NCBI RefSeq assembly: GCF_026968045.1
Contig: NZ_JAPVBQ010000004.1
Coordinates: forward strand, 248,001-312,000
Source of the DNA: Modestobacter sp. VKM Ac-2977
GTDB taxonomy: Bacteria; Actinomycetota; Actinomycetes; Mycobacteriales; Geodermatophilaceae
Direction of reading: 5' to 3'
DNA: 64,000 nt
Positions within the stretch are counted from its first letter, which is position 1; the number at the start of each line of letters is the position of its first letter. Shown here in pieces: positions 1 through 64,000 of this stretch. The notes under the pieces were generated by a model. That model saw only the letters and a program-made list of their open reading frames with translations. It was not told the origin of the DNA and ran no database searches. The translations under genes and the position numbers were made by a program.

Positions 1-706
1 CGGCGACCGCTGCGGCGATGCTCGCGGCCACGGCCTCACCGGCCACCCGGTCCGCCGAGACCTGCCGGGTCACCTCGCCCAGGTCGGATCCCACGACGTC
101 CCCGGTCACCCCCATCCGCCGGTAGGCCGACAGGGCGTTCGGGCTGGCGTAGACCGCGTGTCCGGTGCCGTCCAGCCGGACCAGCCCGTCACCCACCCGC
201 GGGCTCATCTCCGCGTCGTCCAGCATCCGCGGCGGGAAGGTGCCGGCCGCCACCATCAACGAGAGGTCCGCGGCGATGTCGAGGTAGGTGAGCTCCAGGG
301 TCGACGGCGACCGGGTCGCCGCCAGGTTGGTGTCCTTGGCCAGCACCGCGACCACCGCACCGTCGTGCCGGACGGGGATCACCTCCCGCCGGCGGGGGCT
401 CGCACCCGACCAGTCGGGATCGCCCTCGGTGATCGGCCGCCCTTCCCGCTGCGCCCGCAGCAGCGGCTCGGCGTCCGCCCCGGTGGCCTCACTGCCCACC
501 AGGTCCTCCGGCTGGCTCGTGGGCGCCGTCAGCGGGCGCACCTGGGCCACGCACCACCAGGCCCCGGTCTGCAGCGGCACCCACAGCGTGAGGTCGGCGA
601 AGGAGAGGTCGGCCAGCAGCTGCCAGTCGGCCACCAGCCGGCGCGCGTGGTCGACCTGGGACGGGCTCGCCGAGCCGCGGGTGAGACGTTCGGACAGGCT
701 GCTCAT
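1..706 (-). CDS. pdtaS: PdtaS-like sensor histidine kinase, truncated by window edge
   Basis: Only the first 235 residues are present; the C-terminal kinase part lies beyond base 1. The N-terminus (VADWQLLADLSFADLTLWVP) resembles the GAF domain of mycobacterial PdtaS, and from about residue 165 a PAS-like segment follows (RVGDGLVRLDGTGHAVYASP). In the known family this is a soluble histidine kinase that phosphorylates the ANTAR response regulator PdtaR, which acts by RNA binding. The next genes (biotinyl protein, anti-sigma, sigH) repeat the M. tuberculosis Rv3220c-Rv3223c order, which supports the call. The start is ATG at 706; a TAGGCT -10-like hexamer lies 10 nt upstream at 717-722, giving a very short leader. 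Kinase residues cannot be checked here. Confidence 0.82.
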   Translation of the reverse strand, partial: MSSLSERLTRGSASPSQVDHARRLVADWQLLADLSFADLTLWVPLQTGAWWCVAQVRPLTAPTSQPEDLVGSEATGADAEPLLRAQREGRPITEGDPDWSGASPRRREVIPVRHDGAVVAVLAKDTNLAATRSPSTLELTYLDIAADLSLMVAAGTFPPRMLDDAEMSPRVGDGLVRLDGTGHAVYASPNALSAYRRMGVTGDVVGSDLGEVTRQVSADRVAGEAVAASIAAAVA

Positions 707-723
707 CGTGAGCCGGAGCCTAC

Positions 724-779
724 GGCCCTGTCCGGAGGCTCACCCCAGCCTGCGAGGGAGGAGTGGGACAGGGTCCTTT
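724..779. repeat. Intergenic hairpin repeat (subfamily B)
   Basis: Arms CCCTGTCC (726-733) and GGACAGGG (766-773) enclose a core GGCTCACCCCAGCCTGCGAG and end in GGGTCCTTT. The core is close to that at 36752-36806. This copy lies between divergent genes, so it is not simply a terminator. Confidence 0.6.
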
Positions 780-782
780 GTC

Positions 783-788
783 TACCCT
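783..788 (+). promoter_or_regulatory. Leaderless -10 hexamer TACCCT
   Basis: TACCCT is followed by exactly 6 nt and then the GTG start at 795, so the predicted transcription start is the first base of the start codon. No Shine-Dalgarno is visible. The -35 is not clear. Confidence 0.5.
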
Positions 789-794
789 GCTCCG

Positions 795-1292
795 GTGGCC
801 TTCCCCGCACCCGTCGTCGGCCCGGCCGGGCCCGCGGACCACGCCCGCATCGCCGAGCTCACCGTGGCTGCCTACGCAGCCGAGGAGCTCGCACCGGCCG
901 AGTACCTGCCCCAGCTGGCCGACGTGGCGGGGCGTGCGGACCGCGCGGAGCTGCTCGTGGCCCGCGACCACGACGGGCGCATCGTCGGCAGCGTGGCGCT
1001 GGTGCTGTCCGGGGACTTCGGTGAGGTCGTCGAGTCCCCGGACGAGGCGGCGTTCCGGATGCTCGCGGTCGACCCCGGGGCTCGCGGCCAGGGCATCGGG
1101 GCGGCGCTCGTGCGCGCCTGCCTGGACCGGGCCCGGGCCGCCGGCAGACGACGGATGGTGCTGTCCACGGGCGAGCGGATGGCCGCAGCGCACCGGCTCT
1201 ACGCCCAGTTCGGTTTCACCCGGCTGCCGGAGCGGGACTGGACGCCGGTGCCCGGCGTCGACCTCCGGGTCTACTCCCTCGACCTGGCCTGA
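795..1292 (+). CDS. GNAT family N-acetyltransferase
   Basis: A 165-residue single-domain GNAT protein that would move an acetyl group from acetyl-CoA to an unknown amine. The acetyl-CoA loop is clear around residue 97 (VDPGARGQGIGAALV, the R-G-x-G-x-G/A pattern). It is preceded by beta-4 (AAFRMLAV) and followed by the late GNAT helix (AAHRLYAQFGF). The GTG at 795 was chosen because it starts just before the conserved N-terminus and has a -10-like hexamer 6 nt upstream; longer in-frame extensions run through the intergenic repeat. It is divergent from pdtaS. The substrate cannot be assigned. Confidence 0.82.
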   Translation: MAFPAPVVGPAGPADHARIAELTVAAYAAEELAPAEYLPQLADVAGRADRAELLVARDHDGRIVGSVALVLSGDFGEVVESPDEAAFRMLAVDPGARGQGIGAALVRACLDRARAAGRRRMVLSTGERMAAAHRLYAQFGFTRLPERDWTPVPGVDLRVYSLDLA

Positions 1293-1320
1293 CGCGCCCC
1301 GTCCTCCTCCGACGGGGTCG

Positions 1321-1545
1321 CTACGCCGGGACGACGGTGGCGATCAGGTCGCCCTCCTGGAGCACCTCGCCCTCGACCACGTGCAGCTCGCCGATCGTGC
1401 CGGCGCGCTCACTGAGCACCGGGATCTCCATCTTCATCGACTCGAGGATGACCAGCGTGTCACCGGCGGCGACCTCCGCACCGGGGGCCACGAGCACCTT
1501 CCACACGCTGGAGACCATCTCGGCGTGGATCTCCTCGACCGCCAC
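1321..1545 (-). CDS. Stand-alone biotin/lipoyl attachment domain protein
   Basis: A 74-residue protein consisting only of a biotinyl domain, with the canonical biotinylation motif ESMKMEIPV in the middle. Biotin protein ligase would modify the second lysine-type position, K in MKM. It matches M. tuberculosis TB7.3 (Rv3221c) in size and motif and lies in the same place, between pdtaS and the anti-sigma/sigH pair. GTG at 1545 has a GAAGAGGGGG ribosome-binding site 6 nt upstream. Free biotinyl domains normally serve as carboxyl carriers for a biotin carboxylase and a carboxyltransferase. The only nearby candidate partner is the degenerate carboxylase-like gene just upstream on the same strand. 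Confidence 0.88.
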   Translation of the reverse strand: MAVEEIHAEMVSSVWKVLVAPGAEVAAGDTLVILESMKMEIPVLSERAGTIGELHVVEGEVLQEGDLIATVVPA

Positions 1546-1645
1546 CGGCGCCCCCTCTTCCCTGACCTGCCCCGACCCGCCTGAGCCGACGGTGTGCTCA
1601 TGAAAGCACGCGTGGAGGCCGGCACCGCACCGTGCCGAGCAGCGG

Positions 1646-2698
1646 TCAGGTGCAGTCGGGGACGAGCGCACCGGCGATGCGCTGCAGCACGCCGCAGACG
1701 GCCGCACCGTCGTGCGGGACGCCGGTCTCCGGGAGACCGACGAGGAGCTCCATCGCCGCCCGCGCGGCGCTCGCCGCATCCGGGCCCGCAGCGCTCACCG
1801 TGGCCAGCAGGGCGTCGTACCAGCCATCGAGCCGGTCGCCCGCGTCGTAGCCGCTCACCGCGACCAGTTCGGCGTCCCCGGTCGGACGCCGGTCAGCGGC
1901 GACGACGTCGGGCAGCCGGCCGGTGACCCGACCCGCAGTGCCCGGCGGCAGGGTCGAACGCAGCTGGACGGCGAGCCCGGCGTACGGCGGCCCCTCGGCG
2001 GCGTCCGGGAGACTGCCCGCCGGCGCACCGGACGCACTGCCCAGCGCGAGCGCGACGGCGTCCAGCCCGTGTGCCCGCTCGAGCACGGCGATGTCCAGGG
2101 AGAAGCCCGCCGCCACCTCGGCCAGCTCACCGCCGGGGTCGATGCCCACCGTGACCAGCCCGCGCCAGCCCAGCTCGGGGAGCCGGCGGGCGGCCGCGGG
2201 CAGTGATCCCAGCCCGTCGGGGGGCGTCCAGGAGACCCGTGGGGTGCCGCCGGCGCGGTCGCGCAGCACCGGGGTGACGTGGTGCAGCCCCTCGGCGCTG
2301 ACCCAGGCCAGGAACCCACGCTCGCTGGCCGGCTCGACGCCGTCACCGCCGAGGCGCTCGAGCACCCCGGCCTCCGGCCCGATCCAGCCCAGCCCGGCGT
2401 CGGCCACCGCGGCGGCCAGCCGCGCGTTCCCGGCCAGGGCCGGGGGGACGGGGAGCACCGCGTCGACCCGGGTACGGCGAGCGGCCTCGACCAGGCGGCG
2501 CACGTCCAGATAGGACTCCGTGGCCGGTGCGGGGCCCAACAGCACGGACTCGTCGGCCATCCGCACGTGCCGGGCGTCGCGTTCTGCCTCCGAGTACACG
2601 GCCACGGCCTTCACGCCCAGCCGACCGCACGCCCGGATCACCGCGCAGGCCATCGGCCCCCGGCCGGCCACGAGCACGCTGTCGACTGCCTGGACCAC
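1646..2698 (-). CDS. Degenerate biotin-carboxylase-like protein
   Basis: A 350-residue protein. Residues 5-100 match the N-terminal domain of biotin carboxylases (VLVAGRGPMACAVIRACGRL, then AVYSEAERDARHVRMADESV, SYLDV and GWIGP). The last 100 residues resemble the biotin carboxylase C-domain (DGWYDALLATVSAAGPD, GVPHDGAAVCGVL). The ATP-grasp region between them is shortened, and I see no glycine-rich ATP loop or the usual catalytic Lys/Glu/Arg set, so carboxylase activity is doubtful. GTG at 2698 has a strong GAGGAGG 5 nt upstream. It lies upstream of and co-directional with the biotinyl-domain gene, which suggests that the two proteins work together. A scaffold or biotin-domain binding role is inference. 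Confidence 0.62.
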   Translation of the reverse strand: MVQAVDSVLVAGRGPMACAVIRACGRLGVKAVAVYSEAERDARHVRMADESVLLGPAPATESYLDVRRLVEAARRTRVDAVLPVPPALAGNARLAAAVADAGLGWIGPEAGVLERLGGDGVEPASERGFLAWVSAEGLHHVTPVLRDRAGGTPRVSWTPPDGLGSLPAAARRLPELGWRGLVTVGIDPGGELAEVAAGFSLDIAVLERAHGLDAVALALGSASGAPAGSLPDAAEGPPYAGLAVQLRSTLPPGTAGRVTGRLPDVVAADRRPTGDAELVAVSGYDAGDRLDGWYDALLATVSAAGPDAASAARAAMELLVGLPETGVPHDGAAVCGVLQRIAGALVPDCT

Positions 2699-2934
2699 GT
2701 CGTCCTCCTCTTCCCGGCTGGGCCGGCGTCCTGCGCTCACCGGCTGTGCCGGCCTCCTGCCGGTGGCCCGTGCCACCGCTGGTCCCGACCGCGCACCAGC
2801 GCACGGTGCCGGGCCCACCCGTGAGAGCCTTGCAGGGTCAGCTTGGCCGGTGCCGGGGTGCTCTGCATCCTGCACCGGGACCGATCAGCAGCCGGGCGTC
2901 CCGCCCGGGTGGAGCACAGAGAGGAGGGGCAGCG

Positions 2935-3009
2935 ATGTCCAAGCGTGGACGCAAGCGGCGCGCCCGCAAGAAGAGCGGCGCCAACCACGGCAAGCGCCCC
3001 AACGCCTGA
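2935..3009 (+). CDS. 50S ribosomal protein bL37
   Basis: A 24-residue very basic peptide beginning MSKRGRKRRARKKSG and ending in NHGKRPNA. It resembles the small actinobacterial large-subunit protein bL37 found in mycobacterial ribosome structures and often missed in annotation. ATG at 2935 has an excellent GAGAGGAGGGG Shine-Dalgarno about 5 nt upstream. It stands alone, convergent with rsrA. The upstream 2699-2934 interval holds nothing else I recognise beyond its promoter region. The family call rests on the KR-rich start and the NHGKRPN tail, recalled rather than aligned. Confidence 0.75.
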   Translation: MSKRGRKRRARKKSGANHGKRPNA

Positions 3010-3033
3010 CGGCGGGGGGAGCGCCGCGCCGCC

Positions 3034-3426
3034 CTAGGCGGTGGGGCGCTCCCCCGGCAGCTGGCCGGTCTGGACGCTCGTCGTCTCGAAGGTCGTCGTC
3101 TCGATGCTGGCCTTCTCGACGCGCACCTGGGTGCCGTCCTCCTCGAACGAGACGGTCGTCAGCTGCACCTTGATCCGGTCGCGCAGGCCCATCGGCGTGG
3201 GGTCACCGCCACAGCGGCGGCGCACCAGCGCCTTGAACTCCTGCTCGATGCCGAACTGGCGCAGACAGGGCGAACAGTCCTCGAGGTGCTCGGCGATGAC
3301 CGCGCGCCGGGCGTCGTCGGTCTCGTGGTCGAGGAACTCGAAGACGTGGGAGAGCACGTCGTCGCAGGAGGTGATCTCCTCGCCGTGGACGTCGTGCTGG
3401 GCGCCGTCGTGAGCGTCGGTGCTCAT
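3034..3426 (-). CDS. rsrA: Zinc-binding redox anti-sigma factor (RsrA/RshA type)
   Basis: 130 residues with the ZAS signature: an upstream CDD segment (C21) and the HxxxCxxC core [12 protein letters not shown] near residues 47-58. In the known family, disulfide stress oxidises the cysteines, releases zinc and frees the sigma factor SigR/SigH. The start ATG (3426) overlaps the stop of the upstream sigma gene by 4 nt, so the pair is translationally coupled. The C-terminal third is acidic and threonine-rich, without a recognised domain. Confidence 0.92.
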
Positions 3427-4115
3427 GGGCGGGTCGCCTCCTCAGCAGCCCCGGCCCGGACGAAACCGCGTTCCCGGGCGTAGTCGGCCAGCAGCTTCTG
3501 CAGACCGCGCCGGCCGCGGTGCAGGCGGGACATCACCGTGCCGATGGGCGTGCCCATGATCTCGGCGATCTCCTTGTAGGCGAACCCCTCGACGTCGGCC
3601 AAGTAGACCGCGAGCCGGAAGTCCTCCGGCAGCTGCTGCAGCGCCTCCTTGATGTCGGAGTCGGGCAGGTGGTCCAGCGCCTCGATCTCCGCCGAGCGCA
3701 GGCCGCTGGAGGTGTGCTCCTCCGCGGCGTAGAGCTGCCAGTCCTGCACCTGCTCGGTGGGGTACTGCTGCGGCTGCCGCTGCTTCTTGCGGTAGCTGTT
3801 GATGTAGGTGTTCGTCAGGATCCGGTACAGCCACGCCTTGAGGTTGGTGCCCTCGGCGAACTGGTGGAAGGCCGAGTACGCCTTGACGAACGTCTCCTGC
3901 ACCAGGTCCTCGGCGTCGGCGGGGTTGCGGGTCATCCGCAGCGCCGCCGGGTAGAGCTGGTCCAGGTAGGGCAGGGCGTCCCGCTCGAAGCGGGCGTCAC
4001 GCTGCGCCCGGGTCTCGGCGAGCTCGGCGCGACTGCCGTCGGCACGCGCCTCCGGCGTCTCATCGGGCTTCGCCGTCTCGACGACGGGGCTGTCGCTCGC
4101 GGGCTCCTGGGGCAC
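3423..4115 (-). CDS. sigR: ECF sigma factor SigR/SigH, thiol-oxidative stress
   Basis: A 230-residue ECF sigma factor. Region 2 is clear ([20 protein letters not shown], then [20 protein letters not shown]) and region 4 follows ([38 protein letters not shown]). It is coupled by a 4-nt overlap to its zinc anti-sigma, the hallmark of the SigR/RsrA (SigH/RshA) system controlling thioredoxin, proteolysis and thiol homeostasis genes. GTG at 4115 has an AGAGAGGA site upstream. In-frame upstream GTG codons at 4154 and 4259 exist, and the SigR-type promoter at 4269-4294 would start RNA just in front of 4259, so a longer isoform is possible. Confidence 0.92.
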
Positions 4116-4268
4116 CGACCGTCCTCTCTGCGGCGCCCGGGAACGGGCGACCACGTCGCTCGATCCTAGCCGGGTACGGCCGGGGTGGCCGGGGGGACGG
4201 CGGGCGGGCGCGGATCCGCGCGCGATGCGCGCCGGTGCGCCCGGGACTGTGCTGCTCACGGTCGGTGC

Positions 4269-4294
4269 AACGGCACGCGCCTGGGCTCGATTCC
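4269..4294 (-). promoter_or_regulatory. SigR/SigH-type promoter (GGAAT-N18-GTT)
   Basis: On the minus strand GGAAT (4294-4290) is separated by exactly 18 nt from GTT (4271-4269). This is the textbook actinobacterial SigR/SigH promoter, oriented toward sigR, implying positive autoregulation. The predicted start is near 4262. Confidence 0.75.
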
Positions 4295-4358
4295 CCACCG
4301 GGGCGTTCGTCGGGGAAAGCACTCCCCGACCGGCAGGGTCGCCCTAGGCTGCTGCGCC

Positions 4359-4838
4359 GTGGCGGCGACACCGGCGGTGCGGACCCTGGACCAGGCGCGG
4401 GCCCACTACTCCCTGCACGAGTACGACCCGGCCGACGGCGCGGACGGACACGGCTACGGCGAGGTGGCGGTGGCCGCCCTCGGCGCCGATCCGGCCCGGG
4501 TGTTCAAGACCCTGGTCGCCCGGGTGGACGGGGCGCTCACCGTCGCCGTCGTACCGGTCAGCGGCCAGCTGGACCTCAAGGCGCTGGCCACCGCCGCGGG
4601 CGGGCGGAAGGCCACGATGGCCGACCCGGCCGACGCCGAGCGGAGCAGCGGCTACGTACGGGGTGGGATCAGCCCGCTGGGTCAGCGGAAGGCGCTGCCG
4701 ACCGTGGTGGACGACAGCGCGCTGACCTTCCCGACGGTGCTGGTCAGCGCGGGACGCCGCGGGCTCCAGGTGGAGCTGTCGCCGGCGGACCTGGTCCGGC
4801 TGACCCGGGCCCGGACGGCCGCCATCGCCCGACCCTGA
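4359..4838 (+). CDS. YbaK/EbsC-type aminoacyl-tRNA deacylase
   Basis: 159 residues forming one YbaK/ProX domain. In the family it hydrolyses Cys-tRNA(Pro) in trans, correcting prolyl-tRNA synthetase errors. Family hallmarks visible are FKTLVARVDG, AVVPVSGQLDLKALA, the YVRGGISPLGQRK segment and the terminal GRRGLQVELSPADLVRL. The length is typical. GTG at 4359 was chosen; TAGGCT at 4345-4350 sits 8 nt upstream and there is no Shine-Dalgarno, consistent with leaderless or near-leaderless mRNA. It is divergent from sigR and shares the promoter interval with it. Confidence 0.9.
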   Translation: MAATPAVRTLDQARAHYSLHEYDPADGADGHGYGEVAVAALGADPARVFKTLVARVDGALTVAVVPVSGQLDLKALATAAGGRKATMADPADAERSSGYVRGGISPLGQRKALPTVVDDSALTFPTVLVSAGRRGLQVELSPADLVRLTRARTAAIARP

Positions 4839-4849
4839 CGGCCGCCCGG

Positions 4850-6415
4850 TCAGCCGTACGGGGTGAGCAGCTGGTCGACCGGCGCGAAGTCGTCGGTGAG
4901 GACTCCGGCGTCCCCGATGAACCGGTCGAGCTCGGGACCCTCGGCCACCTGCCAGGCGAGCCCACGCTCGGCCAGTGCGGCGGCGATCTCCGCCGACGGC
5001 AGCGGACGCTGCGAGGCGACCGCGACCACGTTCCCGCCGTCCTCCCCGGCCAGCACCGGCGCCCGGGCCAGCAGCAGCACGTGGTCGAACACCTGCCGCA
5101 TGGTCGCCAGCTCAGCCCGCACGAACGACAGCGGCGGGTTGTCGATCAGGTTGACCGCGTAGACGCCGTCCTCGGCCAGCGCCTCGTCGACCAGGCGCAG
5201 CGCCTCCACCGTGGTGAGCTGCCACGGCACCGACAACCCGCCGAAGGCGTCACCGACGACGAGGTCCCGCTCCCCGGCTTCCTCCGCGTCCAGCCCGACC
5301 CGGCCGTCACCGACCCGCACCTGGAGTTCGTCGGAGGTCTCCAGCCCCAGCTCCAGCTCGTCGATCGCGACGACGCCGGGGTCGACCTCGAGCACCCGGC
5401 TCAGCGTGCCCGGCCGCACCTCGGCCAGGTAGCGGGGCAGGGTCAGCCCCCCGCCACCGACGTGCAGCGCCGACAGCGGTTCGCCCGCCGGGGCGAGCGC
5501 GTCGGTGACCGAGGCGATGGCCTGGACGTACTCGAACTCCAGGTACGTCGGGTCCTCGAGGTCGACGTAGGAGTGCCGCAGGGTGTCCAGCAGCAGCACC
5601 CGCCCGGTGTCGCGCTCGGGGTCGACCACCACCCGGGCGCAGTGGTAGGCGGTCTCCCGTTCGCAGGGCGTCGGTGCCACCGCGGCCAGCACCGGCGCGG
5701 CCACGGCCAGAGCCAGCAGCCCGACGGGCAACCGGCCGGTCACCCCGGGGGTGCGGCGCCGCAGCAGCACCGCGAGGGCCACCCCGACCAGGACGACGAG
5801 CAGCCCGGTGCCGACCAGGATCACGCTGCTGGGCAGCACCGCGATCAGCAGGAAGCCGGTGGAGAACGTCGCCACGATGCCGCCGATGGTGCCGATGCCC
5901 GACAGCCGGCCGACGACCGAGCCGGTCTGCGCCAGACTGCCCAGCTGGAGCGCGACGATCATCGGCGGGACGGCGGACAGCAGCGCGGCCGGGACGACGA
6001 CGGCCAGCGCGGCCAGCAGCAGCACGTTCCCGGCCGCGGCGCCGGTGAACAGCGCACCGGCGAACCGCACCAGGGGCAGCACCGCCACGATCAGGGCACC
6101 GCCGGCCACCATCAGCGGCGCGATCAGCCGCCGCGGGTCGGTGCGGTCGGCGGCAGCACCCCCGGCCCAGGCACCGACGGCGATCGCGGCCAGCGCGAAC
6201 CCGATGACCGCGGTGCTGGTCTGCACGGTGATCCCGACGTACGGCGCGATCAGCCGCAGGCCGACGACCTCGAGCACGAGCACCGCCCCGGAGGACAGGA
6301 AGGTGACGCCGGCGGCGATCCAGTCGGGCAGCGCCCGGGAGCCAGGACGGGTGGGCTCCCCGGCCGTGTCCGGGGTCGTCGACGCGGTGGTCGGGTGGGG
6401 GTCCAGCGGGCTCAC
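4850..6415 (-). CDS. Fused membrane / spermidine-synthase-like protein
   Basis: 521 residues. A short Pro/Thr-rich cytoplasmic tail is followed by about eight hydrophobic helices (residues 30-245), then a soluble Rossmann domain of the spermidine synthase fold from about 260 to the end. Landmarks are SALHVGGGGLTLPRYLA (nucleotide-binding loop), VLEVDPGVVAIDE, DLVVGDAFGG and AVNLIDN. Proteins with this fusion are often annotated as fused MFS/spermidine synthase; whether they make polyamines is not established for this type. The SRAP gene ends 19 bp upstream, so the two may be co-transcribed. GTG at 6415 lacks an obvious Shine-Dalgarno. Confidence 0.78.
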   Translation of the reverse strand: MSPLDPHPTTASTTPDTAGEPTRPGSRALPDWIAAGVTFLSSGAVLVLEVVGLRLIAPYVGITVQTSTAVIGFALAAIAVGAWAGGAAADRTDPRRLIAPLMVAGGALIVAVLPLVRFAGALFTGAAAGNVLLLAALAVVVPAALLSAVPPMIVALQLGSLAQTGSVVGRLSGIGTIGGIVATFSTGFLLIAVLPSSVILVGTGLLVVLVGVALAVLLRRRTPGVTGRLPVGLLALAVAAPVLAAVAPTPCERETAYHCARVVVDPERDTGRVLLLDTLRHSYVDLEDPTYLEFEYVQAIASVTDALAPAGEPLSALHVGGGGLTLPRYLAEVRPGTLSRVLEVDPGVVAIDELELGLETSDELQVRVGDGRVGLDAEEAGERDLVVGDAFGGLSVPWQLTTVEALRLVDEALAEDGVYAVNLIDNPPLSFVRAELATMRQVFDHVLLLARAPVLAGEDGGNVVAVASQRPLPSAEIAAALAERGLAWQVAEGPELDRFIGDAGVLTDDFAPVDQLLTPYG

Positions 6416-6434
6416 CTCGGGGATCGGGGGACGG

Positions 6435-7181
6435 TCAGAACAGGGCGGGCTGGTCGGCGGGCTCGCTGACCGACTCCACCCGCGCGGTCAGCTGCGGCCC
6501 GTTGTTGGCCACGTTGCCCACGGCCGCGCCGACCGGGCGGATCTCCAGCCGCTCGACGTACTCCGGCGGCGTCGGGCCGGCCAGCTCGGTGACGTCCTCG
6601 CGGGCCGGGTCCAGCCACTCCGCCCAGCGGTCCGGCGGCAGCACCAGCGGCATCCGGTGGTGCACCTCGGTGAGCGCGCCGACCGCGGGGGCGGTGACCA
6701 CGGTGCAGGTGTACAGCCGGTCCTCACCCCGGCCCCACACCTCCCAGAGCCCGGCGAAGACGAGCCCGGAGCCGTCCTCCGGGGTCACGTAGAACGGCTG
6801 CTTGCCGGGGCGGTCGTGGCGGGGCGACCACTCGTACCAGCCGTCGGCCGGGACCAGGCAGCGCCGGCTCGCCGCGGCGGTGCGGAACGCGGGCTTCTCG
6901 GCCAGCGACTCGACCCGGGCGTTGAGCATCCGGTTGCCGACCGAGACGTCCTTGGCCCACGAGGGCACCAGGCCCCAGCGCACGGCCCGGAGCTCACGGT
7001 GCCCGCCGCCGGTGAGCGCGCCCTCGGCGTCGCGCTCCTTCTTGTGCCGCACCACGTACACGTCCTTGGTGGGGGCGACGTTGTGGTCGGCCGGCAACGG
7101 CGCCTGGCCCTCGACCGGGACGGCCTCGAACTCCAGCGCCAGGTCCGCAGGGTTGCGACTGGCGGCGTAGCGACCACACAT
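6435..7181 (-). CDS. SRAP domain protein (HMCES/YedK family)
   Basis: 248 residues starting MCGRYA. After removal of Met, the exposed Cys2 is the residue that crosslinks to abasic sites in single-stranded DNA in this family. Other family signatures present are NVAPTKDVYVV, LVPSWAK, RMLNARVESL, DGWYEW and the TEVHHRMPLVL histidine motif. The role is protection of abasic sites at stalled forks. ATG at 7181 has GGGAGGAG 7 nt upstream. An M. tuberculosis homolog lies in the same block beside aroA. Length and motifs are complete, so it should be active. Confidence 0.93.
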   Translation of the reverse strand: MCGRYAASRNPADLALEFEAVPVEGQAPLPADHNVAPTKDVYVVRHKKERDAEGALTGGGHRELRAVRWGLVPSWAKDVSVGNRMLNARVESLAEKPAFRTAAASRRCLVPADGWYEWSPRHDRPGKQPFYVTPEDGSGLVFAGLWEVWGRGEDRLYTCTVVTAPAVGALTEVHHRMPLVLPPDRWAEWLDPAREDVTELAGPTPPEYVERLEIRPVGAAVGNVANNGPQLTARVESVSEPADQPALF

Positions 7182-7322
7182 GCGGGGCTCCTCCCGGACG
7201 ACGACCTCACCGAGCCTAGGTGCGCCCACCGACGACCCGCCGTGCGTCACCCGGGGTGAGCGGGGTAGGACGGGGACACAGACCCGACGCACCGCGACGA
7301 AGCACGACGGAGGGCACATCAC

Positions 7323-8792
7323 GTGACGACCACCCAGGCTCCCTCGACAGAGCAGCCGAAGACCGCCAGCGACGCAGGCGCACGCCCGTACGCGACGGTG
7401 AACCCCTACACCGGGAAGACGGAGAAGGAGTTCCCGTTCCTGGAGGCCGACGCCATCGACCGCGTGGTCGAGCAGGCCCACACCGCCTTCGGCGACTGGC
7501 GCCGCCGGTCGGTGGAGGAGCGCGCCGCCGTCGTCGGCCGGGCCGCCGAGCTGATGCGCGAGCGGCAGGACGAGTTCGCCGCCCTGATCACCCGGGAGAT
7601 GGGCAAGCGGATCCAGGAGGCCGCCGGTGAGGTCCAGCTGGCCGCCAGCATCCTGGACTACTACGCCACCAACGGCCCGCGGTTCCTGGCGCCGAAGCCG
7701 ATCGACGTGATGGGCGGCGGCGAGGCCGAGGTCGTCAACGAGCCGATCGGCGTCCTGCTGGCGATCGAGCCGTGGAACTACCCGCTGTACCAGGTGGTGC
7801 GGGTCGCCGGCCCGAACCTGACCCTGGGCAACACGATCCTGCTCAAGCACGCGGAGAACAACCCGCAGTGCGCGCTGGCCCTGGAGCAGCTGTTCCGGGA
7901 CGCCGGGGCCCCGGAGGGCGTCTACACCAACCTCTTCCTGCGGATCGCCGACGTCGAGCAGGTCATCGCCGACCGGCGCGTGCAGGGCGTGACGCTGACC
8001 GGCAGCGAGCGGGCCGGGGCGAGCGTGGCCCAGCTCGCCGGCAAGCACCTCAAGAAGTCGGTGCTGGAACTCGGCGGCAGCGACCCGTTCATCGTGCTCG
8101 ACGCCCCCGACCTGGGCCGCACGGTGAAGGCCGCGACCATGGCCCGGATGGCCAACACCGGGCAGGCCTGCATCGCGGCGAAGCGGATCATCGTGCTCGA
8201 CGAGGTCTACGACGACGTCGTCGCCGGCCTGCAGCAGGCCTTCGGCAGCTTCACCCCCGGCGACCCGGCCGACCCGGCCACGACGCTGGGCCCGCTGTCC
8301 ACCGAGCGGGCCGCGCAGGACCTCGCCGCGCAGATCCAGGACGCCGTGGACAAGGGGGCCACCGTGCTGGCCGGCGGCAACCGCCCCGAGCACGACGGCG
8401 CCTTCGTCGAGGCCACCCTGCTGGCCGACGTCACCCCGGAGATGCGGGCCTACCACGAGGAGCTCTTCGGCCCCGCGGCCGTCGTCTACCGGGTGAAGGA
8501 CGCCGACGAGGCCGTCGCGCTGGCCAACGACAGCGACTTCGGCCTGTCGGCAGCCGTCTACAGCGGCGACACCGAGCGCGCCCGGGCGGTCGCCGACCGG
8601 CTGGAGTCCGGGATGGTCTGGATCAACCAGCCCTCGGGCTCCTCCGCGGAGCTGCCCTTCGGCGGGGTGAAGCGGTCGGGTTACGGCCGTGAGCTCTCCG
8701 AGCTGGGCATGTTCGAGTTCGCCAACCGGCGGCTGGTCCGCACCATGCCGCCGAAGAAGCAGGCAGCGCCGGCGCAGCACGTCGGCGGCTGA
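7323..8792 (+). CDS. NAD(P)-dependent aldehyde dehydrogenase (succinate-semialdehyde type)
   Basis: 489 residues, a full ALDH subunit. Landmarks are the substrate/cofactor segment [19 protein letters not shown], the glutamate loop [14 protein letters not shown], the catalytic cysteine in [12 protein letters not shown], and the C-terminal [14 protein letters not shown]. The general reaction is aldehyde to acid with NAD(P)+. The closest named relatives are succinate-semialdehyde dehydrogenases, but the substrate is not proven. GTG at 7323 has GGAGGG 8 nt upstream. It is divergent from the SRAP gene and followed by a strong terminator at 8803. Confidence 0.88.
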
Positions 8793-8802
8793 CGCACCGG
8801 CG

Positions 8803-8834
8803 CCCCGGCCCCGGGCACCTGCCCGGGGCCGGGG
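8803..8834 (+). terminator. Perfect 15-bp GC hairpin
   Basis: CCCCGGCCCCGGGCA and TGCCCGGGGCCGGGG flank a 2-nt loop directly after the aldehyde dehydrogenase stop. There is no T-tract, as is usual in high-GC actinobacteria. Confidence 0.7.
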
Positions 8835-8883
8835 GTCGCCGTCACGCCGCCGGCCGAGGACGTCGGCAGGGCAGGATGAGCGC

Positions 8884-10164
8884 ATGACCGAGGTCTGGAC
8901 GACGCCTGCCCGCCGCACCCCGGTGGACGCCGTGGTGACCCTCCCCGGGTCCAAGTCGATCACCGCCCGCGCCCTCGTGCTCGCCGCGATCGCCGACGGG
9001 CCGAGTCGGCTCGTGCGCCCGCTCCGCGCCCGGGACACCGACCTGATGGCCGCCGGGCTGCGCGCGCTCGGGGTCGGCATCGCCTCCGACGGCGCGGACT
9101 GGCTGGTCACCCCGGGCTCGCTGCACGGGCCGGCCGAGGTGGACGCCGGACTGGCCGGCACGGTGCTCCGGTTCCTGCCCCCGGTGGCCGCGCTGGCCAC
9201 CGGGCCGGTGCGGCTCGACGGCGACGCCCGGCTGCGCGACCGGCCCAACGCCGGGCTGATCGCCGGACTGCGCGACCTCGGCGTCCGGGTCGACGACGAC
9301 GGCCGCGGCCGGGCCCCGTTCACCGTGCACGGCACCGGTGCGGTGCGCGGCGGTGCGGTCACGGTCGACGCCAGTGAGTCCAGCCAGGTGGTGTCCGGTC
9401 TGCTGCTGGCCGCGGCCCGCTTCGACACCGGCATCGAGCTGACCCTCGCCGGGAGCCTCCCCTCCCTGCCGCACGTGGAGATGACGGTGCGGACGCTCGC
9501 CGAGCACGGGGTGCAGGTGCGCCGGACCGACGGTGGGTGGCACGTCGCCCCGGGCCCGATCGCCGCCCTCGACCGCGTCGTCGAGCCCGATCTGTCCAAC
9601 GCCGCCCCGTTCCTGGCCGCGGCCCTGGTCACCGGCGGCCGGGTGACGGTGCGCGACTGGCCGACCGACACCACCCAGCCCGGCGCGCAGCTCGACCGGC
9701 TGCTCACCGCGATGGGCGCCGCGGTGGCCCGCACGCCGGAGGGGCTGCAGGTGACCGGGGGCGCCCGGATCGCTCCCCTCGACGCCGACCTGGGCGAGGT
9801 CGGTGAGCTGACCCCGGTGCTCGCCGCGCTCTGCGCCCTGGCCGACGGGCCCTCCCGGCTCACCGGCATCGCCCACCTGCGTGGCCACGAGACCGACCGG
9901 CTGCAGGCGCTGGACGAGGTGCTCAGCGCCGTCGGCGCCCGGGTCGAGCAGCTGCCCGACGGGCTGGTCATCACCCCGGGACCGCGCCGAGCGGTGCGCC
10001 TGGACTCCTACGCCGACCACCGGATGGTGCACGCGGCGGCGGTGCTGGGCCTGGCGGTCGACGGCATCGAGGTCACCGACCCGGCCGCGGTGACCAAGAC
10101 GCTGCCGGACTACCGGGAACGCTGGGCCGGCCTGCTCGGCGAGGGCGCCGGGGTGTCCGCGTGA
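8884..10164 (+). CDS. aroA: 3-phosphoshikimate 1-carboxyvinyltransferase (EPSP synthase)
   Basis: 426 residues. It catalyses transfer of enolpyruvate from PEP to shikimate-3-phosphate in aromatic amino acid synthesis. The N-terminal LPGSKSITARALVLAA motif binds both substrates. The inner pieces LAGTVLRFLPP, DASESSQVVSGLL and the C-terminal HRMVHAAAVLGLAV plus KTLPDY are as expected. ATG at 8884 follows CAGGAT-N6, which could be a leaderless -10 or an AGGA ribosome-binding site. Its last 4 nt overlap rsgA (GTGA), the same arrangement as in mycobacteria. Confidence 0.95.
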   Translation: MTEVWTTPARRTPVDAVVTLPGSKSITARALVLAAIADGPSRLVRPLRARDTDLMAAGLRALGVGIASDGADWLVTPGSLHGPAEVDAGLAGTVLRFLPPVAALATGPVRLDGDARLRDRPNAGLIAGLRDLGVRVDDDGRGRAPFTVHGTGAVRGGAVTVDASESSQVVSGLLLAAARFDTGIELTLAGSLPSLPHVEMTVRTLAEHGVQVRRTDGGWHVAPGPIAALDRVVEPDLSNAAPFLAAALVTGGRVTVRDWPTDTTQPGAQLDRLLTAMGAAVARTPEGLQVTGGARIAPLDADLGEVGELTPVLAALCALADGPSRLTGIAHLRGHETDRLQALDEVLSAVGARVEQLPDGLVITPGPRRAVRLDSYADHRMVHAAAVLGLAVDGIEVTDPAAVTKTLPDYRERWAGLLGEGAGVSA

Positions 10165-11174
10165 GCCGGAAGATGGACAGCCGGTCCGACGAGGACGACG
10201 TCCGCGTCCGGGCCTCGCGGCACGGCTCCCGTCCCCGCACCCGCACCCGCCCCACGCACGAGGAGGCCGTGCCCGGGCTGGTCATCGCGGTGGACCGCGG
10301 CCGGATGACGGTGCGGGTCGAGGGCCCCGGGGGCTCCCCGGTCGACGTGACCGCGATGCGCGCCCGCGAGCTGGGCAAGCACGGCGTCGTCGTCGGTGAC
10401 CGGGTGCGGCTGGTGGGCGACACGACGGGCCGCACCGACAGCCTGGCCAGGATCGTGACCATCGCCGACCGGGTCACCTCGCTGCGCCGCACCGCCGACG
10501 ACACCGACCCCACCGAGCGGATCGTGGTGGCCAACGCCGACCAGCTCGTCGTCGTCACCTCGATCGCCGACCCCGAGCCGGCGCTCGGCTTCCTGGACCG
10601 ATGCCTGGTCGCCGCCTACGCCGGGGGGCTGTCGCCACTGCTGGTGCTGACCAAGTCCGACCTGGCCAGCCCGCAGCCACTGCTGGACCGGTACGCCGGA
10701 CTGGAGGTCGACGCGGTCCCGATGTCCCGCGAGGCGCCGCTCGATGAGCTGGTGACCCGGCTGCGGGACCAGATGAGCGTGCTGGTCGGCCAGTCCGGGG
10801 TCGGCAAGTCGACGCTGTTCAACCGGCTGATCCCGGGTGCCTTCCGGGCCATCGGCGACGTGAGCAAGATCGGCAAGGGCAGGCACACGTCCTCCTCGGC
10901 GGTGCTGCTGGACCTGCCCGAGAGCGGCACCCTGATCGACACCCCGGGCATCCGCTCCTTCGGGCTGGCGCACGTGACCCCGCAGGACGTGCTGGCCGCC
11001 TTCGACGACCTCGCCGAGGCCGCGGTCGACTGCCCGCCCGCCTGCGGGCACACCGCCGCGGACCCGGAGTGCGCCCTGGACCCCTGGGCCGCCCAGGGCA
11101 CACCCGCAGCGCGGGAGCGGCTGGGCAGCTTCCGCCGGCTGCTCACCGCCGTCGGCCAGCTCCCTCGTCCGTGA
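10161..11174 (+). CDS. rsgA: Ribosome small-subunit-dependent GTPase A
   Basis: 337 residues. It is a circularly permuted GTPase that checks late 30S subunit maturation. Order of elements: N-terminal OB fold (VIAVDRGRMTVRVEGPGG), G4 (LVLTKSDL), G1 P-loop (GQSGVGKSTLFNRL), G2 (GRHTSSSAVLL), G3 (DTPGIRSFG) and the zinc-finger cysteines (CPPACGHTAADPEC). The extra basic N-terminus (about 35 residues, rich in RTRTRP) is typical of actinobacterial forms. It overlaps aroA by 4 nt, so it is translationally coupled. Confidence 0.95.
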   Translation: MSRKMDSRSDEDDVRVRASRHGSRPRTRTRPTHEEAVPGLVIAVDRGRMTVRVEGPGGSPVDVTAMRARELGKHGVVVGDRVRLVGDTTGRTDSLARIVTIADRVTSLRRTADDTDPTERIVVANADQLVVVTSIADPEPALGFLDRCLVAAYAGGLSPLLVLTKSDLASPQPLLDRYAGLEVDAVPMSREAPLDELVTRLRDQMSVLVGQSGVGKSTLFNRLIPGAFRAIGDVSKIGKGRHTSSSAVLLDLPESGTLIDTPGIRSFGLAHVTPQDVLAAFDDLAEAAVDCPPACGHTAADPECALDPWAAQGTPAARERLGSFRRLLTAVGQLPRP

Positions 11175-11223
11175 GCGGACCGTCGCCGTGACGTGCCGGG
11201 GCCTCAGCGGCTGCCGGTCCGCT
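11174..11223. terminator. Bidirectional hairpin between convergent genes
   Basis: AGCGGACCG (11174-11182) pairs with CGGTCCGCT (11215-11223) across the short gap between rsgA and the convergent esterase gene. Confidence 0.45.
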
Positions 11224-12342
11224 TCAGGGCAGGGTCCGGAAGGTGCCTGACCCGACCACGGTCCGATCCGTACCGGTCTCCAGCTGGTAGTGGTAGGACG
11301 TGTTCGGCGCGAGGCTGCTGGTGATGGACAGCGGGAGGACGTCGCCGCTGGTGGTGCGGTAGTTGTAGAAGCCGGTCTGGGAGCCGAACGGTGCGGCGGA
11401 GACCCGCAGGGTGGTCCTGGTCGTGTTCAGGGGGGCGAAGGCGGAGACGGTCACGCCGACGCGGGTCGGGGTGACGGTGTGCTCCCACGCCTCCGGGCCG
11501 GCCACGGGCCCGGAACCGCCGACCTGGCCGGCGTGCTGGCCGAGGACGCCGTCGATGATGGTCCCGAACTGACCGTTGCGGGCGTGGCCGACCCCGGCCG
11601 GGTACGAGTGCGAGGTCTGGAACCCGCGATCGGCATACCAAGCCTCGCCGACCTTGGCCCCGTACGGACCGTTCAGCGCGTTCAGGCCACCCGGCGCTGA
11701 CCCGTTGGTGTCGGTGTCCAGCTCGCCGGTGTCCCAGTGCATGTGCATGCCGGCCTTGAGCGCCTCGGGGAAGGTGTCGGCGGTGACCACTGGTGCCCCG
11801 CCGCCACCGATCACGATGGTCCCCCCGCCGGTCATCAGCTCCGGGTGCCGAGGGAACAGGAACCGGGTCATCAGCTGCGCACCGGTGCTGTACCCACCCA
11901 GCCACACCCGGTCGCGGTCGATGTCGTACTGGCCGTAGACGGACTCGATCAGGGCGGCGAGGTGGTCGCTGTAGCCGGTCGGGTCGCCCCGCTCCCAGCA
12001 CTCGCAGCTGCGGTTGGGGCTCGACGGCGTCAGCAGGATCATGTTGTGCCGCTTCGCGACGGCGACGACTCCGTTGACCCCACCGAGGGAGTAGCTGGCC
12101 GACGGGTTCTCGAACCCGTACTCACCGGTGCCGTCGACGTAGACGAGCAGGCCGACCGGTCGGGAGTCGTCGAGCCCCGCCGCGTACAGGTGGTGCTGGG
12201 CGGTGTACCCGGCGACGTCGGAGGTCAGGAACGTGCGGTCGGTGAGCGGGCCGCCTGATCCGCCGGTCGGTGCTGCAACCGCGGGCGTGGCGGTGGCGAG
12301 CAGCACGGTCAGCGCCGCGAACGCGATGCGCATCGATCTCAT
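11224..12342 (-). CDS. Secreted polyhydroxybutyrate-depolymerase-like esterase
   Basis: 372 residues with a clear signal peptide (MRSMRIAFAALTVLLATATP, cleavage near AVA-A at residue 23). The mature part is an alpha/beta hydrolase of the LpqC/PHB-depolymerase type: LLVYVDGTGEYGF, then the nucleophile elbow GGYSTGA, and a C-terminal Fn3-like beta domain from about residue 290 (VGVTVSAFAPLN ... SYHYQLETGTD). Likely an exported carboxylesterase; the substrate is unknown. ATG at 12342 has an AGGAG 5 nt upstream. It is monocistronic, with a 344-bp untranslated region upstream. Confidence 0.75.
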   Translation of the reverse strand: MRSMRIAFAALTVLLATATPAVAAPTGGSGGPLTDRTFLTSDVAGYTAQHHLYAAGLDDSRPVGLLVYVDGTGEYGFENPSASYSLGGVNGVVAVAKRHNMILLTPSSPNRSCECWERGDPTGYSDHLAALIESVYGQYDIDRDRVWLGGYSTGAQLMTRFLFPRHPELMTGGGTIVIGGGGAPVVTADTFPEALKAGMHMHWDTGELDTDTNGSAPGGLNALNGPYGAKVGEAWYADRGFQTSHSYPAGVGHARNGQFGTIIDGVLGQHAGQVGGSGPVAGPEAWEHTVTPTRVGVTVSAFAPLNTTRTTLRVSAAPFGSQTGFYNYRTTSGDVLPLSITSSLAPNTSYHYQLETGTDRTVVGSGTFRTLP

Positions 12343-12686
12343 GACGACTCCTGGGGCTTCGAGGGGGTCGGACGTCGCACCGACGCCGGTGCGTGGGCCG
12401 GCGAGGATCCCGTTCAGGACACCTGGACCACCGACTGGACGGACTGGTGGGCGGCTGATCGGCGGTAGGCCGCCGATGCCGGCGTGGGGCCGGTGATGGT
12501 CGAAGGTGTGCAGTCAAGCAGGAGGCGCGGATCGGCGGACGTCCTGGCTGGTGTACAGCCGGCGAAGGCCCGGTCGCCAGCAGCCGTCGTCATCGCTGAC
12601 CACCCGTCGGCGGTGACGACGCGGCCGACGGACCACGATCAGCGCTCAGCGCTCGGTCGCCGACCGCTCAGCACGCGGGATCGCGC
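12343..12686. other. Intergenic region with a short palindrome
   Basis: 344 bp without a convincing gene. It contains a perfect 8-bp inverted repeat ATCGGCGG-TAGG-CCGCCGAT at 12458-12477, possibly an operator or small hairpin upstream of the esterase. The remaining possible reading frames lack third-position GC bias. Confidence 0.5.
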
Positions 12687-13418
12687 CTAGAGCTCGCGAG
12701 GGGTGATCGCGCGCTCGGTCCAGCCGCCGCGGTCGTCGGGGTCGATGCGGTACGCGCGCGCGCCGGGCCGCACCGTGACCGCCTCCGCCAGGTCGGTGCC
12801 CCGGTAGTGCAGTCCCACGCCGTCCTCGGTCGCGTAGCCGGCGGGGAGGGCCCCGGCGGCCACCAGCCGGCGGTAGGTCTCCCGACGCGGCTGGGCGGTC
12901 AGGTCGTCGTGCACCCCGTTGCTGAACGGCAACAGCGCCAGGCCCTCGGTGAACGGGTCGAGCCGGTCGGACCACGAGTCGGTGGGCCCACCCACGTGCC
13001 AGCACAGGCTGCCCGCGCTGGGGCCGGCGAGCACCACCCCGGCCTCCCAGCACGCGCGCAGCACGGCCGGCAGGCCGTGTGCCCGCCACACGGCCATCAG
13101 GTTCACCACGCTGCCGCCCTCGACGAGCACGACGTCCTGGGTGAGCAGGTGACTGCGCACGTCGGGGACGCTCGGCTGCGGGAACAACCGCAGCACGCTC
13201 AGGACGACGTCGTCCCGGCCACCGAAGACCCGCTGGTACGCCGACACCGCCGCCGGGTCGTCGCCCACCGCCGTCGGCAGGTAGCACAGCCGCACCGGCC
13301 CCCCGCTCGTCCGGCGGGCAGCCCCCAGGGCCAGCACGTGCTCCAGGAGCGGACGGTTGCCCCGCTCCCCCGGCTGCGGGTCGATGACACCCGAGAACGC
13401 GAACACCTGCCGTTGCAC
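12687..13418 (-). CDS. Peptidase S51 family (PepE/cyanophycinase-like)
   Basis: 243 residues of the class-I glutaminase-like serine peptidase fold. The nucleophile is in AGPSAGSLCWH, preceded by DVVLVEGGSVVNLMAVW and followed by LALLPFSNGVHDD, which supplies a conserved histidine. Relatives are Asp-dipeptidase PepE and cyanophycinase. Substrate is undetermined, and no cyanophycin synthetase is in the window. GTG at 13418 was preferred because GGAGG lies 7 nt upstream; an alternative GTG at 13424 overlaps the upstream stop. It follows the DUF2087 regulator directly, so the two probably form an operon. Confidence 0.78.
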   Translation of the reverse strand: MQRQVFAFSGVIDPQPGERGNRPLLEHVLALGAARRTSGGPVRLCYLPTAVGDDPAAVSAYQRVFGGRDDVVLSVLRLFPQPSVPDVRSHLLTQDVVLVEGGSVVNLMAVWRAHGLPAVLRACWEAGVVLAGPSAGSLCWHVGGPTDSWSDRLDPFTEGLALLPFSNGVHDDLTAQPRRETYRRLVAAGALPAGYATEDGVGLHYRGTDLAEAVTVRPGARAYRIDPDDRGGWTERAITPREL

Positions 13419-13420
13419 CG

Positions 13421-13957
13421 TCACACCTCCACGTAACCGCCGCTGCGCCAGTAGACGCCCGACTCCCTGGTCAACAGCGCCTCGTCCACCAGGTATCGGC
13501 GGAGCGCGGCCACATCCGGGTGCCAGGCGGCCAGCAGTGCGTTGACCTCCCGCTCCGGGTAGCGGACGCCTGGCTCGAACACGCGCACGAGGTGCTCGAG
13601 CACGACCCGGCGCTTGCTGTGCTGTGCGGGGACGGAGACCAGCCTGCCGTCCCGGACGAACGCGCGCAGCACGGCGTCCGCACCGGGGTCGTCGGACAGT
13701 CGCGGCGCGGGCGGGGCGGTGGCGGCCGCTGCGCGGGCCGCCTCCCCGAACCGCTCGGCGTGCAGCGCGAGCAGGTGACCGTCGCGGTGCACCAGGCCGG
13801 CCCGGGACAGCCGCCGTGCGGCCCGCGCGACGTCCTTCAGGGACAGCCCGGACGCCTCGGCGACGTCGGTGAGGGTGCCCGCGCCGAGAGCGAGGGCGGC
13901 CACGACCTTCAACCGCGCCGGATCGGCCAACAACCCGACGATGGTCCCGGCCTCCAC
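13421..13957 (-). CDS. HTH regulator with C-terminal DUF2087
   Basis: 178 residues. The N-terminal about 70 residues form an ArsR-like winged helix (LLADPARLKVVAALALG, LTDVAEASGLSLKDVARAAR). The C-terminal 80 residues are the DUF2087 domain (QHSKRRVVLEHLVRVFEPG, YPEREVNALLAAWHPD, ESGVYWRSGG). DUF2087 proteins are putative transcription regulators of unknown ligand. GTG at 13957 was chosen because TACCGT (13969-13964) lies exactly 6 nt upstream, a leaderless arrangement; ATG at 13978 is the alternative. The next gene is the S51 peptidase, the likely co-regulated partner. Confidence 0.75.
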   Translation of the reverse strand: MEAGTIVGLLADPARLKVVAALALGAGTLTDVAEASGLSLKDVARAARRLSRAGLVHRDGHLLALHAERFGEAARAAAATAPPAPRLSDDPGADAVLRAFVRDGRLVSVPAQHSKRRVVLEHLVRVFEPGVRYPEREVNALLAAWHPDVAALRRYLVDEALLTRESGVYWRSGGYVEV

Positions 13958-14009
13958 TCCCCGACGGTATCCGTGCATCGCCGGCGCGGCTGCGGGTACC
14001 CGGAGGCCC

Positions 14010-14192
14010 ATGGTGAGCCCGATCGACATCCAGAAGGCCCTGTCCGGCATCGACTACCCGGCCACGAAGGACGACGTGGTGAAGCACGCGCAGTCCCAGG
14101 GAGGCAGCGAGGAGGTCGTCGACGCCCTCAAGGGCATCGACGACCAGGAGTACGACACCCCGGCGGCGGTCAGCAAGGCCGTCTTCGACTGA
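14010..14192 (+). CDS. DUF2795 small protein
   Basis: 60 residues matching DUF2795: IDIQKALSGIDYPATKDDVV, KHAQSQGGSEEVVDAL and the terminal DTPAAVSKAVFD. Function is unknown; such proteins are small, acidic and common in actinobacteria. CGGAGG lies only 3 nt before ATG 14010 and 6 nt before the next codon GTG 14013, so the true start may be 14013. It is divergent from the DUF2087 gene and followed by a hairpin. Confidence 0.85.
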   Translation: MVSPIDIQKALSGIDYPATKDDVVKHAQSQGGSEEVVDALKGIDDQEYDTPAAVSKAVFD

Positions 14193-14210
14193 GGAGGGTC
14201 CCCTGAGAAG

Positions 14211-14258
14211 GGGCCGCTCCAGCACGTCACCACGCTCCGGGCGGGCCCGGAGCGGCCC
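14211..14258 (+). terminator. Hairpin between DUF2795 gene and hisN
   Basis: GGGCCGCTCC (14211-14220) pairs with GGAGCGGCCC (14249-14258), 18 nt after the stop codon. Confidence 0.5.
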
Positions 14259-14264
14259 GCCCGC

Positions 14265-14270
14265 TAGGTT
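14265..14270 (+). promoter_or_regulatory. Leaderless -10 hexamer TAGGTT for hisN
   Basis: TAGGTT is followed by 6 nt and then ATG 14277. No Shine-Dalgarno is present. Confidence 0.55.
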
Positions 14271-14276
14271 CGGGCC

Positions 14277-15080
14277 ATGACGGCTGGCCAGCGGGGATAC
14301 AACGAGGACATGCGCCTGGCGCACGTACTGGCCGATCAGGCGGACGCGATCAGCCTGGACCGGTTCCGGGCGCAGGACCTGCGGGTGGACACCAAGCCCG
14401 ACCTCACCCCGGTCACCGACGCCGACCGCGCGGTCGAGGAGCAGCTGCGCAGCACGCTGGCCCGCGCGCGCACCCGGGACGCCGTGCTCGGCGAGGAGTT
14501 CGGCAGCACCGGCCGCGGCGACCGGCGCTGGGTCATCGACCCGATCGACGGCACCAAGAACTTCGTCCGCGGCGTCCCGGTGTGGGCGACCCTCGTCGCC
14601 CTGCTCGACGGCGACCTCCCGGTGGTCGGCCTGGTCTCCGCGCCCGCGCTCAACCGCCGCTGGTGGGCGGCGGCGGGCACCGGGGCCTGGACCGGACGCC
14701 GGCTGGAGAACGCCACGCGCTGCACGGTCTCCCAGGTGGGCGCGCTCGCCGACGCGAGCCTGTCCTACTCCAGCCTCTCCGGCTGGGAGGAGCAGGACCG
14801 GCTGGAGCCGTTCCTGGACCTGACCCGCTCGGTCTGGCGGACCCGGGCCTACGGCGACTTCTGGAGCTACATGATGGTCGCCGAGGGCGCCGTCGACGTC
14901 GCCTGCGAGCCGGAGGTCTCCCTGTGGGACCTGGCCGCCCTCGACGTCATCGTGCGCGAGGCCGGCGGAGCGTTCAGCGACCTGGCCGGCAACGCCGGGC
15001 CGGCCGGGGGGAGCGCCGTGGCCAGCAACGGCGTCCTGCACCCCGACGTGCTGACGGCGCTCGCCCCCCGGAGGGAGTGA
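14277..15080 (+). CDS. hisN: Histidinol-phosphatase, inositol monophosphatase family
   Basis: 267 residues of the metal-dependent IMPase fold. Metal ligands lie in GEEFG (near residue 80) and in [12 protein letters not shown] (near residue 90), with the C-terminal [19 protein letters not shown] carrying the last Asp. Actinobacterial HisN proteins of this kind dephosphorylate histidinol phosphate; other IMPase substrates are possible. The start is at ATG 14277 with a leaderless promoter. The gene stands away from other his genes. It is convergent with the repeat protein at 15106. Confidence 0.85.
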
Positions 15081-15105
15081 GCGCCGTCGGCACGGGTCGA
15101 ACGGG

Positions 15106-15396
15106 TCAGGACGAGGTGCCGGACCCCGTGCCCGAGCCGCCGCGGCCGCCCTGCACCCGGCGCCGGACGTCCTGGATCTTCGCCAGGGTCTTCGGGTCGC
15201 TGGCCAGCTGCTGGGCCTTGTCCGTCGCCTGACGGACCACCTGCCTGCCCTTCGGGCTGTTCGCGACCTTGTCGAACTTCGCCCGGGTCTTCGGGTCCTT
15301 GGCCAGCTGCTGGGCCTTGTCCGTCGCCTGACGGATGACCTGCTTGCCCTTCGGGCTGTTCGCGAACTGCATGACCTTGTTCATCAGCGACGCCAT
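15106..15396 (-). CDS. Helical protein of two tandem 33-residue repeats
   Basis: 96 residues. After MASLMNKVMQFA come two copies of a 33-residue unit starting NSPKGKQVIRQATDKAQQLA and NSPKGRQVVRQATDKAQQLA, followed by a basic stretch and a Gly/Ser/Thr tail. The units are predicted amphipathic helices. DNA copies are 99 bp apart and share long identical stretches. No enzyme motif or signal is seen. Function is unknown; a structural or nucleic-acid-associated role is possible from its charge. ATG 15396 is the only reasonable start, with GCAAGGGGG upstream. Confidence 0.7.
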   Translation of the reverse strand: MASLMNKVMQFANSPKGKQVIRQATDKAQQLAKDPKTRAKFDKVANSPKGRQVVRQATDKAQQLASDPKTLAKIQDVRRRVQGGRGGSGTGSGTSS

Positions 15397-15494
15397 GGTG
15401 CGCCCACCCCCTTGCTCTCCTGCGGTTCCCGGTCGGGCCGCTCGTCGGCGTCAACGCTGCCGGCAGCGCCGACGTTCCGCGCGACGGGCCGGCA

Positions 15495-16883
15495 TCAGCC
15501 CCGGGCGGCTGCCCAGCGTGCGCGGACGGCGCCGGACTCCGCTGCCCGCCCCGGCTCGACGACCGGCCCGGCCGCCCGTGCGGGCACCAGGTCCAGGCCC
15601 ACCCCGCGGGCGGCCAGCACCGCGGCGCCGGCCGCCGATGCGCTCCGGACCTGCACGTGCTGGACCGGCCGGGCGAGCACGTCGGCGAGCAGCTGCTGCA
15701 CCCCGGCGTCCCGCGCTCCCCCACCGGTGAGCACGACCGGCCCACCGGCGCCCGGCCCGAGCAGGTCCAGCGCCGCCGCCACAGCGCACGCCACGCCCTC
15801 CAGCGCGGCGCGGGCGAGGTCCGCCCGGGTGGTGTCGGCCGACAGCCCGGTCCAGCCACCACGGTCGGTCGGCCCGGCCACCCCACCGCGCTCGCCGGTC
15901 AGGAACGGGGAGAAGACCACGCCCCCGGCCCCCGGCCGGGTGGTGGTGAGAGTCGCGACGAACGTCGGCCAGTCCAGGACCAGCACCTCGCAGACCCAGG
16001 CCCAGGCCGTGCCCGCGTTCTGCAGCGCGGCCATCGCGTACCAGCCGTCCCCGGCGTCGGCGTAGCAGTGGACGACGGGGTCGGCGGCCGGCCGGGGCGC
16101 CACACCCGGCCGGATCACCTGGACCCCGGACCCGAGGTTGACCTGGACGCCGGTGCGGGTGCCTGCGGCCAGCAGGGCGAGCGGCGTGTCGGCGCCGCCG
16201 ACCACCACCGGCACTCCCCGGCCGAGCACCCGCGCCGTGCCGACGACGGCCGAGCCCGGCAGGACGGCGGGGAGCAGGGCCGGGTCGACGCCGGCGGCGG
16301 CGGTGGCCGCGGTCGACCAGCGGTCACCGGGCACGTCCCACAGCAGGGTCGCCGACGCGTCGCTGCGATCGGTGACGGCGGGGTCGGCGCCGGGCACGAG
16401 GGCGGCCCTGACGGCGTCCTTCGGCAGCAGCACCGTCGCCGCCCGGGCCACCAGCTCCGGGTGGTGCACGCCGAGCCAGGCCAGCAGCGGACCGGTCATC
16501 CCGGCGGCCAGCGGGTTGGCCAGCGCGGCGCGGTCGGGCTCGGAGAGCTCCCGCCAGCGGTACAGCTCCGCGGTCGCCCGCTGGTCGGGCCAGAGCAACG
16601 CCGGGGCGAGCGCGGCGCCGGACCGGTCCACGAGCACGGCACCGTGCATCTGGCCGGAGATCCCGAGGGCCGCGACCGGCCGATCGCCCAGCAACGCGGC
16701 CACCGCGGTGAGGGCGTCGTCCAGCGCGCGCCGCCAGACGGCGACCTCCGTCTGCGCCCAGCCCGGCCGCGGACGCGCGACCGGGTAGCCGACCTCGCTC
16801 TCCGCGACCACCACCCCGTCGAGGTCCAGTGCGGCGAGCTTGAGCCCACTCGTGCCCAGGTCCGCGCCGAGCACGACGGTCAT
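15495..16883 (-). CDS. xylB: Xylulokinase (FGGY family)
   Basis: 462 residues, a complete FGGY carbohydrate kinase. N-terminal phosphate loop VLGADLGTSGLKLAALDLDG, the xylulokinase-type GISGQMHGAVLVD, WPDQRA, then C-terminal LTGGGARDAGVQQLLADVL for the adenosine pocket. It would phosphorylate D-xylulose to xylulose-5-phosphate. It is monocistronic, with no xylose isomerase or transporter nearby in the window. ATG at 16883 starts directly at the conserved strand. The substrate could be a related ketopentose. Confidence 0.85.
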   Translation of the reverse strand: MTVVLGADLGTSGLKLAALDLDGVVVAESEVGYPVARPRPGWAQTEVAVWRRALDDALTAVAALLGDRPVAALGISGQMHGAVLVDRSGAALAPALLWPDQRATAELYRWRELSEPDRAALANPLAAGMTGPLLAWLGVHHPELVARAATVLLPKDAVRAALVPGADPAVTDRSDASATLLWDVPGDRWSTAATAAAGVDPALLPAVLPGSAVVGTARVLGRGVPVVVGGADTPLALLAAGTRTGVQVNLGSGVQVIRPGVAPRPAADPVVHCYADAGDGWYAMAALQNAGTAWAWVCEVLVLDWPTFVATLTTTRPGAGGVVFSPFLTGERGGVAGPTDRGGWTGLSADTTRADLARAALEGVACAVAAALDLLGPGAGGPVVLTGGGARDAGVQQLLADVLARPVQHVQVRSASAAGAAVLAARGVGLDLVPARAAGPVVEPGRAAESGAVRARWAAARG

Positions 16884-16964
16884 CGGGCGCTCAGCCCCGC
16901 TGCAGGTCTGCGCTGGGTCACACCTTGATCCTGGCCCCGTCCGCGCGCGTGCCGCCAGCCGCCG

Positions 16965-17666
16965 TCAGCTGCCGCGCAGCAGCCCGGTGGCGGTGAGCTC
17001 CTCGGCGATGTCGCGCAGCTTGACGTTGGTGCGCTGCGAGGCGTGCGTGAGCAGCGTGAACGCCTGGTCGGAGGTGACCTTGTAGCGCTCCATCAAGATG
17101 CCCTTGGCCTGCTCGATGACCGCGCGGGAGGCCATCGCCTGACGCATGTTGGCCACGTCGTCGGTCGCCCGGGCGGCCGCCTCCGCGTTGCCGACGGCGA
17201 TCGCGACGAAGGCTGCCACCTCCTCCCCGGCGGCGACATCGGCGTCGCCGAAGGCGCCGGGGTGTCGGGCGTAGTTGTTCAGCGCGCCGATGGTCGCGCC
17301 CTGGAAGGGCAGCGGGATCGACAGCGAGCTGCGCACCCCCAACTCCGCGACCTGCCGTGCGTAGTCGGGCCAGCGGTCCTCGCGCCGCATGTCCTCGACG
17401 AGGAAGACCTCCCCGGACCGCCCTGCGTCGAGGCACGGGCCGTACCCGCGCTCGTACTGCAGTTCGTCGGCGTCCATCGCGATCTGCCCGTCGAAGGCAG
17501 CGGTGAAGGCACGGTCGTCACGGATCAGCGTGATCGAGGTGGCCTCGGCACCGGGGATCGCGCGATGGGAGATCTGGACGATCTCGGTCAACACCTCGGG
17601 CAGCTCCCGCCCCGCGAGCACGACTCCGGCCAGCTCCTGGTGCAGCGCGCCAAGGCTCTCGGTCAT
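16965..17666 (-). CDS. GAF-ANTAR RNA-binding regulator
   Basis: 233 residues: an N-terminal GAF domain (about 10-155; GAEATSITLIRDD, GPCLDAGRSGEVFLVEDMRR, SIPLPFQGATIGALNNYA) and a C-terminal ANTAR domain (about 165-225; ASRAVIEQAKGILMERY, SDQAFTLLTHASQRTNVKLR). ANTAR domains bind paired hairpins in mRNA and block termination or affect translation. The GAF domain probably senses a small ligand or redox state. ATG at 17666 starts at the conserved MTESLGALHQEL; the site upstream is weak. It is divergent from cbs. Confidence 0.9.
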   Translation of the reverse strand: MTESLGALHQELAGVVLAGRELPEVLTEIVQISHRAIPGAEATSITLIRDDRAFTAAFDGQIAMDADELQYERGYGPCLDAGRSGEVFLVEDMRREDRWPDYARQVAELGVRSSLSIPLPFQGATIGALNNYARHPGAFGDADVAAGEEVAAFVAIAVGNAEAAARATDDVANMRQAMASRAVIEQAKGILMERYKVTSDQAFTLLTHASQRTNVKLRDIAEELTATGLLRGS

Positions 17667-18039
17667 CGTCTCGGGGGTTCCCTCTCCAGTCCGGGCGGGT
17701 GGGCCGTTGGTTCGACGTCCGCCTCTCCGGCGGGTGGCATGCCCGACCGGCCGACCGAGCGTATACGCCGTAAACGCGTCGGTCGCACAGCCGGGCGCCG
17801 AATCCGGCCCCGGGACTCGGTTGCCCCACCCCGACCTCCGTACCGGCTCTCCCTGTGCCGACCGGACGTGTACCCGGGCCGGGACGCCGACTCCTGCGCA
17901 GCGCTCTTCCCACCGCTGCATGCGGACCTGCTCACCCACCACCCGCCGTACTGACGCATCGCCGCGGCGTCTGGTGGGATGGTCGGGTACGCCGGTGCGC
18001 GCGATCCGCCGCCGGCCCACCCGCAGAGCAGGAGCCCCC
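17667..18039. other. Divergent promoter region with direct repeat
   Basis: 373 bp between the GAF-ANTAR gene and cbs. The one AT-richer spot is a tandem 9-bp pair, CGTATACGC-CGTAAACGC, at 17759-17776, a candidate operator or promoter core for the ANTAR gene. No riboswitch structure could be recognised by eye. Confidence 0.45.
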
Positions 18040-19437
18040 GTGCAGTACGCCGAGTCCGTCGTCGAGCTCATCGGCAACACCCCGCTGGTCCGGCTCAACG
18101 CCGTGACCGCCCACCTCGGCCCGGACGCGCCGCTGGTGCTGGCCAAGGTCGAGTACCTCAACCCGGGCGGCTCGGTGAAGGACCGGATCGCGCTGCGGAT
18201 GGTCGAGGCCGCCGAGGCGTCCGGGGCCCTGCAGCCGGGCGGCACGATCATCGAGCCGACCAGCGGCAACACCGGCATCGGCCTGGCCATCGTCGCCCAG
18301 ACGCGCGGCTACAAGTGCATCTTCGTGTGCCCGGACAAGGTGGGCCAGGAGAAGATCAACGTGCTCAAGGCCTACGGCGCCGAGGTGCACGTCTGCCCCA
18401 CCGCCGTCGACCCGGCCGACCCGCGCTCCTACTACTCGGTCTCCGACCGGCTGGCCCGGGAGACCCCCGGTGGCTGGAAGGCCGACCAGTACGCCAACCC
18501 GGACAACCCGCGCTCGCACTACGAGACCACCGGGCCGGAGATCTGGACGCAGACCGACGGGGAGATCACCCACTTCGTCACCGGCGCGGGCACCGGCGGC
18601 ACCATCTCCGGCGTCGGCCGCTACCTCAAGGAGGCGAGCGAGGGGCGGGTGCAGGTGATCGGCGCCGACCCGGAGGGCTCGGTCTACTCCGGCGGCACCG
18701 GCCGGCCGTACCTGGTGGAGGGGGTCGGCGAGGACTTCTGGCCCGAGGCCTACGACAAGTCGATCGCCGACGAGATCGTCGCGGTGTCCGACGGCGACTC
18801 CTTCGCGATGACCCGGCGGCTGGCCCGCGAGGAGGGCCTGCTGGTCGGCGGTTCCTGCGGGATGGCCGTCGTGGCGGCCCTGCGGGTGGCCGAGCGGCTG
18901 ACGAAGGACGACGTCCTGGTGGTGCTGCTGCCCGACGGTGGCCGCGGCTACCTGAACAAGATCTTCAACGACGAGTGGATGGCCGACTACGGCTTCCTGG
19001 ACGCCGGCGGCGGCGAGACCGTGGGCGAGCTGCTGGACGCGAAGTCCGGCAGCACCCCGACGCTGGTGCACACGCACCCGAACGAGACGGTGCGCGACGC
19101 GATCGACATCCTGCGCGAGTACGGGGTGAGCCAGCTGCCGGTCGTGAAGGCCGAGCCGCCGGTGACCGCCGGCGAGGTGGTCGGCTCGGTCGCGGAGAAG
19201 GCCCTGCTGGACGCGCTGTTCACCGGCCGGGCCTCGCTGGCCGACCCGGTGGAGCGGCACATGTCCGCCCCGCTGCCGATCATCGGGTCCGGTGAGCCGG
19301 TCTCGGCCGCGGTCGGGGCGCTCGGCGACGCCGATGCCCTGCTCGTGCACGTCGACGGCAAGCCGGCCGGCGTCGTCACCCGGCAGGACGTGCTGGGCCA
19401 CCTCGTCGGCATCCCGGCGCCTACGGTGCAGTCGTGA
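18040..19437 (+). CDS. cbs: Cystathionine beta-synthase with CBS domain pair
   Basis: 465 residues. Residues 1-325 are the fold-type II PLP enzyme: the PLP lysine K47 in NPGGSVKDRI, the PTSGNTGIGLAI loop and the phosphate-binding GTGGTISGVG. Residues 335-460 carry two CBS motifs (HPNETVRDAIDILREYGVSQ and the terminal GVVTRQDVLGHLVG). It condenses homocysteine with serine to cystathionine; cysteine synthase activity is an alternative. GTG 18040 has AGGAG 5 nt upstream. It overlaps metB by 4 nt, so both directions of transsulfuration may be encoded together. Confidence 0.92.
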   Translation: MQYAESVVELIGNTPLVRLNAVTAHLGPDAPLVLAKVEYLNPGGSVKDRIALRMVEAAEASGALQPGGTIIEPTSGNTGIGLAIVAQTRGYKCIFVCPDKVGQEKINVLKAYGAEVHVCPTAVDPADPRSYYSVSDRLARETPGGWKADQYANPDNPRSHYETTGPEIWTQTDGEITHFVTGAGTGGTISGVGRYLKEASEGRVQVIGADPEGSVYSGGTGRPYLVEGVGEDFWPEAYDKSIADEIVAVSDGDSFAMTRRLAREEGLLVGGSCGMAVVAALRVAERLTKDDVLVVLLPDGGRGYLNKIFNDEWMADYGFLDAGGGETVGELLDAKSGSTPTLVHTHPNETVRDAIDILREYGVSQLPVVKAEPPVTAGEVVGSVAEKALLDALFTGRASLADPVERHMSAPLPIIGSGEPVSAAVGALGDADALLVHVDGKPAGVVTRQDVLGHLVGIPAPTVQS

Positions 19438-20573
19438 CCGGTTTCAACACGCGCGCCATCCACGCCGGGCAGGAGCCCGACCCCGCCACCGGCGCGGTCA
19501 TCCCGCCGCTGCACCTGACCACCACCTACAAGCAGGACGGCGTCGGCGGGCTGCGCAACGGGTACGAGTACAGCCGCAGCGCCAACCCCACCCGGGACAC
19601 CCTGCAGACGGCGCTGGCCTCCCTCGAGCAGGGCACCCGCGGGCTCGCCTTCGCCTCCGGGCTCGCCGCGGAGGACACCCTGCTGCGCACCGTGTGCCGG
19701 CCCGGCGACCGGATCGTGCTGGGCGGCGACGCCTACGGCGGCACGTACCGGCTGATCTCCCGGGTGCTCGAGCCGTGGGGCGTCACCCACCAGCCGGTCG
19801 ACCTCAACGACCTGGACGCCGTCCGCGCCGCGGTCGCGCCGGAGACGACCCGGGTGATCTGGTGCGAGACGCCGAGCAACCCGCTGCTCAACGTCTCCGA
19901 CATCGCCGCGCTGGCCGAGATCGCGCACGCCTCGGGCACGCTGCTGGTCGTCGACAACACCTTCGCCAGCCCCTACCTGCAGCAGCCGTTGACCCTGGGT
20001 GCCGACGTCGTCGTCCACTCCACGACCAAGTACCTGGGCGGGCACTCCGACGTCGTCGGGGGCGCCCTCGTGGTCGCCGACACCGAGTTGGGTGAGCGGC
20101 TGGCCTACCACCAGAACGCGATGGGTGCGGTCGCCGGCCCGTTCGACTCGTGGCTGGTGCTGCGCAGCCTGAAGACGCTCGGGGTCCGGGTGGACCGGCA
20201 CAGCGCGAACGCCGGCCGGATCGCCGAGTGGCTGCTCGAGCACCCGGCGGTCGGCGACGTGCTGTACCCGGGGCTGCCGCAGCACCGCAACCACGACATC
20301 GCGGCCAAGCAGATGTCCGGCTTCGGCGGGATGATCTCGTTCCGACTGAAGGCGGGCGAGGAGGCCGCGCTGCGTGTCTGCGAGCGCGCGCAGCTGTTCA
20401 CCCTGGCCGAGTCGCTCGGTGGCGTGGAGTCGCTGATCGAGCACCCGCACCGGATGACCCACGCCAGCGCCGCCGGCTCCCCCCTGGAGGTCCCCGCCGA
20501 CCTGGTGCGCCTGTCCGTCGGCATCGAGGACGTCGACGACCTGCTCGCCGACCTCGACCAGGCCCTCAGCTAG
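19434..20573 (+). CDS. metB: Cystathionine gamma-synthase / lyase
   Basis: 379 residues of the Cys/Met metabolism PLP family. The PLP lysine is K199 in HSTTKYLGGHSD; other signatures are YEYSRSANPTRD, ASGLAAEDT and CETPSNPLL. It makes cystathionine from O-succinyl- or O-acetylhomoserine and cysteine, or cleaves cystathionine; the two activities are hard to separate by sequence. The GTG start overlaps the cbs stop (GTGA), the same cbs-metB order as in mycobacteria. Transcription ends at the long hairpin 20576-20653. Confidence 0.92.
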   Translation: MTGFNTRAIHAGQEPDPATGAVIPPLHLTTTYKQDGVGGLRNGYEYSRSANPTRDTLQTALASLEQGTRGLAFASGLAAEDTLLRTVCRPGDRIVLGGDAYGGTYRLISRVLEPWGVTHQPVDLNDLDAVRAAVAPETTRVIWCETPSNPLLNVSDIAALAEIAHASGTLLVVDNTFASPYLQQPLTLGADVVVHSTTKYLGGHSDVVGGALVVADTELGERLAYHQNAMGAVAGPFDSWLVLRSLKTLGVRVDRHSANAGRIAEWLLEHPAVGDVLYPGLPQHRNHDIAAKQMSGFGGMISFRLKAGEEAALRVCERAQLFTLAESLGGVESLIEHPHRMTHASAAGSPLEVPADLVRLSVGIEDVDDLLADLDQALS

Positions 20574-20575
20574 GG

Positions 20576-20653
20576 GAAGGACCCCCTCGCCCTCGGCCCC
20601 CTCGCAGGGACCCGCTGCGAGCTTGCGAGCGGTGGGGGGCGAGGGGGTCCTTC
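20576..20653. repeat. Long hairpin repeat / bidirectional terminator (subfamily A)
   Basis: Perfect 16-bp arms GAAGGACCCCCTCGCC (20576-20591) and GGCGAGGGGGTCCTTC (20638-20653) enclose a core with GCTTGCGAGCGGTGGGG. It fills the gap between convergent metB and map, touching both stop regions. Related copies are at 21737-21802 (inverted) and 25475-25520. Confidence 0.75.
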
Positions 20654-21425
20654 AGCAGCGCGGGGCGGTGAGGATGCGGGGGCCGTCCTCCGTCACAGCC
20701 ACCGTGTGCTCGACGTGGGCGGCGCGGCTGCCGTCGGCGCTGCGCAGCGTCCAGCCGTCGGCGTCGACCCGGTAGTCGTCGCTGCCGCCGGCGAGGAACC
20801 AGGGCTCGATGGCGATCACCAGGCCGGCGCGCAGCTTCAGCCCGCGACCGGCCCGGCCCTCGTTGGGCACGCTGGGCGCCTCGTGCATCGACCGGCCGAC
20901 CCCGTGTCCGCCCTGATCGGTGTTGATGCCGCAGCCGCCGGCCCGGCCGACCGCACCGATGGCGGCGGAGATGTCGCCGATCTTGTTGCCGACGACCGCC
21001 GCGGCGATCCCGGCGGCCAGCGCCCGCTCGGTGGTCTCCACCAGCTGGACGTCCTCCGGCCGGGGCGTGCCGATCGGGTAGGTGCGGGCCGCGTCGCCCA
21101 CCCAGCCGTCGAGGGTGGCCCCGGCGTCGACGCTGAGCAGGTCGCCGTCCTCGAGCTCCTGGGCAGTGGGGATGCCGTGCAGCGCGACGTCGTTGACCGA
21201 CAGGCAGAGCACGCCGGGGAACGGCGGCGTGCTGTGCAGCGGCGCGTAGCCGAGGAACGGCGAGGTGGCGCCGGCGTCGGCGAGGACCTGGCGGGCGACG
21301 GCGTCCAGCTCGGTCAGCCGCACCCCTGGTGCGGCCAGGGCGTGCACCGCGGCGTGCATGTCGGCGACCACCGCCCCGGCGGCGCGCATGGCGTCGATCT
21401 CCCCGGGTGTGCGCAGCTCGATCAT
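20652..21425 (-). CDS. map: Methionine aminopeptidase type I
   Basis: 257 residues with the pita-bread metallopeptidase fold. Metal ligands are in LLSVDAGATLDGWVGDAAR (two Asp), GGHGVGRSMHEAPSVPN (His), IAIEPWF (Glu) and HVEHTVAV (final Glu in AAHVEHT). It removes N-terminal Met from new proteins. ATG 21425 has GGAAGGA upstream. It is divergent from an XRE regulator, with tandem operator-like repeats between them, which suggests that this map copy is regulated rather than purely constitutive. Confidence 0.92.
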   Translation of the reverse strand: MIELRTPGEIDAMRAAGAVVADMHAAVHALAAPGVRLTELDAVARQVLADAGATSPFLGYAPLHSTPPFPGVLCLSVNDVALHGIPTAQELEDGDLLSVDAGATLDGWVGDAARTYPIGTPRPEDVQLVETTERALAAGIAAAVVGNKIGDISAAIGAVGRAGGCGINTDQGGHGVGRSMHEAPSVPNEGRAGRGLKLRAGLVIAIEPWFLAGGSDDYRVDADGWTLRSADGSRAAHVEHTVAVTEDGPRILTAPRC

Positions 21426-21436
21426 CTGGAGTCCTT

Positions 21437-21464
21437 CCGGTATTGATATCCCGGTATTACTATC
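21437..21464. promoter_or_regulatory. Tandem 14-bp operator between map and XRE regulator
   Basis: CCGGTATTGATATC (21437-21450) is followed immediately by CCGGTATTACTATC (21451-21464), 12 of 14 identical. The second copy contains TACTAT (21458-21463), a -10-like hexamer 7 nt before ATG 21471. This is a strongly AT-rich spot in a GC-rich genome. The adjacent HTH protein is the likely binder. Confidence 0.6.
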
Positions 21465-21470
21465 ACGCCC

Positions 21471-21734
21471 ATGGTGCGCCCCCCGTTGACCCCCGCCGAG
21501 CGCGACCGCGGCCGCCGGCTGGGCGCGCTGCTGCGCGCCGCCCGCGGCGAGCGCGCCCCCGCCGAGGTCGCCGCCGCCTCCGGGGTGAGCCTGGAGGCGC
21601 TGCGCAAGATCGAGTCGGGGCGGGTGCCCACCCCGACGTTCTTCACCGTCGCGGCCCTGGCCCGAACCCTGGAGCTCCCGCTCGACGAGCTCGTCGGCGC
21701 GCTGGACGCGCCCCGTACCGCGCTCTCCGCCTGA
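21471..21734 (+). CDS. XRE-family HTH regulator paired with map
   Basis: 87 residues, a single Cro/C1-type helix-turn-helix: GRRLGALLRAARG, then APAEVAAASGVSLEALRKIE with recognition helix SLEALRKIESG, and FTVAALARTLELPLDELVGA. No ligand domain is present. ATG 21471 has no Shine-Dalgarno and is probably leaderless from TACTAT at 21458-21463. It sits divergent from map across tandem repeats it could bind, so autoregulation and control of map are inferred. Confidence 0.85.
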   Translation: MVRPPLTPAERDRGRRLGALLRAARGERAPAEVAAASGVSLEALRKIESGRVPTPTFFTVAALARTLELPLDELVGALDAPRTALSA

Positions 21735-21736
21735 GG

Positions 21737-21802
21737 AGGGACCCTTGCCCCCACCGCTCACGAGATCGCGGCGGGCCCCTGCGAGCGGGCCGCGCCTGCC
21801 AC
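21737..21802. repeat. Intergenic hairpin repeat (subfamily A, inverted)
   Basis: Read on the minus strand it matches the 20576-20653 core closely: CTCGCAGGGGCCCGC, then GAGCGGTGGGGG and a terminal GGGTCCCTC. It lies between the HTH gene and the glycosyltransferase. Confidence 0.6.
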
Positions 21803-21814
21803 GAGGAGGACGAC

Positions 21815-22714
21815 GTGGGTGAGCGCCGGGTCAGCGTCGTCATCGCCACCATGGACCGGCGTGACTCGCTGCTGCGGTCGCTCGACCGGCTCGACACCGT
21901 CGGCGGACCACCGGTGATCGTGGTGGACAACGCCTCCTCCGATGGCACCGCCGACGCCGTACGGGCCGCTCACCCCCGGGTCGAGCTGCTCGGCCTCCCG
22001 GCCAACGCCGGTGCCGTGGCACGGAACCGCGGCGTCGAGCGCGCCGGTACCCGCTACGTCGCCTTCGCCGACGACGACTCCTGGTGGGAGCCGGGTGCAC
22101 TCGAGGCCGCGGCCGACCTGCTCGACGCCCACTCGGGGGTGGCGGTGGTGGTCGGCCGGGTGCGGATGGCCGGCGACGGCAGCGAGGACGCCGTGACCCG
22201 CAAGCACCGCGCCGAGGTGCTCGGCCGCTCCCCCGCCGGGCCCGACGTGCTGAGCTTCCCGGCGTTCGCCGCCGTCGTCCGCCGGGACGCCCACCTGGCT
22301 GTGAGCGGTTTCTGCCCGCTGCTGTTCTTCGGCGGCGAGGAGCACCTGCTGGCCCTCGACCTCGCCGCTGCGGGCTGGCAGCTGGTGTTCGCCGAGCACG
22401 TCGTCGCCTGGCACGACCCTGCCGGACCCGACCGGCCGAGCCCGGCCCGCTGGGCGCTGCAGACCCGTAACGACGTGCTCGTCGACTGGCTGCGCCGCCC
22501 GCTCCCGGTGGCACTCGCCGCGACCGGGCAGCTGGCGCGCCGCGCCGCGCGGGATGCCGCCGCCCGCCAGGCGCTGGCCGGGGTGCTGCGCCGACTGCCT
22601 GCCGCACTGCGCCGGCGCCGGCCCGTGCCGGCCGAGCTGGAACGGCGGTTCGCTGCCGCCCTGCGCCCGCTGGACCAGGCGGGCGGAGCCGTCAGTCCTC
22701 GTCGACCAGGGTGA
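21815..22714 (+). CDS. Glycosyltransferase family 2
   Basis: 299 residues of GT-A fold. N-terminal VSVVIATMDRRDSLLRSL and VIVVDNASSDGTADAVRA bind nucleotide sugar. The metal-binding motif is YVAFADDDSWWEPGAL. The late motif FFGGEEHLLALDLAAAGWQL corresponds to the catalytic ED region. The C-terminus is Arg/Ala-rich. It would glycosylate an unknown acceptor, perhaps a cell-surface polymer. GTG 21815 has GAGGAGG 5 nt upstream. Its last 23 bp overlap the 3' end of the convergent ferredoxin gene. Confidence 0.85.
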   Translation: MGERRVSVVIATMDRRDSLLRSLDRLDTVGGPPVIVVDNASSDGTADAVRAAHPRVELLGLPANAGAVARNRGVERAGTRYVAFADDDSWWEPGALEAAADLLDAHSGVAVVVGRVRMAGDGSEDAVTRKHRAEVLGRSPAGPDVLSFPAFAAVVRRDAHLAVSGFCPLLFFGGEEHLLALDLAAAGWQLVFAEHVVAWHDPAGPDRPSPARWALQTRNDVLVDWLRRPLPVALAATGQLARRAARDAAARQALAGVLRRLPAALRRRRPVPAELERRFAAALRPLDQAGGAVSPRRPG

Positions 22715-22880
22715 GCGCACCGGTGGGGCAGGCGCGCACCGCGGTCTCCACCGCCGCGAGGTCGGTCGGCTCACCCACCTGGAGCACGCCGTCGGCATCG
22801 AGCTCGAACACCTCTGGCGCCTCCATCTCGCACACCCCCGCGCTCATGCAGACCTCCCGGTCGACCACCACGCGGGTCAT
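22692..22880 (-). CDS. 3Fe-4S ferredoxin, P450 partner
   Basis: 62 residues. Cluster cysteines lie in REVCMSAGVCEM (C-x5-C) and ACPTGALTL, the pattern of small actinobacterial 3Fe-4S ferredoxins. It passes electrons to cytochrome P450. ATG 22880 overlaps the P450 stop (ATGA), so the two are translated together. The 3' end overlaps the convergent glycosyltransferase gene. No ferredoxin reductase is nearby. Confidence 0.92.
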   Translation of the reverse strand: MTRVVVDREVCMSAGVCEMEAPEVFELDADGVLQVGEPTDLAAVETAVRACPTGALTLVDED

Positions 22881-24151
22881 CGGGCGCCGGTCAGCCGCGC
22901 CGGCAGCCGCTTGAGGCCGTTGACGAACGAGGACTCCAGCCGGGCCGGCGGCCCGACCACCTCGAGGTCGGGCAGGTGGTCGGCGAAGGCCCGGAAGGCC
23001 ACGCCGATCTCCCGCCGCGCCAGGTGTGCGCCCAGGCAGAAGTGCGGACCGCGGGAGCCGAACCCGACGTGCGGGTTCGGGTCGCGGCACAGGTCGAACC
23101 GGTGCGGGTCGGGGAAGACGGCGGGATCACGGTTGGCCGCGCCGTAGAACAGCAGGAACTTCGACCCGGCCGGGAACGACTGCCCGGACAGCTCGACGTC
23201 CTGGGTGGCCGTCCGCCGCATCCAGGTGATCGGGCTGGTCCAGCGCACGACCTCCTCCACCGCGGTGCGGGTGAGGCCGGGGTCGGCGGCCCACCGGTCA
23301 CGCTCGGCCGGGTGCTCGGACAGCGCGAGCACGCCCTGGGAGATCGCGTTGCGGGTCGTCTCGTTGCCGGCGACCAGCAGCAGGATGAAGAACGAGGCGA
23401 TCTCCTGCCGGGTCAGCCGTTCGCCGTCGACCTCGGTGCTGACCAGCGCGGTGGTCAGGTCGTCGGCCGGGTGGGCGTGCCGTTCGGCGGCCAGCCGGGC
23501 CATCAGACCGGCGAGCTCCTCCCCCGCCTCGAGGAAGGCGGTGACCATCTGCTCCGCGTCCTGGACGAGTTCGGGGTCACCGCCGGAGAGGATGACGTTC
23601 GACTGCTGCAGCACCATCGCCCGGTCGGCGTCCGGGATGCCCATCATGTCGCAGATGACCCGCAGCGGGATCGGTGCGGCGAGGTCGGCGACCACGTCGA
23701 TGGTGCCGTCGCCGTCCTCGGCGGTCCGCCGGGCGCGGGCGACCACGTCGTCGGCCACCGCCTGCACGTTGCCCACGAGCTTCTCCAGCACCCGGGGCGT
23801 GAAAGCCTTGGCGACGATGCGCCGGATCTTGCCGTGCCGGGGGTCGTCCATGCTGATCAGCGAGCCGTAGAACTCGTTGAGGTCCGGCGGCATGTCGGCG
23901 ATGGACACCGCGCCGGACCCGGAGGAGAACAACGCCGGCTGGCAGCTGATCGCCTCGACGTCGGCGTACCGGGTCACCGCGTGGTAGCCAGGGCCGGGCT
24001 CGATGTAGGGGATCACCGGCTCGGCGAAGAAGGCGAACGGGCGCTCGCGGCGCAACTGGTCGTACACCGCGTGCCGCTGCTCCGGCGGCGCGCCCCAGAA
24101 CGTCCGGTCGGACAGGTCGACGGTGTCCAGGTCCAGCGTCGGTGAGCTCAC
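22877..24151 (-). CDS. Cytochrome P450 monooxygenase
   Basis: 424 residues, a soluble bacterial class I P450. The I-helix oxygen motif is AGNETT, the ExxR motif is in VEEVVRW, and the heme-thiolate loop is FGSRGPHFCLGAHLAR. The N-terminal half resembles the CYP125/CYP142-like group (VAKAFTPRVLEKL, MDDPRHGKIRR), whose members oxidise steroid or terpenoid side chains; the substrate here is not known. GTG 24151 has GGAGG 7 nt upstream. It is coupled to a ferredoxin downstream. Confidence 0.92.
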   Translation of the reverse strand: MSSPTLDLDTVDLSDRTFWGAPPEQRHAVYDQLRRERPFAFFAEPVIPYIEPGPGYHAVTRYADVEAISCQPALFSSGSGAVSIADMPPDLNEFYGSLISMDDPRHGKIRRIVAKAFTPRVLEKLVGNVQAVADDVVARARRTAEDGDGTIDVVADLAAPIPLRVICDMMGIPDADRAMVLQQSNVILSGGDPELVQDAEQMVTAFLEAGEELAGLMARLAAERHAHPADDLTTALVSTEVDGERLTRQEIASFFILLLVAGNETTRNAISQGVLALSEHPAERDRWAADPGLTRTAVEEVVRWTSPITWMRRTATQDVELSGQSFPAGSKFLLFYGAANRDPAVFPDPHRFDLCRDPNPHVGFGSRGPHFCLGAHLARREIGVAFRAFADHLPDLEVVGPPARLESSFVNGLKRLPARLTGAR

Positions 24152-24228
24152 GGTCGGCCTCCAGGGCGGACGACGGGACGCAGCACCCCGACGCTAGTCC
24201 AGCCGTGACCGGCGTCACAGACCCCGGC

Positions 24229-25101
24229 TCACCCGCCGGCGAGCTCCCGGAGGAACCACTCGCGCGCCTCCGCGTTGCCGGCCTCCCCGCGGCGCCGGGC
24301 CTCGGCCAGCTCATCGGTCAGCGTGCCCGACAGCGCGTGCTCCAGCGCCGCGTCGAGGGCGTTGGCGTCGACCTGCTCGGCGGGCAGCACGACCGGCCAG
24401 CCGAGCGCCGCGGCCTGGGCGCTCACCTTGGCCCCGCCGACGATCGCGTCGCACGCGATCACCGGGACGCCGTGCGCCAGACCGAGGACCAGCGCGTGCA
24501 GCCGCATGCTGACCACGACGTCCGCCCGGCGGACCAGCGCCTCGACCTGCAGCGGGAACCGCTCGTGCGGCTTCTCGTACAGGTCCATGGTCAGCTCGAA
24601 CCACGGGATGGCCCGGGCACCCAGCCAGCTCTCGATCGCGGCCCGCACCTGGGCGGCCCGGCTGCGGTCGCCGTACTCCTCCTGCGTCGGGGCGAAGGCC
24701 ACGGCGACCACCGGCACGTCCGGGGTGGTCGTGCTGATCGCCAGGTCCGGCCGTGCGATGCCCGGGGCGTCCCGCTCCCAGACCCGGTGGAAGAGGCAAC
24801 GCCCGGCGTCGGAGACCACCGAGACGTTCACCGCCCACCGCTGGGCGTCGGCGAAGGCCGCGGTCAGCTCCCGCAGCAGCGGGGTGTCCGACAGCGGACC
24901 GCTGACGAAGACCAGGTGGGTGTAGTCGGCCGGGTCGAGGTCACGCCAGTTCGCACCGCGCTGGAGGTAGGGCGCCCAGGCGACGTCGTGGTCGATCCCG
25001 GCCTCGGTGAGCCAGCCGACCACCGCGTCGGCACCCAGTTCGTCGCCGATGGTGGCGATCACCTCGTCGAAGCTGAACCAACCGGTGACCAGGACGCGCA
25101 T
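24229..25101 (-). CDS. Polysaccharide pyruvyltransferase-like protein
   Basis: 290 residues. The C-terminal half has the family signature (VEALVRRADVVVSMRLHALV, LGLAHGVPVIACDAIVGGAK), and the N-terminus the GDELGADAVVGWL Rossmann start. Known members (CsaB, WcaK) add pyruvyl groups to surface polysaccharides using PEP. The target polymer here is unknown. ATG 25101 begins at the first beta strand. It is monocistronic, running toward the P450 gene with a 77-bp gap. Confidence 0.72.
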   Translation of the reverse strand: MRVLVTGWFSFDEVIATIGDELGADAVVGWLTEAGIDHDVAWAPYLQRGANWRDLDPADYTHLVFVSGPLSDTPLLRELTAAFADAQRWAVNVSVVSDAGRCLFHRVWERDAPGIARPDLAISTTTPDVPVVAVAFAPTQEEYGDRSRAAQVRAAIESWLGARAIPWFELTMDLYEKPHERFPLQVEALVRRADVVVSMRLHALVLGLAHGVPVIACDAIVGGAKVSAQAAALGWPVVLPAEQVDANALDAALEHALSGTLTDELAEARRRGEAGNAEAREWFLRELAGG

Positions 25102-25143
25102 GCCCTCAGCCTCTCAGGTGCGCCCTACGCGCCGGCAGCGGCC

Positions 25144-25431
25144 TCAGGCCTCGTCGGCGACCAGGTCGCGGTACTCGGGATGCCGCTCGATCCAGCCCTG
25201 CACGAACGAGCACATCGGGACGACGGAGCCGCCCTTGCTGCGGACGTCGTCCAGGGCGGCACGTACCAGCGTGCTGCCCAACCCGGACTGCCCGGCGTCG
25301 CTGTCCACCTCGGTGTGGGTGAACACCACCTGGTCACCGCGGCGCTGGTAGACAGCCTGTCCGAGCAGCTGCTCGCCGTCCCGGATCTCGTAGCGGCTGT
25401 CCTCGGGGGCGTCTCTGACGGTCGGCTCCAT
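25144..25431 (-). CDS. GNAT-like acetyltransferase, short YidJ/PF14542 type
   Basis: 95 residues. This is the truncated GNAT family with YEIRDGEQLLGQAVYQ, FTHTEVDSDAGQSGLGSTLV (CoA loop) and VPMCSFVQGWIERHPEYRDL, which carries the conserved Pro-x-Cys. Function is unproven; some plant and human relatives bind acetyl-CoA. ATG 25431 or GTG 25437 can serve as start, with GGTGGGGG upstream. It is separated from galK by a hairpin repeat. Confidence 0.88.
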   Translation of the reverse strand: MEPTVRDAPEDSRYEIRDGEQLLGQAVYQRRGDQVVFTHTEVDSDAGQSGLGSTLVRAALDDVRSKGGSVVPMCSFVQGWIERHPEYRDLVADEA

Positions 25432-25474
25432 GCTCACTCGAACCCCCACCACGGCCGGGCTGTTCCCCGGGGAC

Positions 25475-25520
25475 GGCCCCCGTGCAGGGGTCTCGCGAGC
25501 GGTGGGGCACGGGGTCCTTC
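25475..25520. repeat. Intergenic hairpin repeat (subfamily A)
   Basis: Arms GGCCCCCGTGC (25475-25485) and GCACGGGGTCC (25507-25517) with the core CTCGCGAGCGGTGGGG and the terminal GGGTCCTTC. It follows the galK stop and probably ends the galTK transcript. Confidence 0.65.
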
Positions 25521-25521
25521 G

Positions 25522-26685
25522 TCAGGACAGCCGGCGGGCCGCCGGACCGGAGGTGACGGTGAGGACGCCGGGGGTGGTCAGGTCCTGCTCGCGGCAGGCG
25601 GCCACGACCGCCTTCTCGACCGCCGAGGCGTCCGCGGACCGGATCAGCGCGATCGCCGACCCCCCGAAGCCGCCGCCGACCATCCGGGCACCGAGCGCAC
25701 CCGCCGCCCGGGCCGCCGCCACGACGACGTCGAGCTCCACGGCCGACACCTCGTAGTCGTCGCGCAGCGAGGTGTGCGAACCGTCGAGCAGCGGCCCGAT
25801 CTCGGCCACCCGCCCGGCCCGGACGAGCTCGACGACCGCGTCGACCCGCTGGTTCTCGGTGACCACGTGCCGGGTGCGCGCCTGCAGTCTCGGGTCGTTG
25901 AGCCGCTCCACGTCGGCCGGCGTGGCGTCGCTGAGCCACTCCAGGCCGAGCAGCCGGGCCGCCTCGTCGCAGTCGGCGCGCCGCTGGGCGTACTGGCCGT
26001 CGGCCAGCGTGTGCTTGACCCGGGTGTCGATGACCATCAGCTCCAGGCCGGCCGCGGCCAGCCCGAGCTGCACCGGCTCGGTGCGGGCGTCCCGGGTGTG
26101 GATGAGCAGGGCCGAGCCCTCCTCGGCCAGCAGGGCGACGGTCTGGTCCATCCCCCCGGTGCCAGCGCCGACGACCTCGTTCTCCGCCCGGATCGCGGCC
26201 CGGATCAGCAGGTGCCGCAGCTGCACGTCGTCGGTCCGGCCGGCCAGCTCGGCCGCCGACAGCGCCACCGCCGCCTCCAGCGAGGCCGAGCTGGACAGGC
26301 CGGCGCCCAGCGGCACGTCGCTGCTGACCGCCAGGTCCAGCCCGGGCACCTCGACCCCGGCCTGCTGCAGCGACCACAGGGTCCCGGCGGCGTAGGCGGC
26401 CCAGCCGGAGACCGCGCCGGGGCCCAGGTCGGCCAGCGTGCCCTCGAACGGCACGGCGTCCGGGTCGGTGCTGCTGATCCGCACCCGGTGGTCGTCCCGC
26501 CGGCGCACGGCCGCGGCCGTTCCCCGGGTCAAGGCGAAGGGCAGGCAGCGGCCGCCGGTGTAGTCGACGTGCTCACCGATCAGGTTGACCCGGCCGGGCG
26601 CGGCCCAGACGCCGTCCGGCCCGCTCCCCCAGGCTTCGCGCAGCTCCGTCACCGCGAGGTCGGCCTGCGACCGCCCGTCGCTCAC
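25522..26685 (-). CDS. galK: Galactokinase
   Basis: 387 residues of the GHMP kinase family. Galactokinase signature GRVNLIGEHVDYTGG, the ATP loop PLGAGLSSSASLEAAVAL, GAGTGGMDQTVAL, and the C-terminal GARMVGGGFGGSAIAL. It phosphorylates galactose at C1 in the Leloir pathway. The GTG start overlaps the galT stop (GTGA), so the pair is coupled. galE is not in the window. Confidence 0.94.
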   Translation of the reverse strand: MSDGRSQADLAVTELREAWGSGPDGVWAAPGRVNLIGEHVDYTGGRCLPFALTRGTAAAVRRRDDHRVRISSTDPDAVPFEGTLADLGPGAVSGWAAYAAGTLWSLQQAGVEVPGLDLAVSSDVPLGAGLSSSASLEAAVALSAAELAGRTDDVQLRHLLIRAAIRAENEVVGAGTGGMDQTVALLAEEGSALLIHTRDARTEPVQLGLAAAGLELMVIDTRVKHTLADGQYAQRRADCDEAARLLGLEWLSDATPADVERLNDPRLQARTRHVVTENQRVDAVVELVRAGRVAEIGPLLDGSHTSLRDDYEVSAVELDVVVAAARAAGALGARMVGGGFGGSAIALIRSADASAVEKAVVAACREQDLTTPGVLTVTSGPAARRLS

Positions 26686-27827
26686 GACGCCACCTCGCGC
26701 AGCCGCTCGGCGATCCGCTCCGGCGTGGTGTCGTTGATCCAGGCACCCATGCCGGACTCCGAGCCGGCCAGGTACTTCAGCTTCCCGGGCGCCCGCAGCA
26801 GCGAGAACAGCTGCAGGTGCAACCGGCCCAGCTCGCGATCCTCCCCGGTCGGCGCCTGGTGCCAGCCGGAGATGTAGGGCACCCGCTCGACGCCGGGGTG
26901 GAAGCGGTTCACCCGGCGCAGCAGCTCCTGGTAGACCACCGCGAGTTCGGCGCGCTCGGCGTCGTCCAGTGCGGCCAGGTCGGGTACGTCGCGGTGCGGT
27001 GCGAGGTGCACCTCCACGGGCCAGCGGGCGGCCCGCGGCACGTAGGCGGTGAAGTGCTCGCCGGCCAGCACCACGCGGGTGCCCTCGGCCCGCTCGGCGG
27101 CGAGCACGTCGGCCAGCAGGCTGCCGCCGGTCGCCTGCCGGTGCCGGCGGGCCTGCTCGAGCAGCTGGCCGGTGCGCGGAGCGACGACGGGGTAGGCGTA
27201 GACCTGCCCGTGCGGATGGGTCAGCGTGACCCCGATCTCCTGGCCGCTGTTCTCGAACACGAAGACCTCGGCGACCCCGGGATCGGCCGAGTGCGCCGCC
27301 GTGCGCTGCGCCCAGGCCTCCACGATCGTGCGCATCCGGGCCGCCGGCAGGTCGACGACGGCGGCGTCGTGGTCGCTGGAGAACACCACCACGTCGCAGT
27401 GGCCGTACGCCGGGGCGTCGGGCGGGCCGAACGGGACGGCGGGCGCCCCCTCGACCGGGCCGGCCGTCAGCGGCGCGAAGCTCGGGAACCGGTTGGCGAA
27501 GACGGCGACGTCGTACGCGCTGTCGGGCACCTCGGTCGGGCGGGCGGGGTCGCGGGTCGGGTCGAGCGGGCAGTCGGCCGCGCTGGGCAGGAACGTGCGG
27601 TTCATCCGGTGCCCGGCGATCGTCACCCACTCACCGGTGAGGACGTCGTAGCGGACCTCCCCGGCCCGGGGTGCCTCCAGCAGCGGACGGTCGTCGGCCG
27701 TCTCGTGCACCGGACCGGCGGTCGCCTCGTCGTCGAAGTAGAGGATCGGCCGCCCATCGGCCAGCGTGCGCTCGGTGACCTGCCCCGGCCATCGCTGTGC
27801 CCGGTCGGCGATCGGTCCCGCGTCCAT
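26682..27827 (-). CDS. galT: Galactose-1-phosphate uridylyltransferase
   Basis: 381 residues. The nucleophilic histidine lies in LTHPHGQVYAYP, the family HPH motif, with FENSGQEIGVT just before it and HLQLFSLLRAPGKLKYLAGS near the end. It transfers UMP from UDP-glucose to Gal-1-P. ATG 27827 has GAGGAGG 8 nt upstream. It is the first gene of a galT-galK operon. The promoter must lie in the short interval to the tRNA terminator at 27904. Confidence 0.94.
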   Translation of the reverse strand: MDAGPIADRAQRWPGQVTERTLADGRPILYFDDEATAGPVHETADDRPLLEAPRAGEVRYDVLTGEWVTIAGHRMNRTFLPSAADCPLDPTRDPARPTEVPDSAYDVAVFANRFPSFAPLTAGPVEGAPAVPFGPPDAPAYGHCDVVVFSSDHDAAVVDLPAARMRTIVEAWAQRTAAHSADPGVAEVFVFENSGQEIGVTLTHPHGQVYAYPVVAPRTGQLLEQARRHRQATGGSLLADVLAAERAEGTRVVLAGEHFTAYVPRAARWPVEVHLAPHRDVPDLAALDDAERAELAVVYQELLRRVNRFHPGVERVPYISGWHQAPTGEDRELGRLHLQLFSLLRAPGKLKYLAGSESGMGAWINDTTPERIAERLREVAS

Positions 27828-27903
27828 CTGGAGGTCCTCCTCATCGCCCGGCGCCCACCGCGCAGCAGCACGAGTCTGCCCAACCGGCTCAGCGCACACA
27901 GAC

Positions 27904-27940
27904 GGAGGGCCCGGTCACCGTGACGGTGACCGGGCCCTCC
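27904..27940 (-). terminator. Perfect 17-bp hairpin after initiator tRNA
   Basis: GGAGGGCCCGGTCACCG and its exact complement flank a TGA loop, just downstream of the tRNA 3' end. Confidence 0.8.
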
Positions 27941-27943
27941 GGT

Positions 27944-28020
27944 TGGTAGCGGGGACAGGATTTGAACCTGTGACCTCTGGGTTATGAGCCCAGCGAGCTA
28001 CCGAGCTGCTCCACCCCGCG
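27944..28020 (-). tRNA. tRNA-fMet (CAU), CCA encoded
   Basis: A 77-nt gene whose minus-strand sequence starts CGCGGGGTGGAGCAGC. The anticodon CAT is at 27986-27984, flanked by GGG and CCC, the three G-C pairs typical of initiator tRNAs. C1-U72 are unpaired, another initiator feature. The T-stem is ACAGG/CCTGT. The 3' CCA is encoded (27946-27944). Confidence 0.93.
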
Positions 28021-28068
28021 TCGCAGGGAGAACACTACCGCACCCCTCAGACCACCTGCACCGGGGGG

Positions 28069-30234
28069 TCAGAGGGCGATCTCGGCGGCGGGCACCGGGG
28101 GCGCCGCCGCCTCCAGGGCATCGGTCAGCAGGGCGACGAGCGCCTCGAGCTGGACGTCGGTCGACGACCCGACCTCCTCGTCGGACCCGTCCAGCGCGCG
28201 GGCGGCGAGACCGGCCTTGCTGTCGATCAGCTCGGCGATCCGGGCGTCGATCGTCTGGGCGGCGATGATCCGCCAGGCGGTGACCGGCTCGGTCTGGCCG
28301 ATCCGGTGGGCGCGGTCGATGGCCTGGGTCTGCTCGGCGTCGGTCCAGGAGAGCTCGGCGAGCACCAGGTTCGAGGCGACCTGCAGGTTGAGCCCGACGC
28401 CGGCCGAGGTCAGCGAGCAGACCGCGACGGCGACGTCCGGGTCGTTGACGAACGCGTCGATGTTCCGCTGCCGCGCCCCCGGCGTCTGGTCGCCGCGGAT
28501 CGAGGAGAAGCGGACACCCTGCTTGGTGAAGACCTCCTCGGCGGTGTCCATGACGTCGATGTGCTTGGCGAAGAAGACGACCTTGCCGGCGCTGCGGGCG
28601 AGCTGGGCCGCGTAGTCGGCGGCGAGGCCTGCCTTCGCCTCACCGATCCGCCGCATCATGCTGAAGACGTTCTCCCCGGCCTTGGCCGTGGTGGCGTCCT
28701 TCAGCTCCCAGCGGGCCACCTGGCGCACGAGGCCGGCGTCGATGCCCTCGACGACGGTGGCGGACTCCCGGGCCGCGATCGCGGACTCGTACCGCTTCAC
28801 CAGCCGGCGGGAGAGGTCGCGCTCGGCGGCGCGGATCGACCGCCCGGCCGGTCCGTCCAGCTCGACCGGCAGGTCGGCGACCCGGCGTGCGGGGATGTCG
28901 GCGGCCACGTCGACCTTGCGGCGCCGGACGATGCCCAGGTCGATGACGCAGCGGCGGGCGGCGCTGTAGAACCCGGCGTCGGCGGGCGTCAGCGCGGTCT
29001 CCTCCAGCGCGTCCATCAGCTCGGCGAGCGGCTTGGCGTCGTCGATCCAGCCGAGGAACTGCCAGATGGCCCGGAAGTCCTCGATGTCGTTGATCAGCGG
29101 GGTGCCGGTGAGGGCCATCAGCAGGGGCCGGGGGTTGCGGGAGCGGATCCGCTCGGAGAGCTCCAGCACGTGCTGGGAGCGCTGGGAGGTCTTGTTCTTG
29201 ATGAAGTGCGCCTCGTCGACGACCATCCCGCCGAAGCCGAAGTCGCCGAGCCAGCCCACGTGGCGGTCCAGGACCTCGTAGTTGACGACGACGATGTCGG
29301 CGAAGCCGTCGATCGTGTCCCCGTTGCCGTGGATCACGGTGGCCGAGCGGTGCGGCACCCAGAGCCCGGCCTCGCGTGCCCAGTTGGTCTTCACCACGTT
29401 CGGGACGACGACGAGCAGCGGGTAGGCGTCTGCCGCCTCTGCGGCCAGCAGCGCCTGCGCCGTCTTGCCGAGGCCGGGTTCGTCGGCGAGCAGGAACGTC
29501 CGGTGGCCGGCCGCGGCTGCGGCGACCAGCTGGCCCTGGTGCGGCATCAGGTCCAGACCCGCCGGGGTGAACCGGCTGGTCGGGAACGGCAGGTCCAGGC
29601 AGGCCGGTGCGCCCCCGGACGCGCGCTCGAACGAGTTCAGCAGCGGGCCGAGCAGCTCCCACCCGGCCAGGCGGCGCGGCCGGGGGGCGACCGGCCGGAC
29701 GGCCGAGAAGTCGGGCGCCAGGAACGGGTTGGCCATCTGCCGCGAGACGACCGACTGGGGCACCACCTGACGCTCGGGGGCGACCGGGGCGGCAGCCGGC
29801 TCCGTCGGCGCTGCCTCGTCGGGAGCCGGCTCGACCCCGACGGACTCCAGCACCTGCCGCTTGAGCGACCTGGCGGCCTCGGACACGACGGCGTCCTCGG
29901 CGAGCAGTGCTAGCAGGCCGGAGTCCCGCACGGCGGTCTTCGCCAGGATCGTCCCGATCCCGTCCAGCCGCTTGAGCTGCTCGGTCCGGCGACTGTCGCT
30001 GCCGGCCTCCTCCGCCCGGACCCGGGCGTGCTCCTCGCGCACCAGCAGCGCCACGACCTGGAACTTGGCGCGCACGGCCGGGGTCACCCGGCCGCGCTGG
30101 GCGGCCGCCTCGACCTCCCGGACGGTGCGGGCGAGCACGGCGATCAGGTCGCCGTCGTCGCGGTCGCGAGCGCGACGCTGGGTGCGCGGGGCGCCCCGGC
30201 GAGTGCCCGCCTGGGCCTGGCCTCGTCGAGCCAA
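28069..30234 (-). CDS. SNF2-family DEAD/DEAH helicase
   Basis: 721 residues. Helicase core from about residue 250: Walker A LLADEPGLGKTAQALLA, DEAH box MVVDEAHFIKNKTSQRS, motif III LMALTGTPLINDIEDF, and C-terminal motifs (VVFFAKHIDVM, SLTSAGVGLNLQ, QAIDRAHRIGQ). This is a SWI/SNF-type ATPase that moves along duplex DNA; the role could be in repair or transcription. The N-terminal 200 residues have an unrecognised helical region. The TTG start at 30234 is preferred because AGAGGAGG stands 5 nt upstream; an extension to 30564 would run through noncoding sequence. It is flanked by two initiator tRNA genes. Confidence 0.82.
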   Translation of the reverse strand: MARRGQAQAGTRRGAPRTQRRARDRDDGDLIAVLARTVREVEAAAQRGRVTPAVRAKFQVVALLVREEHARVRAEEAGSDSRRTEQLKRLDGIGTILAKTAVRDSGLLALLAEDAVVSEAARSLKRQVLESVGVEPAPDEAAPTEPAAAPVAPERQVVPQSVVSRQMANPFLAPDFSAVRPVAPRPRRLAGWELLGPLLNSFERASGGAPACLDLPFPTSRFTPAGLDLMPHQGQLVAAAAAGHRTFLLADEPGLGKTAQALLAAEAADAYPLLVVVPNVVKTNWAREAGLWVPHRSATVIHGNGDTIDGFADIVVVNYEVLDRHVGWLGDFGFGGMVVDEAHFIKNKTSQRSQHVLELSERIRSRNPRPLLMALTGTPLINDIEDFRAIWQFLGWIDDAKPLAELMDALEETALTPADAGFYSAARRCVIDLGIVRRRKVDVAADIPARRVADLPVELDGPAGRSIRAAERDLSRRLVKRYESAIAARESATVVEGIDAGLVRQVARWELKDATTAKAGENVFSMMRRIGEAKAGLAADYAAQLARSAGKVVFFAKHIDVMDTAEEVFTKQGVRFSSIRGDQTPGARQRNIDAFVNDPDVAVAVCSLTSAGVGLNLQVASNLVLAELSWTDAEQTQAIDRAHRIGQTEPVTAWRIIAAQTIDARIAELIDSKAGLAARALDGSDEEVGSSTDVQLEALVALLTDALEAAAPPVPAAEIAL

Positions 30235-30569
30235 GGATCCTCCTCTGGAACGCCCGGCACGGTGCCGCGGCGGGTGCCGCACACAGGTCCGCGGTCGCCG
30301 GTGCCGGCGGTCGCGAGGAGCGCCCAGGGACGGCCACTCCGGTCCACGACCCGGCCCCACGGATCTGCGGGAGATCGACGCATCGGGGCCGGACAGCCCA
30401 CCTGCGGTGGGGACCTGCAGCCACCACTCGGTGGCCGGGGCACCCACCACACGGGAGAAGTCGTCGCCGGACGTGCGACAGGTCCGCGAGGCAGGTGCTG
30501 GACCCAATGCTAACGGCCATCCCCCCGACCGGGGAGGTCGGCCGGGCAGGCCGTTCTCCTGCACGAACG
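30235..30569. other. Intergenic region upstream of the SNF2 gene
   Basis: 335 bp with no gene I can support. The possible frames lack GC3 bias. It must hold the promoter of the helicase gene. Confidence 0.5.
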
Positions 30570-30606
30570 CGGAACGGCCCTCACAGTGACTGTGAGGGCC
30601 GTTCCG
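30570..30606 (-). terminator. Perfect hairpin after second initiator tRNA
   Basis: GGAACGGCCCTCACAG and its exact complement flank a TGA loop (extended by one C-G pair), 6 nt beyond the tRNA end. It has the same design, with a different sequence, as the 27904 hairpin. Confidence 0.8.
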
Positions 30607-30612
30607 TCGTCG

Positions 30613-30686
30613 TAGCGGGGGCAGGATTTGAACCTGCGACCTCTGGGTTATGAGCCCAGCGAGCTACCGAGCTGCTCCACCCCGCG
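30613..30686 (-). tRNA. tRNA-fMet (CAU), no encoded CCA
   Basis: Same body as the copy at 27944, including the GGG-CTCATAA-CCC anticodon arm and C1-U72. The T-stem is GCAGG/CCTGC instead of ACAGG/CCTGT, a compensated change. The gene ends at A73 with ACG following, so CCA must be added post-transcriptionally. Confidence 0.92.
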
Positions 30687-30750
30687 TCGGTAGACAGGAC
30701 ACTACCAGCTCTGCGGGGAGGGGGCCGCACGGCCCCCTCCCCGCCCGAGC

Positions 30751-33723
30751 TCAGCCGCCCGGGGACGCCTCGGCCGCCGCCTGCGCCGCCTGGTACGTCT
30801 CCACCGCGACCTGCAGGTCCTCCAGGGCCGCACCCTGGCCTGCGAAGTCACCGCCCTGCTGGGCCGTCCGGAGCGCCTCCAGCGCGGCGTTGATGTCCGA
30901 GACCGCGTCGGCCATCTCCGGAGTCGCCGCCTCGTCGCCCGGCCCGTCGCCCGTCCCTTCACCGCCCACCGGCACCTCGGGGTCCGGGATCGGCTCGGGC
31001 ACCACGTCGGGGGTGGCGTCCTCGTCGACGGTGTCGGCGATGTCGTTGCTGTCGGTGGCCGACTCCCCCGCCCCGGCGCCGAAGACCTGGTCCAGGGCCT
31101 CGGACAGGGTGTTGGCGTAGCCGATCCGGTCCCCGAAGTTGACCAGGACCTTCTGCAGCAGCGGGAACCCGCCCTCGCCGGACGACCGGACGTACAGCGG
31201 CTCGACGTAGAGCAGCCCCTCGTCCCCGATGGGCAGGGTGAGCAGGTTGCCGAACACCGCCTCGGAGCTGTCGCTGTTGAACAGGGTCAGGTCGGGCCGG
31301 ATCAGGTTGTTGGTCTCGAAGGCGTTCTGCACCTGACCCGGCCCGCGGAACGGGGTGTTGCCCGGCAGCTGCAGGACCTGGATCTCCCCGTAGGTCTCCG
31401 GCGCACTCGAGGCCGAGATGAACGCCGACAGGTTCTGCCGTTCGAAGGCGTTCATCGGGCTGGTCAGCTGGAAGCTGGCCTCCGCGTCACCCGGCCGCTG
31501 GGCCAGGATGTAGTACGGCGGCTGGTCCTGCGTCGTCTCCTGGGTCGGGTCGTCCGGGATCTGCCACCGGTCGTTCTGGTTGTAGAAGTCGACCGGGTCG
31601 TCCACGTGGTAGCGGGTCAGGATCTCCCGTTGCACCTTGAACAGGTCCTCCGGGTAGCGCATGTGGGACACCAGCTCGGCGCTCATCGAGTCGAGCGGCT
31701 GGACGACGCCCGGGAACGCCTTCATGTAGGTCTGCAGGACCGGGTCGGCCTCCCACTCGTACAGCGTCACGCTGCCGTCGTAGGCGTCGACCGTGGCCTT
31801 CACCGAGTTGCGGATGTAGTTGAACGTCTCGTTCGGCAGTGCGGTCGTCCCGGTGCCCGTCAGGGCGTCGGTCGCGGCCTCGCCCAGCTCCATCTGCTCG
31901 GCGTAGGGGTAGGAGTTCGAGGTGGTGTAGCCGTCGAGGATCCAGACGATCCGCCCGTCGATCACCGCGGGGTAGGGGTCGCCGTCGACCTCGAGGAACG
32001 GTGCGGCCTTCTGCACGCGGTCCCGCGGGTTGCGGACGTGCAGCACCTTGGACTCCTCGTTGACCGCCTCGGAGAGCAGGAAGTTCCGCTCGCGGTAGAA
32101 GATGGCGAAGGTCAGCTGGCGGAAGAAGCTCCCGGCCGAGATGCCGCCCGAACCGTCGTAGGTGTTGTTGATCTGCCCCTCGTCCGAGCCGCCCTCCGGC
32201 TGGTCGAACTCCCGCGGGGCAACGCCCTCGGGGGCACCGACCACCGAGTAGTCGCTCATCAGCTCGCCGTAGTAGACGCGGCTCTGGTCCACCGGGATGT
32301 TGCCGGTGGTGGGCAGGTTCCCGGTGGTGAAGTTGGGCTCGCCACCCTCTCGGCCGGCGGTCACCTGGTTGGCCGGGGCGGCCACGAAGCCGTTGCCGTG
32401 GGTGTAGACGGTGTGCCGGTTGATCCAGCTGTCCTGGTTCTCGCTCAGGCCCTCGCTGTTCAGCTCCCGGACGGCTACCACGTAGTCCTGGGTCTGGCCG
32501 TCGATGGTGTACCGGTCGATGTCCAGCTTCTCCGGGAAGCCGTAGACGTTCCGGATCTGCTGGCGCGCGGTGAACGTGTCACTGAGCACGTTGGGGTCCA
32601 GCAGGCGTGCGTTCGGGATGGTCTGGTCGTCGTTGCGCAGCTCGGACAGGACGGCGCCGACGTTGGGATCGCCCGCGGTGTCCTGCGCGTAGTTGACGTA
32701 CTCGACGTCGTCGAGGCCGTAGGCGTCACGCGTGGCCGCGATGGCCTTCTCGATGTAGGGGGCCTCGCGCTGGTTGGCGCTGGGGTTGACGACGAACTGC
32801 TGCACGATGGCCGGGTAGGCCACGCCGATCACCAGGCTGGAGGCGAGCAGCAGCACCAGCGCCGCAGCCGGCAGCAGTGTGTTGCGCACCAGGATGTTGG
32901 CGAAGAAGGCGACGGCGCAGATCGCCGCGACGACGACCAGGATGTTCTTCGCCGGCAGCAGGGCGTTCAGGTCGGTGTAGGACGCACCGCTGAAGACCTC
33001 ACCGCGGTTGGAGTAGACCAGCTCGTAGCGGTCCAGCCAGTAGGCGATCGCCTTCAGGGCGACGAACGCCCCGACCAGGACCGACAGCTGCACGCGCGCG
33101 GCGCCGGTGAGCTTCTGGCCCGGGGTCTGCAGCCGCAGGCCACCGAACACGTAGTGGGTCAGCACCGACCCGATCAACGAGAGCAGGACGATGGCGAAGC
33201 CGAAGCCCAGCAGCAGCCGGTAGAACGGGTAGTCGAAGACGAAGAACGAGATGTCCAGCCCGAACTGCGGGTCGAGCGTCCCGAAGTCGGTGGAGTTGCG
33301 GTAGGTCAGCCAGGTCTGCCAGCTGCCCTGGGCGGTGATGCCGGCGAACAGGCCCAGGACGACGCCGATGCCGGTGAGCACCAGCTTGCGCCGCGGCTCC
33401 ACCGACTGGCGGTAGCGCTCGAGGTTCTGCTGCTCCAGCGACATCGGCCGGAACGTCGGGCGGAACCGGTAGGCCAGGTACACCGCGAGGGCGACCAGCC
33501 CCCCGGTGGCCACCGCGGCCACGGCGAACAGGAGCGCACGGGTCTGGATCTCGGTCCAGAACACCTCGGTGAAGCCGGTCTCGTCGAACCAGAGGTAGTC
33601 GACGTAGATGTTGGTCAGCGTGCCGATCACGGTGAAGAGCACCAGCAGCACGGCGACGACGCCGATGACCAGCTTGGCGCGCCGGGACAGCGTCGGCACC
33701 GGCACGGGGGGCCGCATGGCCAC
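30751..33723 (-). CDS. UPF0182 family integral membrane protein
   Basis: 990 residues. The N-terminal 330 residues hold about seven transmembrane helices (first AKLVIGVVAVLLVLFTVIGT). A large extracytoplasmic domain follows (about 340-900), with family signatures such as NQREAPYIEKAIAATRDAYG, VYTHGNGFVAAPANQV and NSYPYAEQMELG. An acidic low-complexity linker (PDVVPEPIPDPEVP) and a terminal Ala/Gln-rich helix come last. Function is unknown; it corresponds to Rv3193c. GTG 33723 has AGGAGA 6 nt upstream. It is neighbour to a PDZ-Lon protease, as in mycobacteria. Confidence 0.93.
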   Translation of the reverse strand: MAMRPPVPVPTLSRRAKLVIGVVAVLLVLFTVIGTLTNIYVDYLWFDETGFTEVFWTEIQTRALLFAVAAVATGGLVALAVYLAYRFRPTFRPMSLEQQNLERYRQSVEPRRKLVLTGIGVVLGLFAGITAQGSWQTWLTYRNSTDFGTLDPQFGLDISFFVFDYPFYRLLLGFGFAIVLLSLIGSVLTHYVFGGLRLQTPGQKLTGAARVQLSVLVGAFVALKAIAYWLDRYELVYSNRGEVFSGASYTDLNALLPAKNILVVVAAICAVAFFANILVRNTLLPAAALVLLLASSLVIGVAYPAIVQQFVVNPSANQREAPYIEKAIAATRDAYGLDDVEYVNYAQDTAGDPNVGAVLSELRNDDQTIPNARLLDPNVLSDTFTARQQIRNVYGFPEKLDIDRYTIDGQTQDYVVAVRELNSEGLSENQDSWINRHTVYTHGNGFVAAPANQVTAGREGGEPNFTTGNLPTTGNIPVDQSRVYYGELMSDYSVVGAPEGVAPREFDQPEGGSDEGQINNTYDGSGGISAGSFFRQLTFAIFYRERNFLLSEAVNEESKVLHVRNPRDRVQKAAPFLEVDGDPYPAVIDGRIVWILDGYTTSNSYPYAEQMELGEAATDALTGTGTTALPNETFNYIRNSVKATVDAYDGSVTLYEWEADPVLQTYMKAFPGVVQPLDSMSAELVSHMRYPEDLFKVQREILTRYHVDDPVDFYNQNDRWQIPDDPTQETTQDQPPYYILAQRPGDAEASFQLTSPMNAFERQNLSAFISASSAPETYGEIQVLQLPGNTPFRGPGQVQNAFETNNLIRPDLTLFNSDSSEAVFGNLLTLPIGDEGLLYVEPLYVRSSGEGGFPLLQKVLVNFGDRIGYANTLSEALDQVFGAGAGESATDSNDIADTVDEDATPDVVPEPIPDPEVPVGGEGTGDGPGDEAATPEMADAVSDINAALEALRTAQQGGDFAGQGAALEDLQVAVETYQAAQAAAEASPGG

Positions 33724-33848
33724 GGTCGGTCTCCTGTCTTCTTGCGACTTCGAGGCAGCGCGGGCTCAGAGGCCCGGCCGGGGAACACGATCACAGGGGA
33801 CCCGGGAACCGCCAGGGGTGGGAGGCGGGACCGCCGGGGTCCGCTCCC

Positions 33849-33914
33849 TCAACTGTTGTCGGCGGCGCCGGGTTCCCCGCGGGTCACGGGCAGGTCACGG
33901 CTGGCCGACAGTTG
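33849..33914 (-). terminator. Interrupted inverted repeat downstream of the PDZ-Lon gene
   Basis: CAACTGT...CGGC (33849-33862) and GCCGACAGTTG (33904-33914) are complementary with a 3-nt bulge across about 41 nt. It is a weak terminator or regulatory fold between the two genes; a GC-rich palindrome around 33822-33840 lies downstream. Confidence 0.35.
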
Positions 33915-33950
33915 GTGCCGGGCGGGGCGGCGAGCACTGCAGGGGCGCCG

Positions 33951-34973
33951 TCAGCACGGCGTGGGGGTCCGCCCGGCGCGCAGGTCCGCCAGGGCGGTGA
34001 GCGCGTCGTCCAGCGTCGCCACCCGGGCCGTCGGCAGGCCCTCCTGGGGGTTCTGCAGCGCCTCGGCACAGTTCTCGGCGGGCACCAGGAAGAGCTCGGC
34101 CCCGATCTCCCGGGCCGCGACGAGCTTGAGCGGGATGCCGCCGATCGGCCCCACCACGCCCTCGGTGTCGATCGTCCCGGTACCGGCGATGACCGCCCCC
34201 TCGGTGAGGTCGGTGTCGCCCACGAGGTCGATGATCCCCAGGGCGAGCATCAGGCCGGCGGACGGGCCACCGACGTCGGCGACCTCGATCCCGACGTCGA
34301 ACGGCGCGTACGGGGTCTGCAGCACCAGCACGCCCAGCGCCGAGCCCTCGCCCTCGGCCGCGGGGGACGTGGTGACCGTCGTCGCCCCCGGCTCGCCGCC
34401 GCGCCGGTAGTCGACGACCACCTCGGAGCCGGGCGGGGTGGCCGCCAGCACGGCCGACAGGGCGTCCAGGTCCGGGGTGGGCGCGCCGTCCACCGCGTCG
34501 ATCGCGTCCCCGGCCTCCAGCCGCCCCTCCGACGCCGACTCCTCGACCAGCTCCTGCACGACGATCGCCTCGGAGTACCCCAGCTCGCCCAGCGCGGCGC
34601 CCCGGGCCGCCTGCTCGGAGGTGAGGAAGGCCTGCCGGTTCTCCGCCTGGGTCTCCTGCACCGATCGGCCCGAGGGGTAGACCTGCTCCCTCGGCACGAC
34701 CACGACCTCACTGTCGAACCACCCCTGCACCGCACCGACCAGCGTCAGCTCGTCCTGCGGGATGCCGACGGTGGTGAGGTTCAGGTTGCCCGAGACGTCG
34801 TTGGGCTCACGACCCTCCACGCTGATGATGGGTGTGCCGTCGATGTCGCCCAGGGTGTTGTAGGTCGGGCCCGGCACCTGGGCCACGAAGGGCACCGGGA
34901 GCAGCGTCCCGAGCACGCCGAACACCAGCAGCAGCAGCGTCCCGGCGACCAGGACGGTGGTCCGCCGGGTCAC
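33951..34973 (-). CDS. PDZ domain / Lon-like S16 protease (YlbL type)
   Basis: 340 residues. A single N-terminal membrane anchor (TTVLVAGTLLLLVFGVLGTL) is followed by a PDZ domain (about 135-210; VVQELVEESASEGRLEAGDA) and a Lon-type proteolytic domain with the Ser-Lys dyad: Ser in GGPSAGLMLALGI and Lys in GIPLKLVAAREIG. It is membrane-tethered with an external protease. It corresponds to Rv3194c and precedes UPF0182. GTG 34973 was chosen at the membrane helix; the upstream sequence lacks a clear Shine-Dalgarno, and longer N-termini cannot be excluded. Confidence 0.88.
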   Translation of the reverse strand: MTRRTTVLVAGTLLLLVFGVLGTLLPVPFVAQVPGPTYNTLGDIDGTPIISVEGREPNDVSGNLNLTTVGIPQDELTLVGAVQGWFDSEVVVVPREQVYPSGRSVQETQAENRQAFLTSEQAARGAALGELGYSEAIVVQELVEESASEGRLEAGDAIDAVDGAPTPDLDALSAVLAATPPGSEVVVDYRRGGEPGATTVTTSPAAEGEGSALGVLVLQTPYAPFDVGIEVADVGGPSAGLMLALGIIDLVGDTDLTEGAVIAGTGTIDTEGVVGPIGGIPLKLVAAREIGAELFLVPAENCAEALQNPQEGLPTARVATLDDALTALADLRAGRTPTPC

Positions 34974-35254
34974 TGGTGCACCACAGCCGCCGCGGACGGC
35001 TCCGTCCGCGACGTCGCCGTGTCCACGCCCGTGCCCTCGACCACGACTCCTCCTCGCTGGCGGTCGACCGCCCTCGGCGGGCCCTGCCACCGTCGTCGGG
35101 CCCGCGGCCCGGCGGGCGGGCCCGTCGAACGGCGAGCGTAGGTGACCAGCGCAGGTCGCCGGTCCGACCCAGGTCAGCGGCCGGTCGGGGCGGAACGACC
35201 GGTGCCGGGTCCGGACGGCGGTCGACCGGCGCCCAGCGCGGTTACGGTGGGGAC

Positions 35255-36673
35255 ATGAGCGATCTCCCCTTCGGCTTCGGGCCCCCTGACCGTGACCCCG
35301 AGCGCCGGGGCGAGCCCGGCGGGCAGGACGGCGACGGGCCGGCGGGCAACGACCCCTTCGGCCTCGGCGCCCTGTTCGGCGCTGCCGGGGCAGGTGGCGG
35401 CAACCCCGCGGAACTGCTCGGCAAGATGCCGCTGTTCGCCGAGCTCCAGAAGCTGATGAACTGGTCGGGTGGCCCGGTGAACTGGGACCTCGCCCGGCAG
35501 GGCGCGATCAGCCAGCTGGCCCCTGGCCACCAGCCCACCTCCGCCGGTGAGCAGGCGGCCGTCACCGAGTCGTTGCGGCTGGCCGACCTCTGGCTGGACC
35601 AGGTCACCGACCTGCCCTCCGGCGTCGACCGGGGCCTGGCCTGGTCCCGGGTGGAGTGGGTCGAGCAGACGCTGCCGGCCTGGACGGCGTTGATCGACCC
35701 GCTGGCCGAGCGCGTGGTGGCGGCCATGACCAGCGCGCTGCCGGCCGAGGCCGCGTCCATCGCCGGCCCGCTCGCCGGGATCATGGGCCAGATGGGCGGC
35801 GTGATGTTCGGCGCCCAGGTCGGCCAGGCGCTGGCCAAGCTCGCAGACGAGGTCACCACCAGCACCGACGTCGGCCTGCCGCTGGGGCCGCAGGGTGCCG
35901 GCGTGCTGGTACCGCAGAACGTCGCCGCCTTCGGTGAGGGGCTGGACCGTCCCGAGGACGAGGTCCGGCTCTTCCTGGCGCTGCGTGAGGCCGCCCACCA
36001 GCGGCTGTACGCCCACGTGCCGTGGCTGCGCCAGCAGCTGACCGACGCCGTCCACGCCTATGCCCGCGGCATCCACGTCGACCGGGAGGCCATCGAGCGC
36101 GGCCTCAACGACGCGATGAGCGGCATGGAGGGCGGGCTGGACCCCAGCGACCCGGAGAGCATCCAGAAGCTGCTGGGCAGCGGGCTGCTCGAGCCGGAGG
36201 AGACCCCGGAGCAGCAGATGGCGCTGCGCCGGTTGGAGACGCTGCTGGCCCTGGTCGAGGGCTGGGTGGACAGCATCGTGTCCGCGGCTGCCGCCGAGCG
36301 GCTGCCCGGCCACTCGGCGCTGGCCGAGACGATGCGCCGGCGCCGGGCCTCGGGCGGGCCGGCCGAGCAGACCTTCGCCACCCTGGTCGGGCTGGAGCTG
36401 CGCCCGCGGCGGCTGCGGGACGCCAGCACGGTCTGGGGTGCGATGGCGCAGCAGCACGGCCCGGCCGAGCGCGACCGGCTGTGGTCGCACCCGGACCTGC
36501 TGCCCACGTCGGACGACCTGGACGAGCCGTTGGACTTCGTCTCCCGCCAGGGAGCGGGTGACCCGTTCGCCGAGCTGACCGGCGGCATGGACGAGCAGTC
36601 GGACGGCACGGCGCCCGAGCAGGGTGAGAGCACCCCGGACGACGAGGACGGCGGGGCCGAGCCCCGCGCCTGA
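35255..36673 (+). CDS. Zinc-dependent metalloprotease-like protein (DUF2342)
   Basis: 472 residues, family of Rv3195 and F420-associated hydrolase-like proteins. The Gly/Pro-rich N-terminus is disordered. The core includes EQAAVTESLRLADLWLDQVT, SRVEWVEQTLPAW and the conserved LREAAHQRLYAHVPWLR, whose histidines are taken as zinc ligands in family models. Enzymatic activity has not been shown to my knowledge. ATG 35255 is leaderless: TACGGT (35243-35248) plus 6 nt. It is divergent from the PDZ-Lon gene, as in mycobacteria. The tail is acidic. Confidence 0.85.
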   Translation: MSDLPFGFGPPDRDPERRGEPGGQDGDGPAGNDPFGLGALFGAAGAGGGNPAELLGKMPLFAELQKLMNWSGGPVNWDLARQGAISQLAPGHQPTSAGEQAAVTESLRLADLWLDQVTDLPSGVDRGLAWSRVEWVEQTLPAWTALIDPLAERVVAAMTSALPAEAASIAGPLAGIMGQMGGVMFGAQVGQALAKLADEVTTSTDVGLPLGPQGAGVLVPQNVAAFGEGLDRPEDEVRLFLALREAAHQRLYAHVPWLRQQLTDAVHAYARGIHVDREAIERGLNDAMSGMEGGLDPSDPESIQKLLGSGLLEPEETPEQQMALRRLETLLALVEGWVDSIVSAAAAERLPGHSALAETMRRRRASGGPAEQTFATLVGLELRPRRLRDASTVWGAMAQQHGPAERDRLWSHPDLLPTSDDLDEPLDFVSRQGAGDPFAELTGGMDEQSDGTAPEQGESTPDDEDGGAEPRA

Positions 36674-36682
36674 CCTCTCCTT

Positions 36683-36714
36683 GCAGCGGGGCCGTGCCGG
36701 CACGGCCCCGCTGC
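36683..36714 (+). terminator. Perfect 16-bp hairpin
   Basis: GCAGCGGGGCCGTGCC is followed directly by its exact complement, 10 nt after the metalloprotease stop. Confidence 0.75.
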
Positions 36715-36751
36715 CAGGTCCCGCCGCGAGCCTGGTGACGTGCCGGAGCGG

Positions 36752-36806
36752 CCCCGTCCCGAGGCTCGCCCCGAGCCTGCGAGGGGTGAGGAGGACGGGG
36801 TCCTTC
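36752..36806. repeat. Intergenic hairpin repeat (subfamily B)
   Basis: Arms CCCCGTCC (36752-36759) and GGACGGGG (36793-36800) with the core GGCTCGCCCCGAGCCTGCGAG and terminal GGGTCCTTC, related to 724-779. It lies between convergent genes. Confidence 0.65.
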
Positions 36807-36807
36807 C

Positions 36808-37431
36808 TCAGTCGACGGCGCCGGGCTCCAGGTCGTCGCCGTCGGCTGCCTGGCCGCCCGTGGAGCCGTGCTCGAAGCCCTCGAGGAAGCCCAGCGCCCG
36901 CTCGGCCCGCGGGTAGGCGTGCACCAGTGTCCAGAAGCGCTGGTCGTGGTTCGCCTCCAGCAGGTGCGCCAGCTCGTGCACCAGGACGTAGTCCACGACG
37001 AACTCCGGCATGCCCCGCAACCGGCTCGACAGCCGGATGGTCCGGTCGGCCGGGGTGCACGACCCCCAGCGGCGGTTCTGGTTGTCCACCCAGCGGACGC
37101 TGGCCGGCACGGCCCGCCCGCCCAGGTGCGCCCCGGACAGCTCCAGCGCCCGGTCCATCAGCTCGTCGTCGGAGGCGAGGGTGCGGCGACGCCGCTCCTC
37201 GCGGGTCTGCAGCTTGGCGACCATCTGGTCCACCCACCGCCGCTCCTCGGCGGCGCTGAAGGCCGCCGGGATGAGCACCACGGTGCGCCCGTTCTCCCGG
37301 TAGGCCGTCACCGTCCGGCGGCGTCGGGCGCTGCGGCGGACCTCCACCTCCGGCACCGGACGAGGAGCCGTGCGGACAGCGGGGACCGCCGTCGACGCAG
37401 CCGGCTCGCGGCGGTCGGGTCGCTTCTCCAC
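36808..37431 (-). CDS. YgjP-like zinc metallopeptidase (WLM/M48 type)
   Basis: 207 residues. The C-terminal half has the zincin signature HELAHLLEANHDQRFW (HExxH plus a third His), preceded by VRWVDNQNRRWGSCTPADRT, diagnostic of the YgjP family. The N-terminal part is basic (VRRSARRRRTVTAYRENG). Role is unknown; related SprT/WLM domains act on DNA-protein crosslinks or ubiquitin-like chains. GTG 37431 is leaderless, with TACGGT 6 nt upstream on the minus strand. It sits beside the E1-like gene in divergent orientation. Confidence 0.85.
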   Translation of the reverse strand: MEKRPDRREPAASTAVPAVRTAPRPVPEVEVRRSARRRRTVTAYRENGRTVVLIPAAFSAAEERRWVDQMVAKLQTREERRRRTLASDDELMDRALELSGAHLGGRAVPASVRWVDNQNRRWGSCTPADRTIRLSSRLRGMPEFVVDYVLVHELAHLLEANHDQRFWTLVHAYPRAERALGFLEGFEHGSTGGQAADGDDLEPGAVD

Positions 37432-37781
37432 GCACGCACCGTATCGGGCCGGGCGGCGGACGCTGAGGCTGAGGACACCCGGTCGTGGACAGGTGCACAC
37501 GGACAGTGGACACCGGTCGGGCAGCTGTCCCCCGATCGATGGACGGCGGGTGGCCACTCCACAGGTCCGGGTGGGTGTTCCTGCAGGTGAGCGGAGCAGA
37601 CGGCGACCTCTGCCCGGCGTCGTCCCCGCCCACTCCCCCGGTCGTGCACAGCGACACGCCACCTGGTCAACACCGTGTCCACACCGCCGTCCACAGGTTG
37701 TGGGGGAAGGCCGACGGCCCCCCGCCCAGGCCTGTGGACGGCGGCAGCGAGCCGGACCGCCGCACTGGCACCCTCCCTCCG
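37432..37781. other. Divergent intergenic region with DnaA-box-like motifs
   Basis: 350 bp. At least six motifs resembling TTGTCCACA on either strand are seen: CGTGGACAG near 37494, AGTGGACAC near 37505, CTCCACAG near 37557, GTGTCCACA near 37675, CCGTCCACA near 37687, TGTGGACGG near 37733. It has no AT-rich unwinding stretch, so an origin is unlikely. No gene is supported. Confidence 0.45.
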
Positions 37782-38852
37782 ATGACCGAGAGCCCGCACC
37801 CGCTGCTGCCCGCCGCCACGCCGCTGCTCCGGCTGGACCCGGAGCTGCTGCAGATCGGCGGCGTCGACGGGCGGGACGGGCTGCGCGTCCACCCGGCCGG
37901 CAACGAGGTCGCCGCCCTGCTGCGCCGGCTGGACGGGCGCCGCAGCGAGCGCACGGTGCGCGCCGAGTCGGTGGCCGACGGCGTGCCCGGTGACGTGGTG
38001 GACGACCTGCTGGTCGGGCTGCGCGGCACCGGCCTGCTGCACGACCTCGCGGCCGCCGACCTGCTGGCCACCGACCCGGGCCCGGCAGCGGTGGCCCGGG
38101 CCGGCCTGGAGCTGCCCGCAGCGGTCCCGCGGGCCGGCACGGGCGGGCGGTGGCGCGTCCGTCGGCAGAGCGCGGTCGTCGTCGACGGCGCCACCCGGGT
38201 GGGCGCGCCGCTCGCCGCGGTGCTGGCCGCGAGCGGGGTGGGGTGGGTGCACGTCCGGGACCGGGGCGTGACCCGCGCCGAGGACGCCGTCGTCGGTGGG
38301 GTGTCGGCGGCCGACGAGGGGCGCCCCCGGGCGCTGGCTGCGGCCGACGCCGTCCGGCGGGCCAGTCCGCTGACCGACCTCCGGCCGCTCCCACCCGACC
38401 AGGCACCGGACCTGGTGGTGCTGTGCCGCCCCTGGGCGGCCGCCGACCCCCTCTCCGCGGCCCTGCACCAGGCGGGCACCCCGCACCTGGTCGCCACGGT
38501 GCGCGAGGAGACCGGCGTCGTCGGCCCGCTCGTGCTGCCGGGCAGCCCCGGCGGCGGTTGCCTGCGCTGCGCCGACGCCTGGCGGCGGGACGACGACCCG
38601 GCGTGGCCCCGGCTGGCCGCCCAGCTCGCCGCGGTCGAGCCGGCCCCCAGTGGCGCCACCGTCACCTGCCTGCTCACCGCGGTCACCGCGGCCGTCCAGG
38701 TGCTGGCCCACCTCGACGGCGATGACGACCCGGTGACCGTGGGTGCGGCTCTCGAGCTGCACCCGCCCGATCTGCTCCCCCGCCTGCGCCGCTGGCCGCC
38801 ACACCCGGGATGCGCCTGTCGAGGGGCCGGTCGGGGCGCGCCACCGCCGTAG
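37782..38852 (+). CDS. E1-like ThiF-fold protein (TOMM cyclodehydratase-like)
   Basis: 356 residues. Residues 10-100 resemble the leader-peptide-binding/winged-helix region seen in cyclodehydratase-related proteins (NEVAALLRRLDGRRSERTVR). Residues 125-330 are a divergent ThiF/E1-like Rossmann domain (VVVDGATRVGAPLAAVLAAS). Zinc-type cysteines occur as GGGCLRCADAW and the terminal HPGCACR. The usual ThiF GxGGxG loop is altered. It matches the position of Rv3196. No precursor peptide gene is visible. ATG 37782 has a poor ribosome-binding site. The next gene, ABC1 kinase, follows after 16 bp. Confidence 0.6.
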   Translation: MTESPHPLLPAATPLLRLDPELLQIGGVDGRDGLRVHPAGNEVAALLRRLDGRRSERTVRAESVADGVPGDVVDDLLVGLRGTGLLHDLAAADLLATDPGPAAVARAGLELPAAVPRAGTGGRWRVRRQSAVVVDGATRVGAPLAAVLAASGVGWVHVRDRGVTRAEDAVVGGVSAADEGRPRALAAADAVRRASPLTDLRPLPPDQAPDLVVLCRPWAAADPLSAALHQAGTPHLVATVREETGVVGPLVLPGSPGGGCLRCADAWRRDDDPAWPRLAAQLAAVEPAPSGATVTCLLTAVTAAVQVLAHLDGDDDPVTVGAALELHPPDLLPRLRRWPPHPGCACRGAGRGAPPP

Positions 38853-38868
38853 AGGGGACACTGGTGTG

Positions 38869-40191
38869 GTGAGTGACACCGGACGGGACATCCCGCGGGG
38901 GGCGGTGTCCCGAACGGCACGGCTCGCCGCCCTGCCGCTCGGCGCCGCCGGGCGCGCCACCCTCGGCATCGGCAAGCGGCTCTCCGGGGCCTCGTCCGAG
39001 GAGGTCAGCGCGGAGTTGCAGGCCCAGACGGCCGAACAGTTGTTCGCCGTGCTGGGCCAGCTCAAGGGCGGCGCCATGAAGCTGGGCCAGCAGCTGTCGA
39101 TCTTCGAGGCCGCGGTGCCCGAGGAGATGGCCGGGCCCTACCGCGAGGCGCTGGTCAAGTTGCAGGAAGCGGCTCCGCCGATGCCGGTGCGCACCGTGCA
39201 CGCGGTTCTCGCCCAGCAGCTGGGCGGGAGCTGGCGCGAGCGGTTCCGCGACTTCGACGACACCCCGGCCGCGGCGGCCAGCATCGGTCAGGTGCACCGG
39301 GCCACGTGGCGGGACGGCCGGGACGTCGCGGTGAAGATCCAGTACCCCGGTGCCGGCACCGCGCTGATGGCCGACCTCAACCAGCTCGCCCGCTTCGCCC
39401 GGATGTTCGCGGTGCTCTTCCCCGGCATGGAGGTCAAACCGCTCATCGCCGAGCTCAAGCTGCGCGCGGAGGAGGAGCTGGACTACGGGCTGGAGGCCGA
39501 CGCCCAGCGGGCTTTCGCCGCCGCGTACGCCGACGACGACCAGATCGTCGTCCCGCGGGTGGTGGCCAGCGCACCGAAGGTCATCGTCTCCGAGTGGCTC
39601 GAGGGGATCCCGCTGTCCCGGGTCATCGCCGACGGCACCCGGGAGCAGCGCAACCGGGCCGGGCTGCTGATGACTGTGCTGCACTTCTCCGGGCCGCAAC
39701 GAGCCGGGCTGCTGCACGCCGATCCACACCCGGGCAACTACCGCCTGGTCCCCGACGGCCGGCTCGGGGTCATCGACTTCGGTGCCACGGCCCGGCTGCC
39801 CGGCGGTCACCCCGAGCCCATCGGCCGGCTGGTCCGCTGGGCACTGGAGGGCCGCGCCGAGGACGTGCTGGCCGACCTCCGCGCCGAGGGGTTCGTCCGC
39901 GAGTCCATCGAGGTCGACGCCCAGGGAGTGCTGGACTTCCTGCTGCCCTTCCTCGCTCCGGTGTCGGCTCCGTCGTTCCAGTTCAACCGGGCGTGGATGC
40001 AGGAGCAGGCGAACCGGATCGGTGACCCGCGCAGCGACGCCAGCCGGCTGGGCCGCCAGCTCAACCTGCCGCCGGCCTACCTGCTGATCCACCGGGTGAC
40101 GATGGGGTCGATCGGTGTGCTGTGCCAGCTCGACGCCGAGGCGCCCTACCGCGGCGTCTGCGAGGAGTGGCTGCCCGGCTTCGCTGCATGA
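38869..40191 (+). CDS. ABC1/AarF/UbiB-family atypical kinase
   Basis: 440 residues. Family signatures: the A-rich loop region AAAASIGQVHRATWRDG, catalytic lysine in VAVKIQYPG, the KxGQ-type motif GGAMKLGQQLSIFE, catalytic loop HADPHPGNYRL and metal motif VIDFGATARL. ABC1 proteins are ATPases involved in isoprenoid quinone or lipid homeostasis; the exact partner in actinobacteria is unknown. It corresponds to Rv3197, upstream of whiB7. GTG 38869 or 38866 can start. It is followed by a long hairpin. Confidence 0.92.
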   Translation: MSDTGRDIPRGAVSRTARLAALPLGAAGRATLGIGKRLSGASSEEVSAELQAQTAEQLFAVLGQLKGGAMKLGQQLSIFEAAVPEEMAGPYREALVKLQEAAPPMPVRTVHAVLAQQLGGSWRERFRDFDDTPAAAASIGQVHRATWRDGRDVAVKIQYPGAGTALMADLNQLARFARMFAVLFPGMEVKPLIAELKLRAEEELDYGLEADAQRAFAAAYADDDQIVVPRVVASAPKVIVSEWLEGIPLSRVIADGTREQRNRAGLLMTVLHFSGPQRAGLLHADPHPGNYRLVPDGRLGVIDFGATARLPGGHPEPIGRLVRWALEGRAEDVLADLRAEGFVRESIEVDAQGVLDFLLPFLAPVSAPSFQFNRAWMQEQANRIGDPRSDASRLGRQLNLPPAYLLIHRVTMGSIGVLCQLDAEAPYRGVCEEWLPGFAA

Positions 40192-40245
40192 CCTGTCGTC
40201 CGCACGGACGACACCGCGGCCAGCTGCCGTCCCGGCTCAGGCGGA

Positions 40246-40303
40246 GCCGCTGGGTCCGTCCCGACCGGGAGCCTGCGGCCCCACGGTCGGGACGGACAGC
40301 GGC
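40246..40303. terminator. Long bulged hairpin between convergent genes
   Basis: GCCGCTGGGTCCGTCCCG plus ACCG pairs with the arm 40284-40303 over 20 bp with a 2-nt bulge, closing between ABC1 and the small ORF. Confidence 0.7.
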
Positions 40304-40365
40304 TGCCGCCGCACGGTGGTGCTGTCCTGTGACGCCGTCCTGTGCTCGCGTCGCCCCCGCCGTCG

Positions 40366-40530
40366 TCACCAGACGGCGGAGTTGGCACGGGCGGCCCGCT
40401 GGGAGGCCCGCTCCGCCCGGCGGGCCCAGCGCCGAGCGGTGATCAGCCGCCGGGCCCGGGCGGACGTCTCCGCCTCGGTCATCCGCCGGGTCATGTGGGA
40501 TCTGGTCAGGTCCTGGTCGAACGAGTGCAT
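40366..40530 (-). CDS. Small basic 54-residue protein downstream of whiB7
   Basis: Sequence begins MHSFDQDLTRSHMTRRMTEA and continues with an Arg/Ala-rich helix (ARRLITARRWARRAERASQR). Third codon positions are almost all G or C, and GAGGGA lies 6 nt before ATG 40530, so it is probably a real gene. No family is recognised; charge and helicity suggest nucleic-acid or membrane surface contact. It lies 122 bp after whiB7 in the same direction and could be on the same transcript. Confidence 0.62.
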   Translation of the reverse strand: MHSFDQDLTRSHMTRRMTEAETSARARRLITARRWARRAERASQRAARANSAVW

Positions 40531-40652
40531 CGTGGTCCCTCAGGGTCTGCCGGCACCGCTGCGCGGTCGCCGGGTGGAGGTACATCGGGTGGCCGGTCGC
40601 CCCGGATGGGGACGCCGGATCGGCGGGAGCCCGCTGCTCCGTTGCCGCGGCC

Positions 40653-40991
40653 TCATGCCGCGGCCTCGGTCCGGACCTTGGGCGGGCGGCCCCGGGGCCG
40701 CTTCCGGGCGATGACGACCCCGTGGTCGAAGATCTCCCCGCCCCAGACGCCCCAGGGCTCTGCCCGGTCGAGCGCCCCGGCCAGGCAGGCCGACCGCACC
40801 GGGCACGTCGCGCAGTGCGCCTTGGCCTGCTCGAGCTGAGCCGGGCTCTCGGCGAACCACAGGTCGGCGTCCTGCACCCGGCAGGGCAGCCCCCGACGGG
40901 CCACCTCCCGGGCCGGCGCCTGGGTGGACACGTGCGTGCGGTCGAGCCCGGGTCGGCGATGGGACGTCGCGGGGTCGATCGTGGTCTGCAC
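40653..40991 (-). CDS. whiB7: WhiB7 transcriptional regulator (antibiotic resistance)
   Basis: 112 residues. Four iron-sulfur cysteines C37, C60, C63, C69 (LPCRVQD, AHCATCPVRSACL), the GVWGGE turn and a C-terminal AT-hook RPRGRPPK. The AT-hook distinguishes WhiB7/WblC from other Wbl proteins. WhiB7 binds the primary sigma factor and activates intrinsic-resistance genes when ribosomes are inhibited. GTG 40991 has AGGAAGAGGAGGAG upstream. Location between ABC1 and uvrD2 matches mycobacteria. The ORF stays open upstream to 41186, but that part is leader RNA. Confidence 0.94.
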   Translation of the reverse strand: MQTTIDPATSHRRPGLDRTHVSTQAPAREVARRGLPCRVQDADLWFAESPAQLEQAKAHCATCPVRSACLAGALDRAEPWGVWGGEIFDHGVVIARKRPRGRPPKVRTEAAA

Positions 40992-41022
40992 GGCCGCTCC
41001 TCCTCTTCCTTCGTCTGTGCGG

Positions 41023-41048
41023 CCGGTCGGCGGGGCCCCGCCGACCGG
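41023..41048 (-). terminator. Attenuator hairpin in the whiB7 leader
   Basis: A perfect 26-nt palindrome whose half is CCGGTCGGCGGGG, 31 nt upstream of the whiB7 start. In known whiB7/wblC leaders a terminator stands here. A competing 6-bp fold uses 41054-41059 with 41041-41046. Confidence 0.65.
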
Positions 41049-41096
41049 TGTGGTCGGGGTTCCGCGGAGGCTCGTCGAGACGCTGGAGCAAGACGA

Positions 41097-41131
41097 AGGC
41101 CGCGGTACCCGGTGTCCGGGTTCCGCGGCCT
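41097..41131 (-). promoter_or_regulatory. Upstream leader hairpin of whiB7
   Basis: Sixteen-bp stem with one mismatch and a 3-nt loop, starting 23 nt after the stop of the leader ORF. Its 3' arm can also pair with the imperfect repeat CCGCGGAACCCC at 41067-41056. Confidence 0.6.
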
Positions 41132-41154
41132 CGAGGAGGACCTGCTGGGCTGTG

Positions 41155-41502
41155 CTAGCCCAGTGGGTCTTCCGGGGGCAGGTCACCCGGGGTGCTGCTG
41201 GTGTGCCGAGCAGGGGCGCCGATGGCGGCGTTGCCCTTCAGGGCGGTGGTCTGGACGGACGGCAGGGCATCGGTGCCGAGGCGCGCACCGGTCGTGGACA
41301 GGCCGGTCGTGCCGGCGGCGGCGGTCAGGCCGCGGAGACGGACAGCAGGCACCGAACCGGCGGAGAACAGACCGGTGCCGTACTGCGGAGCGGCGGCGGG
41401 CGCCATCGCGACGACCCACTCGGCCGGGACGGAGCAGCGCAGGCCGACGGCCGGCGAGGTCTCGGTGCGCACGCCGGCGTTGGTCATGTCGGTGGTGATC
41501 AC
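41155..41502 (-). CDS. 115-residue leader ORF upstream of whiB7, unknown function
   Basis: GTG 41502 has a perfect AAGGAGG Shine-Dalgarno about 6 nt upstream. Codons have strong G/C third positions until near the end, so it is very likely translated. The protein is Ala/Thr/Gly-rich, with one Cys (GLRCSVPAEWVVAMAPAAA) and no recognised domain, signal or membrane helix. It lies wholly within the predicted whiB7 transcript and ends 164 nt before the whiB7 start. Known whiB7 leaders contain short upstream ORFs that sense translation inhibition; this one is much longer. It could also be an independent small protein co-expressed with WhiB7. Confidence 0.6.
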   Translation of the reverse strand: MITTDMTNAGVRTETSPAVGLRCSVPAEWVVAMAPAAAPQYGTGLFSAGSVPAVRLRGLTAAAGTTGLSTTGARLGTDALPSVQTTALKGNAAIGAPARHTSSTPGDLPPEDPLG

Positions 41503-41622
41503 GGGGCCCCTCCTTCCGAGGGTCGGAGTCCGGCCTCCCGGCCGGTCTCGCTGCGGTCTCTGGTGGTGCGGTGTCTGCTGGTGCGGTGGTGCGTCCTGGG
41601 TCACTCCCAGGTGGTGGAACGA

Positions 41623-41652
41623 AGGCTAGGGGAGCTGCCGGAGACGGGTCAA
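41623..41652 (-). promoter_or_regulatory. whiB7 promoter with AT-rich box
   Basis: Minus strand: TTGACC (41652-41647), 18-nt spacer, TAGCCT (41628-41623). Immediately upstream of -35 is GGTTAATTCGA, an AT-rich patch of the sort bound by the WhiB7 AT-hook in known autoregulated promoters. The start is predicted near 41616. Confidence 0.7.
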
Positions 41653-41671
41653 TCGAATTAACCGAGATTCC

Positions 41672-43729
41672 TCAGGACGTGTGTTCGCCCTGGTCGGGGC
41701 CGTGTCCGCCCTCCACGGTGGCGATCACCTCGGCGCCGTAGAGATCGAGCTTGCGGGCCCCCACACCCGGCAGCGCCGACAGCTCGCGTGCCGTGGTGGG
41801 ACGCGTCTCGGCGATCGCCTGGAGCGTGGCGTCGGTGAAGACGACGTACGCCGGCACCGACGCGGCCTCGGCGGCGGTGCTCCGCCAGGCCCGCAGCCTC
41901 TCGAACAACTCCCCCGCCTCGCCCTCGAGGACGACCTTCGGCCGCTTGGCCGGACGCCGCGGCGCGGCTGCCGCGTCCGGCGCCAGTCCGTCCAGGAACC
42001 GGCTGCGCGGCCGGGAGCGGCGGCCACCGGGCTGGCGGGCCAGCGACCAGGACAGCGTGAGCTGCTCGCGGGCCCGGGTGACCGCGACGTAGAGCAGCCG
42101 GCGTTCCTCCTCCACCGCCTCGGGACGGGACTGCGACTGGGCGATCGGCAGGACGCCGTCGACCAGCCCGACGACGAACACGGCGTCCCACTCCAGGCCC
42201 TTGGCCGCGTGCATCGAGGCCAGCGTCACCCCCTGCACCGTGGGGGCGTGCTGGGCGTTGGCCCGCTCCGCGAGGTGCGCCACGAAGCCGGCCAGGTCCA
42301 GCGTGGGCTGCTCGGCCACCAGGTCGACGGCGAGGTCGACCAGCGCGGCGAGGGACTGCCAGCGGTCCCGTGCGGTGCCACCGGGAGGTGGCCGGTGCTC
42401 CACCCAGCCGGTGGAGGCCAGCACGTCCCGGACGGCGGGCACCAGGGCGCCGGGGTCGTTCCCGCCGGCCGCCGCCCCGCGCAGCAGCAGCACCGCCTCG
42501 CGGATCTCCGGCCGCTCGAAGAACCGCTCCCCGCCCTTGAGCACGTAGGGGACGCCGAGGTCGGCCAGGGCGGACTCGTACACCTGCGACTGGGCGTTGA
42601 TCCGGAAGAGCACGGCGATCTCGCTGGCCGGCAGCCCACCGTCGACCAGCTCGCGGCAGGCGCGGGCCACCGCCACGGCCTCGGCCGGCTCGTCGGGGTG
42701 CTCGACGAACGCGGGGGCCGGCCCCTCGGCCCGCTGTCCCAGCAGCCGCAGCCCGGGCAGTCCCTTGCGGGGCGGCGCCTGGCCGATCAGCTTGTTCGCC
42801 AGCCCGACCACCTGGGGCGTGGAGCGGTAGTCGCGCTCGAGCTTGACCACCTCGGCGTCGCCGTAGCGGTCGGCGAAGCCCAGCAGGTACTCCGGGTCGG
42901 CGCCGGTGAAGGAGTAGATCGTCTGGTTGGGGTCGCCCACCACGCAGACCTCGGCGCGGCCGCCGAGCCAGGCGTCCAGCAGCCGCTGCTGCAGCGGGTT
43001 GACGTCCTGGTACTCGTCGACGACGAAGTGCCGGTACTGGGCGCGCACCTCGCGGGCGACGTCGCGGTGCTCCTCGATCGCGTAGGCGGTGACCAGCAGC
43101 AGGTCCTCGAAGTCCAGGGCGCCGTCGCGCTGCTTGGCCGACTCGTACCCGCGGTACACCTCGGCGACGGCGGCGGCGTCGAAGGGCAGGTCGCGGGCGG
43201 CGGCCGCGGCCCGGGCCGGGTAGTCCTCCGGGGTGGCCAGCGTCGTCTTCGCCCACTCGATCTCGCTGGCCAGGTCACGCAGGCTGGTGCGGTCGGTGGT
43301 CAACCGAGCCCGGGTCGCCGCACCGGCGACGACGCGCAGCTTGTTCTCGATCAGCTCGGGCATGGGCCCGCCGAGCACGCGCGGTGCGAAGTACCGCAGC
43401 TGGCGCATCGCCGCGGCGTGGAAGGTGCGGGCCTGCACGCCGCCCACGCCCAGGGCCGACAGCCGGCCGCGCAGCTCGCCGGCCGCCCGGGCGGTGAAGG
43501 TGACCGCCAGCACCTGCTCCGGGACGTACTCACCCAGCTGGACGCCGTAGGCGATCCGGTGGGTGATGGTGCGGGTCTTGCCCGTCCCGGCGCCGGCGAG
43601 GATGCACACCGGCCCGCGCACCGCCTCGGCCGCCGCCCGCTGCTGCTCGTCCAGGCCCGCGAGCACGGCCTCCGGCCCGGTCGGCCCCTCGGCGGTGCCC
43701 CGCTCGTCCTCGACCCGCTGCATCGCCAC
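41672..43729 (-). CDS. uvrD2: UvrD-family helicase with HRDC domain
   Basis: 685 residues, superfamily 1A. Walker A ILAGAGTGKTRTITHRIA, DExx motif HFVVDEYQDVNPLQQ, GDPNQTIYSFTGA, KGLEWDAVFVVG and VAVTRAREQLTLSW. The C-terminal HRDC domain (ELSALPGVGARKLDLYG) marks mycobacterial UvrD2, an essential 3'-5' helicase in that genus. GTG 43729 has GGGAGG 8 nt upstream. Its stop lies just upstream of the whiB7 promoter on the same strand, so read-through into whiB7 is possible. Confidence 0.93.
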   Translation of the reverse strand: MAMQRVEDERGTAEGPTGPEAVLAGLDEQQRAAAEAVRGPVCILAGAGTGKTRTITHRIAYGVQLGEYVPEQVLAVTFTARAAGELRGRLSALGVGGVQARTFHAAAMRQLRYFAPRVLGGPMPELIENKLRVVAGAATRARLTTDRTSLRDLASEIEWAKTTLATPEDYPARAAAAARDLPFDAAAVAEVYRGYESAKQRDGALDFEDLLLVTAYAIEEHRDVAREVRAQYRHFVVDEYQDVNPLQQRLLDAWLGGRAEVCVVGDPNQTIYSFTGADPEYLLGFADRYGDAEVVKLERDYRSTPQVVGLANKLIGQAPPRKGLPGLRLLGQRAEGPAPAFVEHPDEPAEAVAVARACRELVDGGLPASEIAVLFRINAQSQVYESALADLGVPYVLKGGERFFERPEIREAVLLLRGAAAGGNDPGALVPAVRDVLASTGWVEHRPPPGGTARDRWQSLAALVDLAVDLVAEQPTLDLAGFVAHLAERANAQHAPTVQGVTLASMHAAKGLEWDAVFVVGLVDGVLPIAQSQSRPEAVEEERRLLYVAVTRAREQLTLSWSLARQPGGRRSRPRSRFLDGLAPDAAAAPRRPAKRPKVVLEGEAGELFERLRAWRSTAAEAASVPAYVVFTDATLQAIAETRPTTARELSALPGVGARKLDLYGAEVIATVEGGHGPDQGEHTS

Positions 43730-43869
43730 GACCCGATCCTCCCAGCCGCCTCCGACGGCCGGGGGAAGGATCCCCAGGCCCGGTGCGTTCCGCCAGCGGC
43801 AGGCCCCGGGGCACGGGGCCACCCTCCCCGGGTGGCCTCCCGGGGGACACACGAGGGAGGATCCACCCG

Positions 43870-44133
43870 ATGAGCACTCCGACGGCCGCGGTCACGATGT
43901 ACACCACCAACTGGTGTGGCTACTGCATGCGCCTGAAGAAGCTGATGGACCGCGACGGGATCGACTACGCCGAGGTCAACATCGAGGTCGAGGAGGGCGC
44001 TGCCGACATCGTCATGCAGGCCAACGGGGGCAACCGCACCGTCCCGACCCTGGTCTTCGCCGACGGCTCGGCGCTCACCAACCCCAGCATCGACCAGGTG
44101 AAGGCCCAGCTCGCGCAGCTGCCCGGCGCGTGA
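43870..44133 (+). CDS. mrx1: Mycoredoxin
   Basis: 87 residues of glutaredoxin fold. Active site TNWCGYCMRLK (CxxC), TVPTLVF cis-proline loop and a C-terminal DGSALTNPS helix start. In the known pathway it reduces mycothiol mixed disulfides using mycothiol. It corresponds to Rv3198A beside uvrD2. ATG 43870 has GGGAGGATCC upstream. Divergent from uvrD2, it is a plausible SigR-type stress gene. Confidence 0.93.
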   Translation: MSTPTAAVTMYTTNWCGYCMRLKKLMDRDGIDYAEVNIEVEEGAADIVMQANGGNRTVPTLVFADGSALTNPSIDQVKAQLAQLPGA

Positions 44134-44227
44134 TCGCTGGTCCGTGGCCCCCGGGAGCGGTGATCGCCCGCCCGGGAGCTGCGGGTCGTCTCCTGCCGAC
44201 CGGGCCCCGGCACCGAGAGAGGCCGAG

Positions 44228-44836
44228 ATGGAGCCGATGACCGGGCCGTCGCTGCCCGGGAGCCGGCCGGTGGCGGTCCCGCTGCCGACCGACGTCCTGC
44301 TGAGCCCGTCCGGAGGGCCCGCGGCCGTCGTGGTCCGCACGAGGCGCGGCTGGTCGGTACTCAGCCCCCTGCACCCCCTCGGGGGCGCGCCGGAAGGGCC
44401 GGTCGGCGACTCCGGCGGCGGCTGGGGCGAGATGGTCGACGGGCTGGCGCTGGTCGAGGCGATGACCCTGGCCGATCTCGTGGCCGGCGAACTGGGCACC
44501 ACGCCGGAGCCGGACCGGCAGGCGCGGCGGGCGGCGCGGACGGCCGGCCCACCGGCCCCTGCCGCGACCGATGCGGGCGCGTGCGGCGACCCTCGGGACG
44601 AGGAGATCGCCGCGCTGCGCCGCACCGTCTCCCAGCTGGAGCACGCGTTGGCCGCCCGGGTCTCGATCGAACGGGCGATCGGCGTCCTGGCCGAGCGGCA
44701 CGGCACCAGTCCCCGGGAGGCGTTCGAGGAGCTGCGTGGGCAGGCCAGGTCCCAGGGCCGGCCGGCCGCGGAACTCGCCGCGGAGGTGCTCGACGCCCTC
44801 CCCGCGCGCGACGCCGTCTCCGGGGCCCCCAGCTGA
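44228..44836 (+). CDS. ANTAR-domain protein with unrecognised N-terminus
   Basis: 202 residues. The last 70 residues are a coiled coil and an ANTAR domain (EEIAALRRTVSQLEHALAAR, SIERAIGVLAERHGTSPREA, FEELRGQARSQGR). The first 90 residues have no GAF or receiver signature; they look like a small beta domain (PAAVVVRTRRGWSVLSPLHP). It is a likely RNA-binding antiterminator. ATG 44228 has GAGAGG upstream. The last 4 nt overlap the next frame. Signal input is unknown. Confidence 0.75.
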   Translation: MEPMTGPSLPGSRPVAVPLPTDVLLSPSGGPAAVVVRTRRGWSVLSPLHPLGGAPEGPVGDSGGGWGEMVDGLALVEAMTLADLVAGELGTTPEPDRQARRAARTAGPPAPAATDAGACGDPRDEEIAALRRTVSQLEHALAARVSIERAIGVLAERHGTSPREAFEELRGQARSQGRPAAELAAEVLDALPARDAVSGAPS

Positions 44837-45501
44837 CCGCTCCGCTCCCGCTCTCCCCCGACGCGCTGGCCGACCGGCTGGCCGAGCTGCTGTCGGGGCT
44901 GCCCCCCGAACCCGGGGCCGCCTCGCTCCGGGTCGCCGTCGACGGACCGGAGCTGCCCGGCGCCCCGGGGACGACCGGTCCGCAGGTGCTCGCCGACGCC
45001 GTCGCCGAACGGCTGCCCACGCTGAGCCGGCCGGCGGTCGTGGTCCCGGCCGAGGGTTTCTACCGACCCGCCTCGCTGCGACTGGAGCACGGTCGCACCG
45101 ATCCCGACGCCCGGTACAGCGACTGGCTGGACGCCGCCGCCCTGGCCCGTGAGGTGCTGGACCGGTGCGGCCCCCGCGGCACCGGGGAGCACCTGCCCGC
45201 GCTGTGGGACCTCGAACGGGACCGGGCCGCACGGGCGGAGTACCGCCCCGCCCCCGCCGGTGGGGTGCTGCTCGTGCCGGGGTCGCTGTTGCAGGGGCTG
45301 GGGCTGGCGTTCGACGTCGTCGTCCACCTGCGGGTCAGCCCGGCCGCCCGACAGCGGCGGGTGCCCGCCGACCGGGCCTGGGAGCTGCCGGCCTTCGACC
45401 GCTACGACGACGAGGTGGACCCGATGGCGCTGGCCGACGCAGTGGTCCTCGCCGACCACGCCGACCGGCCGGCCCTGGTACTGCAGGGTCGCTGGAGCTG
45501 A
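44833..45501 (+). CDS. Uridine-kinase-like protein with degenerate P-loop
   Basis: About 222 residues. Overall layout follows the P-loop uridine kinase family: LRVAVDGPELPGAPGTTGPQ where family members have DGPDAAGKT, then VVVPAEGFYRPASLRLEHGR, YSDWLDAAALAREVL, and VVVHLRVSPAARQRRVPADR. The Walker A lysine is missing, so phosphotransfer is doubtful. There is no ATG, GTG or TTG near the N-terminus; a CTG at 44833 overlapping the ANTAR stop is the only placed start, so translation may depend on coupling. The start is uncertain. Confidence 0.55.
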   Translation: MTAPLPLSPDALADRLAELLSGLPPEPGAASLRVAVDGPELPGAPGTTGPQVLADAVAERLPTLSRPAVVVPAEGFYRPASLRLEHGRTDPDARYSDWLDAAALAREVLDRCGPRGTGEHLPALWDLERDRAARAEYRPAPAGGVLLVPGSLLQGLGLAFDVVVHLRVSPAARQRRVPADRAWELPAFDRYDDEVDPMALADAVVLADHADRPALVLQGRWS

Positions 45502-45502
45502 C

Positions 45503-45528
45503 GGCCCCGCTGCAGGGGCAGCGGGGTC
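45503..45528. terminator. Short hairpin between convergent genes
   Basis: CCCCGCTG-CAGGGG-CAGCGGGG followed by TCC, ending in GGGGTCCTCC, similar to the tail of the repeat family. Confidence 0.6.
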
Positions 45529-45531
45529 CTC

Positions 45532-46494
45532 CTAGAACTCGCCGGCCACCCAGCGGTCGATGATGTGCCGGGCGATCGAGACCGTCGGAGGCAGCGCCTG
45601 CGGGCCGGTGCCCGAGCGCAGCTCCTCCCGGCTGAACCACCGGGCCTCCTCGATCTCGTCGTGGTCGATGCGCAGTTCCTCACTCGTCGCGCGGGCGACG
45701 AAACCGAGCATCAGCGACTGCGGGAACGGCCACGGCTGGCTGGAGACGTAGCGGACGTCGGTGACCGCGATGCCGACCTCCTCGGCGACCTCACGGGCGA
45801 CCGCGGCCTCGGCGGACTCGCCGGGCTCGACGAACCCGGCCAGGATCGAGAACCGGCCCGCCGGCCAGACCGCCTGCCGGCCCAGCACGCACCGGTCACC
45901 CCCGTCGTGCACCAGCATGATCACCGCGGGGTCGGTGCGCGGGAACACCTCGCGGCCGCTGTCCGGGTCGCGCTGCACCCAGCCCGCGCGCTCGATCGTG
46001 GTCGCCGCACCCGTGATCGGGGAGAAACGGTTGCGCTCGTGCCACTCGATGATGCCCACCGCCTGGACCAGCAGGCCCGCGTCCAGGTCACCGAGGGAAC
46101 CACCGACCTCGCGCAGTCCGGCCCAGGAGTCGACCGGCCGGCCGCCCACGGTCAGGGAACGCGGGGTCCGGAGCGCGCCGTACGCGACCCCGTCGGCCTC
46201 ACCGAGGTAGATGGCGCCCTCCGGCCAGGCGGGCTGCTCCTCGTAGACGAGCTCCGGGCCGGCCGGCCCCTCGTGCACCGGCGCCGTGCGCCGCTCGTCG
46301 ACGCGCAGCACGCGGACGGGGCGGCCCTGCGCCGGGTCGGGCAGCGACCGCGCCAGGTGGCCCCGGTCGTGGGCGGCGCGGGACAGCAGCGGGACCTCGG
46401 TGACGGCGCCGGCGTGCCGGTCCTCCGGCCAGTCACCGCGGGCCGGCGGCGGCGGGTTGTCGGCCGGGGTGCTGCCGCCGGGTGGGACGCTCAC
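45532..46494 (-). CDS. nudC: NAD(+) diphosphatase / RNA deNADding enzyme NudC
   Basis: 320 residues. Nudix box GFVEPGESAEAAVAREVAEE-VGI and the NudC-specific SQPWPFPQSLMLGF. It cleaves NADH/NAD and NAD caps of RNA. The zinc ribbon of E. coli NudC has four Cys; here the matching stretch (RFSPITGAATTIERAGWVQ, then RDPDSGREVFPRTDPAVIML) has none, so it should fold without zinc. The GTG start overlaps the M16 stop (GTGA). It is convergent with the uridine-kinase-like gene. Confidence 0.9.
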   Translation of the reverse strand: MSVPPGGSTPADNPPPPARGDWPEDRHAGAVTEVPLLSRAAHDRGHLARSLPDPAQGRPVRVLRVDERRTAPVHEGPAGPELVYEEQPAWPEGAIYLGEADGVAYGALRTPRSLTVGGRPVDSWAGLREVGGSLGDLDAGLLVQAVGIIEWHERNRFSPITGAATTIERAGWVQRDPDSGREVFPRTDPAVIMLVHDGGDRCVLGRQAVWPAGRFSILAGFVEPGESAEAAVAREVAEEVGIAVTDVRYVSSQPWPFPQSLMLGFVARATSEELRIDHDEIEEARWFSREELRSGTGPQALPPTVSIARHIIDRWVAGEF

Positions 46495-47876
46495 GCGAGG
46501 GACTCGGGCACCGGCTCGACGGACGGGGCGGTGACCTCGATCGGGCCGAGCACGCGCAGCTGGTCGGCGACCTCCTCGGCGTCCCCGACGACGACCGCGG
46601 TCAGCCCGGCCGGCGACAGCCACCGCCGGGAGGCCTCGGTGACCTCCTCGACGGTCACCGCGGCCAGCGCCTGCTGGTGCTCGGCGAGCCAGTCGGCGGA
46701 CAGGCCGGCACCGAAGAGCGCCGAGAGCGTGCTGGCGAGCCCGGCGTGCGTCGCCGTCCCGAGGGCCAACGTGCCCAGCAGGTAGCGGCGGGCGGAGTCG
46801 AGCTCGGCCTCGGTGACCGGCGTCAGCGCCATCCGGCCCAGCTCGTAGACGGTCTCGAGCAGGGCGGGGCCGGTGACACCGGTGGCGACGTCGGCCTCCA
46901 CGGTGAACGAGGAGCCGGCCATCAGGTGCTCGACCGAGCTGCGCGGGCTGTAGGTGTAGCCCCGGCGCTCGCGGATGTTCTCCACCAGCCGGGAGGAGAA
47001 GTAGCCACCGAAGACCATGCTGGCCAGCCGGAGCGCGGGCAGCTGCGGGTCGGTGCGGCCCGGCGCCGGCCCGCCCAGCCGGACGTTCGACTGCACCGCG
47101 CCGGCCCGGTGCACCAGCTCCAGGGGGGCGGGGGCGAGCGTGGGCACCGGCGCGGCCCCGACCGCCTTGCCCTCGGCGACCCAGCCGGCCAGGGCAGTGC
47201 CGACGACGTCGACCGCCGCGGCGGGATCGACGTCGCCGACCAGCACGAGGGTGCTGCCGGCGGGCAGGACCCGCTCCCGGTGCAGCTTGCGCAGCGCCGC
47301 CGGGGTGACCGCCGCGACCAGCTCGGCCGCGGGCAGCTGCTGGGCGTACGGGTGCGCACCGAACCGGCGGGCGGCCAGCGCCGACCGGGCGATGACACCG
47401 GGCTGGGACCGGGCGATGAGGATGCGCTCCCCCACCCGGGCCCGCTCGGCGTCGACCGGGCCCGCCGGGTAGGTCGGCGCGGTGAGCAGCTCGGCGAGGA
47501 CGTCCAGGACGGCGCCGAGCCCGTCGGGGAGCATCGTGGTGGAGAACAGCAGCCGGTCGGCGTCCGCCGAGACCGACAGCTCGCCACCGTGCGTCTGCAG
47601 CAGCTGGGCGATCTCCAGCTGGTCGTGCCGGGCGGTGCCCAGCAGCACGGCGCTGGCCAGCAGTGCGGTGCGGGCCGCGTGCGTGGCCGCCGCCCGCGGG
47701 GCGGACGCGGCGAAGGGCACCCGCAGTCGGAGCTCGACCAGCGGCACGCCCGGCCGCGGGACGACGACCAGCCGCAGCCCGTTCGGCAGCGTGGTCTGGT
47801 GCACCTCCGGCGCCACGGCGGGCCGCGGTTCACCCAGCGGCGGCACCAGCGAGAGGTCCAGCACGGGTGCACTCAT
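46491..47876 (-). CDS. M16 peptidase-like subunit without catalytic HxxEH
   Basis: 461 residues. Two M16 (insulinase/processing peptidase) halves are recognisable: TTLPNGLRLVVVPRPGVPLV, then PAGSTLVLVGDVDPAAAVDV and VFGGYFSSRLVENIRERRGY. The HxxEH zinc motif expected near the first strand is absent, so it should be the inactive partner of the upstream active M16 subunit. The two form the two-subunit enzyme typical of bacteria. ATG 47876 overlaps the upstream stop (ATGA). Confidence 0.88.
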   Translation of the reverse strand: MSAPVLDLSLVPPLGEPRPAVAPEVHQTTLPNGLRLVVVPRPGVPLVELRLRVPFAASAPRAAATHAARTALLASAVLLGTARHDQLEIAQLLQTHGGELSVSADADRLLFSTTMLPDGLGAVLDVLAELLTAPTYPAGPVDAERARVGERILIARSQPGVIARSALAARRFGAHPYAQQLPAAELVAAVTPAALRKLHRERVLPAGSTLVLVGDVDPAAAVDVVGTALAGWVAEGKAVGAAPVPTLAPAPLELVHRAGAVQSNVRLGGPAPGRTDPQLPALRLASMVFGGYFSSRLVENIRERRGYTYSPRSSVEHLMAGSSFTVEADVATGVTGPALLETVYELGRMALTPVTEAELDSARRYLLGTLALGTATHAGLASTLSALFGAGLSADWLAEHQQALAAVTVEEVTEASRRWLSPAGLTAVVVGDAEEVADQLRVLGPIEVTAPSVEPVPESLA

Positions 47877-49186
47877 CGGGCTGCTCCTCCGGTCGCGCGC
47901 AGTTCGAGGACGGCGGCGGTGTCCGGCGAGAGCCCGCGGGCCGCCGCCTGCACCTGGTCGGGCGTGACCGCGGCCAGCCGGGCGGCGAGCTCGCCGGCCA
48001 GCTCGGCCCGGCCGTGGATGAGCTCGGCGGAGGCGAACCCGAGGGTGCGGCCGAGCACGGAGTCGGCCTGCTGGAGCAGCTGCGCCTCGGTGCGCGCGGT
48101 CACCCGGGCCAGCTCGTCGGCGGGGACGCCGTCGGTGGCGACCTTGTCGACCTCCTCGTGCACCGCCGTGAGGACCCGGTCGACCGGGACGTCGGCCGGG
48201 TGGTGCACCTGGCTGACCAGCAGCGTGGCGTCACGGACGTCGAAGGGGTCACCGAAGAGGCCGAGGTAGGTGCTCTGCGCCACCGCGAGCCGGTCGGTGT
48301 GCAGCAGCCGGCGCTCGAGCCGGGACGCGTCGCCCTCGCTGAGCAGCTCGGCCAGCAGCACGGTGCCCAGGTAGGTGTCCAGGTCACCGACCGGGTCGGG
48401 CACCCGCCAGCCGATCGCCACGGCCGGCGCAGGCGCCAGGCGGTCCTCGACCACACCGCGGCGGACCGTGGTGGGCGAGGGCTCGCCGACGACCGGGGCC
48501 GGCGGGGCCGGCCGGGCGGGGACCGGGTCGAACCAGCGGCGGACCAGCACCTCGGTCTCGGCCGGGTCCAGGTCGCCGCCGATGCAGAGCACCGCGTTGG
48601 ACGGGGCGTAGTAGCGGGAGAAGAAGTCCGTGGCGTCGTCGACGGTGGAGGACTCGAGGTCGACGAAGGAGCCGTAGCCGTCGTGCGTGTTGGCGAAGCT
48701 CTCGAACGCGATCTCCGGCAGCTGCAGCCAGGGGAACGCGCCGTAGGGCCGGTTCAGCACGTTGACCCGGATCTCCTCCTTGACCACGTCGATCTGGTTG
48801 CGGAGGTTCTCCTCGGTGATCGCCGGGGCCGCCATCCGGTCGGCCTCCAGGAAGATCGCCCGCTCCAGTGCCTCGGCGGGCAGGGCCTGGAAGTAGTTCG
48901 TGTAGTCCTGGTGGGTCGACCCGTTGAACGTGCCGCCGGCGGCCTGGACGAGGCGGGCGTGCTCCATCTTCGGCACGTTCGCCGAGCCCTGGAACATCAT
49001 GTGCTCGAAGAGGTGCGCGAAGCCGGTGCGGCCCGGCGGCTCGGATCGCATGCCGACGTCGTAGAAGACGCTCACGGCGACGACGGGGACACTCCGGTCC
49101 GGCGCGAGGACGACCCGCAGCCCGTTGTCGAGCGTGAACCGCTCCACCGGGTGCCGCAGGGTCAGGTCGGGCCCAGCTGCTGTCAC
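47873..49186 (-). CDS. M16 zinc metallopeptidase, catalytic subunit
   Basis: 437 residues. The inverted zincin motif GFAHLFEHMMFQGSANVP (HLFEH) and the distal glutamate in IDVVKEEIRVN are present. Start VERFTLDNGLRVVLAPDRSV is the canonical first strand. It is overlapped by its inactive partner gene downstream. GTG 49186 is probably leaderless, with TAGGGT 7 nt upstream on the minus strand. Substrates are unknown; the enzymes degrade peptides in a closed chamber. Confidence 0.92.
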   Translation of the reverse strand: MTAAGPDLTLRHPVERFTLDNGLRVVLAPDRSVPVVAVSVFYDVGMRSEPPGRTGFAHLFEHMMFQGSANVPKMEHARLVQAAGGTFNGSTHQDYTNYFQALPAEALERAIFLEADRMAAPAITEENLRNQIDVVKEEIRVNVLNRPYGAFPWLQLPEIAFESFANTHDGYGSFVDLESSTVDDATDFFSRYYAPSNAVLCIGGDLDPAETEVLVRRWFDPVPARPAPPAPVVGEPSPTTVRRGVVEDRLAPAPAVAIGWRVPDPVGDLDTYLGTVLLAELLSEGDASRLERRLLHTDRLAVAQSTYLGLFGDPFDVRDATLLVSQVHHPADVPVDRVLTAVHEEVDKVATDGVPADELARVTARTEAQLLQQADSVLGRTLGFASAELIHGRAELAGELAARLAAVTPDQVQAAARGLSPDTAAVLELRATGGAAR

Positions 49187-49350
49187 GCCGACGACCCTAA
49201 CCGCGCCGTACGACACGCCGCAGACGGGGACGGCCGAGCTCCCCCGGCCGGGCTACCGCCACCACCTGGCCAACGCCACGCGGCAGCGCCACACGGTCAG
49301 CCGCGGAGGCGACCCGGTGAGAGCTCAGCGCGACCCGGAGGACCGCGAGA

Positions 49351-50280
49351 TCACAGCACGTCGACGTCGGCGAGCACCCGGTCGATGGCCCCGTACAGCT
49401 CGGCGTGCGTGTTCGGGACGGACAGGTAGAGCAGCGCGGGCGCGGGCCGGCCGACGTCGATCAGCAGCAGGGCGGCCCGCTCGCCGCTGGCGTCGTAGCC
49501 CTCGGCGTCCCAGGTGAGGTCGAACTCGACGACCCAGGCCGCCGCCCCGTCGACGGTCACCGCCTCGTCGCGGCGGATCTCGCGCTCGTTGGGCCCCGGG
49601 TAGTAGCGGGCGCGCACCGAGTCGGCCACGGCGGTGGCCGTGGACTGCAGGGTGTCGGGGCCGGCCCACCCGTAGAAGGGGGCGAGCGGCCCCGAGGTGC
49701 ACTGGGCGATGAAGACCCCGCTCTCGCCGGGCAGGTCGTCCTGGGTGACGAAGTACTGGCCGGCGACCGCGGCCATCTCCAGCTGCACGCCCCGGTCCCA
49801 CTCGAACCAGCCGGCACCGAGGAAGGGGTAGGAGATGCCGGCGGCCTCGTCGATGATCCGCACGGTCCCGGGAGGGAACTCCCGGCCGGGCGCGGGGACA
49901 GCTGCGGCCACCGGCGCCTCGTCCTCCGGCTCCGGATCGGTCCCGGAGCTCCCGACCAGCAGCCCGGCCAGCACCAGCACGAGCACGAGCACCAGCACGA
50001 ACCCACCCAGCCCGAGCAGCAGCGGGTTGCGACGCGGCCGGGCCGGCTCGGGGCTCCCCCAGGAGTCCCAGGACGACGGCGGGTCCTGCGCCGGCGGGGC
50101 CTCGAACGGCCGGCCGACGGTGACCCCCGGGCCGGCCGGGGTGGTGACGTCGGACCAGGTCAGTCCGTTCCACCAGCGGACCAGCCCCGGGGCGCCGTCC
50201 GGGTCGGGGTACCAGCCGGCCGGGGGCGCGCTGCCCTGACCGATCGACTGCCCGGCCAGCTCGGGGCCCGGCCCGCTCAT
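49351..50280 (-). CDS. DUF2510 membrane-anchored protein
   Basis: 309 residues. The N-terminal DUF2510 WW-like motif is AGWYPDPDGAPGLVRWWNGL. A Pro-rich cytoplasmic linker leads to one transmembrane helix of alternating Leu/Val (FVLVLVLVLVLAGLLVG, residues 93-110), then an external domain with ISYPFLGAGWFEWDRGVQLE. The Leu/Val codon run is a DNA microsatellite-like stretch. Function is unknown; such proteins are common in actinobacteria. ATG 50280; the M20 gene start is upstream in the same direction with only 22 bp between. Confidence 0.82.
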   Translation of the reverse strand: MSGPGPELAGQSIGQGSAPPAGWYPDPDGAPGLVRWWNGLTWSDVTTPAGPGVTVGRPFEAPPAQDPPSSWDSWGSPEPARPRRNPLLLGLGGFVLVLVLVLVLAGLLVGSSGTDPEPEDEAPVAAAVPAPGREFPPGTVRIIDEAAGISYPFLGAGWFEWDRGVQLEMAAVAGQYFVTQDDLPGESGVFIAQCTSGPLAPFYGWAGPDTLQSTATAVADSVRARYYPGPNEREIRRDEAVTVDGAAAWVVEFDLTWDAEGYDASGERAALLLIDVGRPAPALLYLSVPNTHAELYGAIDRVLADVDVL

Positions 50281-50302
50281 CGTCGGTGCTCTCCCCTGGC
50301 GT

Positions 50303-51724
50303 TCAGCGCGCCGGGAACGGGACGGTGGCCAGCTCGCGCCACAGGTGGGCAGCGGCCTCGGCGCCGCGGTACAGCATCGGCAGCAGCACCCGCTCGTTCG
50401 GCGAGTGGATCCGGTCGGTGGGCAGGCCGGCGCCGAGGAACAGCAGCGGGGCGCCGAGGATGCCGGCCAGGTCGGCCTCCGGGCCGCTGCCGCCCTCGCG
50501 GGTGAACAGCACCTGGTCGGCGTCGGTGTCGAAGGCCTGCCCGATGGAGCGCAGCAGCGCGTCCATGGCCGGGTGGTCGATGTCGCTGCGGCACGGGGCG
50601 ACGCCCCCGGGCGGCACGTGGACGTCGGCCTCGATGCCGGCGGGGGTGTTCGCCTGCACCCAGGCGCGCACCTGCTCGCCGAGGTCGGCCGGCACCTGGT
50701 CGGCGACGAGCCGGAAGGTCACCTTGGCGTGCGCCTCGGCCGGGACGATCGTCTTGTGGCCGGGGCCGGTGTAGCCACCCCACATGCCGTTGACCTCGGC
50801 GGTCGGGCGGGCGCCGACCCGCTCCAGGGTGCTGAAGCCCGCCTCGCCGGTGGCCACGCGGGAGGCGGCCGGGCCGGCCAGCCACGCCTGCTCGTCGAAC
50901 GGCACCCGGCCCATCAGCTCGCGCTCGCGGTCGGTCAGCGGCCGCACCTTGTCGTAGAAGCCGGGCAGGATGACCCGCCCCGATTCGTCGTGCAGCGAGG
51001 CCAGCAGCTCGGCCATGGCGTGCAGCGGATTGGGGACGGCGCCACCGAAGGAGCCGGAGTGCAGGTCGACGGCGGGACCGCGGAGGGTGATCTCGGCGTC
51101 GGCCAGGCCACGCATGGCGGTGACGGCGCTGGGGACGTCGGGGGCGGCCATGCCGGTGTCGCTGACCACGATGACGTCGCAGGCCAGCCGGTCGGTGTGG
51201 GCGCGCAACAGGTCGGCGAAGTACGGCGACCCGGACTCCTCCTCGCCCTCGATGAGCAGCTTCACCGTGACGGCGGGGGTGTCCCGGCCGGTGGCGGCCA
51301 GGTGGGCGCGCATGCCGAGCAGGTGGAAGGCGACGTTGCCCTTGTCGTCGATGGCGCCTCGGGCGTGCAGCTCGGGGCCGTCGGGGCCCTCGACCCGGGT
51401 GGGCTCGAAGGGCGGGTGCTCCCACAGCTCCGGCGGGTCGACCGGCTGGACGTCGTGGTGGCCGTAGACCAGGGCGACCGGCGCTCCGGAATCGGCCGAG
51501 GGCCACTCGGCGAAGACGGCCGGAGCGCCCTCGGTCGGCCAGATCTCCACGGTCGGGAAGCCGGTGCGGCGCAGCGCCTCCGCCAGCCACTCGGCACTGG
51601 CGGCCACGTCGCCGGCGTGTGCCGGGTCGGCCGAGATCGACGGGATCCGCAACCAGGCGTCGAGGTCGGCGTGCAGGTCGTCGAGGTGGGCGGTGACGAA
51701 GTCGCGTTCGGCGGAGCTGCTCAC
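50303..51724 (-). CDS. M20 family dipeptidase
   Basis: 473 residues. Metal-binding motifs: VALVYGHHDVQPVDP (His, Asp), RGAIDDKGN, LLIEGEEESGSP (Glu catalytic) and DIDHPAMDALL. It probably cleaves dipeptides (beta-Ala-His or Cys-Gly type) and needs two zinc ions; the family includes the mycothiol-related and carnosinase enzymes. GTG 51724 is probably leaderless from TACCGT 7 nt upstream. It is divergent from the epoxide hydrolase. Confidence 0.9.
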   Translation of the reverse strand: MSSSAERDFVTAHLDDLHADLDAWLRIPSISADPAHAGDVAASAEWLAEALRRTGFPTVEIWPTEGAPAVFAEWPSADSGAPVALVYGHHDVQPVDPPELWEHPPFEPTRVEGPDGPELHARGAIDDKGNVAFHLLGMRAHLAATGRDTPAVTVKLLIEGEEESGSPYFADLLRAHTDRLACDVIVVSDTGMAAPDVPSAVTAMRGLADAEITLRGPAVDLHSGSFGGAVPNPLHAMAELLASLHDESGRVILPGFYDKVRPLTDRERELMGRVPFDEQAWLAGPAASRVATGEAGFSTLERVGARPTAEVNGMWGGYTGPGHKTIVPAEAHAKVTFRLVADQVPADLGEQVRAWVQANTPAGIEADVHVPPGGVAPCRSDIDHPAMDALLRSIGQAFDTDADQVLFTREGGSGPEADLAGILGAPLLFLGAGLPTDRIHSPNERVLLPMLYRGAEAAAHLWRELATVPFPAR

Positions 51725-51773
51725 GCAATGGACGGTATCCCGCCGTGCCGACGCGACCGGCCGGGTGCCGGGC

Positions 51774-51779
51774 TAGGTT
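51774..51779 (+). promoter_or_regulatory. Leaderless -10 hexamer TAGGTT
   Basis: TAGGTT, then 6 nt, then ATG 51786. No Shine-Dalgarno is present. Confidence 0.55.
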
Positions 51780-51785
51780 GCCTGC

Positions 51786-52676
51786 ATGGCCGTGGGAATG
51801 CTGCAGGTGGACGTGGGCGACCTGACCTTCGACGTCCGGACGGACGGGCCGGAGGACGGTCCGCCGGTGCTGCTGCTGCACGGCTTCCCCGAGACGTCGC
51901 TGAGCTGGTCGGCGGTGACCCCGCTGCTCGCCGAGGCGGGGCTGCGCACCTACGCACCCGACCAGCTGGGCTACTCCCCCGGCGCCCGTCCCGGGGAGGT
52001 GGACGCCTACGCGCTGACCAACCTGGTGCAGGTGACCGCGGACCTGATGACCGCCCTGGACGTGCCGGTCGCCGACGTCGTCGGGCACGACTGGGGCGCC
52101 AACGTGGCCTGGGGCCTGGCCGGCTGGCACCCCGACCGGGTCCGCACCCTGACCGCCGTCTCGGTGCCGCACCCGACGGCCTACACGCTGGCCTTCCGTG
52201 CCGATCCGGAACAGAAGGAACGGTCGGCCTACATCAAGCTCTTCTGGCAGGCCGGCAAGGCCGAGGAGGTGCTCCTCGCCGACGACGCCCGACGACTGCG
52301 GCGGATGCTCGACGCACCGGGCGTGCCCACGGAGGCGGTCGACGTCTACGTGCGGCAGCTGTCCGCGCCGGGTGCGCTGACCGCAGCGCTGAACTGGTAC
52401 CGGGCGATGAGCTCGGCCACCCGGGTCGATCCGGTGGAGGTGCCGACGACGTACGTGTGGAGCGACGGCGACGTGGCGGTGGGCCGGATCGCCGCGGAGG
52501 CGTGCGCGGACCAGGTCACCGGCGACTACCGCTTCGTGGAGCTGCCCGGGGTCACCCACTGGGTCCCCGAGCAGGCGCCCGAGGACCTCGCCCGGGCAGT
52601 GCTGGACCGGATCGCCCGGGGCGGGGCGGCCGGCCCGGCAGCAGACGCCGGGTTGGCCCGGAGCGGGCAGGGGTAA
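51786..52676 (+). CDS. Alpha/beta hydrolase, epoxide-hydrolase-like
   Basis: 296 residues. Oxyanion-hole motif LLHGFPETSLSW, nucleophile Asp in VVGHDWGANVAW, and general base His in GVTHWVPEQAPEDL are all present, as in soluble epoxide hydrolases; haloalkane dehalogenase is another possibility. Cap domain about 140-200. ATG 51786 with a leaderless promoter. It is followed by the Mrp operon 70 bp later, so it may or may not be co-transcribed. Confidence 0.82.
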   Translation: MAVGMLQVDVGDLTFDVRTDGPEDGPPVLLLHGFPETSLSWSAVTPLLAEAGLRTYAPDQLGYSPGARPGEVDAYALTNLVQVTADLMTALDVPVADVVGHDWGANVAWGLAGWHPDRVRTLTAVSVPHPTAYTLAFRADPEQKERSAYIKLFWQAGKAEEVLLADDARRLRRMLDAPGVPTEAVDVYVRQLSAPGALTAALNWYRAMSSATRVDPVEVPTTYVWSDGDVAVGRIAAEACADQVTGDYRFVELPGVTHWVPEQAPEDLARAVLDRIARGGAAGPAADAGLARSGQG

Positions 52677-52746
52677 GCGCGACCCCGTGACCGTGCCGCC
52701 GCGCTGCGCTGCCCCCGCGGCGAGCACCTGTGGTGACGACTGACCG

Positions 52747-55548
52747 GTGCTCCTCGCCGTCGCCCTGCTGGGCATGCTCGCGCTCGCCGTGGCCGCGCCG
52801 CCGCTGGCCCGGCGCCTCGGCCGCACCACCGGGTACCCGCTGGCGGCCGGTTACCTGGCGGTCGCGGCGCTGCTCGCCTCGACCGCCCCGCGGGTGTGGG
52901 CCGGTGAGACCGAGACCGCGTCGTGGGAGTGGCTGCCGTCGCTGGGCGTCTCGCTCTCACTGCGGCTGGACGGGGTCGCCGGCGTCTTCTGCCTCATCGT
53001 CCTCGGCGTCGGCGCCCTGGTCATGGCGTACTGCCCCGGCTACCTCGGCGACGACGAGCCGCACGGGACCGTCTACCTGCTGCTGACCCTCTTCGCGACC
53101 AGCATGCTCGGTCTCGTCCTGGCCGCCGACGTGGTGCTGCTGTACGTGTTCTGGGAGCTGACCACGGTCTGCTCCTTCTTCCTGATCTCCACCGCCGGGG
53201 CCGCCGCTGCCCGCCCGGCCCGGCAGGCCCTGCTGGTCACGGCGGCCGGCGGCCTGGCGCTGCTCGCCGCCGTGGTGCTGCTCACCGTCGCCGCCGGGAC
53301 GACGGACCTGGCGACGATCCTCGCCGAGCCCGACCGGGTGCTGGACTCCGGGCTGGCCTGGCCGATCGGCGGGCTCCTCGTGCTGGCGGCGGCCACGAAG
53401 TCCGCGCAGCTGCCCTTCCACTTCTGGCTGCCCGGCGCGATGGTGGCCATGACGCCGGTGAGCGCCTACCTGCACTCGGCCACGATGGTCAAGGCCGGCA
53501 TCTACCTGCTGCTGCGCTTCTCGCCGCTGTTCGCCGACGAGGCCGCGTGGTCCACGGCGTTGATCGGCGTCGGCCTGTTGACGGCGGTGACCGGCGCGTT
53601 CCTGGCCCTGCGCGAGAACGACCTGAAGGGGATCCTCGCCTACTCGACGGTGAGCCAGCTCGGCCTGCTGGTCGCGGTCATCGGCGTCGGGACGCCGGAG
53701 GCACTGGCGGCCGCGGTGCTGCACACCTTCGCCCACGCGCTGTTCAAGGCGACCCTGTTCATGCTCGCCGGGATCGTCGACGAGGAGACCGGGACCCGCG
53801 ACATCCGGGAGCTCTCCGGCATGTGGCGGGCCATGCCGGTCACCGCGGCGACGACGGTGCTGGCCGCCCTCTCGTTGGCCGGGGTCATCCCGATGCTCGG
53901 CTTCGTGAGCAAGGAGTACCTGTTCATGGGGCTGCTCGAGGCCGAGGGCGCCCCGTGGGCCGGCCCGGCCGCCCTCGCGTTCGGCGTCACGGCGTCGGTG
54001 CTGACGTTCGCCTACGCCGCCCGGATCGTGCACGGCGGTTTCGGTGGCTCCGAACAGCACGCCGACGTCTCCGAGCCCCCGGCCGCCTTCCTGCTGCCCG
54101 GGGCCGTCGCCGCGGGGCTCGGCCTGGTGCTCGGTCCCGCGGTCAGCGTGCTGAGCCCGATGATCGTCTCGGCCGCCCGCGACGTCGCCCCGGCCGGAGA
54201 CCCCCCGGAGGTGTACTTCTGGCACGGGTTCAGCCCGGAACTGGGCATGTCGGCGCTGACGATCGTGCTCGGCCTGGTCCTGTTTGCGTTCCGCGCCCCC
54301 GTCGACCGGGCGCTCCAGCGCCTCCGCCTCCCCGACGCCGGGCGGCTGTTCGACCGGGCGCACGACAGGGTGATCGCGCTCGGGCACGTGGTGGGCGCTC
54401 CGGAACGCACCTCCTCCCCTGCCGCCCACCTCAGCCGCCCGTTGGTGGCGTTGGTCGCGCTGGGGGGCGTGGGGGCCGTGCTCGTGAGCGGGCTGCCCGC
54501 CCGCGCCGACACCGACCGCCCCCTCGACTGGGTGGTCGCTGCGCTGCTGACCGTGGTGGTGCTGGCCGCGGTGCTGACCGGCTCCACCCTGGCGGCCGTG
54601 GGCCTGGTCGGCGTCACCGGCCTGCTCGTGGCGACGTGGTTCCTGCTCGCCGGCGCGCCCGACGTCGCGCTCACCCTGATGCTCGTCGAGGTGATGACCG
54701 CAGTGGTGGCGGTCCTGGTGCTGCGTGAGGTGCCGGGCCGGCTCGTGCGCACCCCGTGGCGCGAGGCCGTCCCGGCCGCGGCGCTGGCGCTGGGGGCCGG
54801 CGTGGCCGCGGCGCTGGCCACCCTCGCGTTCACCGGTCGCCGGGAGCTCTCCGCGGTCGGGGAGCACTTCCTGACCTCGACGGAGGAACAGACCGGCGGC
54901 ACGAACGTCGTCAACACGATCCTGGTCGACTACCGGGGCCTGGACACCCTCGGCGAGGCTGTGGTGCTGGGCACGACCGCGCTGGGCACGGCCCTGGTCC
55001 TCGGCCGTTCCGAGCGGCGCCGCACCCCCGCGCCGGGCACGCCGGCCGGCCACCGGCGTGACGCCGTGCTGGAGGTCAGCAGCCGGGTGCTGGTGCCGGG
55101 CATGTTCGCGCTCTCCGCCTTCCTGCTCTGGCGGGGGCACGACGAGCCCGGCGGTGGCTTCATCGCCGCCCTGGTCGCCGGGGCCGCGATCGCACTGAGC
55201 CAGCTGACCTCCGGGCCGGACACCCTGCTGGGCAGGCTGACCGCGCCGGACCGGCTCGCCGGCGCCGGCCTGGTGCTCACCGTGGCCGTCGGGGCGCTGC
55301 CCACCGTGCAGGGCGAGGCGTTCCTGACCCCGGTCGAGCTGCCGCTGCTGCACTCCCTCGGGATCGGCTCCACGTTCCTGTTCGACCTCGGCGTCTACCT
55401 GCTGGTGCTGGGCCTCCTGGCGGCCGCGGTCACACGACTGGAGCACCCGGACCTCACCGATGACGACGACGAGCCGTGCCCTCCGGGCACCAGCTCCTCG
55501 GCCGCCGGTCCCCTGGTCACCGACCGGGTCCCGGAGCGGGCGCCGTGA
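52747..55548 (+). CDS. mrpA: Na+/H+ antiporter subunit MrpA fused with MrpB domain
   Basis: 933 residues. The first about 500 are the NuoL-like proton channel (VLLYVFWELTTVCSFFLIST, SAQLPFHFWLPGAMVAMTPV, HALFKATLFMLAGIVDEETG). A linker and NuoJ-like MrpA C-terminal part follows (TGLLVATWFLLAGAPDVALT), then a MnhB domain (SRVLVPGMFALSAFLLWRGH, GGGFIAALVAGAAIALSQLT). It forms the large subunit of the multisubunit cation antiporter in the membrane. GTG 52747 begins in a hydrophobic stretch. The stop overlaps mrpC by 4 nt. Confidence 0.92.
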   Translation: MLLAVALLGMLALAVAAPPLARRLGRTTGYPLAAGYLAVAALLASTAPRVWAGETETASWEWLPSLGVSLSLRLDGVAGVFCLIVLGVGALVMAYCPGYLGDDEPHGTVYLLLTLFATSMLGLVLAADVVLLYVFWELTTVCSFFLISTAGAAAARPARQALLVTAAGGLALLAAVVLLTVAAGTTDLATILAEPDRVLDSGLAWPIGGLLVLAAATKSAQLPFHFWLPGAMVAMTPVSAYLHSATMVKAGIYLLLRFSPLFADEAAWSTALIGVGLLTAVTGAFLALRENDLKGILAYSTVSQLGLLVAVIGVGTPEALAAAVLHTFAHALFKATLFMLAGIVDEETGTRDIRELSGMWRAMPVTAATTVLAALSLAGVIPMLGFVSKEYLFMGLLEAEGAPWAGPAALAFGVTASVLTFAYAARIVHGGFGGSEQHADVSEPPAAFLLPGAVAAGLGLVLGPAVSVLSPMIVSAARDVAPAGDPPEVYFWHGFSPELGMSALTIVLGLVLFAFRAPVDRALQRLRLPDAGRLFDRAHDRVIALGHVVGAPERTSSPAAHLSRPLVALVALGGVGAVLVSGLPARADTDRPLDWVVAALLTVVVLAAVLTGSTLAAVGLVGVTGLLVATWFLLAGAPDVALTLMLVEVMTAVVAVLVLREVPGRLVRTPWREAVPAAALALGAGVAAALATLAFTGRRELSAVGEHFLTSTEEQTGGTNVVNTILVDYRGLDTLGEAVVLGTTALGTALVLGRSERRRTPAPGTPAGHRRDAVLEVSSRVLVPGMFALSAFLLWRGHDEPGGGFIAALVAGAAIALSQLTSGPDTLLGRLTAPDRLAGAGLVLTVAVGALPTVQGEAFLTPVELPLLHSLGIGSTFLFDLGVYLLVLGLLAAAVTRLEHPDLTDDDDEPCPPGTSSSAAGPLVTDRVPERAP

Positions 55549-55925
55549 CGGCCGCGCTCGTGGTGGGCCTCCTGGTGGCCTCCGGGGTCTTCCTGCTGCT
55601 GCGCCGGGGGCTGCTCCGTGTCGTCCTGGGCTTCGTGCTGCTCGGGCACGCGGTGAACGTCCTGCTGGTCTCCGCCGGCGGCATGCAGCGACGCGGCGTG
55701 CCCCTGCTCGGGGAGGCCGAGGCCGACGTGGCCGCCGACCCACTGCCCCAGGCCTTCGTGCTGACCGCGGTGGTCATCACCTTCGGGATCACCGTGTACA
55801 TGCTCGCCCTGGCCCGGGCGGGCGACCCGGGTGCGACGACCGGGGAGCCGGCACCCGGGGAGGACGCGGACCGAGGCGGCGAGGCCGCCGACCTCGACCA
55901 GCGCACCGAGGGTGGGCCGTCGTGA
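55545..55925 (+). CDS. mrpC: Na+/H+ antiporter subunit MrpC (NuoK-like)
   Basis: 126 residues with three membrane helices: VVGLLVASGVFLLLRRGLLR, VLLGHAVNVLLVSAGG and AFVLTAVVITFGITVYMLAL, as in MnhC/NuoK. The acidic C-terminal tail is an addition. GTG 55545 and both ends overlap neighbours by 4 nt, so translation is coupled along the operon. Confidence 0.92.
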   Translation: MTAALVVGLLVASGVFLLLRRGLLRVVLGFVLLGHAVNVLLVSAGGMQRRGVPLLGEAEADVAADPLPQAFVLTAVVITFGITVYMLALARAGDPGATTGEPAPGEDADRGGEAADLDQRTEGGPS

Positions 55926-57472
55926 CCGGCGGCCTCCTCGTCCTGCCCGTGGCCGGGCCGCTGCTGGTGGCCGGCCTGCTGGCACTCGTGCACCACCGGT
56001 GGCCGCACACCACCCGGCTCGACCGGGTGGTCGGGCCGGCCGCCGCCGGCGGGGTGCTGGTCTTCGCGGGGTTCCTGTTGGCCGCGACGTCGGGCGGTGC
56101 GGTGCCCGTGCTCCAGCTGGGTGGCTGGCAGCCGGGCATCGCGATCGTCTTCGCCGCGGACACCTTCAGCGCGGTGATGCTGGCGGTCACCTCACTGCTG
56201 GTGCTGGTCTCGCTGCCGTTCGCCGCGGCCCTCGGTGAGGACGAGGACCCGGCCTTCGTCCCGCTCGTGCTGGTCCTGCTGGCCGGGGTCTCCGGCGCAG
56301 TGCTCACCGCGGACCTGTTCAACCTGTTCGTCTTCATCGAGGTCATGCTCGTGCCGAGCTACCTGCTGTTCGCGGCGGGCGGCGGGGCCGAGCGGCTGGC
56401 CGCCGCCCGGCTGTACGTGAGCATCAGCCTGATGGCCTCCACCGTCCTGCTCGCCGGGGTCGGTCTCGTCTACGGCGTCGCGGGCACGGTGAACCTGGGT
56501 GAGCTGGCCGGCGCCGCGGAGTCGTCGCCGGCCGTCGGGTTCGCCGCGGCGGTCGTGCTGCTCGCGCTGGGCGTGAAGTCGGCGGTCGTCCCGCTGCACG
56601 GCTGGCTGCCGCAGACCTACTCGCGGACCGGTCCCGCGGTCGCCGCGCTCTTCTCGGGGTTGCTCACCAAGGTCGGCGTCTACGCGGTCATCCGGCTGTA
56701 CTCGGTCGTCTACGGCGGCGCACCGCGGTACCTCTGGGTGATAATGGCCGTCGCCCTGCTGACCATGGTGGTCGGCGTGCTGGGTGCGGTCGGCGAGCAC
56801 GCGATGCGGCCGGTCCTCATCTTCCACATGGTGAGCCAGATCGGCTACGTCTTCGTCGGGCTGGCCCTGTCCACGGCCACTGGGCTGAGCGCCACGGTGT
56901 TCTTCCTGGTCCAGTACGTGCTGGTCAAGACAGCGCTGCTGATGTGCGCCGGGGTGGTGGAGCACCGCTACGGGACCGGCGACCTCGACCGGCTCGGCGG
57001 CCTGGCCCGTCGGGAACCGCTGCTGGCCGGTGTCTTCGCGGTCGCCGCGCTCACGCTGGCGGGCATCCCACCGCTGTCGGGGTTCGTCGCCAAGCTCGGG
57101 CTGGCCTCGGCGGCCGCCGCGGCGGGGCACCACCTGGCCGTGGCCCTCATCGTCGGCGTGAGCCTGCTGACCCTGCTGTCGATGGTGAAGCTGTGGAACG
57201 GCGTGTTCTGGGAGCCGCCCGACGAGCAGCCCGGTGCGGACGGGGACGCCGAGCCCGGCGAGGCCTCGGCCGCCGCGGACGGCGGTGCGTCGCCCGTGGC
57301 CAGCGCCCTCGGGAGCCGGGTACGGCCGCTGGTGCTCGCCCCGCCGCTGTTCCTGGCCGCGTCCGCCGTCGTGCTCGGGCTCTGGGCCGAGCCGCTGCTC
57401 TCGCTCAGCACCGTGGCCGGTGCCGACCTGGCCGACCCCGCTGCCTACGTGGCGGCGGTGACCGGGCGATGA
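55922..57472 (+). CDS. mrpD: Na+/H+ antiporter subunit MrpD (NuoM/N-like)
   Basis: 516 residues, about 14 membrane helices. Signatures: VLTADLFNLFVFIEVMLVPS with the conserved Glu, KSAVVPLHGWLPQTYSRTGP with the Lys, and YVLVKTALLMCAGVVEHRYG. It forms the second proton path. GTG 55922 overlaps mrpC, and the stop overlaps mrpE. Confidence 0.93.
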   Translation: MTGGLLVLPVAGPLLVAGLLALVHHRWPHTTRLDRVVGPAAAGGVLVFAGFLLAATSGGAVPVLQLGGWQPGIAIVFAADTFSAVMLAVTSLLVLVSLPFAAALGEDEDPAFVPLVLVLLAGVSGAVLTADLFNLFVFIEVMLVPSYLLFAAGGGAERLAAARLYVSISLMASTVLLAGVGLVYGVAGTVNLGELAGAAESSPAVGFAAAVVLLALGVKSAVVPLHGWLPQTYSRTGPAVAALFSGLLTKVGVYAVIRLYSVVYGGAPRYLWVIMAVALLTMVVGVLGAVGEHAMRPVLIFHMVSQIGYVFVGLALSTATGLSATVFFLVQYVLVKTALLMCAGVVEHRYGTGDLDRLGGLARREPLLAGVFAVAALTLAGIPPLSGFVAKLGLASAAAAAGHHLAVALIVGVSLLTLLSMVKLWNGVFWEPPDEQPGADGDAEPGEASAAADGGASPVASALGSRVRPLVLAPPLFLAASAVVLGLWAEPLLSLSTVAGADLADPAAYVAAVTGR

Positions 57473-57891
57473 GCACCGACGCCGGGGCCGGTCCGGCCTC
57501 GCTGCCACAGCGCGGTGCCCTGCGTACCTGGCGGGTCACCGCCTTCGCCGGGCAGTTCCTCCTCCGGTTCCTGCGCGCGAACCTCGCGGTCGCCCGGGAG
57601 GTCCTGACCCCCGGGCTCCAGGTGGCGCCGGCCGTGGTGGTCATCCCGGTGCGCAGCCGGACACCGTTCGAGGTGGCGTCGTTCATGAGCCTGATCGCCC
57701 TGACCCCCGGCACGCTGCCGATCGAACTGGACCGGGAACGGCGGCTGCTGACCGTGCACGGGATGCACGCCGGGGACCCGGACGCGTTCCGCGCCGAACT
57801 GAGCGACCTGGAGGACCAGATGCTGACTGCCTGGCGGCCGGTGACCGAGCAGCCCGAGGACCGGGCCCCCGACGACGACCGCCGGAGCTGA
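57469..57891 (+). CDS. mrpE: Na+/H+ antiporter subunit MrpE
   Basis: 140 residues. Core RANLAVAREVLTPGLQVAPA and SLIALTPGTLPIELDRER are the MnhE family hallmarks. The N-terminal membrane segments are shorter than in Bacillus MrpE. The ATG overlaps the mrpD stop (ATGA). Confidence 0.9.
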   Translation: MSTDAGAGPASLPQRGALRTWRVTAFAGQFLLRFLRANLAVAREVLTPGLQVAPAVVVIPVRSRTPFEVASFMSLIALTPGTLPIELDRERRLLTVHGMHAGDPDAFRAELSDLEDQMLTAWRPVTEQPEDRAPDDDRRS

Positions 57892-57894
57892 GCG

Positions 57895-58152
57895 GTGTTC
57901 GTGCTGGACGGAGCGCTCGTCGTGCTGGCCCTGTGCCTGCTGGTCGCCACCTGGCGGCTGTGGGCCGGACCCACCGCCGCCGACCGGGCGCTGGCCGTCG
58001 ACTACGGCTTCGTGGTCGTCGTCGCCGGCATCGCCGTGCTGGCCGTGCGGCTGCGCACCCCGGCACTGCTGGACCTGGTCCTCGTCGCGACGCTGGTCGG
58101 CTTCCTGTCCACGGTGGCCTTCGCGCGGCTGGTCGCGGAGCGGTCCCGATGA
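57895..58152 (+). CDS. mrpF: Na+/H+ antiporter subunit MrpF
   Basis: 85 residues with three helices; GPTAADRALAVDYGFVVVVA is the conserved MrpF segment containing the functional Asp. GTG 57895 follows mrpE by 3 nt, and the stop overlaps mrpG. Confidence 0.9.
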   Translation: MFVLDGALVVLALCLLVATWRLWAGPTAADRALAVDYGFVVVVAGIAVLAVRLRTPALLDLVLVATLVGFLSTVAFARLVAERSR

Positions 58153-58502
58153 CCCTGCAGAGCGTGCTGGGCCAGGGCCTGGCGATCGTCGGCGTCCTGC
58201 TGATCGGCGCGGCGGGGGTCGGCCTGGTGCGGCTGCCGGACGTCTACAACCGGGCCAACGCAGCCACCAAGGCAGCGAGCCTCGGCCTGGTCTGCGTGCT
58301 GTTCGGCGTGGTCGTGCTCGCGCCGGGGGTGTCGGCGGTGGTGACCCTGCTGGTCGCCATCGCCCTGCAGCTGTTCACCGTGCCCATCGCGGGCTACAAG
58401 ATCGCCGAGGCCGCGCACCTGTCCGGCGCACCGCTGGCACCGTCGACCGTCCGCGACGAGCGGGACGATCCCGGGCCGGAGGGCGAGGCCGACCGCAGGT
58501 GA
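58149..58502 (+). CDS. mrpG: Na+/H+ antiporter subunit MrpG
   Basis: 117 residues. GVGLVRLPDVYNRANAATKA is the MnhG signature, with flanking helices. The C-terminal tail is charged. ATG 58149 overlaps mrpF. It ends the operon; adnB is convergent 21 bp away. Confidence 0.92.
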   Translation: MTLQSVLGQGLAIVGVLLIGAAGVGLVRLPDVYNRANAATKAASLGLVCVLFGVVVLAPGVSAVVTLLVAIALQLFTVPIAGYKIAEAAHLSGAPLAPSTVRDERDDPGPEGEADRR

Positions 58503-58523
58503 GGCACCGAGCCGCGCGGCCCC

Positions 58524-61500
58524 TCAGCCGGCCGGGCGCCCGGCGACCAGGGCGAGCAGGCCGTCCTCGTCGAGCAGGTCGACCGGGCGCAGCGTGACCC
58601 CGGCGGCGACGTGGTGGAACCCGGCGCTGACCCGCTCCACCGGCACGCCGGTCAGCCGGGACCAGCCGAGCCGGTAGGCGGCCAGCTGGACGCCGGCGGC
58701 AGCGAGCTCGGCGGCCCCCGGCACGGGGCCGGTCTTCCAGTCGATGACCTCGAAGCCCCCGTCGGGGGTGGCGTAGACGGCGTCGATCCGGCCGCGCAGG
58801 GTGAGCGGCCCCAGCGGTGTCTCGAACGGCGCCTCGACGTCCACCGGCTGGCGGTCTGCCCACTCCCCGGCCAGGAACGCCTCCTGCAGCGCGGTGAGCG
58901 CGGCATCGGGGGCCGCGCCGGCGTCACCGCTGCCGGGCAGCTCGTCCAGGTCGATCAGCCGGGCAGCACCGAAGCGCTCCTCCAGCCAGGCGTGGAAGGC
59001 GGTGCCCCGCCGGGCCAGCGGTGCCGGCGCGGCCGGCATCGGCCGGCGCAGCCGGCGGGCCAGCTCACCGGGGTCGCGGCGCAGCGCGACCAGCGCGGAG
59101 ACCGACAGGTGGGCGGGCAGCGGGACGTCGACGGTGCCGCGGGAGTGCTCGGCCCGCTCGCGCAACAGCAGGTCGGCGTCCCGCAGCCACTCGGCGACCA
59201 GCGGGTCGTCGGTCGCGCCGAGCGCCTCGGTGGTCAGCGGGTGCGGCTCGGTGCCGGCGACCAGGTCGGCGGCGGCGGTGAGCGAGCGGCGGCGGCCGGT
59301 CGACAACGGGTCGGTCGGCCACACGCCCACCGGCCACTCGGCCAGGGCAGGGTTCTCCGCGTCGTCCGCCGGGGGCTCGGCCCACGCGTCGACGACACCG
59401 GCGCCGTCCTCGCAGGCGCCCTTGACCGCCAGCAGCAGGGACGACGGCCCGCAGACGGTCTTGCCGTCGCGCCACCAGCTGCCCGAGCACAGCAGCAGGT
59501 GCTTGGCCCGGGTCACCGCGACGTAGCCGAGCCGGATCTCCTCGGCCAGCCCGAAGTCCTTCCACTCCTCGACGTAGTCGACCAGGGCGTCGCGGACCGC
59601 GGCCTGGTCACCGGAACCGGGTACCGGCAGGTGCAGCCGCGGCAGCTCGGCGCGGTCGGTGGCCCGCAGGTCGACCGGGACGGCGCCGGGATCGCGGATC
59701 CAGGAGTCCGAGGCGTCGCCCTTGGCGGGGAACTGCCCCACGGTCATCCCGGGCACCGCGACGACGTCCCACTCCAGGCCCTTCGCCGAGTGCCCGGTGA
59801 GCAGCTGGACCGCCTCCGGGTTGACGGCCACCTCGCCGGGCTCCAGGCCCCGCTCCCGCACCTCGGCGTCGGCGAGGTAGCCGAGGAAGGCCGGCAGCGA
59901 GGGCAGCTCGGCGAGCTCGGAGAACTCGGCGGCGACCTCGTGCAGTGCGTCCAGGTGCGTGCGGGCGCCGCCGGGGGTCACGTCCGGGTGGCTGGCCAGC
60001 TCGGTCTCCAGGCCGAGGCTGCGGACCACCTCGTCGACCAGGTCGGGCAGCGACTCACCCAGCCGGGAGCGCAGCCCGGACAGCTCGTTGGCCAGCCGCC
60101 GGAGCCGCCGGTGCCCCTCGGGCGAGTACGCGTCGCGGCGGCCGAGGTCGTCGAGCGCTTCGACGATGCTCCCGCGCTCCCGCGGCAGGACCGGGCTCGC
60201 CGGGGCACCGGCCTCCGGCGGGGTGCCGTCCTCGACCGGTTCCGGCGACGGGCTGCGGCGCTCCCGGACCAGCGCCCGGGACCGCGCCTCCAGCGCGGCC
60301 AGGTCGCGCGGCCCGATCCGCCAGCGGGCGCCGGTGAGCAGCCGGCCCAGCGCGTCCCCGGCGCTCGGGTCGACCAGCACCCGCAGGGTGGCCACCACGT
60401 CGGAGACCTCGGGCACGTCCAGCAGCCCACCCAGCCCGACCACCTCGACCGGCAGGCCCCGGGCCCGCAGCGCGGCGGCGATGCCGGGCAGCTGGGCGCG
60501 GCGCCGGGCGAGCACGGCGATGGTCGGACGCGGCACGCCGCCGTCCTCCGGGCTGCCCTTCCAGCACTGCTCGAGCCGGTCGGCGAGCGCCTCGGTCTCC
60601 TCGGCGACCGTGTCGTACAGCCCGCAGTGCACCGCGCCGGCTCCGGCGACCGGGGAGGGCTGCAGGTCCGGCAGCGGCTGCTCGGGCTCGGGCAGCGTGG
60701 CGGCCACCGTGTTGGCCACCGCGAGCACCGCCTGGTCGTTGCGCCAGCTGGTGGACAGGGTGAGCCGCTCGGCCGGGCGCTCGGGGGTGCCGGGGAAGGT
60801 CCGGTCGAACCGCTCGATCGTCCCGGCGGAGGCGCCGCGCCAGCCGTAGATGGACTGCCGCGGGTCACCGACGGCCAGCACCGGGTGCCCGCCCGGGCCG
60901 CCGAAGAGCGCCTCCAGCATCCGCAGCTGGCCGACGCTGGTGTCCTGGTACTCGTCGAGCAGCACGACCCGCCACCGGGCACGCTCCCGCCGGCCCACCT
61001 CGGCGGAGCTGACGGCGACCCGCGCGGCCAGGGAGACCTGGTCGGCGTAGTCGATCGCCCCGGCCGCCCGCTTGCGCGCCTGGAACGCCTCGACCATCGG
61101 CAGCAGGGCGACCCGGGCCCGCTGCCGGGCCACCAGCTTGAGCACCTCCGCGTAGGGCCCCTTCTTCCGCCCGGCGTCTGCGTAGCCGCGCAGCTGGGAC
61201 TCGAACCGCGCCGTCCAGGCCCGCAGGGCGTCGGGGGTGATGTCGTGCTCCCCGAGTTCGGCGGCGAGCTGGAGCACGTCCTCGGTGGTGGTGACCAGGC
61301 CGAGCGCGACGTCGCTCATGTCGCCGGTGTGCGCGGCCACGGCGGTCGCCGCCTGGCCCCAGCACATGGCCGGCCCGAGCACGCCGGACCCGGGCTCGAC
61401 GCCGATCCGCAGCCCGTGCTCGGCGACGATGCTGGCCGCGTAGCCGTGGTAGGTCGCCACCGTCGGTGCCGCCACGGCGAGCCGCTCGCGCAGTGCCGGG

Positions 61501-61874
61501 TCGGTGTCCGGGTGCTCGGCGAGCGCGGCCAGCCGCTTGCGCACCCGGGCGTTGAGCTCGCTGGCCGCCTTGCGGGTGAACGTCAGGCCGAGCACCGCCT
61601 CCGGCGCGACGAGCTGGTTGGCGACCAGCCAGGCGACCCGGGCGGCCATCGTCTCGGTCTTCCCCGACCCGGCGCCGGCGACCACCACCAGCGGCCGGTC
61701 GACCGGAGCGGCGACCACGCCGGCCTGCTCCGCCGACGGCGAGTGGCCGACACCGCTGCGGGCAGCGGTCTCGGCGGGGGTCAGCAGCCGCGGCGGCTCC
61801 GGCGCGACGACCGGCACCATGCCGGGGAGGTCGAAACTGAGCTGCCCGTCGGCGGCAGTGGCCCGCGGCGTCAT
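58524..61874 (-). CDS. adnB: Helicase-nuclease subunit AdnB-like
   Basis: 1116 residues. SF1 helicase: Walker A VVAGAGSGKTETMAARVA, DExx LLDEYQDTSVGQLRMLE, GDPRQSIYGWRGA, KGLEWDVVAVPG and VAVTRAKHLLLC. The C-terminal RecB-like nuclease has GFEVIDWKTGPVPG and VQLAAYRLGWSRL. With AdnA it resects double-strand breaks in mycobacteria in place of RecBCD. ATG 61874 overlaps the adnA stop (ATGA). It matches Rv3201c in length and position. Confidence 0.9.
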   Translation of the reverse strand: MTPRATAADGQLSFDLPGMVPVVAPEPPRLLTPAETAARSGVGHSPSAEQAGVVAAPVDRPLVVVAGAGSGKTETMAARVAWLVANQLVAPEAVLGLTFTRKAASELNARVRKRLAALAEHPDTDPALRERLAVAAPTVATYHGYAASIVAEHGLRIGVEPGSGVLGPAMCWGQAATAVAAHTGDMSDVALGLVTTTEDVLQLAAELGEHDITPDALRAWTARFESQLRGYADAGRKKGPYAEVLKLVARQRARVALLPMVEAFQARKRAAGAIDYADQVSLAARVAVSSAEVGRRERARWRVVLLDEYQDTSVGQLRMLEALFGGPGGHPVLAVGDPRQSIYGWRGASAGTIERFDRTFPGTPERPAERLTLSTSWRNDQAVLAVANTVAATLPEPEQPLPDLQPSPVAGAGAVHCGLYDTVAEETEALADRLEQCWKGSPEDGGVPRPTIAVLARRRAQLPGIAAALRARGLPVEVVGLGGLLDVPEVSDVVATLRVLVDPSAGDALGRLLTGARWRIGPRDLAALEARSRALVRERRSPSPEPVEDGTPPEAGAPASPVLPRERGSIVEALDDLGRRDAYSPEGHRRLRRLANELSGLRSRLGESLPDLVDEVVRSLGLETELASHPDVTPGGARTHLDALHEVAAEFSELAELPSLPAFLGYLADAEVRERGLEPGEVAVNPEAVQLLTGHSAKGLEWDVVAVPGMTVGQFPAKGDASDSWIRDPGAVPVDLRATDRAELPRLHLPVPGSGDQAAVRDALVDYVEEWKDFGLAEEIRLGYVAVTRAKHLLLCSGSWWRDGKTVCGPSSLLLAVKGACEDGAGVVDAWAEPPADDAENPALAEWPVGVWPTDPLSTGRRRSLTAAADLVAGTEPHPLTTEALGATDDPLVAEWLRDADLLLRERAEHSRGTVDVPLPAHLSVSALVALRRDPGELARRLRRPMPAAPAPLARRGTAFHAWLEERFGAARLIDLDELPGSGDAGAAPDAALTALQEAFLAGEWADRQPVDVEAPFETPLGPLTLRGRIDAVYATPDGGFEVIDWKTGPVPGAAELAAAGVQLAAYRLGWSRLTGVPVERVSAGFHHVAAGVTLRPVDLLDEDGLLALVAGRPAG

Positions 61875-64000
61875 CGGGTCACCTGCCGGCCGGACTCCTG
61901 CATCGGGCAGCTGCGGCGGAAGGCGCACCGCTCGCAGTCGGTGTCGGTGCGTGCCACGAACTCCCCCGCTCCCATGCCCGCGCCGACCTCGGCGATCAGC
62001 TCGCCGGCCCAGCTCTCCCGCGGGTCGACGTCGACGGGCAGCGGCGGCTGCACGTGCTCCTTGGCCGCCTTCTGTGAGCCACCCACCTGCAGCAGCGCCG
62101 CGCCGCCGGTGGCGGTGCCGTGTTCGGCGAAGGCGCCCTCGGTGACGGCGAGCTGGTAGGCCGCCAGCTGCCCGTGCTCCGCCACGTCCCGGGGCGCGGT
62201 CTTGCCGGTCTTCAGGTCCACGACGACCAGCCGGCCCTCGGCGTCGCGTTCCAGCCGGTCGACCTGCCCACGCAGCCGGGCCCGGCCGACCGTGACGTCG
62301 AAGTCCTCCTCCGCGGCGATCAGCTCCCGGTCGGCGCGGGTGTGCCAGGCCAGGAACTTGGTCAGCATCTCCTGGGCCCGGTCGCGCTGGCGCTGGTCGA
62401 ACCAGCCCGGCCCCAGGTCCAGGCCGTCCAGCTCGGTGTCCAGCACGGCGGGGGCGTCGGCGGGCAGCAGCCCCTCGGCCACCTGCTGGGCGACGTCGTG
62501 CACCGCGGACCCCACCGTGCGGGTGGCCTCCGGAGCCGCCTCGGCGCCGACCGCGCCGAGCACCCAGCGCAGCGGGCACCGCTGGAAGGTGTCGATCGCC
62601 GAGGGCCGGACGGGCACCACCTCGGCCGGGTCGACCAGCGGCGCGTCGTCGGACAGCGGGGCCAGCCCCCACCAGCCCGATGGGTCGGCCCCGGGCACCC
62701 GCTCCTCGGCCAGCCGGCGCAGCACCGCGGCGGCGCTGGCCCGACGGGCCGGTGGCGTGTGCGGGTCGGTGAGGTGCCGGCGCAGCTCGGCGACGAGCGC
62801 GGGGAGGGTCAGCTGCCGCGGCAACGGGGTGTGCGGCCGGGCGCCGTCCCCGTCAGCGGGGGGCGGCACCACGAGGTCCAGGAAGCGCGAGGCGGTCGCC
62901 CCGGCGTCACCGCCGTCCAGCGCGCCGTCGACGGCGGTGACCAGCAGCCGGCGCCTCGCTCGGGTGCAGGCCACGTAGAACAGCCGCCGCTCCTCGGCCA
63001 TCGCCTGGGTGCGCCGGTCCAGGGTGGCCGGGTCGGTGCCACCGGCGGCATCGACCAGGTCCTCGGCGCCGAGCAGGCTGACCCGGCTGCGCAGATCGGG
63101 CCAGATGCCCTCCTGCACCCCGGCGACGCAGACCAGGTCCCACTCCAGGCCCTTGGCCGCATGGGCGGTGAGCAGCCGCACCGTCTCCCCCATCGGTGCC
63201 CGTGCGGCGCCGCTGTCACCGGGCAGCTGCTGCGCACCCAGGTGCTGCACGAACGCGGCCACGGGAGCGTGCGGGAGGCGGTCGACGAAGCCGGCGGCGG
63301 CGTCGAACAGCGAGACGACGGCGTCCAGGTCACGGTCGGCCACCGCACCCGAGGGGCCCCCGGCCGCGCTGGCCCGCGCCCACCGGGCGGCCAGCCCGCT
63401 GGCCTGCCACATCGCCCACAGGACGTCCTCGGCGCTCCCGTCGGCCGCCAGCGAGAGCCGGCCGGCCGACAGCACCCGGGCCACCCGCAGCGCCGGCCGG
63501 GCCAGGTGCTCGGGCAGGGCGTCGAGCAGGGTGGCGTCGGCCAGCACCACCGCCAACGGCGCCCCCCGGACCGTCGGGTCCTCACCCCGGGTGGCCAGCT
63601 CGCGGCGGACGGCCCGGCGCAGCCGCCGCAGGTCCAGCACCGTCGCCCCACCCAGCGGGGAGGCGAGCAGGGCCTCCGCGCCGGGCTCGCCCAGCCCGGT
63701 CTCCACCGGCAGCTCGGCATCCGCAGCCGTGTCGGCAGCGGCCGGCAGCAGTGCGGTGAGCGCGGCCAGCAGCGGCTGGACGGCGGGCTGACCGGCGAGC
63801 GCGACGTCGTCGGCGGAGACGGCGACCGGCACCCCGGCCTGGCTCAGCGCCCGGCGGACCGGGCCGAGGCCGGCGGTGGCCGATCGGACCACCACCGCCA
63901 TCTGCGACCACGGCACGCCGTCCAGCAGGTGTGCGCGGCGCATGGTGTCGGCGAGGAAGGCGGCCTCGGTGGACGGGGAGTCGAAGACGTGCACCTCGGC
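61871..64000 (-). CDS. adnA: Helicase-nuclease subunit AdnA-like, truncated by window edge
   Basis: The last 709 residues are visible. Helicase domain 2 remains (TAHAAKGLEWDLVCVAG, YVACTRARRRLLV). The C-terminal nuclease has RLVVVDLKTGKTAPRD and the GQLAAYQLAV motif. An iron-sulfur cluster is indicated by QRCPLRW far upstream and CERCAFRRSCP at the end, as in AddB-type nucleases. The ATP-binding N-terminus lies beyond 64000. It overlaps adnB by 4 nt. Confidence 0.88.
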   Translation of the reverse strand, partial: AEVHVFDSPSTEAAFLADTMRRAHLLDGVPWSQMAVVVRSATAGLGPVRRALSQAGVPVAVSADDVALAGQPAVQPLLAALTALLPAAADTAADAELPVETGLGEPGAEALLASPLGGATVLDLRRLRRAVRRELATRGEDPTVRGAPLAVVLADATLLDALPEHLARPALRVARVLSAGRLSLAADGSAEDVLWAMWQASGLAARWARASAAGGPSGAVADRDLDAVVSLFDAAAGFVDRLPHAPVAAFVQHLGAQQLPGDSGAARAPMGETVRLLTAHAAKGLEWDLVCVAGVQEGIWPDLRSRVSLLGAEDLVDAAGGTDPATLDRRTQAMAEERRLFYVACTRARRRLLVTAVDGALDGGDAGATASRFLDLVVPPPADGDGARPHTPLPRQLTLPALVAELRRHLTDPHTPPARRASAAAVLRRLAEERVPGADPSGWWGLAPLSDDAPLVDPAEVVPVRPSAIDTFQRCPLRWVLGAVGAEAAPEATRTVGSAVHDVAQQVAEGLLPADAPAVLDTELDGLDLGPGWFDQRQRDRAQEMLTKFLAWHTRADRELIAAEEDFDVTVGRARLRGQVDRLERDAEGRLVVVDLKTGKTAPRDVAEHGQLAAYQLAVTEGAFAEHGTATGGAALLQVGGSQKAAKEHVQPPLPVDVDPRESWAGELIAEVGAGMGAGEFVARTDTDCERCAFRRSCPMQESGRQVTR

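Follow-up and report, generated by a model that had tools for sequence, protein, structure and literature searches.

Does a ribosome on an upstream open reading frame (uORF) control both transcription termination and exposure of the whiB7 start site? An initial annotation had proposed this for a gene leader from a bacterium of soil and rock, Modestobacter (Geodermatophilaceae, class Actinomycetes), located within the window, i.e. the whole 64,000-nt stretch of DNA that was analysed. Intrinsic antibiotic resistance of actinobacteria is controlled by whiB7, which responds to several classes of ribosome-targeting drugs.

The whiB7 leader and its reading frame

For identification of the gene, protein and domain matches were used. 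The predicted product contains a WhiB domain and its top solved-structure match was WhiB7 (E 1.4e-31), followed by WhiB1 (E 6.8e-8); the closest named locus by WhiB7 protein was that of Modestobacter caceresii, at 97% identity. Upstream lies a gene for an HRDC-domain helicase of the UvrD family, the usual neighbour of whiB7. On these matches the leader is assigned to whiB7. An Rfam search of the whole window at the gathering threshold returned two tRNAs only and no leader family. All of the elements named in the initial annotation were found again on the minus strand when recomputed from the sequence. The basic layout is as follows.

40653..40991, minus strand: whiB7 coding sequence, 112 codons, GTG start at 40991 (ORF with protein and domain matches)
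41155..41502, minus strand: uORF, 115 codons, GTG start, TAG stop (counterparts with a near-fixed stop in the family)
41509..41515, minus strand: uORF Shine-Dalgarno (SD), AAGGAGG (sequence)
41623..41628, minus strand: candidate -10 element TAGCCT, after an 18-nt spacer from the -35 (sequence)
41647..41661, minus strand: TTAATT box (41661-41656) and -35 element TTGACC (41652-41647) (sequence; pattern recurs in the family)

The promoter pattern, defined as TTGA[C/T]N, 15 to 19 nt and TANNN[T/A], could be found in 61 of 66 Geodermatophilaceae leaders, which is beyond chance, and 60 of these 61 had four or more consecutive A/T within 14 nt upstream. The -35/-10 pair and AT-rich box described earlier therefore stand, and would place the transcription start near 41617, giving a leader of ~625 nt up to whiB7.

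The 115-codon ORF with its AAGGAGG was likewise borne out. Among 67 family leaders, 66 have an SD-preceded uORF of 63-134 codons, with its stop 119-163 nt before whiB7; in the exception, L059, the ORF of 102-106 codons lacks a strong SD. The strong SD and conserved reading frame point to a putative translated frame, whose sequence and length change fast except at the 3' end. The supposed contrast between this long uORF and "short" known ones did not survive: taking the longest SD-preceded ORF, a rule that favours long uORFs and is possibly wrong in single cases, whiB7 uORFs of 43-172 codons were obtained at 53 of 60 class-wide loci, and of at least 45 codons at 27 of 30 loci from family f8, apparently the Mycobacteriaceae (the name Nocardia-type used below is a similarly presumed assignment). 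Long uORFs are thus usual for whiB7, and length was ruled out as a special feature.

A clear reading frame, 63-134 codons long and behind a strong SD, could also encode a functional small protein, its translation being incidental to whiB7. This is very improbable, given that searches of Pfam and NCBIfam at E 0.01 returned nothing for the window uORF and that family uORFs drift fast except at their end, where the RNA is kept across a difference in frame (see below).

Counts on RNA refer to 65 family leaders, with L128 (divergent) and L059 (no strong SD) excluded, the latter from protein counts too; L028 and L054 were dropped with leaders cut short, and duplicates were counted once. For a set of other loci, 57 were examined and 52 counted: L085, L139, L143 and L144 gave no uORF by the rule above, and L074 was removed by hand because its ORF resembled another protein's tail. 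By the same rule 3 of 30 f8 loci and 7 of 60 class-wide loci were without a uORF. The class-wide sample consisted of 60 genomes outside the order, hand-picked down a list of 133 with a match. Loci L211-L239 were left out of all counts, and the set of other loci shares two uORFs with the f8 set (L102/L198 and L146/L181). In f8, 4 of 31 sampled genera (g39, g40, g41 and g50) had no whiB7 match at E 1e-20; these make up the 20 listed of the 21 f8 genomes without one. One record titled Bacillus sp. AZ43 and marked UNVERIFIED_ORG (L046) has a whiB7 locus that groups among Blastococcus-type loci, and is probably mislabelled.

Predicted terminator and antiterminator

Between the uORF and whiB7, two hairpins and a set of alternative pairings were examined by folding and by pair conservation across the family.

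41023..41048, minus strand: hairpin II, conserved, without a T tail (folds, pair conservation)
41056..41067, minus strand: segment able to pair with the hairpin I 3' arm after read-through (six pairs conserved)
41086..41097, minus strand: predicted terminator T-rich tail, 6 T in 12 (T-richest 12-mer after the stop, at the hairpin I base)
41097..41131, minus strand: hairpin I, predicted intrinsic terminator stem (folds, T tail, pair conservation)
41116..41121, minus strand: ACCCGG, hairpin I 5' arm, predicted antiterminator partner of 41190-41185 (folds)
41133..41140, minus strand: UCCUCCUC, 14 nt after the uORF stop, predicted antiterminator component and anti-SD for whiB7 (folds)
41135..41173, minus strand: predicted inner stem (GGA.GACC : GGTC.TCC) and apical stem-loop at the uORF stop codon (folds)
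41185..41190, minus strand: outer strand CCGGGT inside the uORF (pairs with the hairpin I 5' arm in family folds)

The T-richest 12-mer after the uORF stop was found at the 3' base of hairpin I in all 65 leaders, with a mean of 6.3 T where composition predicts 1.4. The mean stem energy of hairpin I was -28.4 kcal/mol, and eight pairs of its lower stem were kept in 65/65. On this evidence the predicted intrinsic terminator is hairpin I, not hairpin II. The initial annotation had the positions of both hairpins right, and their pairs are largely conserved: hairpin II has 11 pairs, the outermost retained in 32/65 leaders and the rest in 59-65, mostly via G-C/G-U exchange. Its label of hairpin II as the terminator is ruled out, since hairpin II has no T-rich tail and hairpin I has one. 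Hairpin II sits just before the whiB7 ribosome-binding site (RBS). The alternative pairing of the hairpin I 3' arm with 41067-41056, also proposed earlier, held up, with six pairs kept in 56-65 of the 65 leaders.

Absent from the earlier account was a predicted antiterminator, joining the last uORF codons to the anti-SD and the hairpin I 5' arm. When the RNA was folded only up to this arm, an extended stem-loop formed in 65/65 leaders. At its base, [C/T]CGGG in the uORF pairs with CCCG[G/A] in the arm, over five bases in 64 leaders and four in one; the inner stem uses part of UCCUCC, and the apical stem-loop falls at the uORF stop codon. The uORF paired with four or more arm bases in 65/65 native leaders, compared with a mean of 37% when the uORF end was synonymously recoded (20 recodings for each leader) and with 14% of folds when bases were shuffled (650 shuffles). 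Relative to recoding, the energy had a mean z of -2.8, single leaders varying from -6.3 to +1.3.

As the outer antiterminator pair, 31 leaders have C:G, 33 have T:A and a single leader has C:A. When placed on a tree built from the UvrD-family tail and WhiB7, the C:G/T:A change amounts to one exchange, plus one break, so the 64 compatible leaders are not 64 events. Counting the stop codon, 29 leaders have the start of the uORF pairing element 36 nt from the uORF end, in frame 0, and 34 have it 35 nt from that end, in frame 1, with two differing; it is therefore the RNA, not the peptide, that is conserved. RNAalifold on an automatic alignment did not recover the antiterminator, for which the support is single-sequence folds with controls. 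Folds including the hairpin I 3' arm favoured the terminator plus inner stem over the antiterminator, which would for this reason have to form first, presumably while RNA polymerase is still in the hairpin I arm.

From sequence and folds we infer the following course of transcription and translation. In the unstressed cell the ribosome would read the uORF to its stop codon and cover the last codons, leaving the RNA behind it to fold into hairpin I with its U-rich tail, whereupon RNA polymerase would stop. A ribosome stalled upstream in the uORF would instead leave the last codons bare to pair with UCCUCCUC and the hairpin I 5' arm, and the antiterminator so formed would block the terminator. 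That a ribosome-operated attenuator of this kind is the core of whiB7 control is a reading we hold with good confidence, and it is very probable that termination depends on where the ribosome stands on the uORF, a part of the original proposal that thus has comparative support.

Possible sequestration of the whiB7 Shine-Dalgarno

The second part of that proposal, exposure of the whiB7 start site, depends on one further element.

40998..41005, minus strand: whiB7 Shine-Dalgarno, GAGGAGGA (sequence, folds)

The complementarity claimed between this SD and the anti-SD at 41140-41133, 14 nt past the stop, was confirmed. With the uORF end masked, folds from the uORF stop to whiB7 paired the anti-SD with the SD over at least 4 bp in 62/65 leaders; when the 12 nt of the anti-SD were shuffled, this was seen in 23% of 325 folds. 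Without masking of the uORF end, the pairing formed in 45/65. The probability that the SD is unpaired was 0.067 in the masked state, 0.281 when the element was also shuffled, and 0.395 in the antiterminator state, i.e. downstream of the sequestered arm; it was higher in the antiterminator than in the masked state in 63/65 leaders. Even so, the SD is still mostly paired in the antiterminator state (0.395 unpaired, and 0.26 in the window itself). The exposure part of the proposal thus stands as far as a conserved anti-SD:SD pairing goes.

These folds suggest a further step. In rare read-through transcripts UCCUCCUC would pair with the whiB7 SD and keep it shut, and formation of the antiterminator would deprive the SD of its blocking partner. 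We consider the odds about even that the anti-SD also sequesters the whiB7 SD in this manner once the uORF end is masked. The competing explanation, to which we give slightly less than an even chance, is an attenuator acting on transcription only, with a uORF and terminator as described for other actinobacteria (partial view of PMC10727445 and PMC11550727). The anti-SD:SD complementarity would then be a by-product, because UCCUCC, a stem component of the antiterminator, is kept for pairing with GGAG of the uORF, and any Shine-Dalgarno resembles GGAG.

Partner swapping between clades speaks for the by-product. In 5008 swaps of anti-SD and RBS, the own partner was better in 2788, showing little specificity, and Modestobacter anti-SDs fit Blastococcus-type RBSs better than their own; covariation of anti-SD and SD, the check suggested in the initial annotation, is hence weak by this measure. 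In the same test the own partner was better in 3530/5008 for the uORF end with the anti-SD and in 3446/5008 for the outer stem. Against the by-product, the anti-SD prefers the whiB7 RBS to the uORF's own RBS in 61/65 leaders (-22.3 versus -16.9 kcal/mol), and three Klenkia leaders (L026, L072 and L091) carry a nine-base GGTCGGTCC:GGACCGACC match that extends into the spacer.

Comparison with dinucleotide-shuffled leaders cuts both ways. In Geodermatophilaceae the SD was less accessible than in shuffled leaders in 61/65 cases (0.067 versus 0.276 unpaired), which speaks against a by-product. Family f8 was intermediate (0.242 versus 0.347, lower in 15 of 20, with 20 of 27 leaders usable). The class-wide sample, with 46 of 53 leaders usable, had no such lock (0.334 versus 0.297, lower in 20 of 46), in line with transcription-only control, and the lock as a class-wide feature is not supported. 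Translational control coupled to termination through SD sequestration is thus plausible as a family-specific trait, though not established.

The +X+ motif and comparison with known systems

If the ribosome position on the uORF matters, the question arises where a drug-bound ribosome would stop. The uORF peptides were searched for Arg/Lys-X-Arg/Lys (+X+, spacing 2), with expected counts obtained by shuffling each uORF sequence.

41332..41340, minus strand: codons 55-57, Arg-Leu-Arg (RLR), proposed macrolide-type arrest site (sequence; the sole +X+ in the window uORF)

The window uORF thus carries, by its sequence, the pattern that marks a candidate arrest leader; motifs of this type can bring macrolide-bound ribosomes to a stop. 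In the family, +X+ was found in 62 of 66 uORFs (24.3 expected), four being without it, and RLR itself in 42 of 66 (1.6 expected); at spacings 1 and 3 to 7 of the untrimmed uORFs z did not exceed 0.7. Excesses were also seen in f8 (27/27 versus 13.8 expected) and at other loci (49/52 versus 34.7). Since the family uORFs are homologous, independence of the excess rests on representatives: among 64 with less than 50% identity, 58 had the motif (33.6 expected). A separate class-wide sample, collected after the idea of +X+ arose, gave 47/53 (26.7 expected; other spacings z at most 1.8), and its non-redundant representatives 36/41 (19.7 expected), with the excess at spacing 2 alone. No such excess was seen in ordinary protein segments of the window (70/123 versus 68.9).

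All 62 family uORFs with +X+ have one copy at least 31 codons before the stop, far enough, from general knowledge of the ribosome footprint, to leave the antiterminator strand bare. Of the uORFs with the motif, 22 of 27 in f8, 45 of 49 at other loci and 39 of 47 in the class-wide sample, hence not all, have a copy 17 or more codons ahead of the stop. The conserved motif, RLR in the window, is accordingly proposed as the stop for ketolide- or macrolide-bound ribosomes, a drug role that we regard as about evenly balanced between right and wrong.

The excess could equally reflect RNA structure, a peptide function or one surviving ancestral site rather than drug-dependent arrest, and we rate this just short of an even prospect. 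Homology of the family uORFs means that one old site may have been counted many times, and in Nocardia-type uORFs RxR motifs cluster at the C terminus. When the last 20 residues of the 52 other-loci uORFs were trimmed, the excess vanished (15 versus 14.1 expected), so that +X+ there may be a by-product of the RNA; untrimmed, spacing 4 was also raised in this set (z 2.7). In trimmed f8 uORFs, not only spacing 2 (z 5.5) but also spacing 5 (z 2.4) was raised. Moreover, in the part of the ErmDL study available, erythromycin stalling hardly needs the motif (PMC8298421). On the other hand, RLR is encoded by 10 different nine-mers across the 42 uORFs, the X residue varies in both the class-wide and the representative set, and the 41 class-wide representatives show an excess at spacing 2 only; no excess appears in the remaining two reading frames, although this control is near saturation and hence weak.

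Other peptide features of the uORFs were noted. GTGL is a second conserved stretch, found in 33 of 66 family uORFs (L001-L130; 0.8 expected by shuffling); QGTGLS occurs in several Nocardia uORFs (L077-L107) and GTGLS in several class-wide ones. Many class-wide uORFs (L240-L299) end in Trp-Ser-Pro-Pro-Val or a similar proline-containing C terminus just before the stop, which may reflect RNA structure or slow termination.

Returning to drug-dependent arrest, it can be joined with SD sequestration in one scheme, which we put forward tentatively, as clearly the less probable outcome. Across Actinomycetes, uORFs would carry a selected +X+ arrest site for ketolides and macrolides in an otherwise freely drifting frame, combining a general stall detector with one dedicated to macrolides; in Geodermatophilaceae, one RNA strand would unlock both the terminator and the whiB7 RBS. 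If true, the conserved +X+ site gives codon-level predictions on how whiB7 senses drugs.

Of the systems compared, ErmDL resembles the proposed arrest site in having Arg-Leu-Arg as an arrest motif in the leader ORF of a resistance gene. As described in the portion of PMC8298421 consulted, RLR is needed there for telithromycin and largely dispensable for erythromycin, and the Ser two residues before it can be replaced only by Ala or Gly without losing erythromycin stalling; in family uORFs with RLR this residue is mostly Ala (32/42), with Gly in 1/42. In ErmDL, RLR occupies residues 6-8 of a very short peptide, whereas the family sequences place its first residue between positions 25 and 61 of a long ORF, numbering from 1. 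The toiL uORF of E. coli topAI offers a likeness of another kind, one uORF responding to several classes of ribosome-targeting drugs with stalls at different places, although both genes and RNA are different; the excerpt of that paper (PMC12121999) describes stalling inside the whiB7 uORF as previously untested.

The core of the leader is the known whiB7/wblC attenuator, as the hairpin I terminator, the antiterminator and the fact that long uORFs are usual for whiB7 indicate. That system is known here from the work of Lee, Lee and Roe 2022 and Burian and Thompson 2018 as relayed in parts of PMC10727445, PMC11550727, PMC12121999 and PMC13393426. Shared with it are, as far as those parts describe it, the gene, a long leader, a uORF, an intrinsic terminator after the uORF (predicted here from hairpin I and its T-rich tail, 65/65) and an antiterminator overlapping uORF and terminator (here in predicted folds). 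A literature search found no earlier mention of +X+ in whiB7 uORFs; the 2022 and 2018 primary papers lay outside it, and earlier publication is possible. What the window adds, apparently as new features, is a family-specific pairing of the post-uORF element with the SD and the conserved +X+, neither of which is mentioned in the portions of literature compared. SD sequestration by this element, with a conserved blocked state and partial release in predicted folds (0.395 unpaired), seems new relative to the known attenuator. If it operates, transcriptional and translational control would be coupled in Geodermatophilaceae, whose leaders would be a further instance of a single RNA switch serving both termination and ribosome access.
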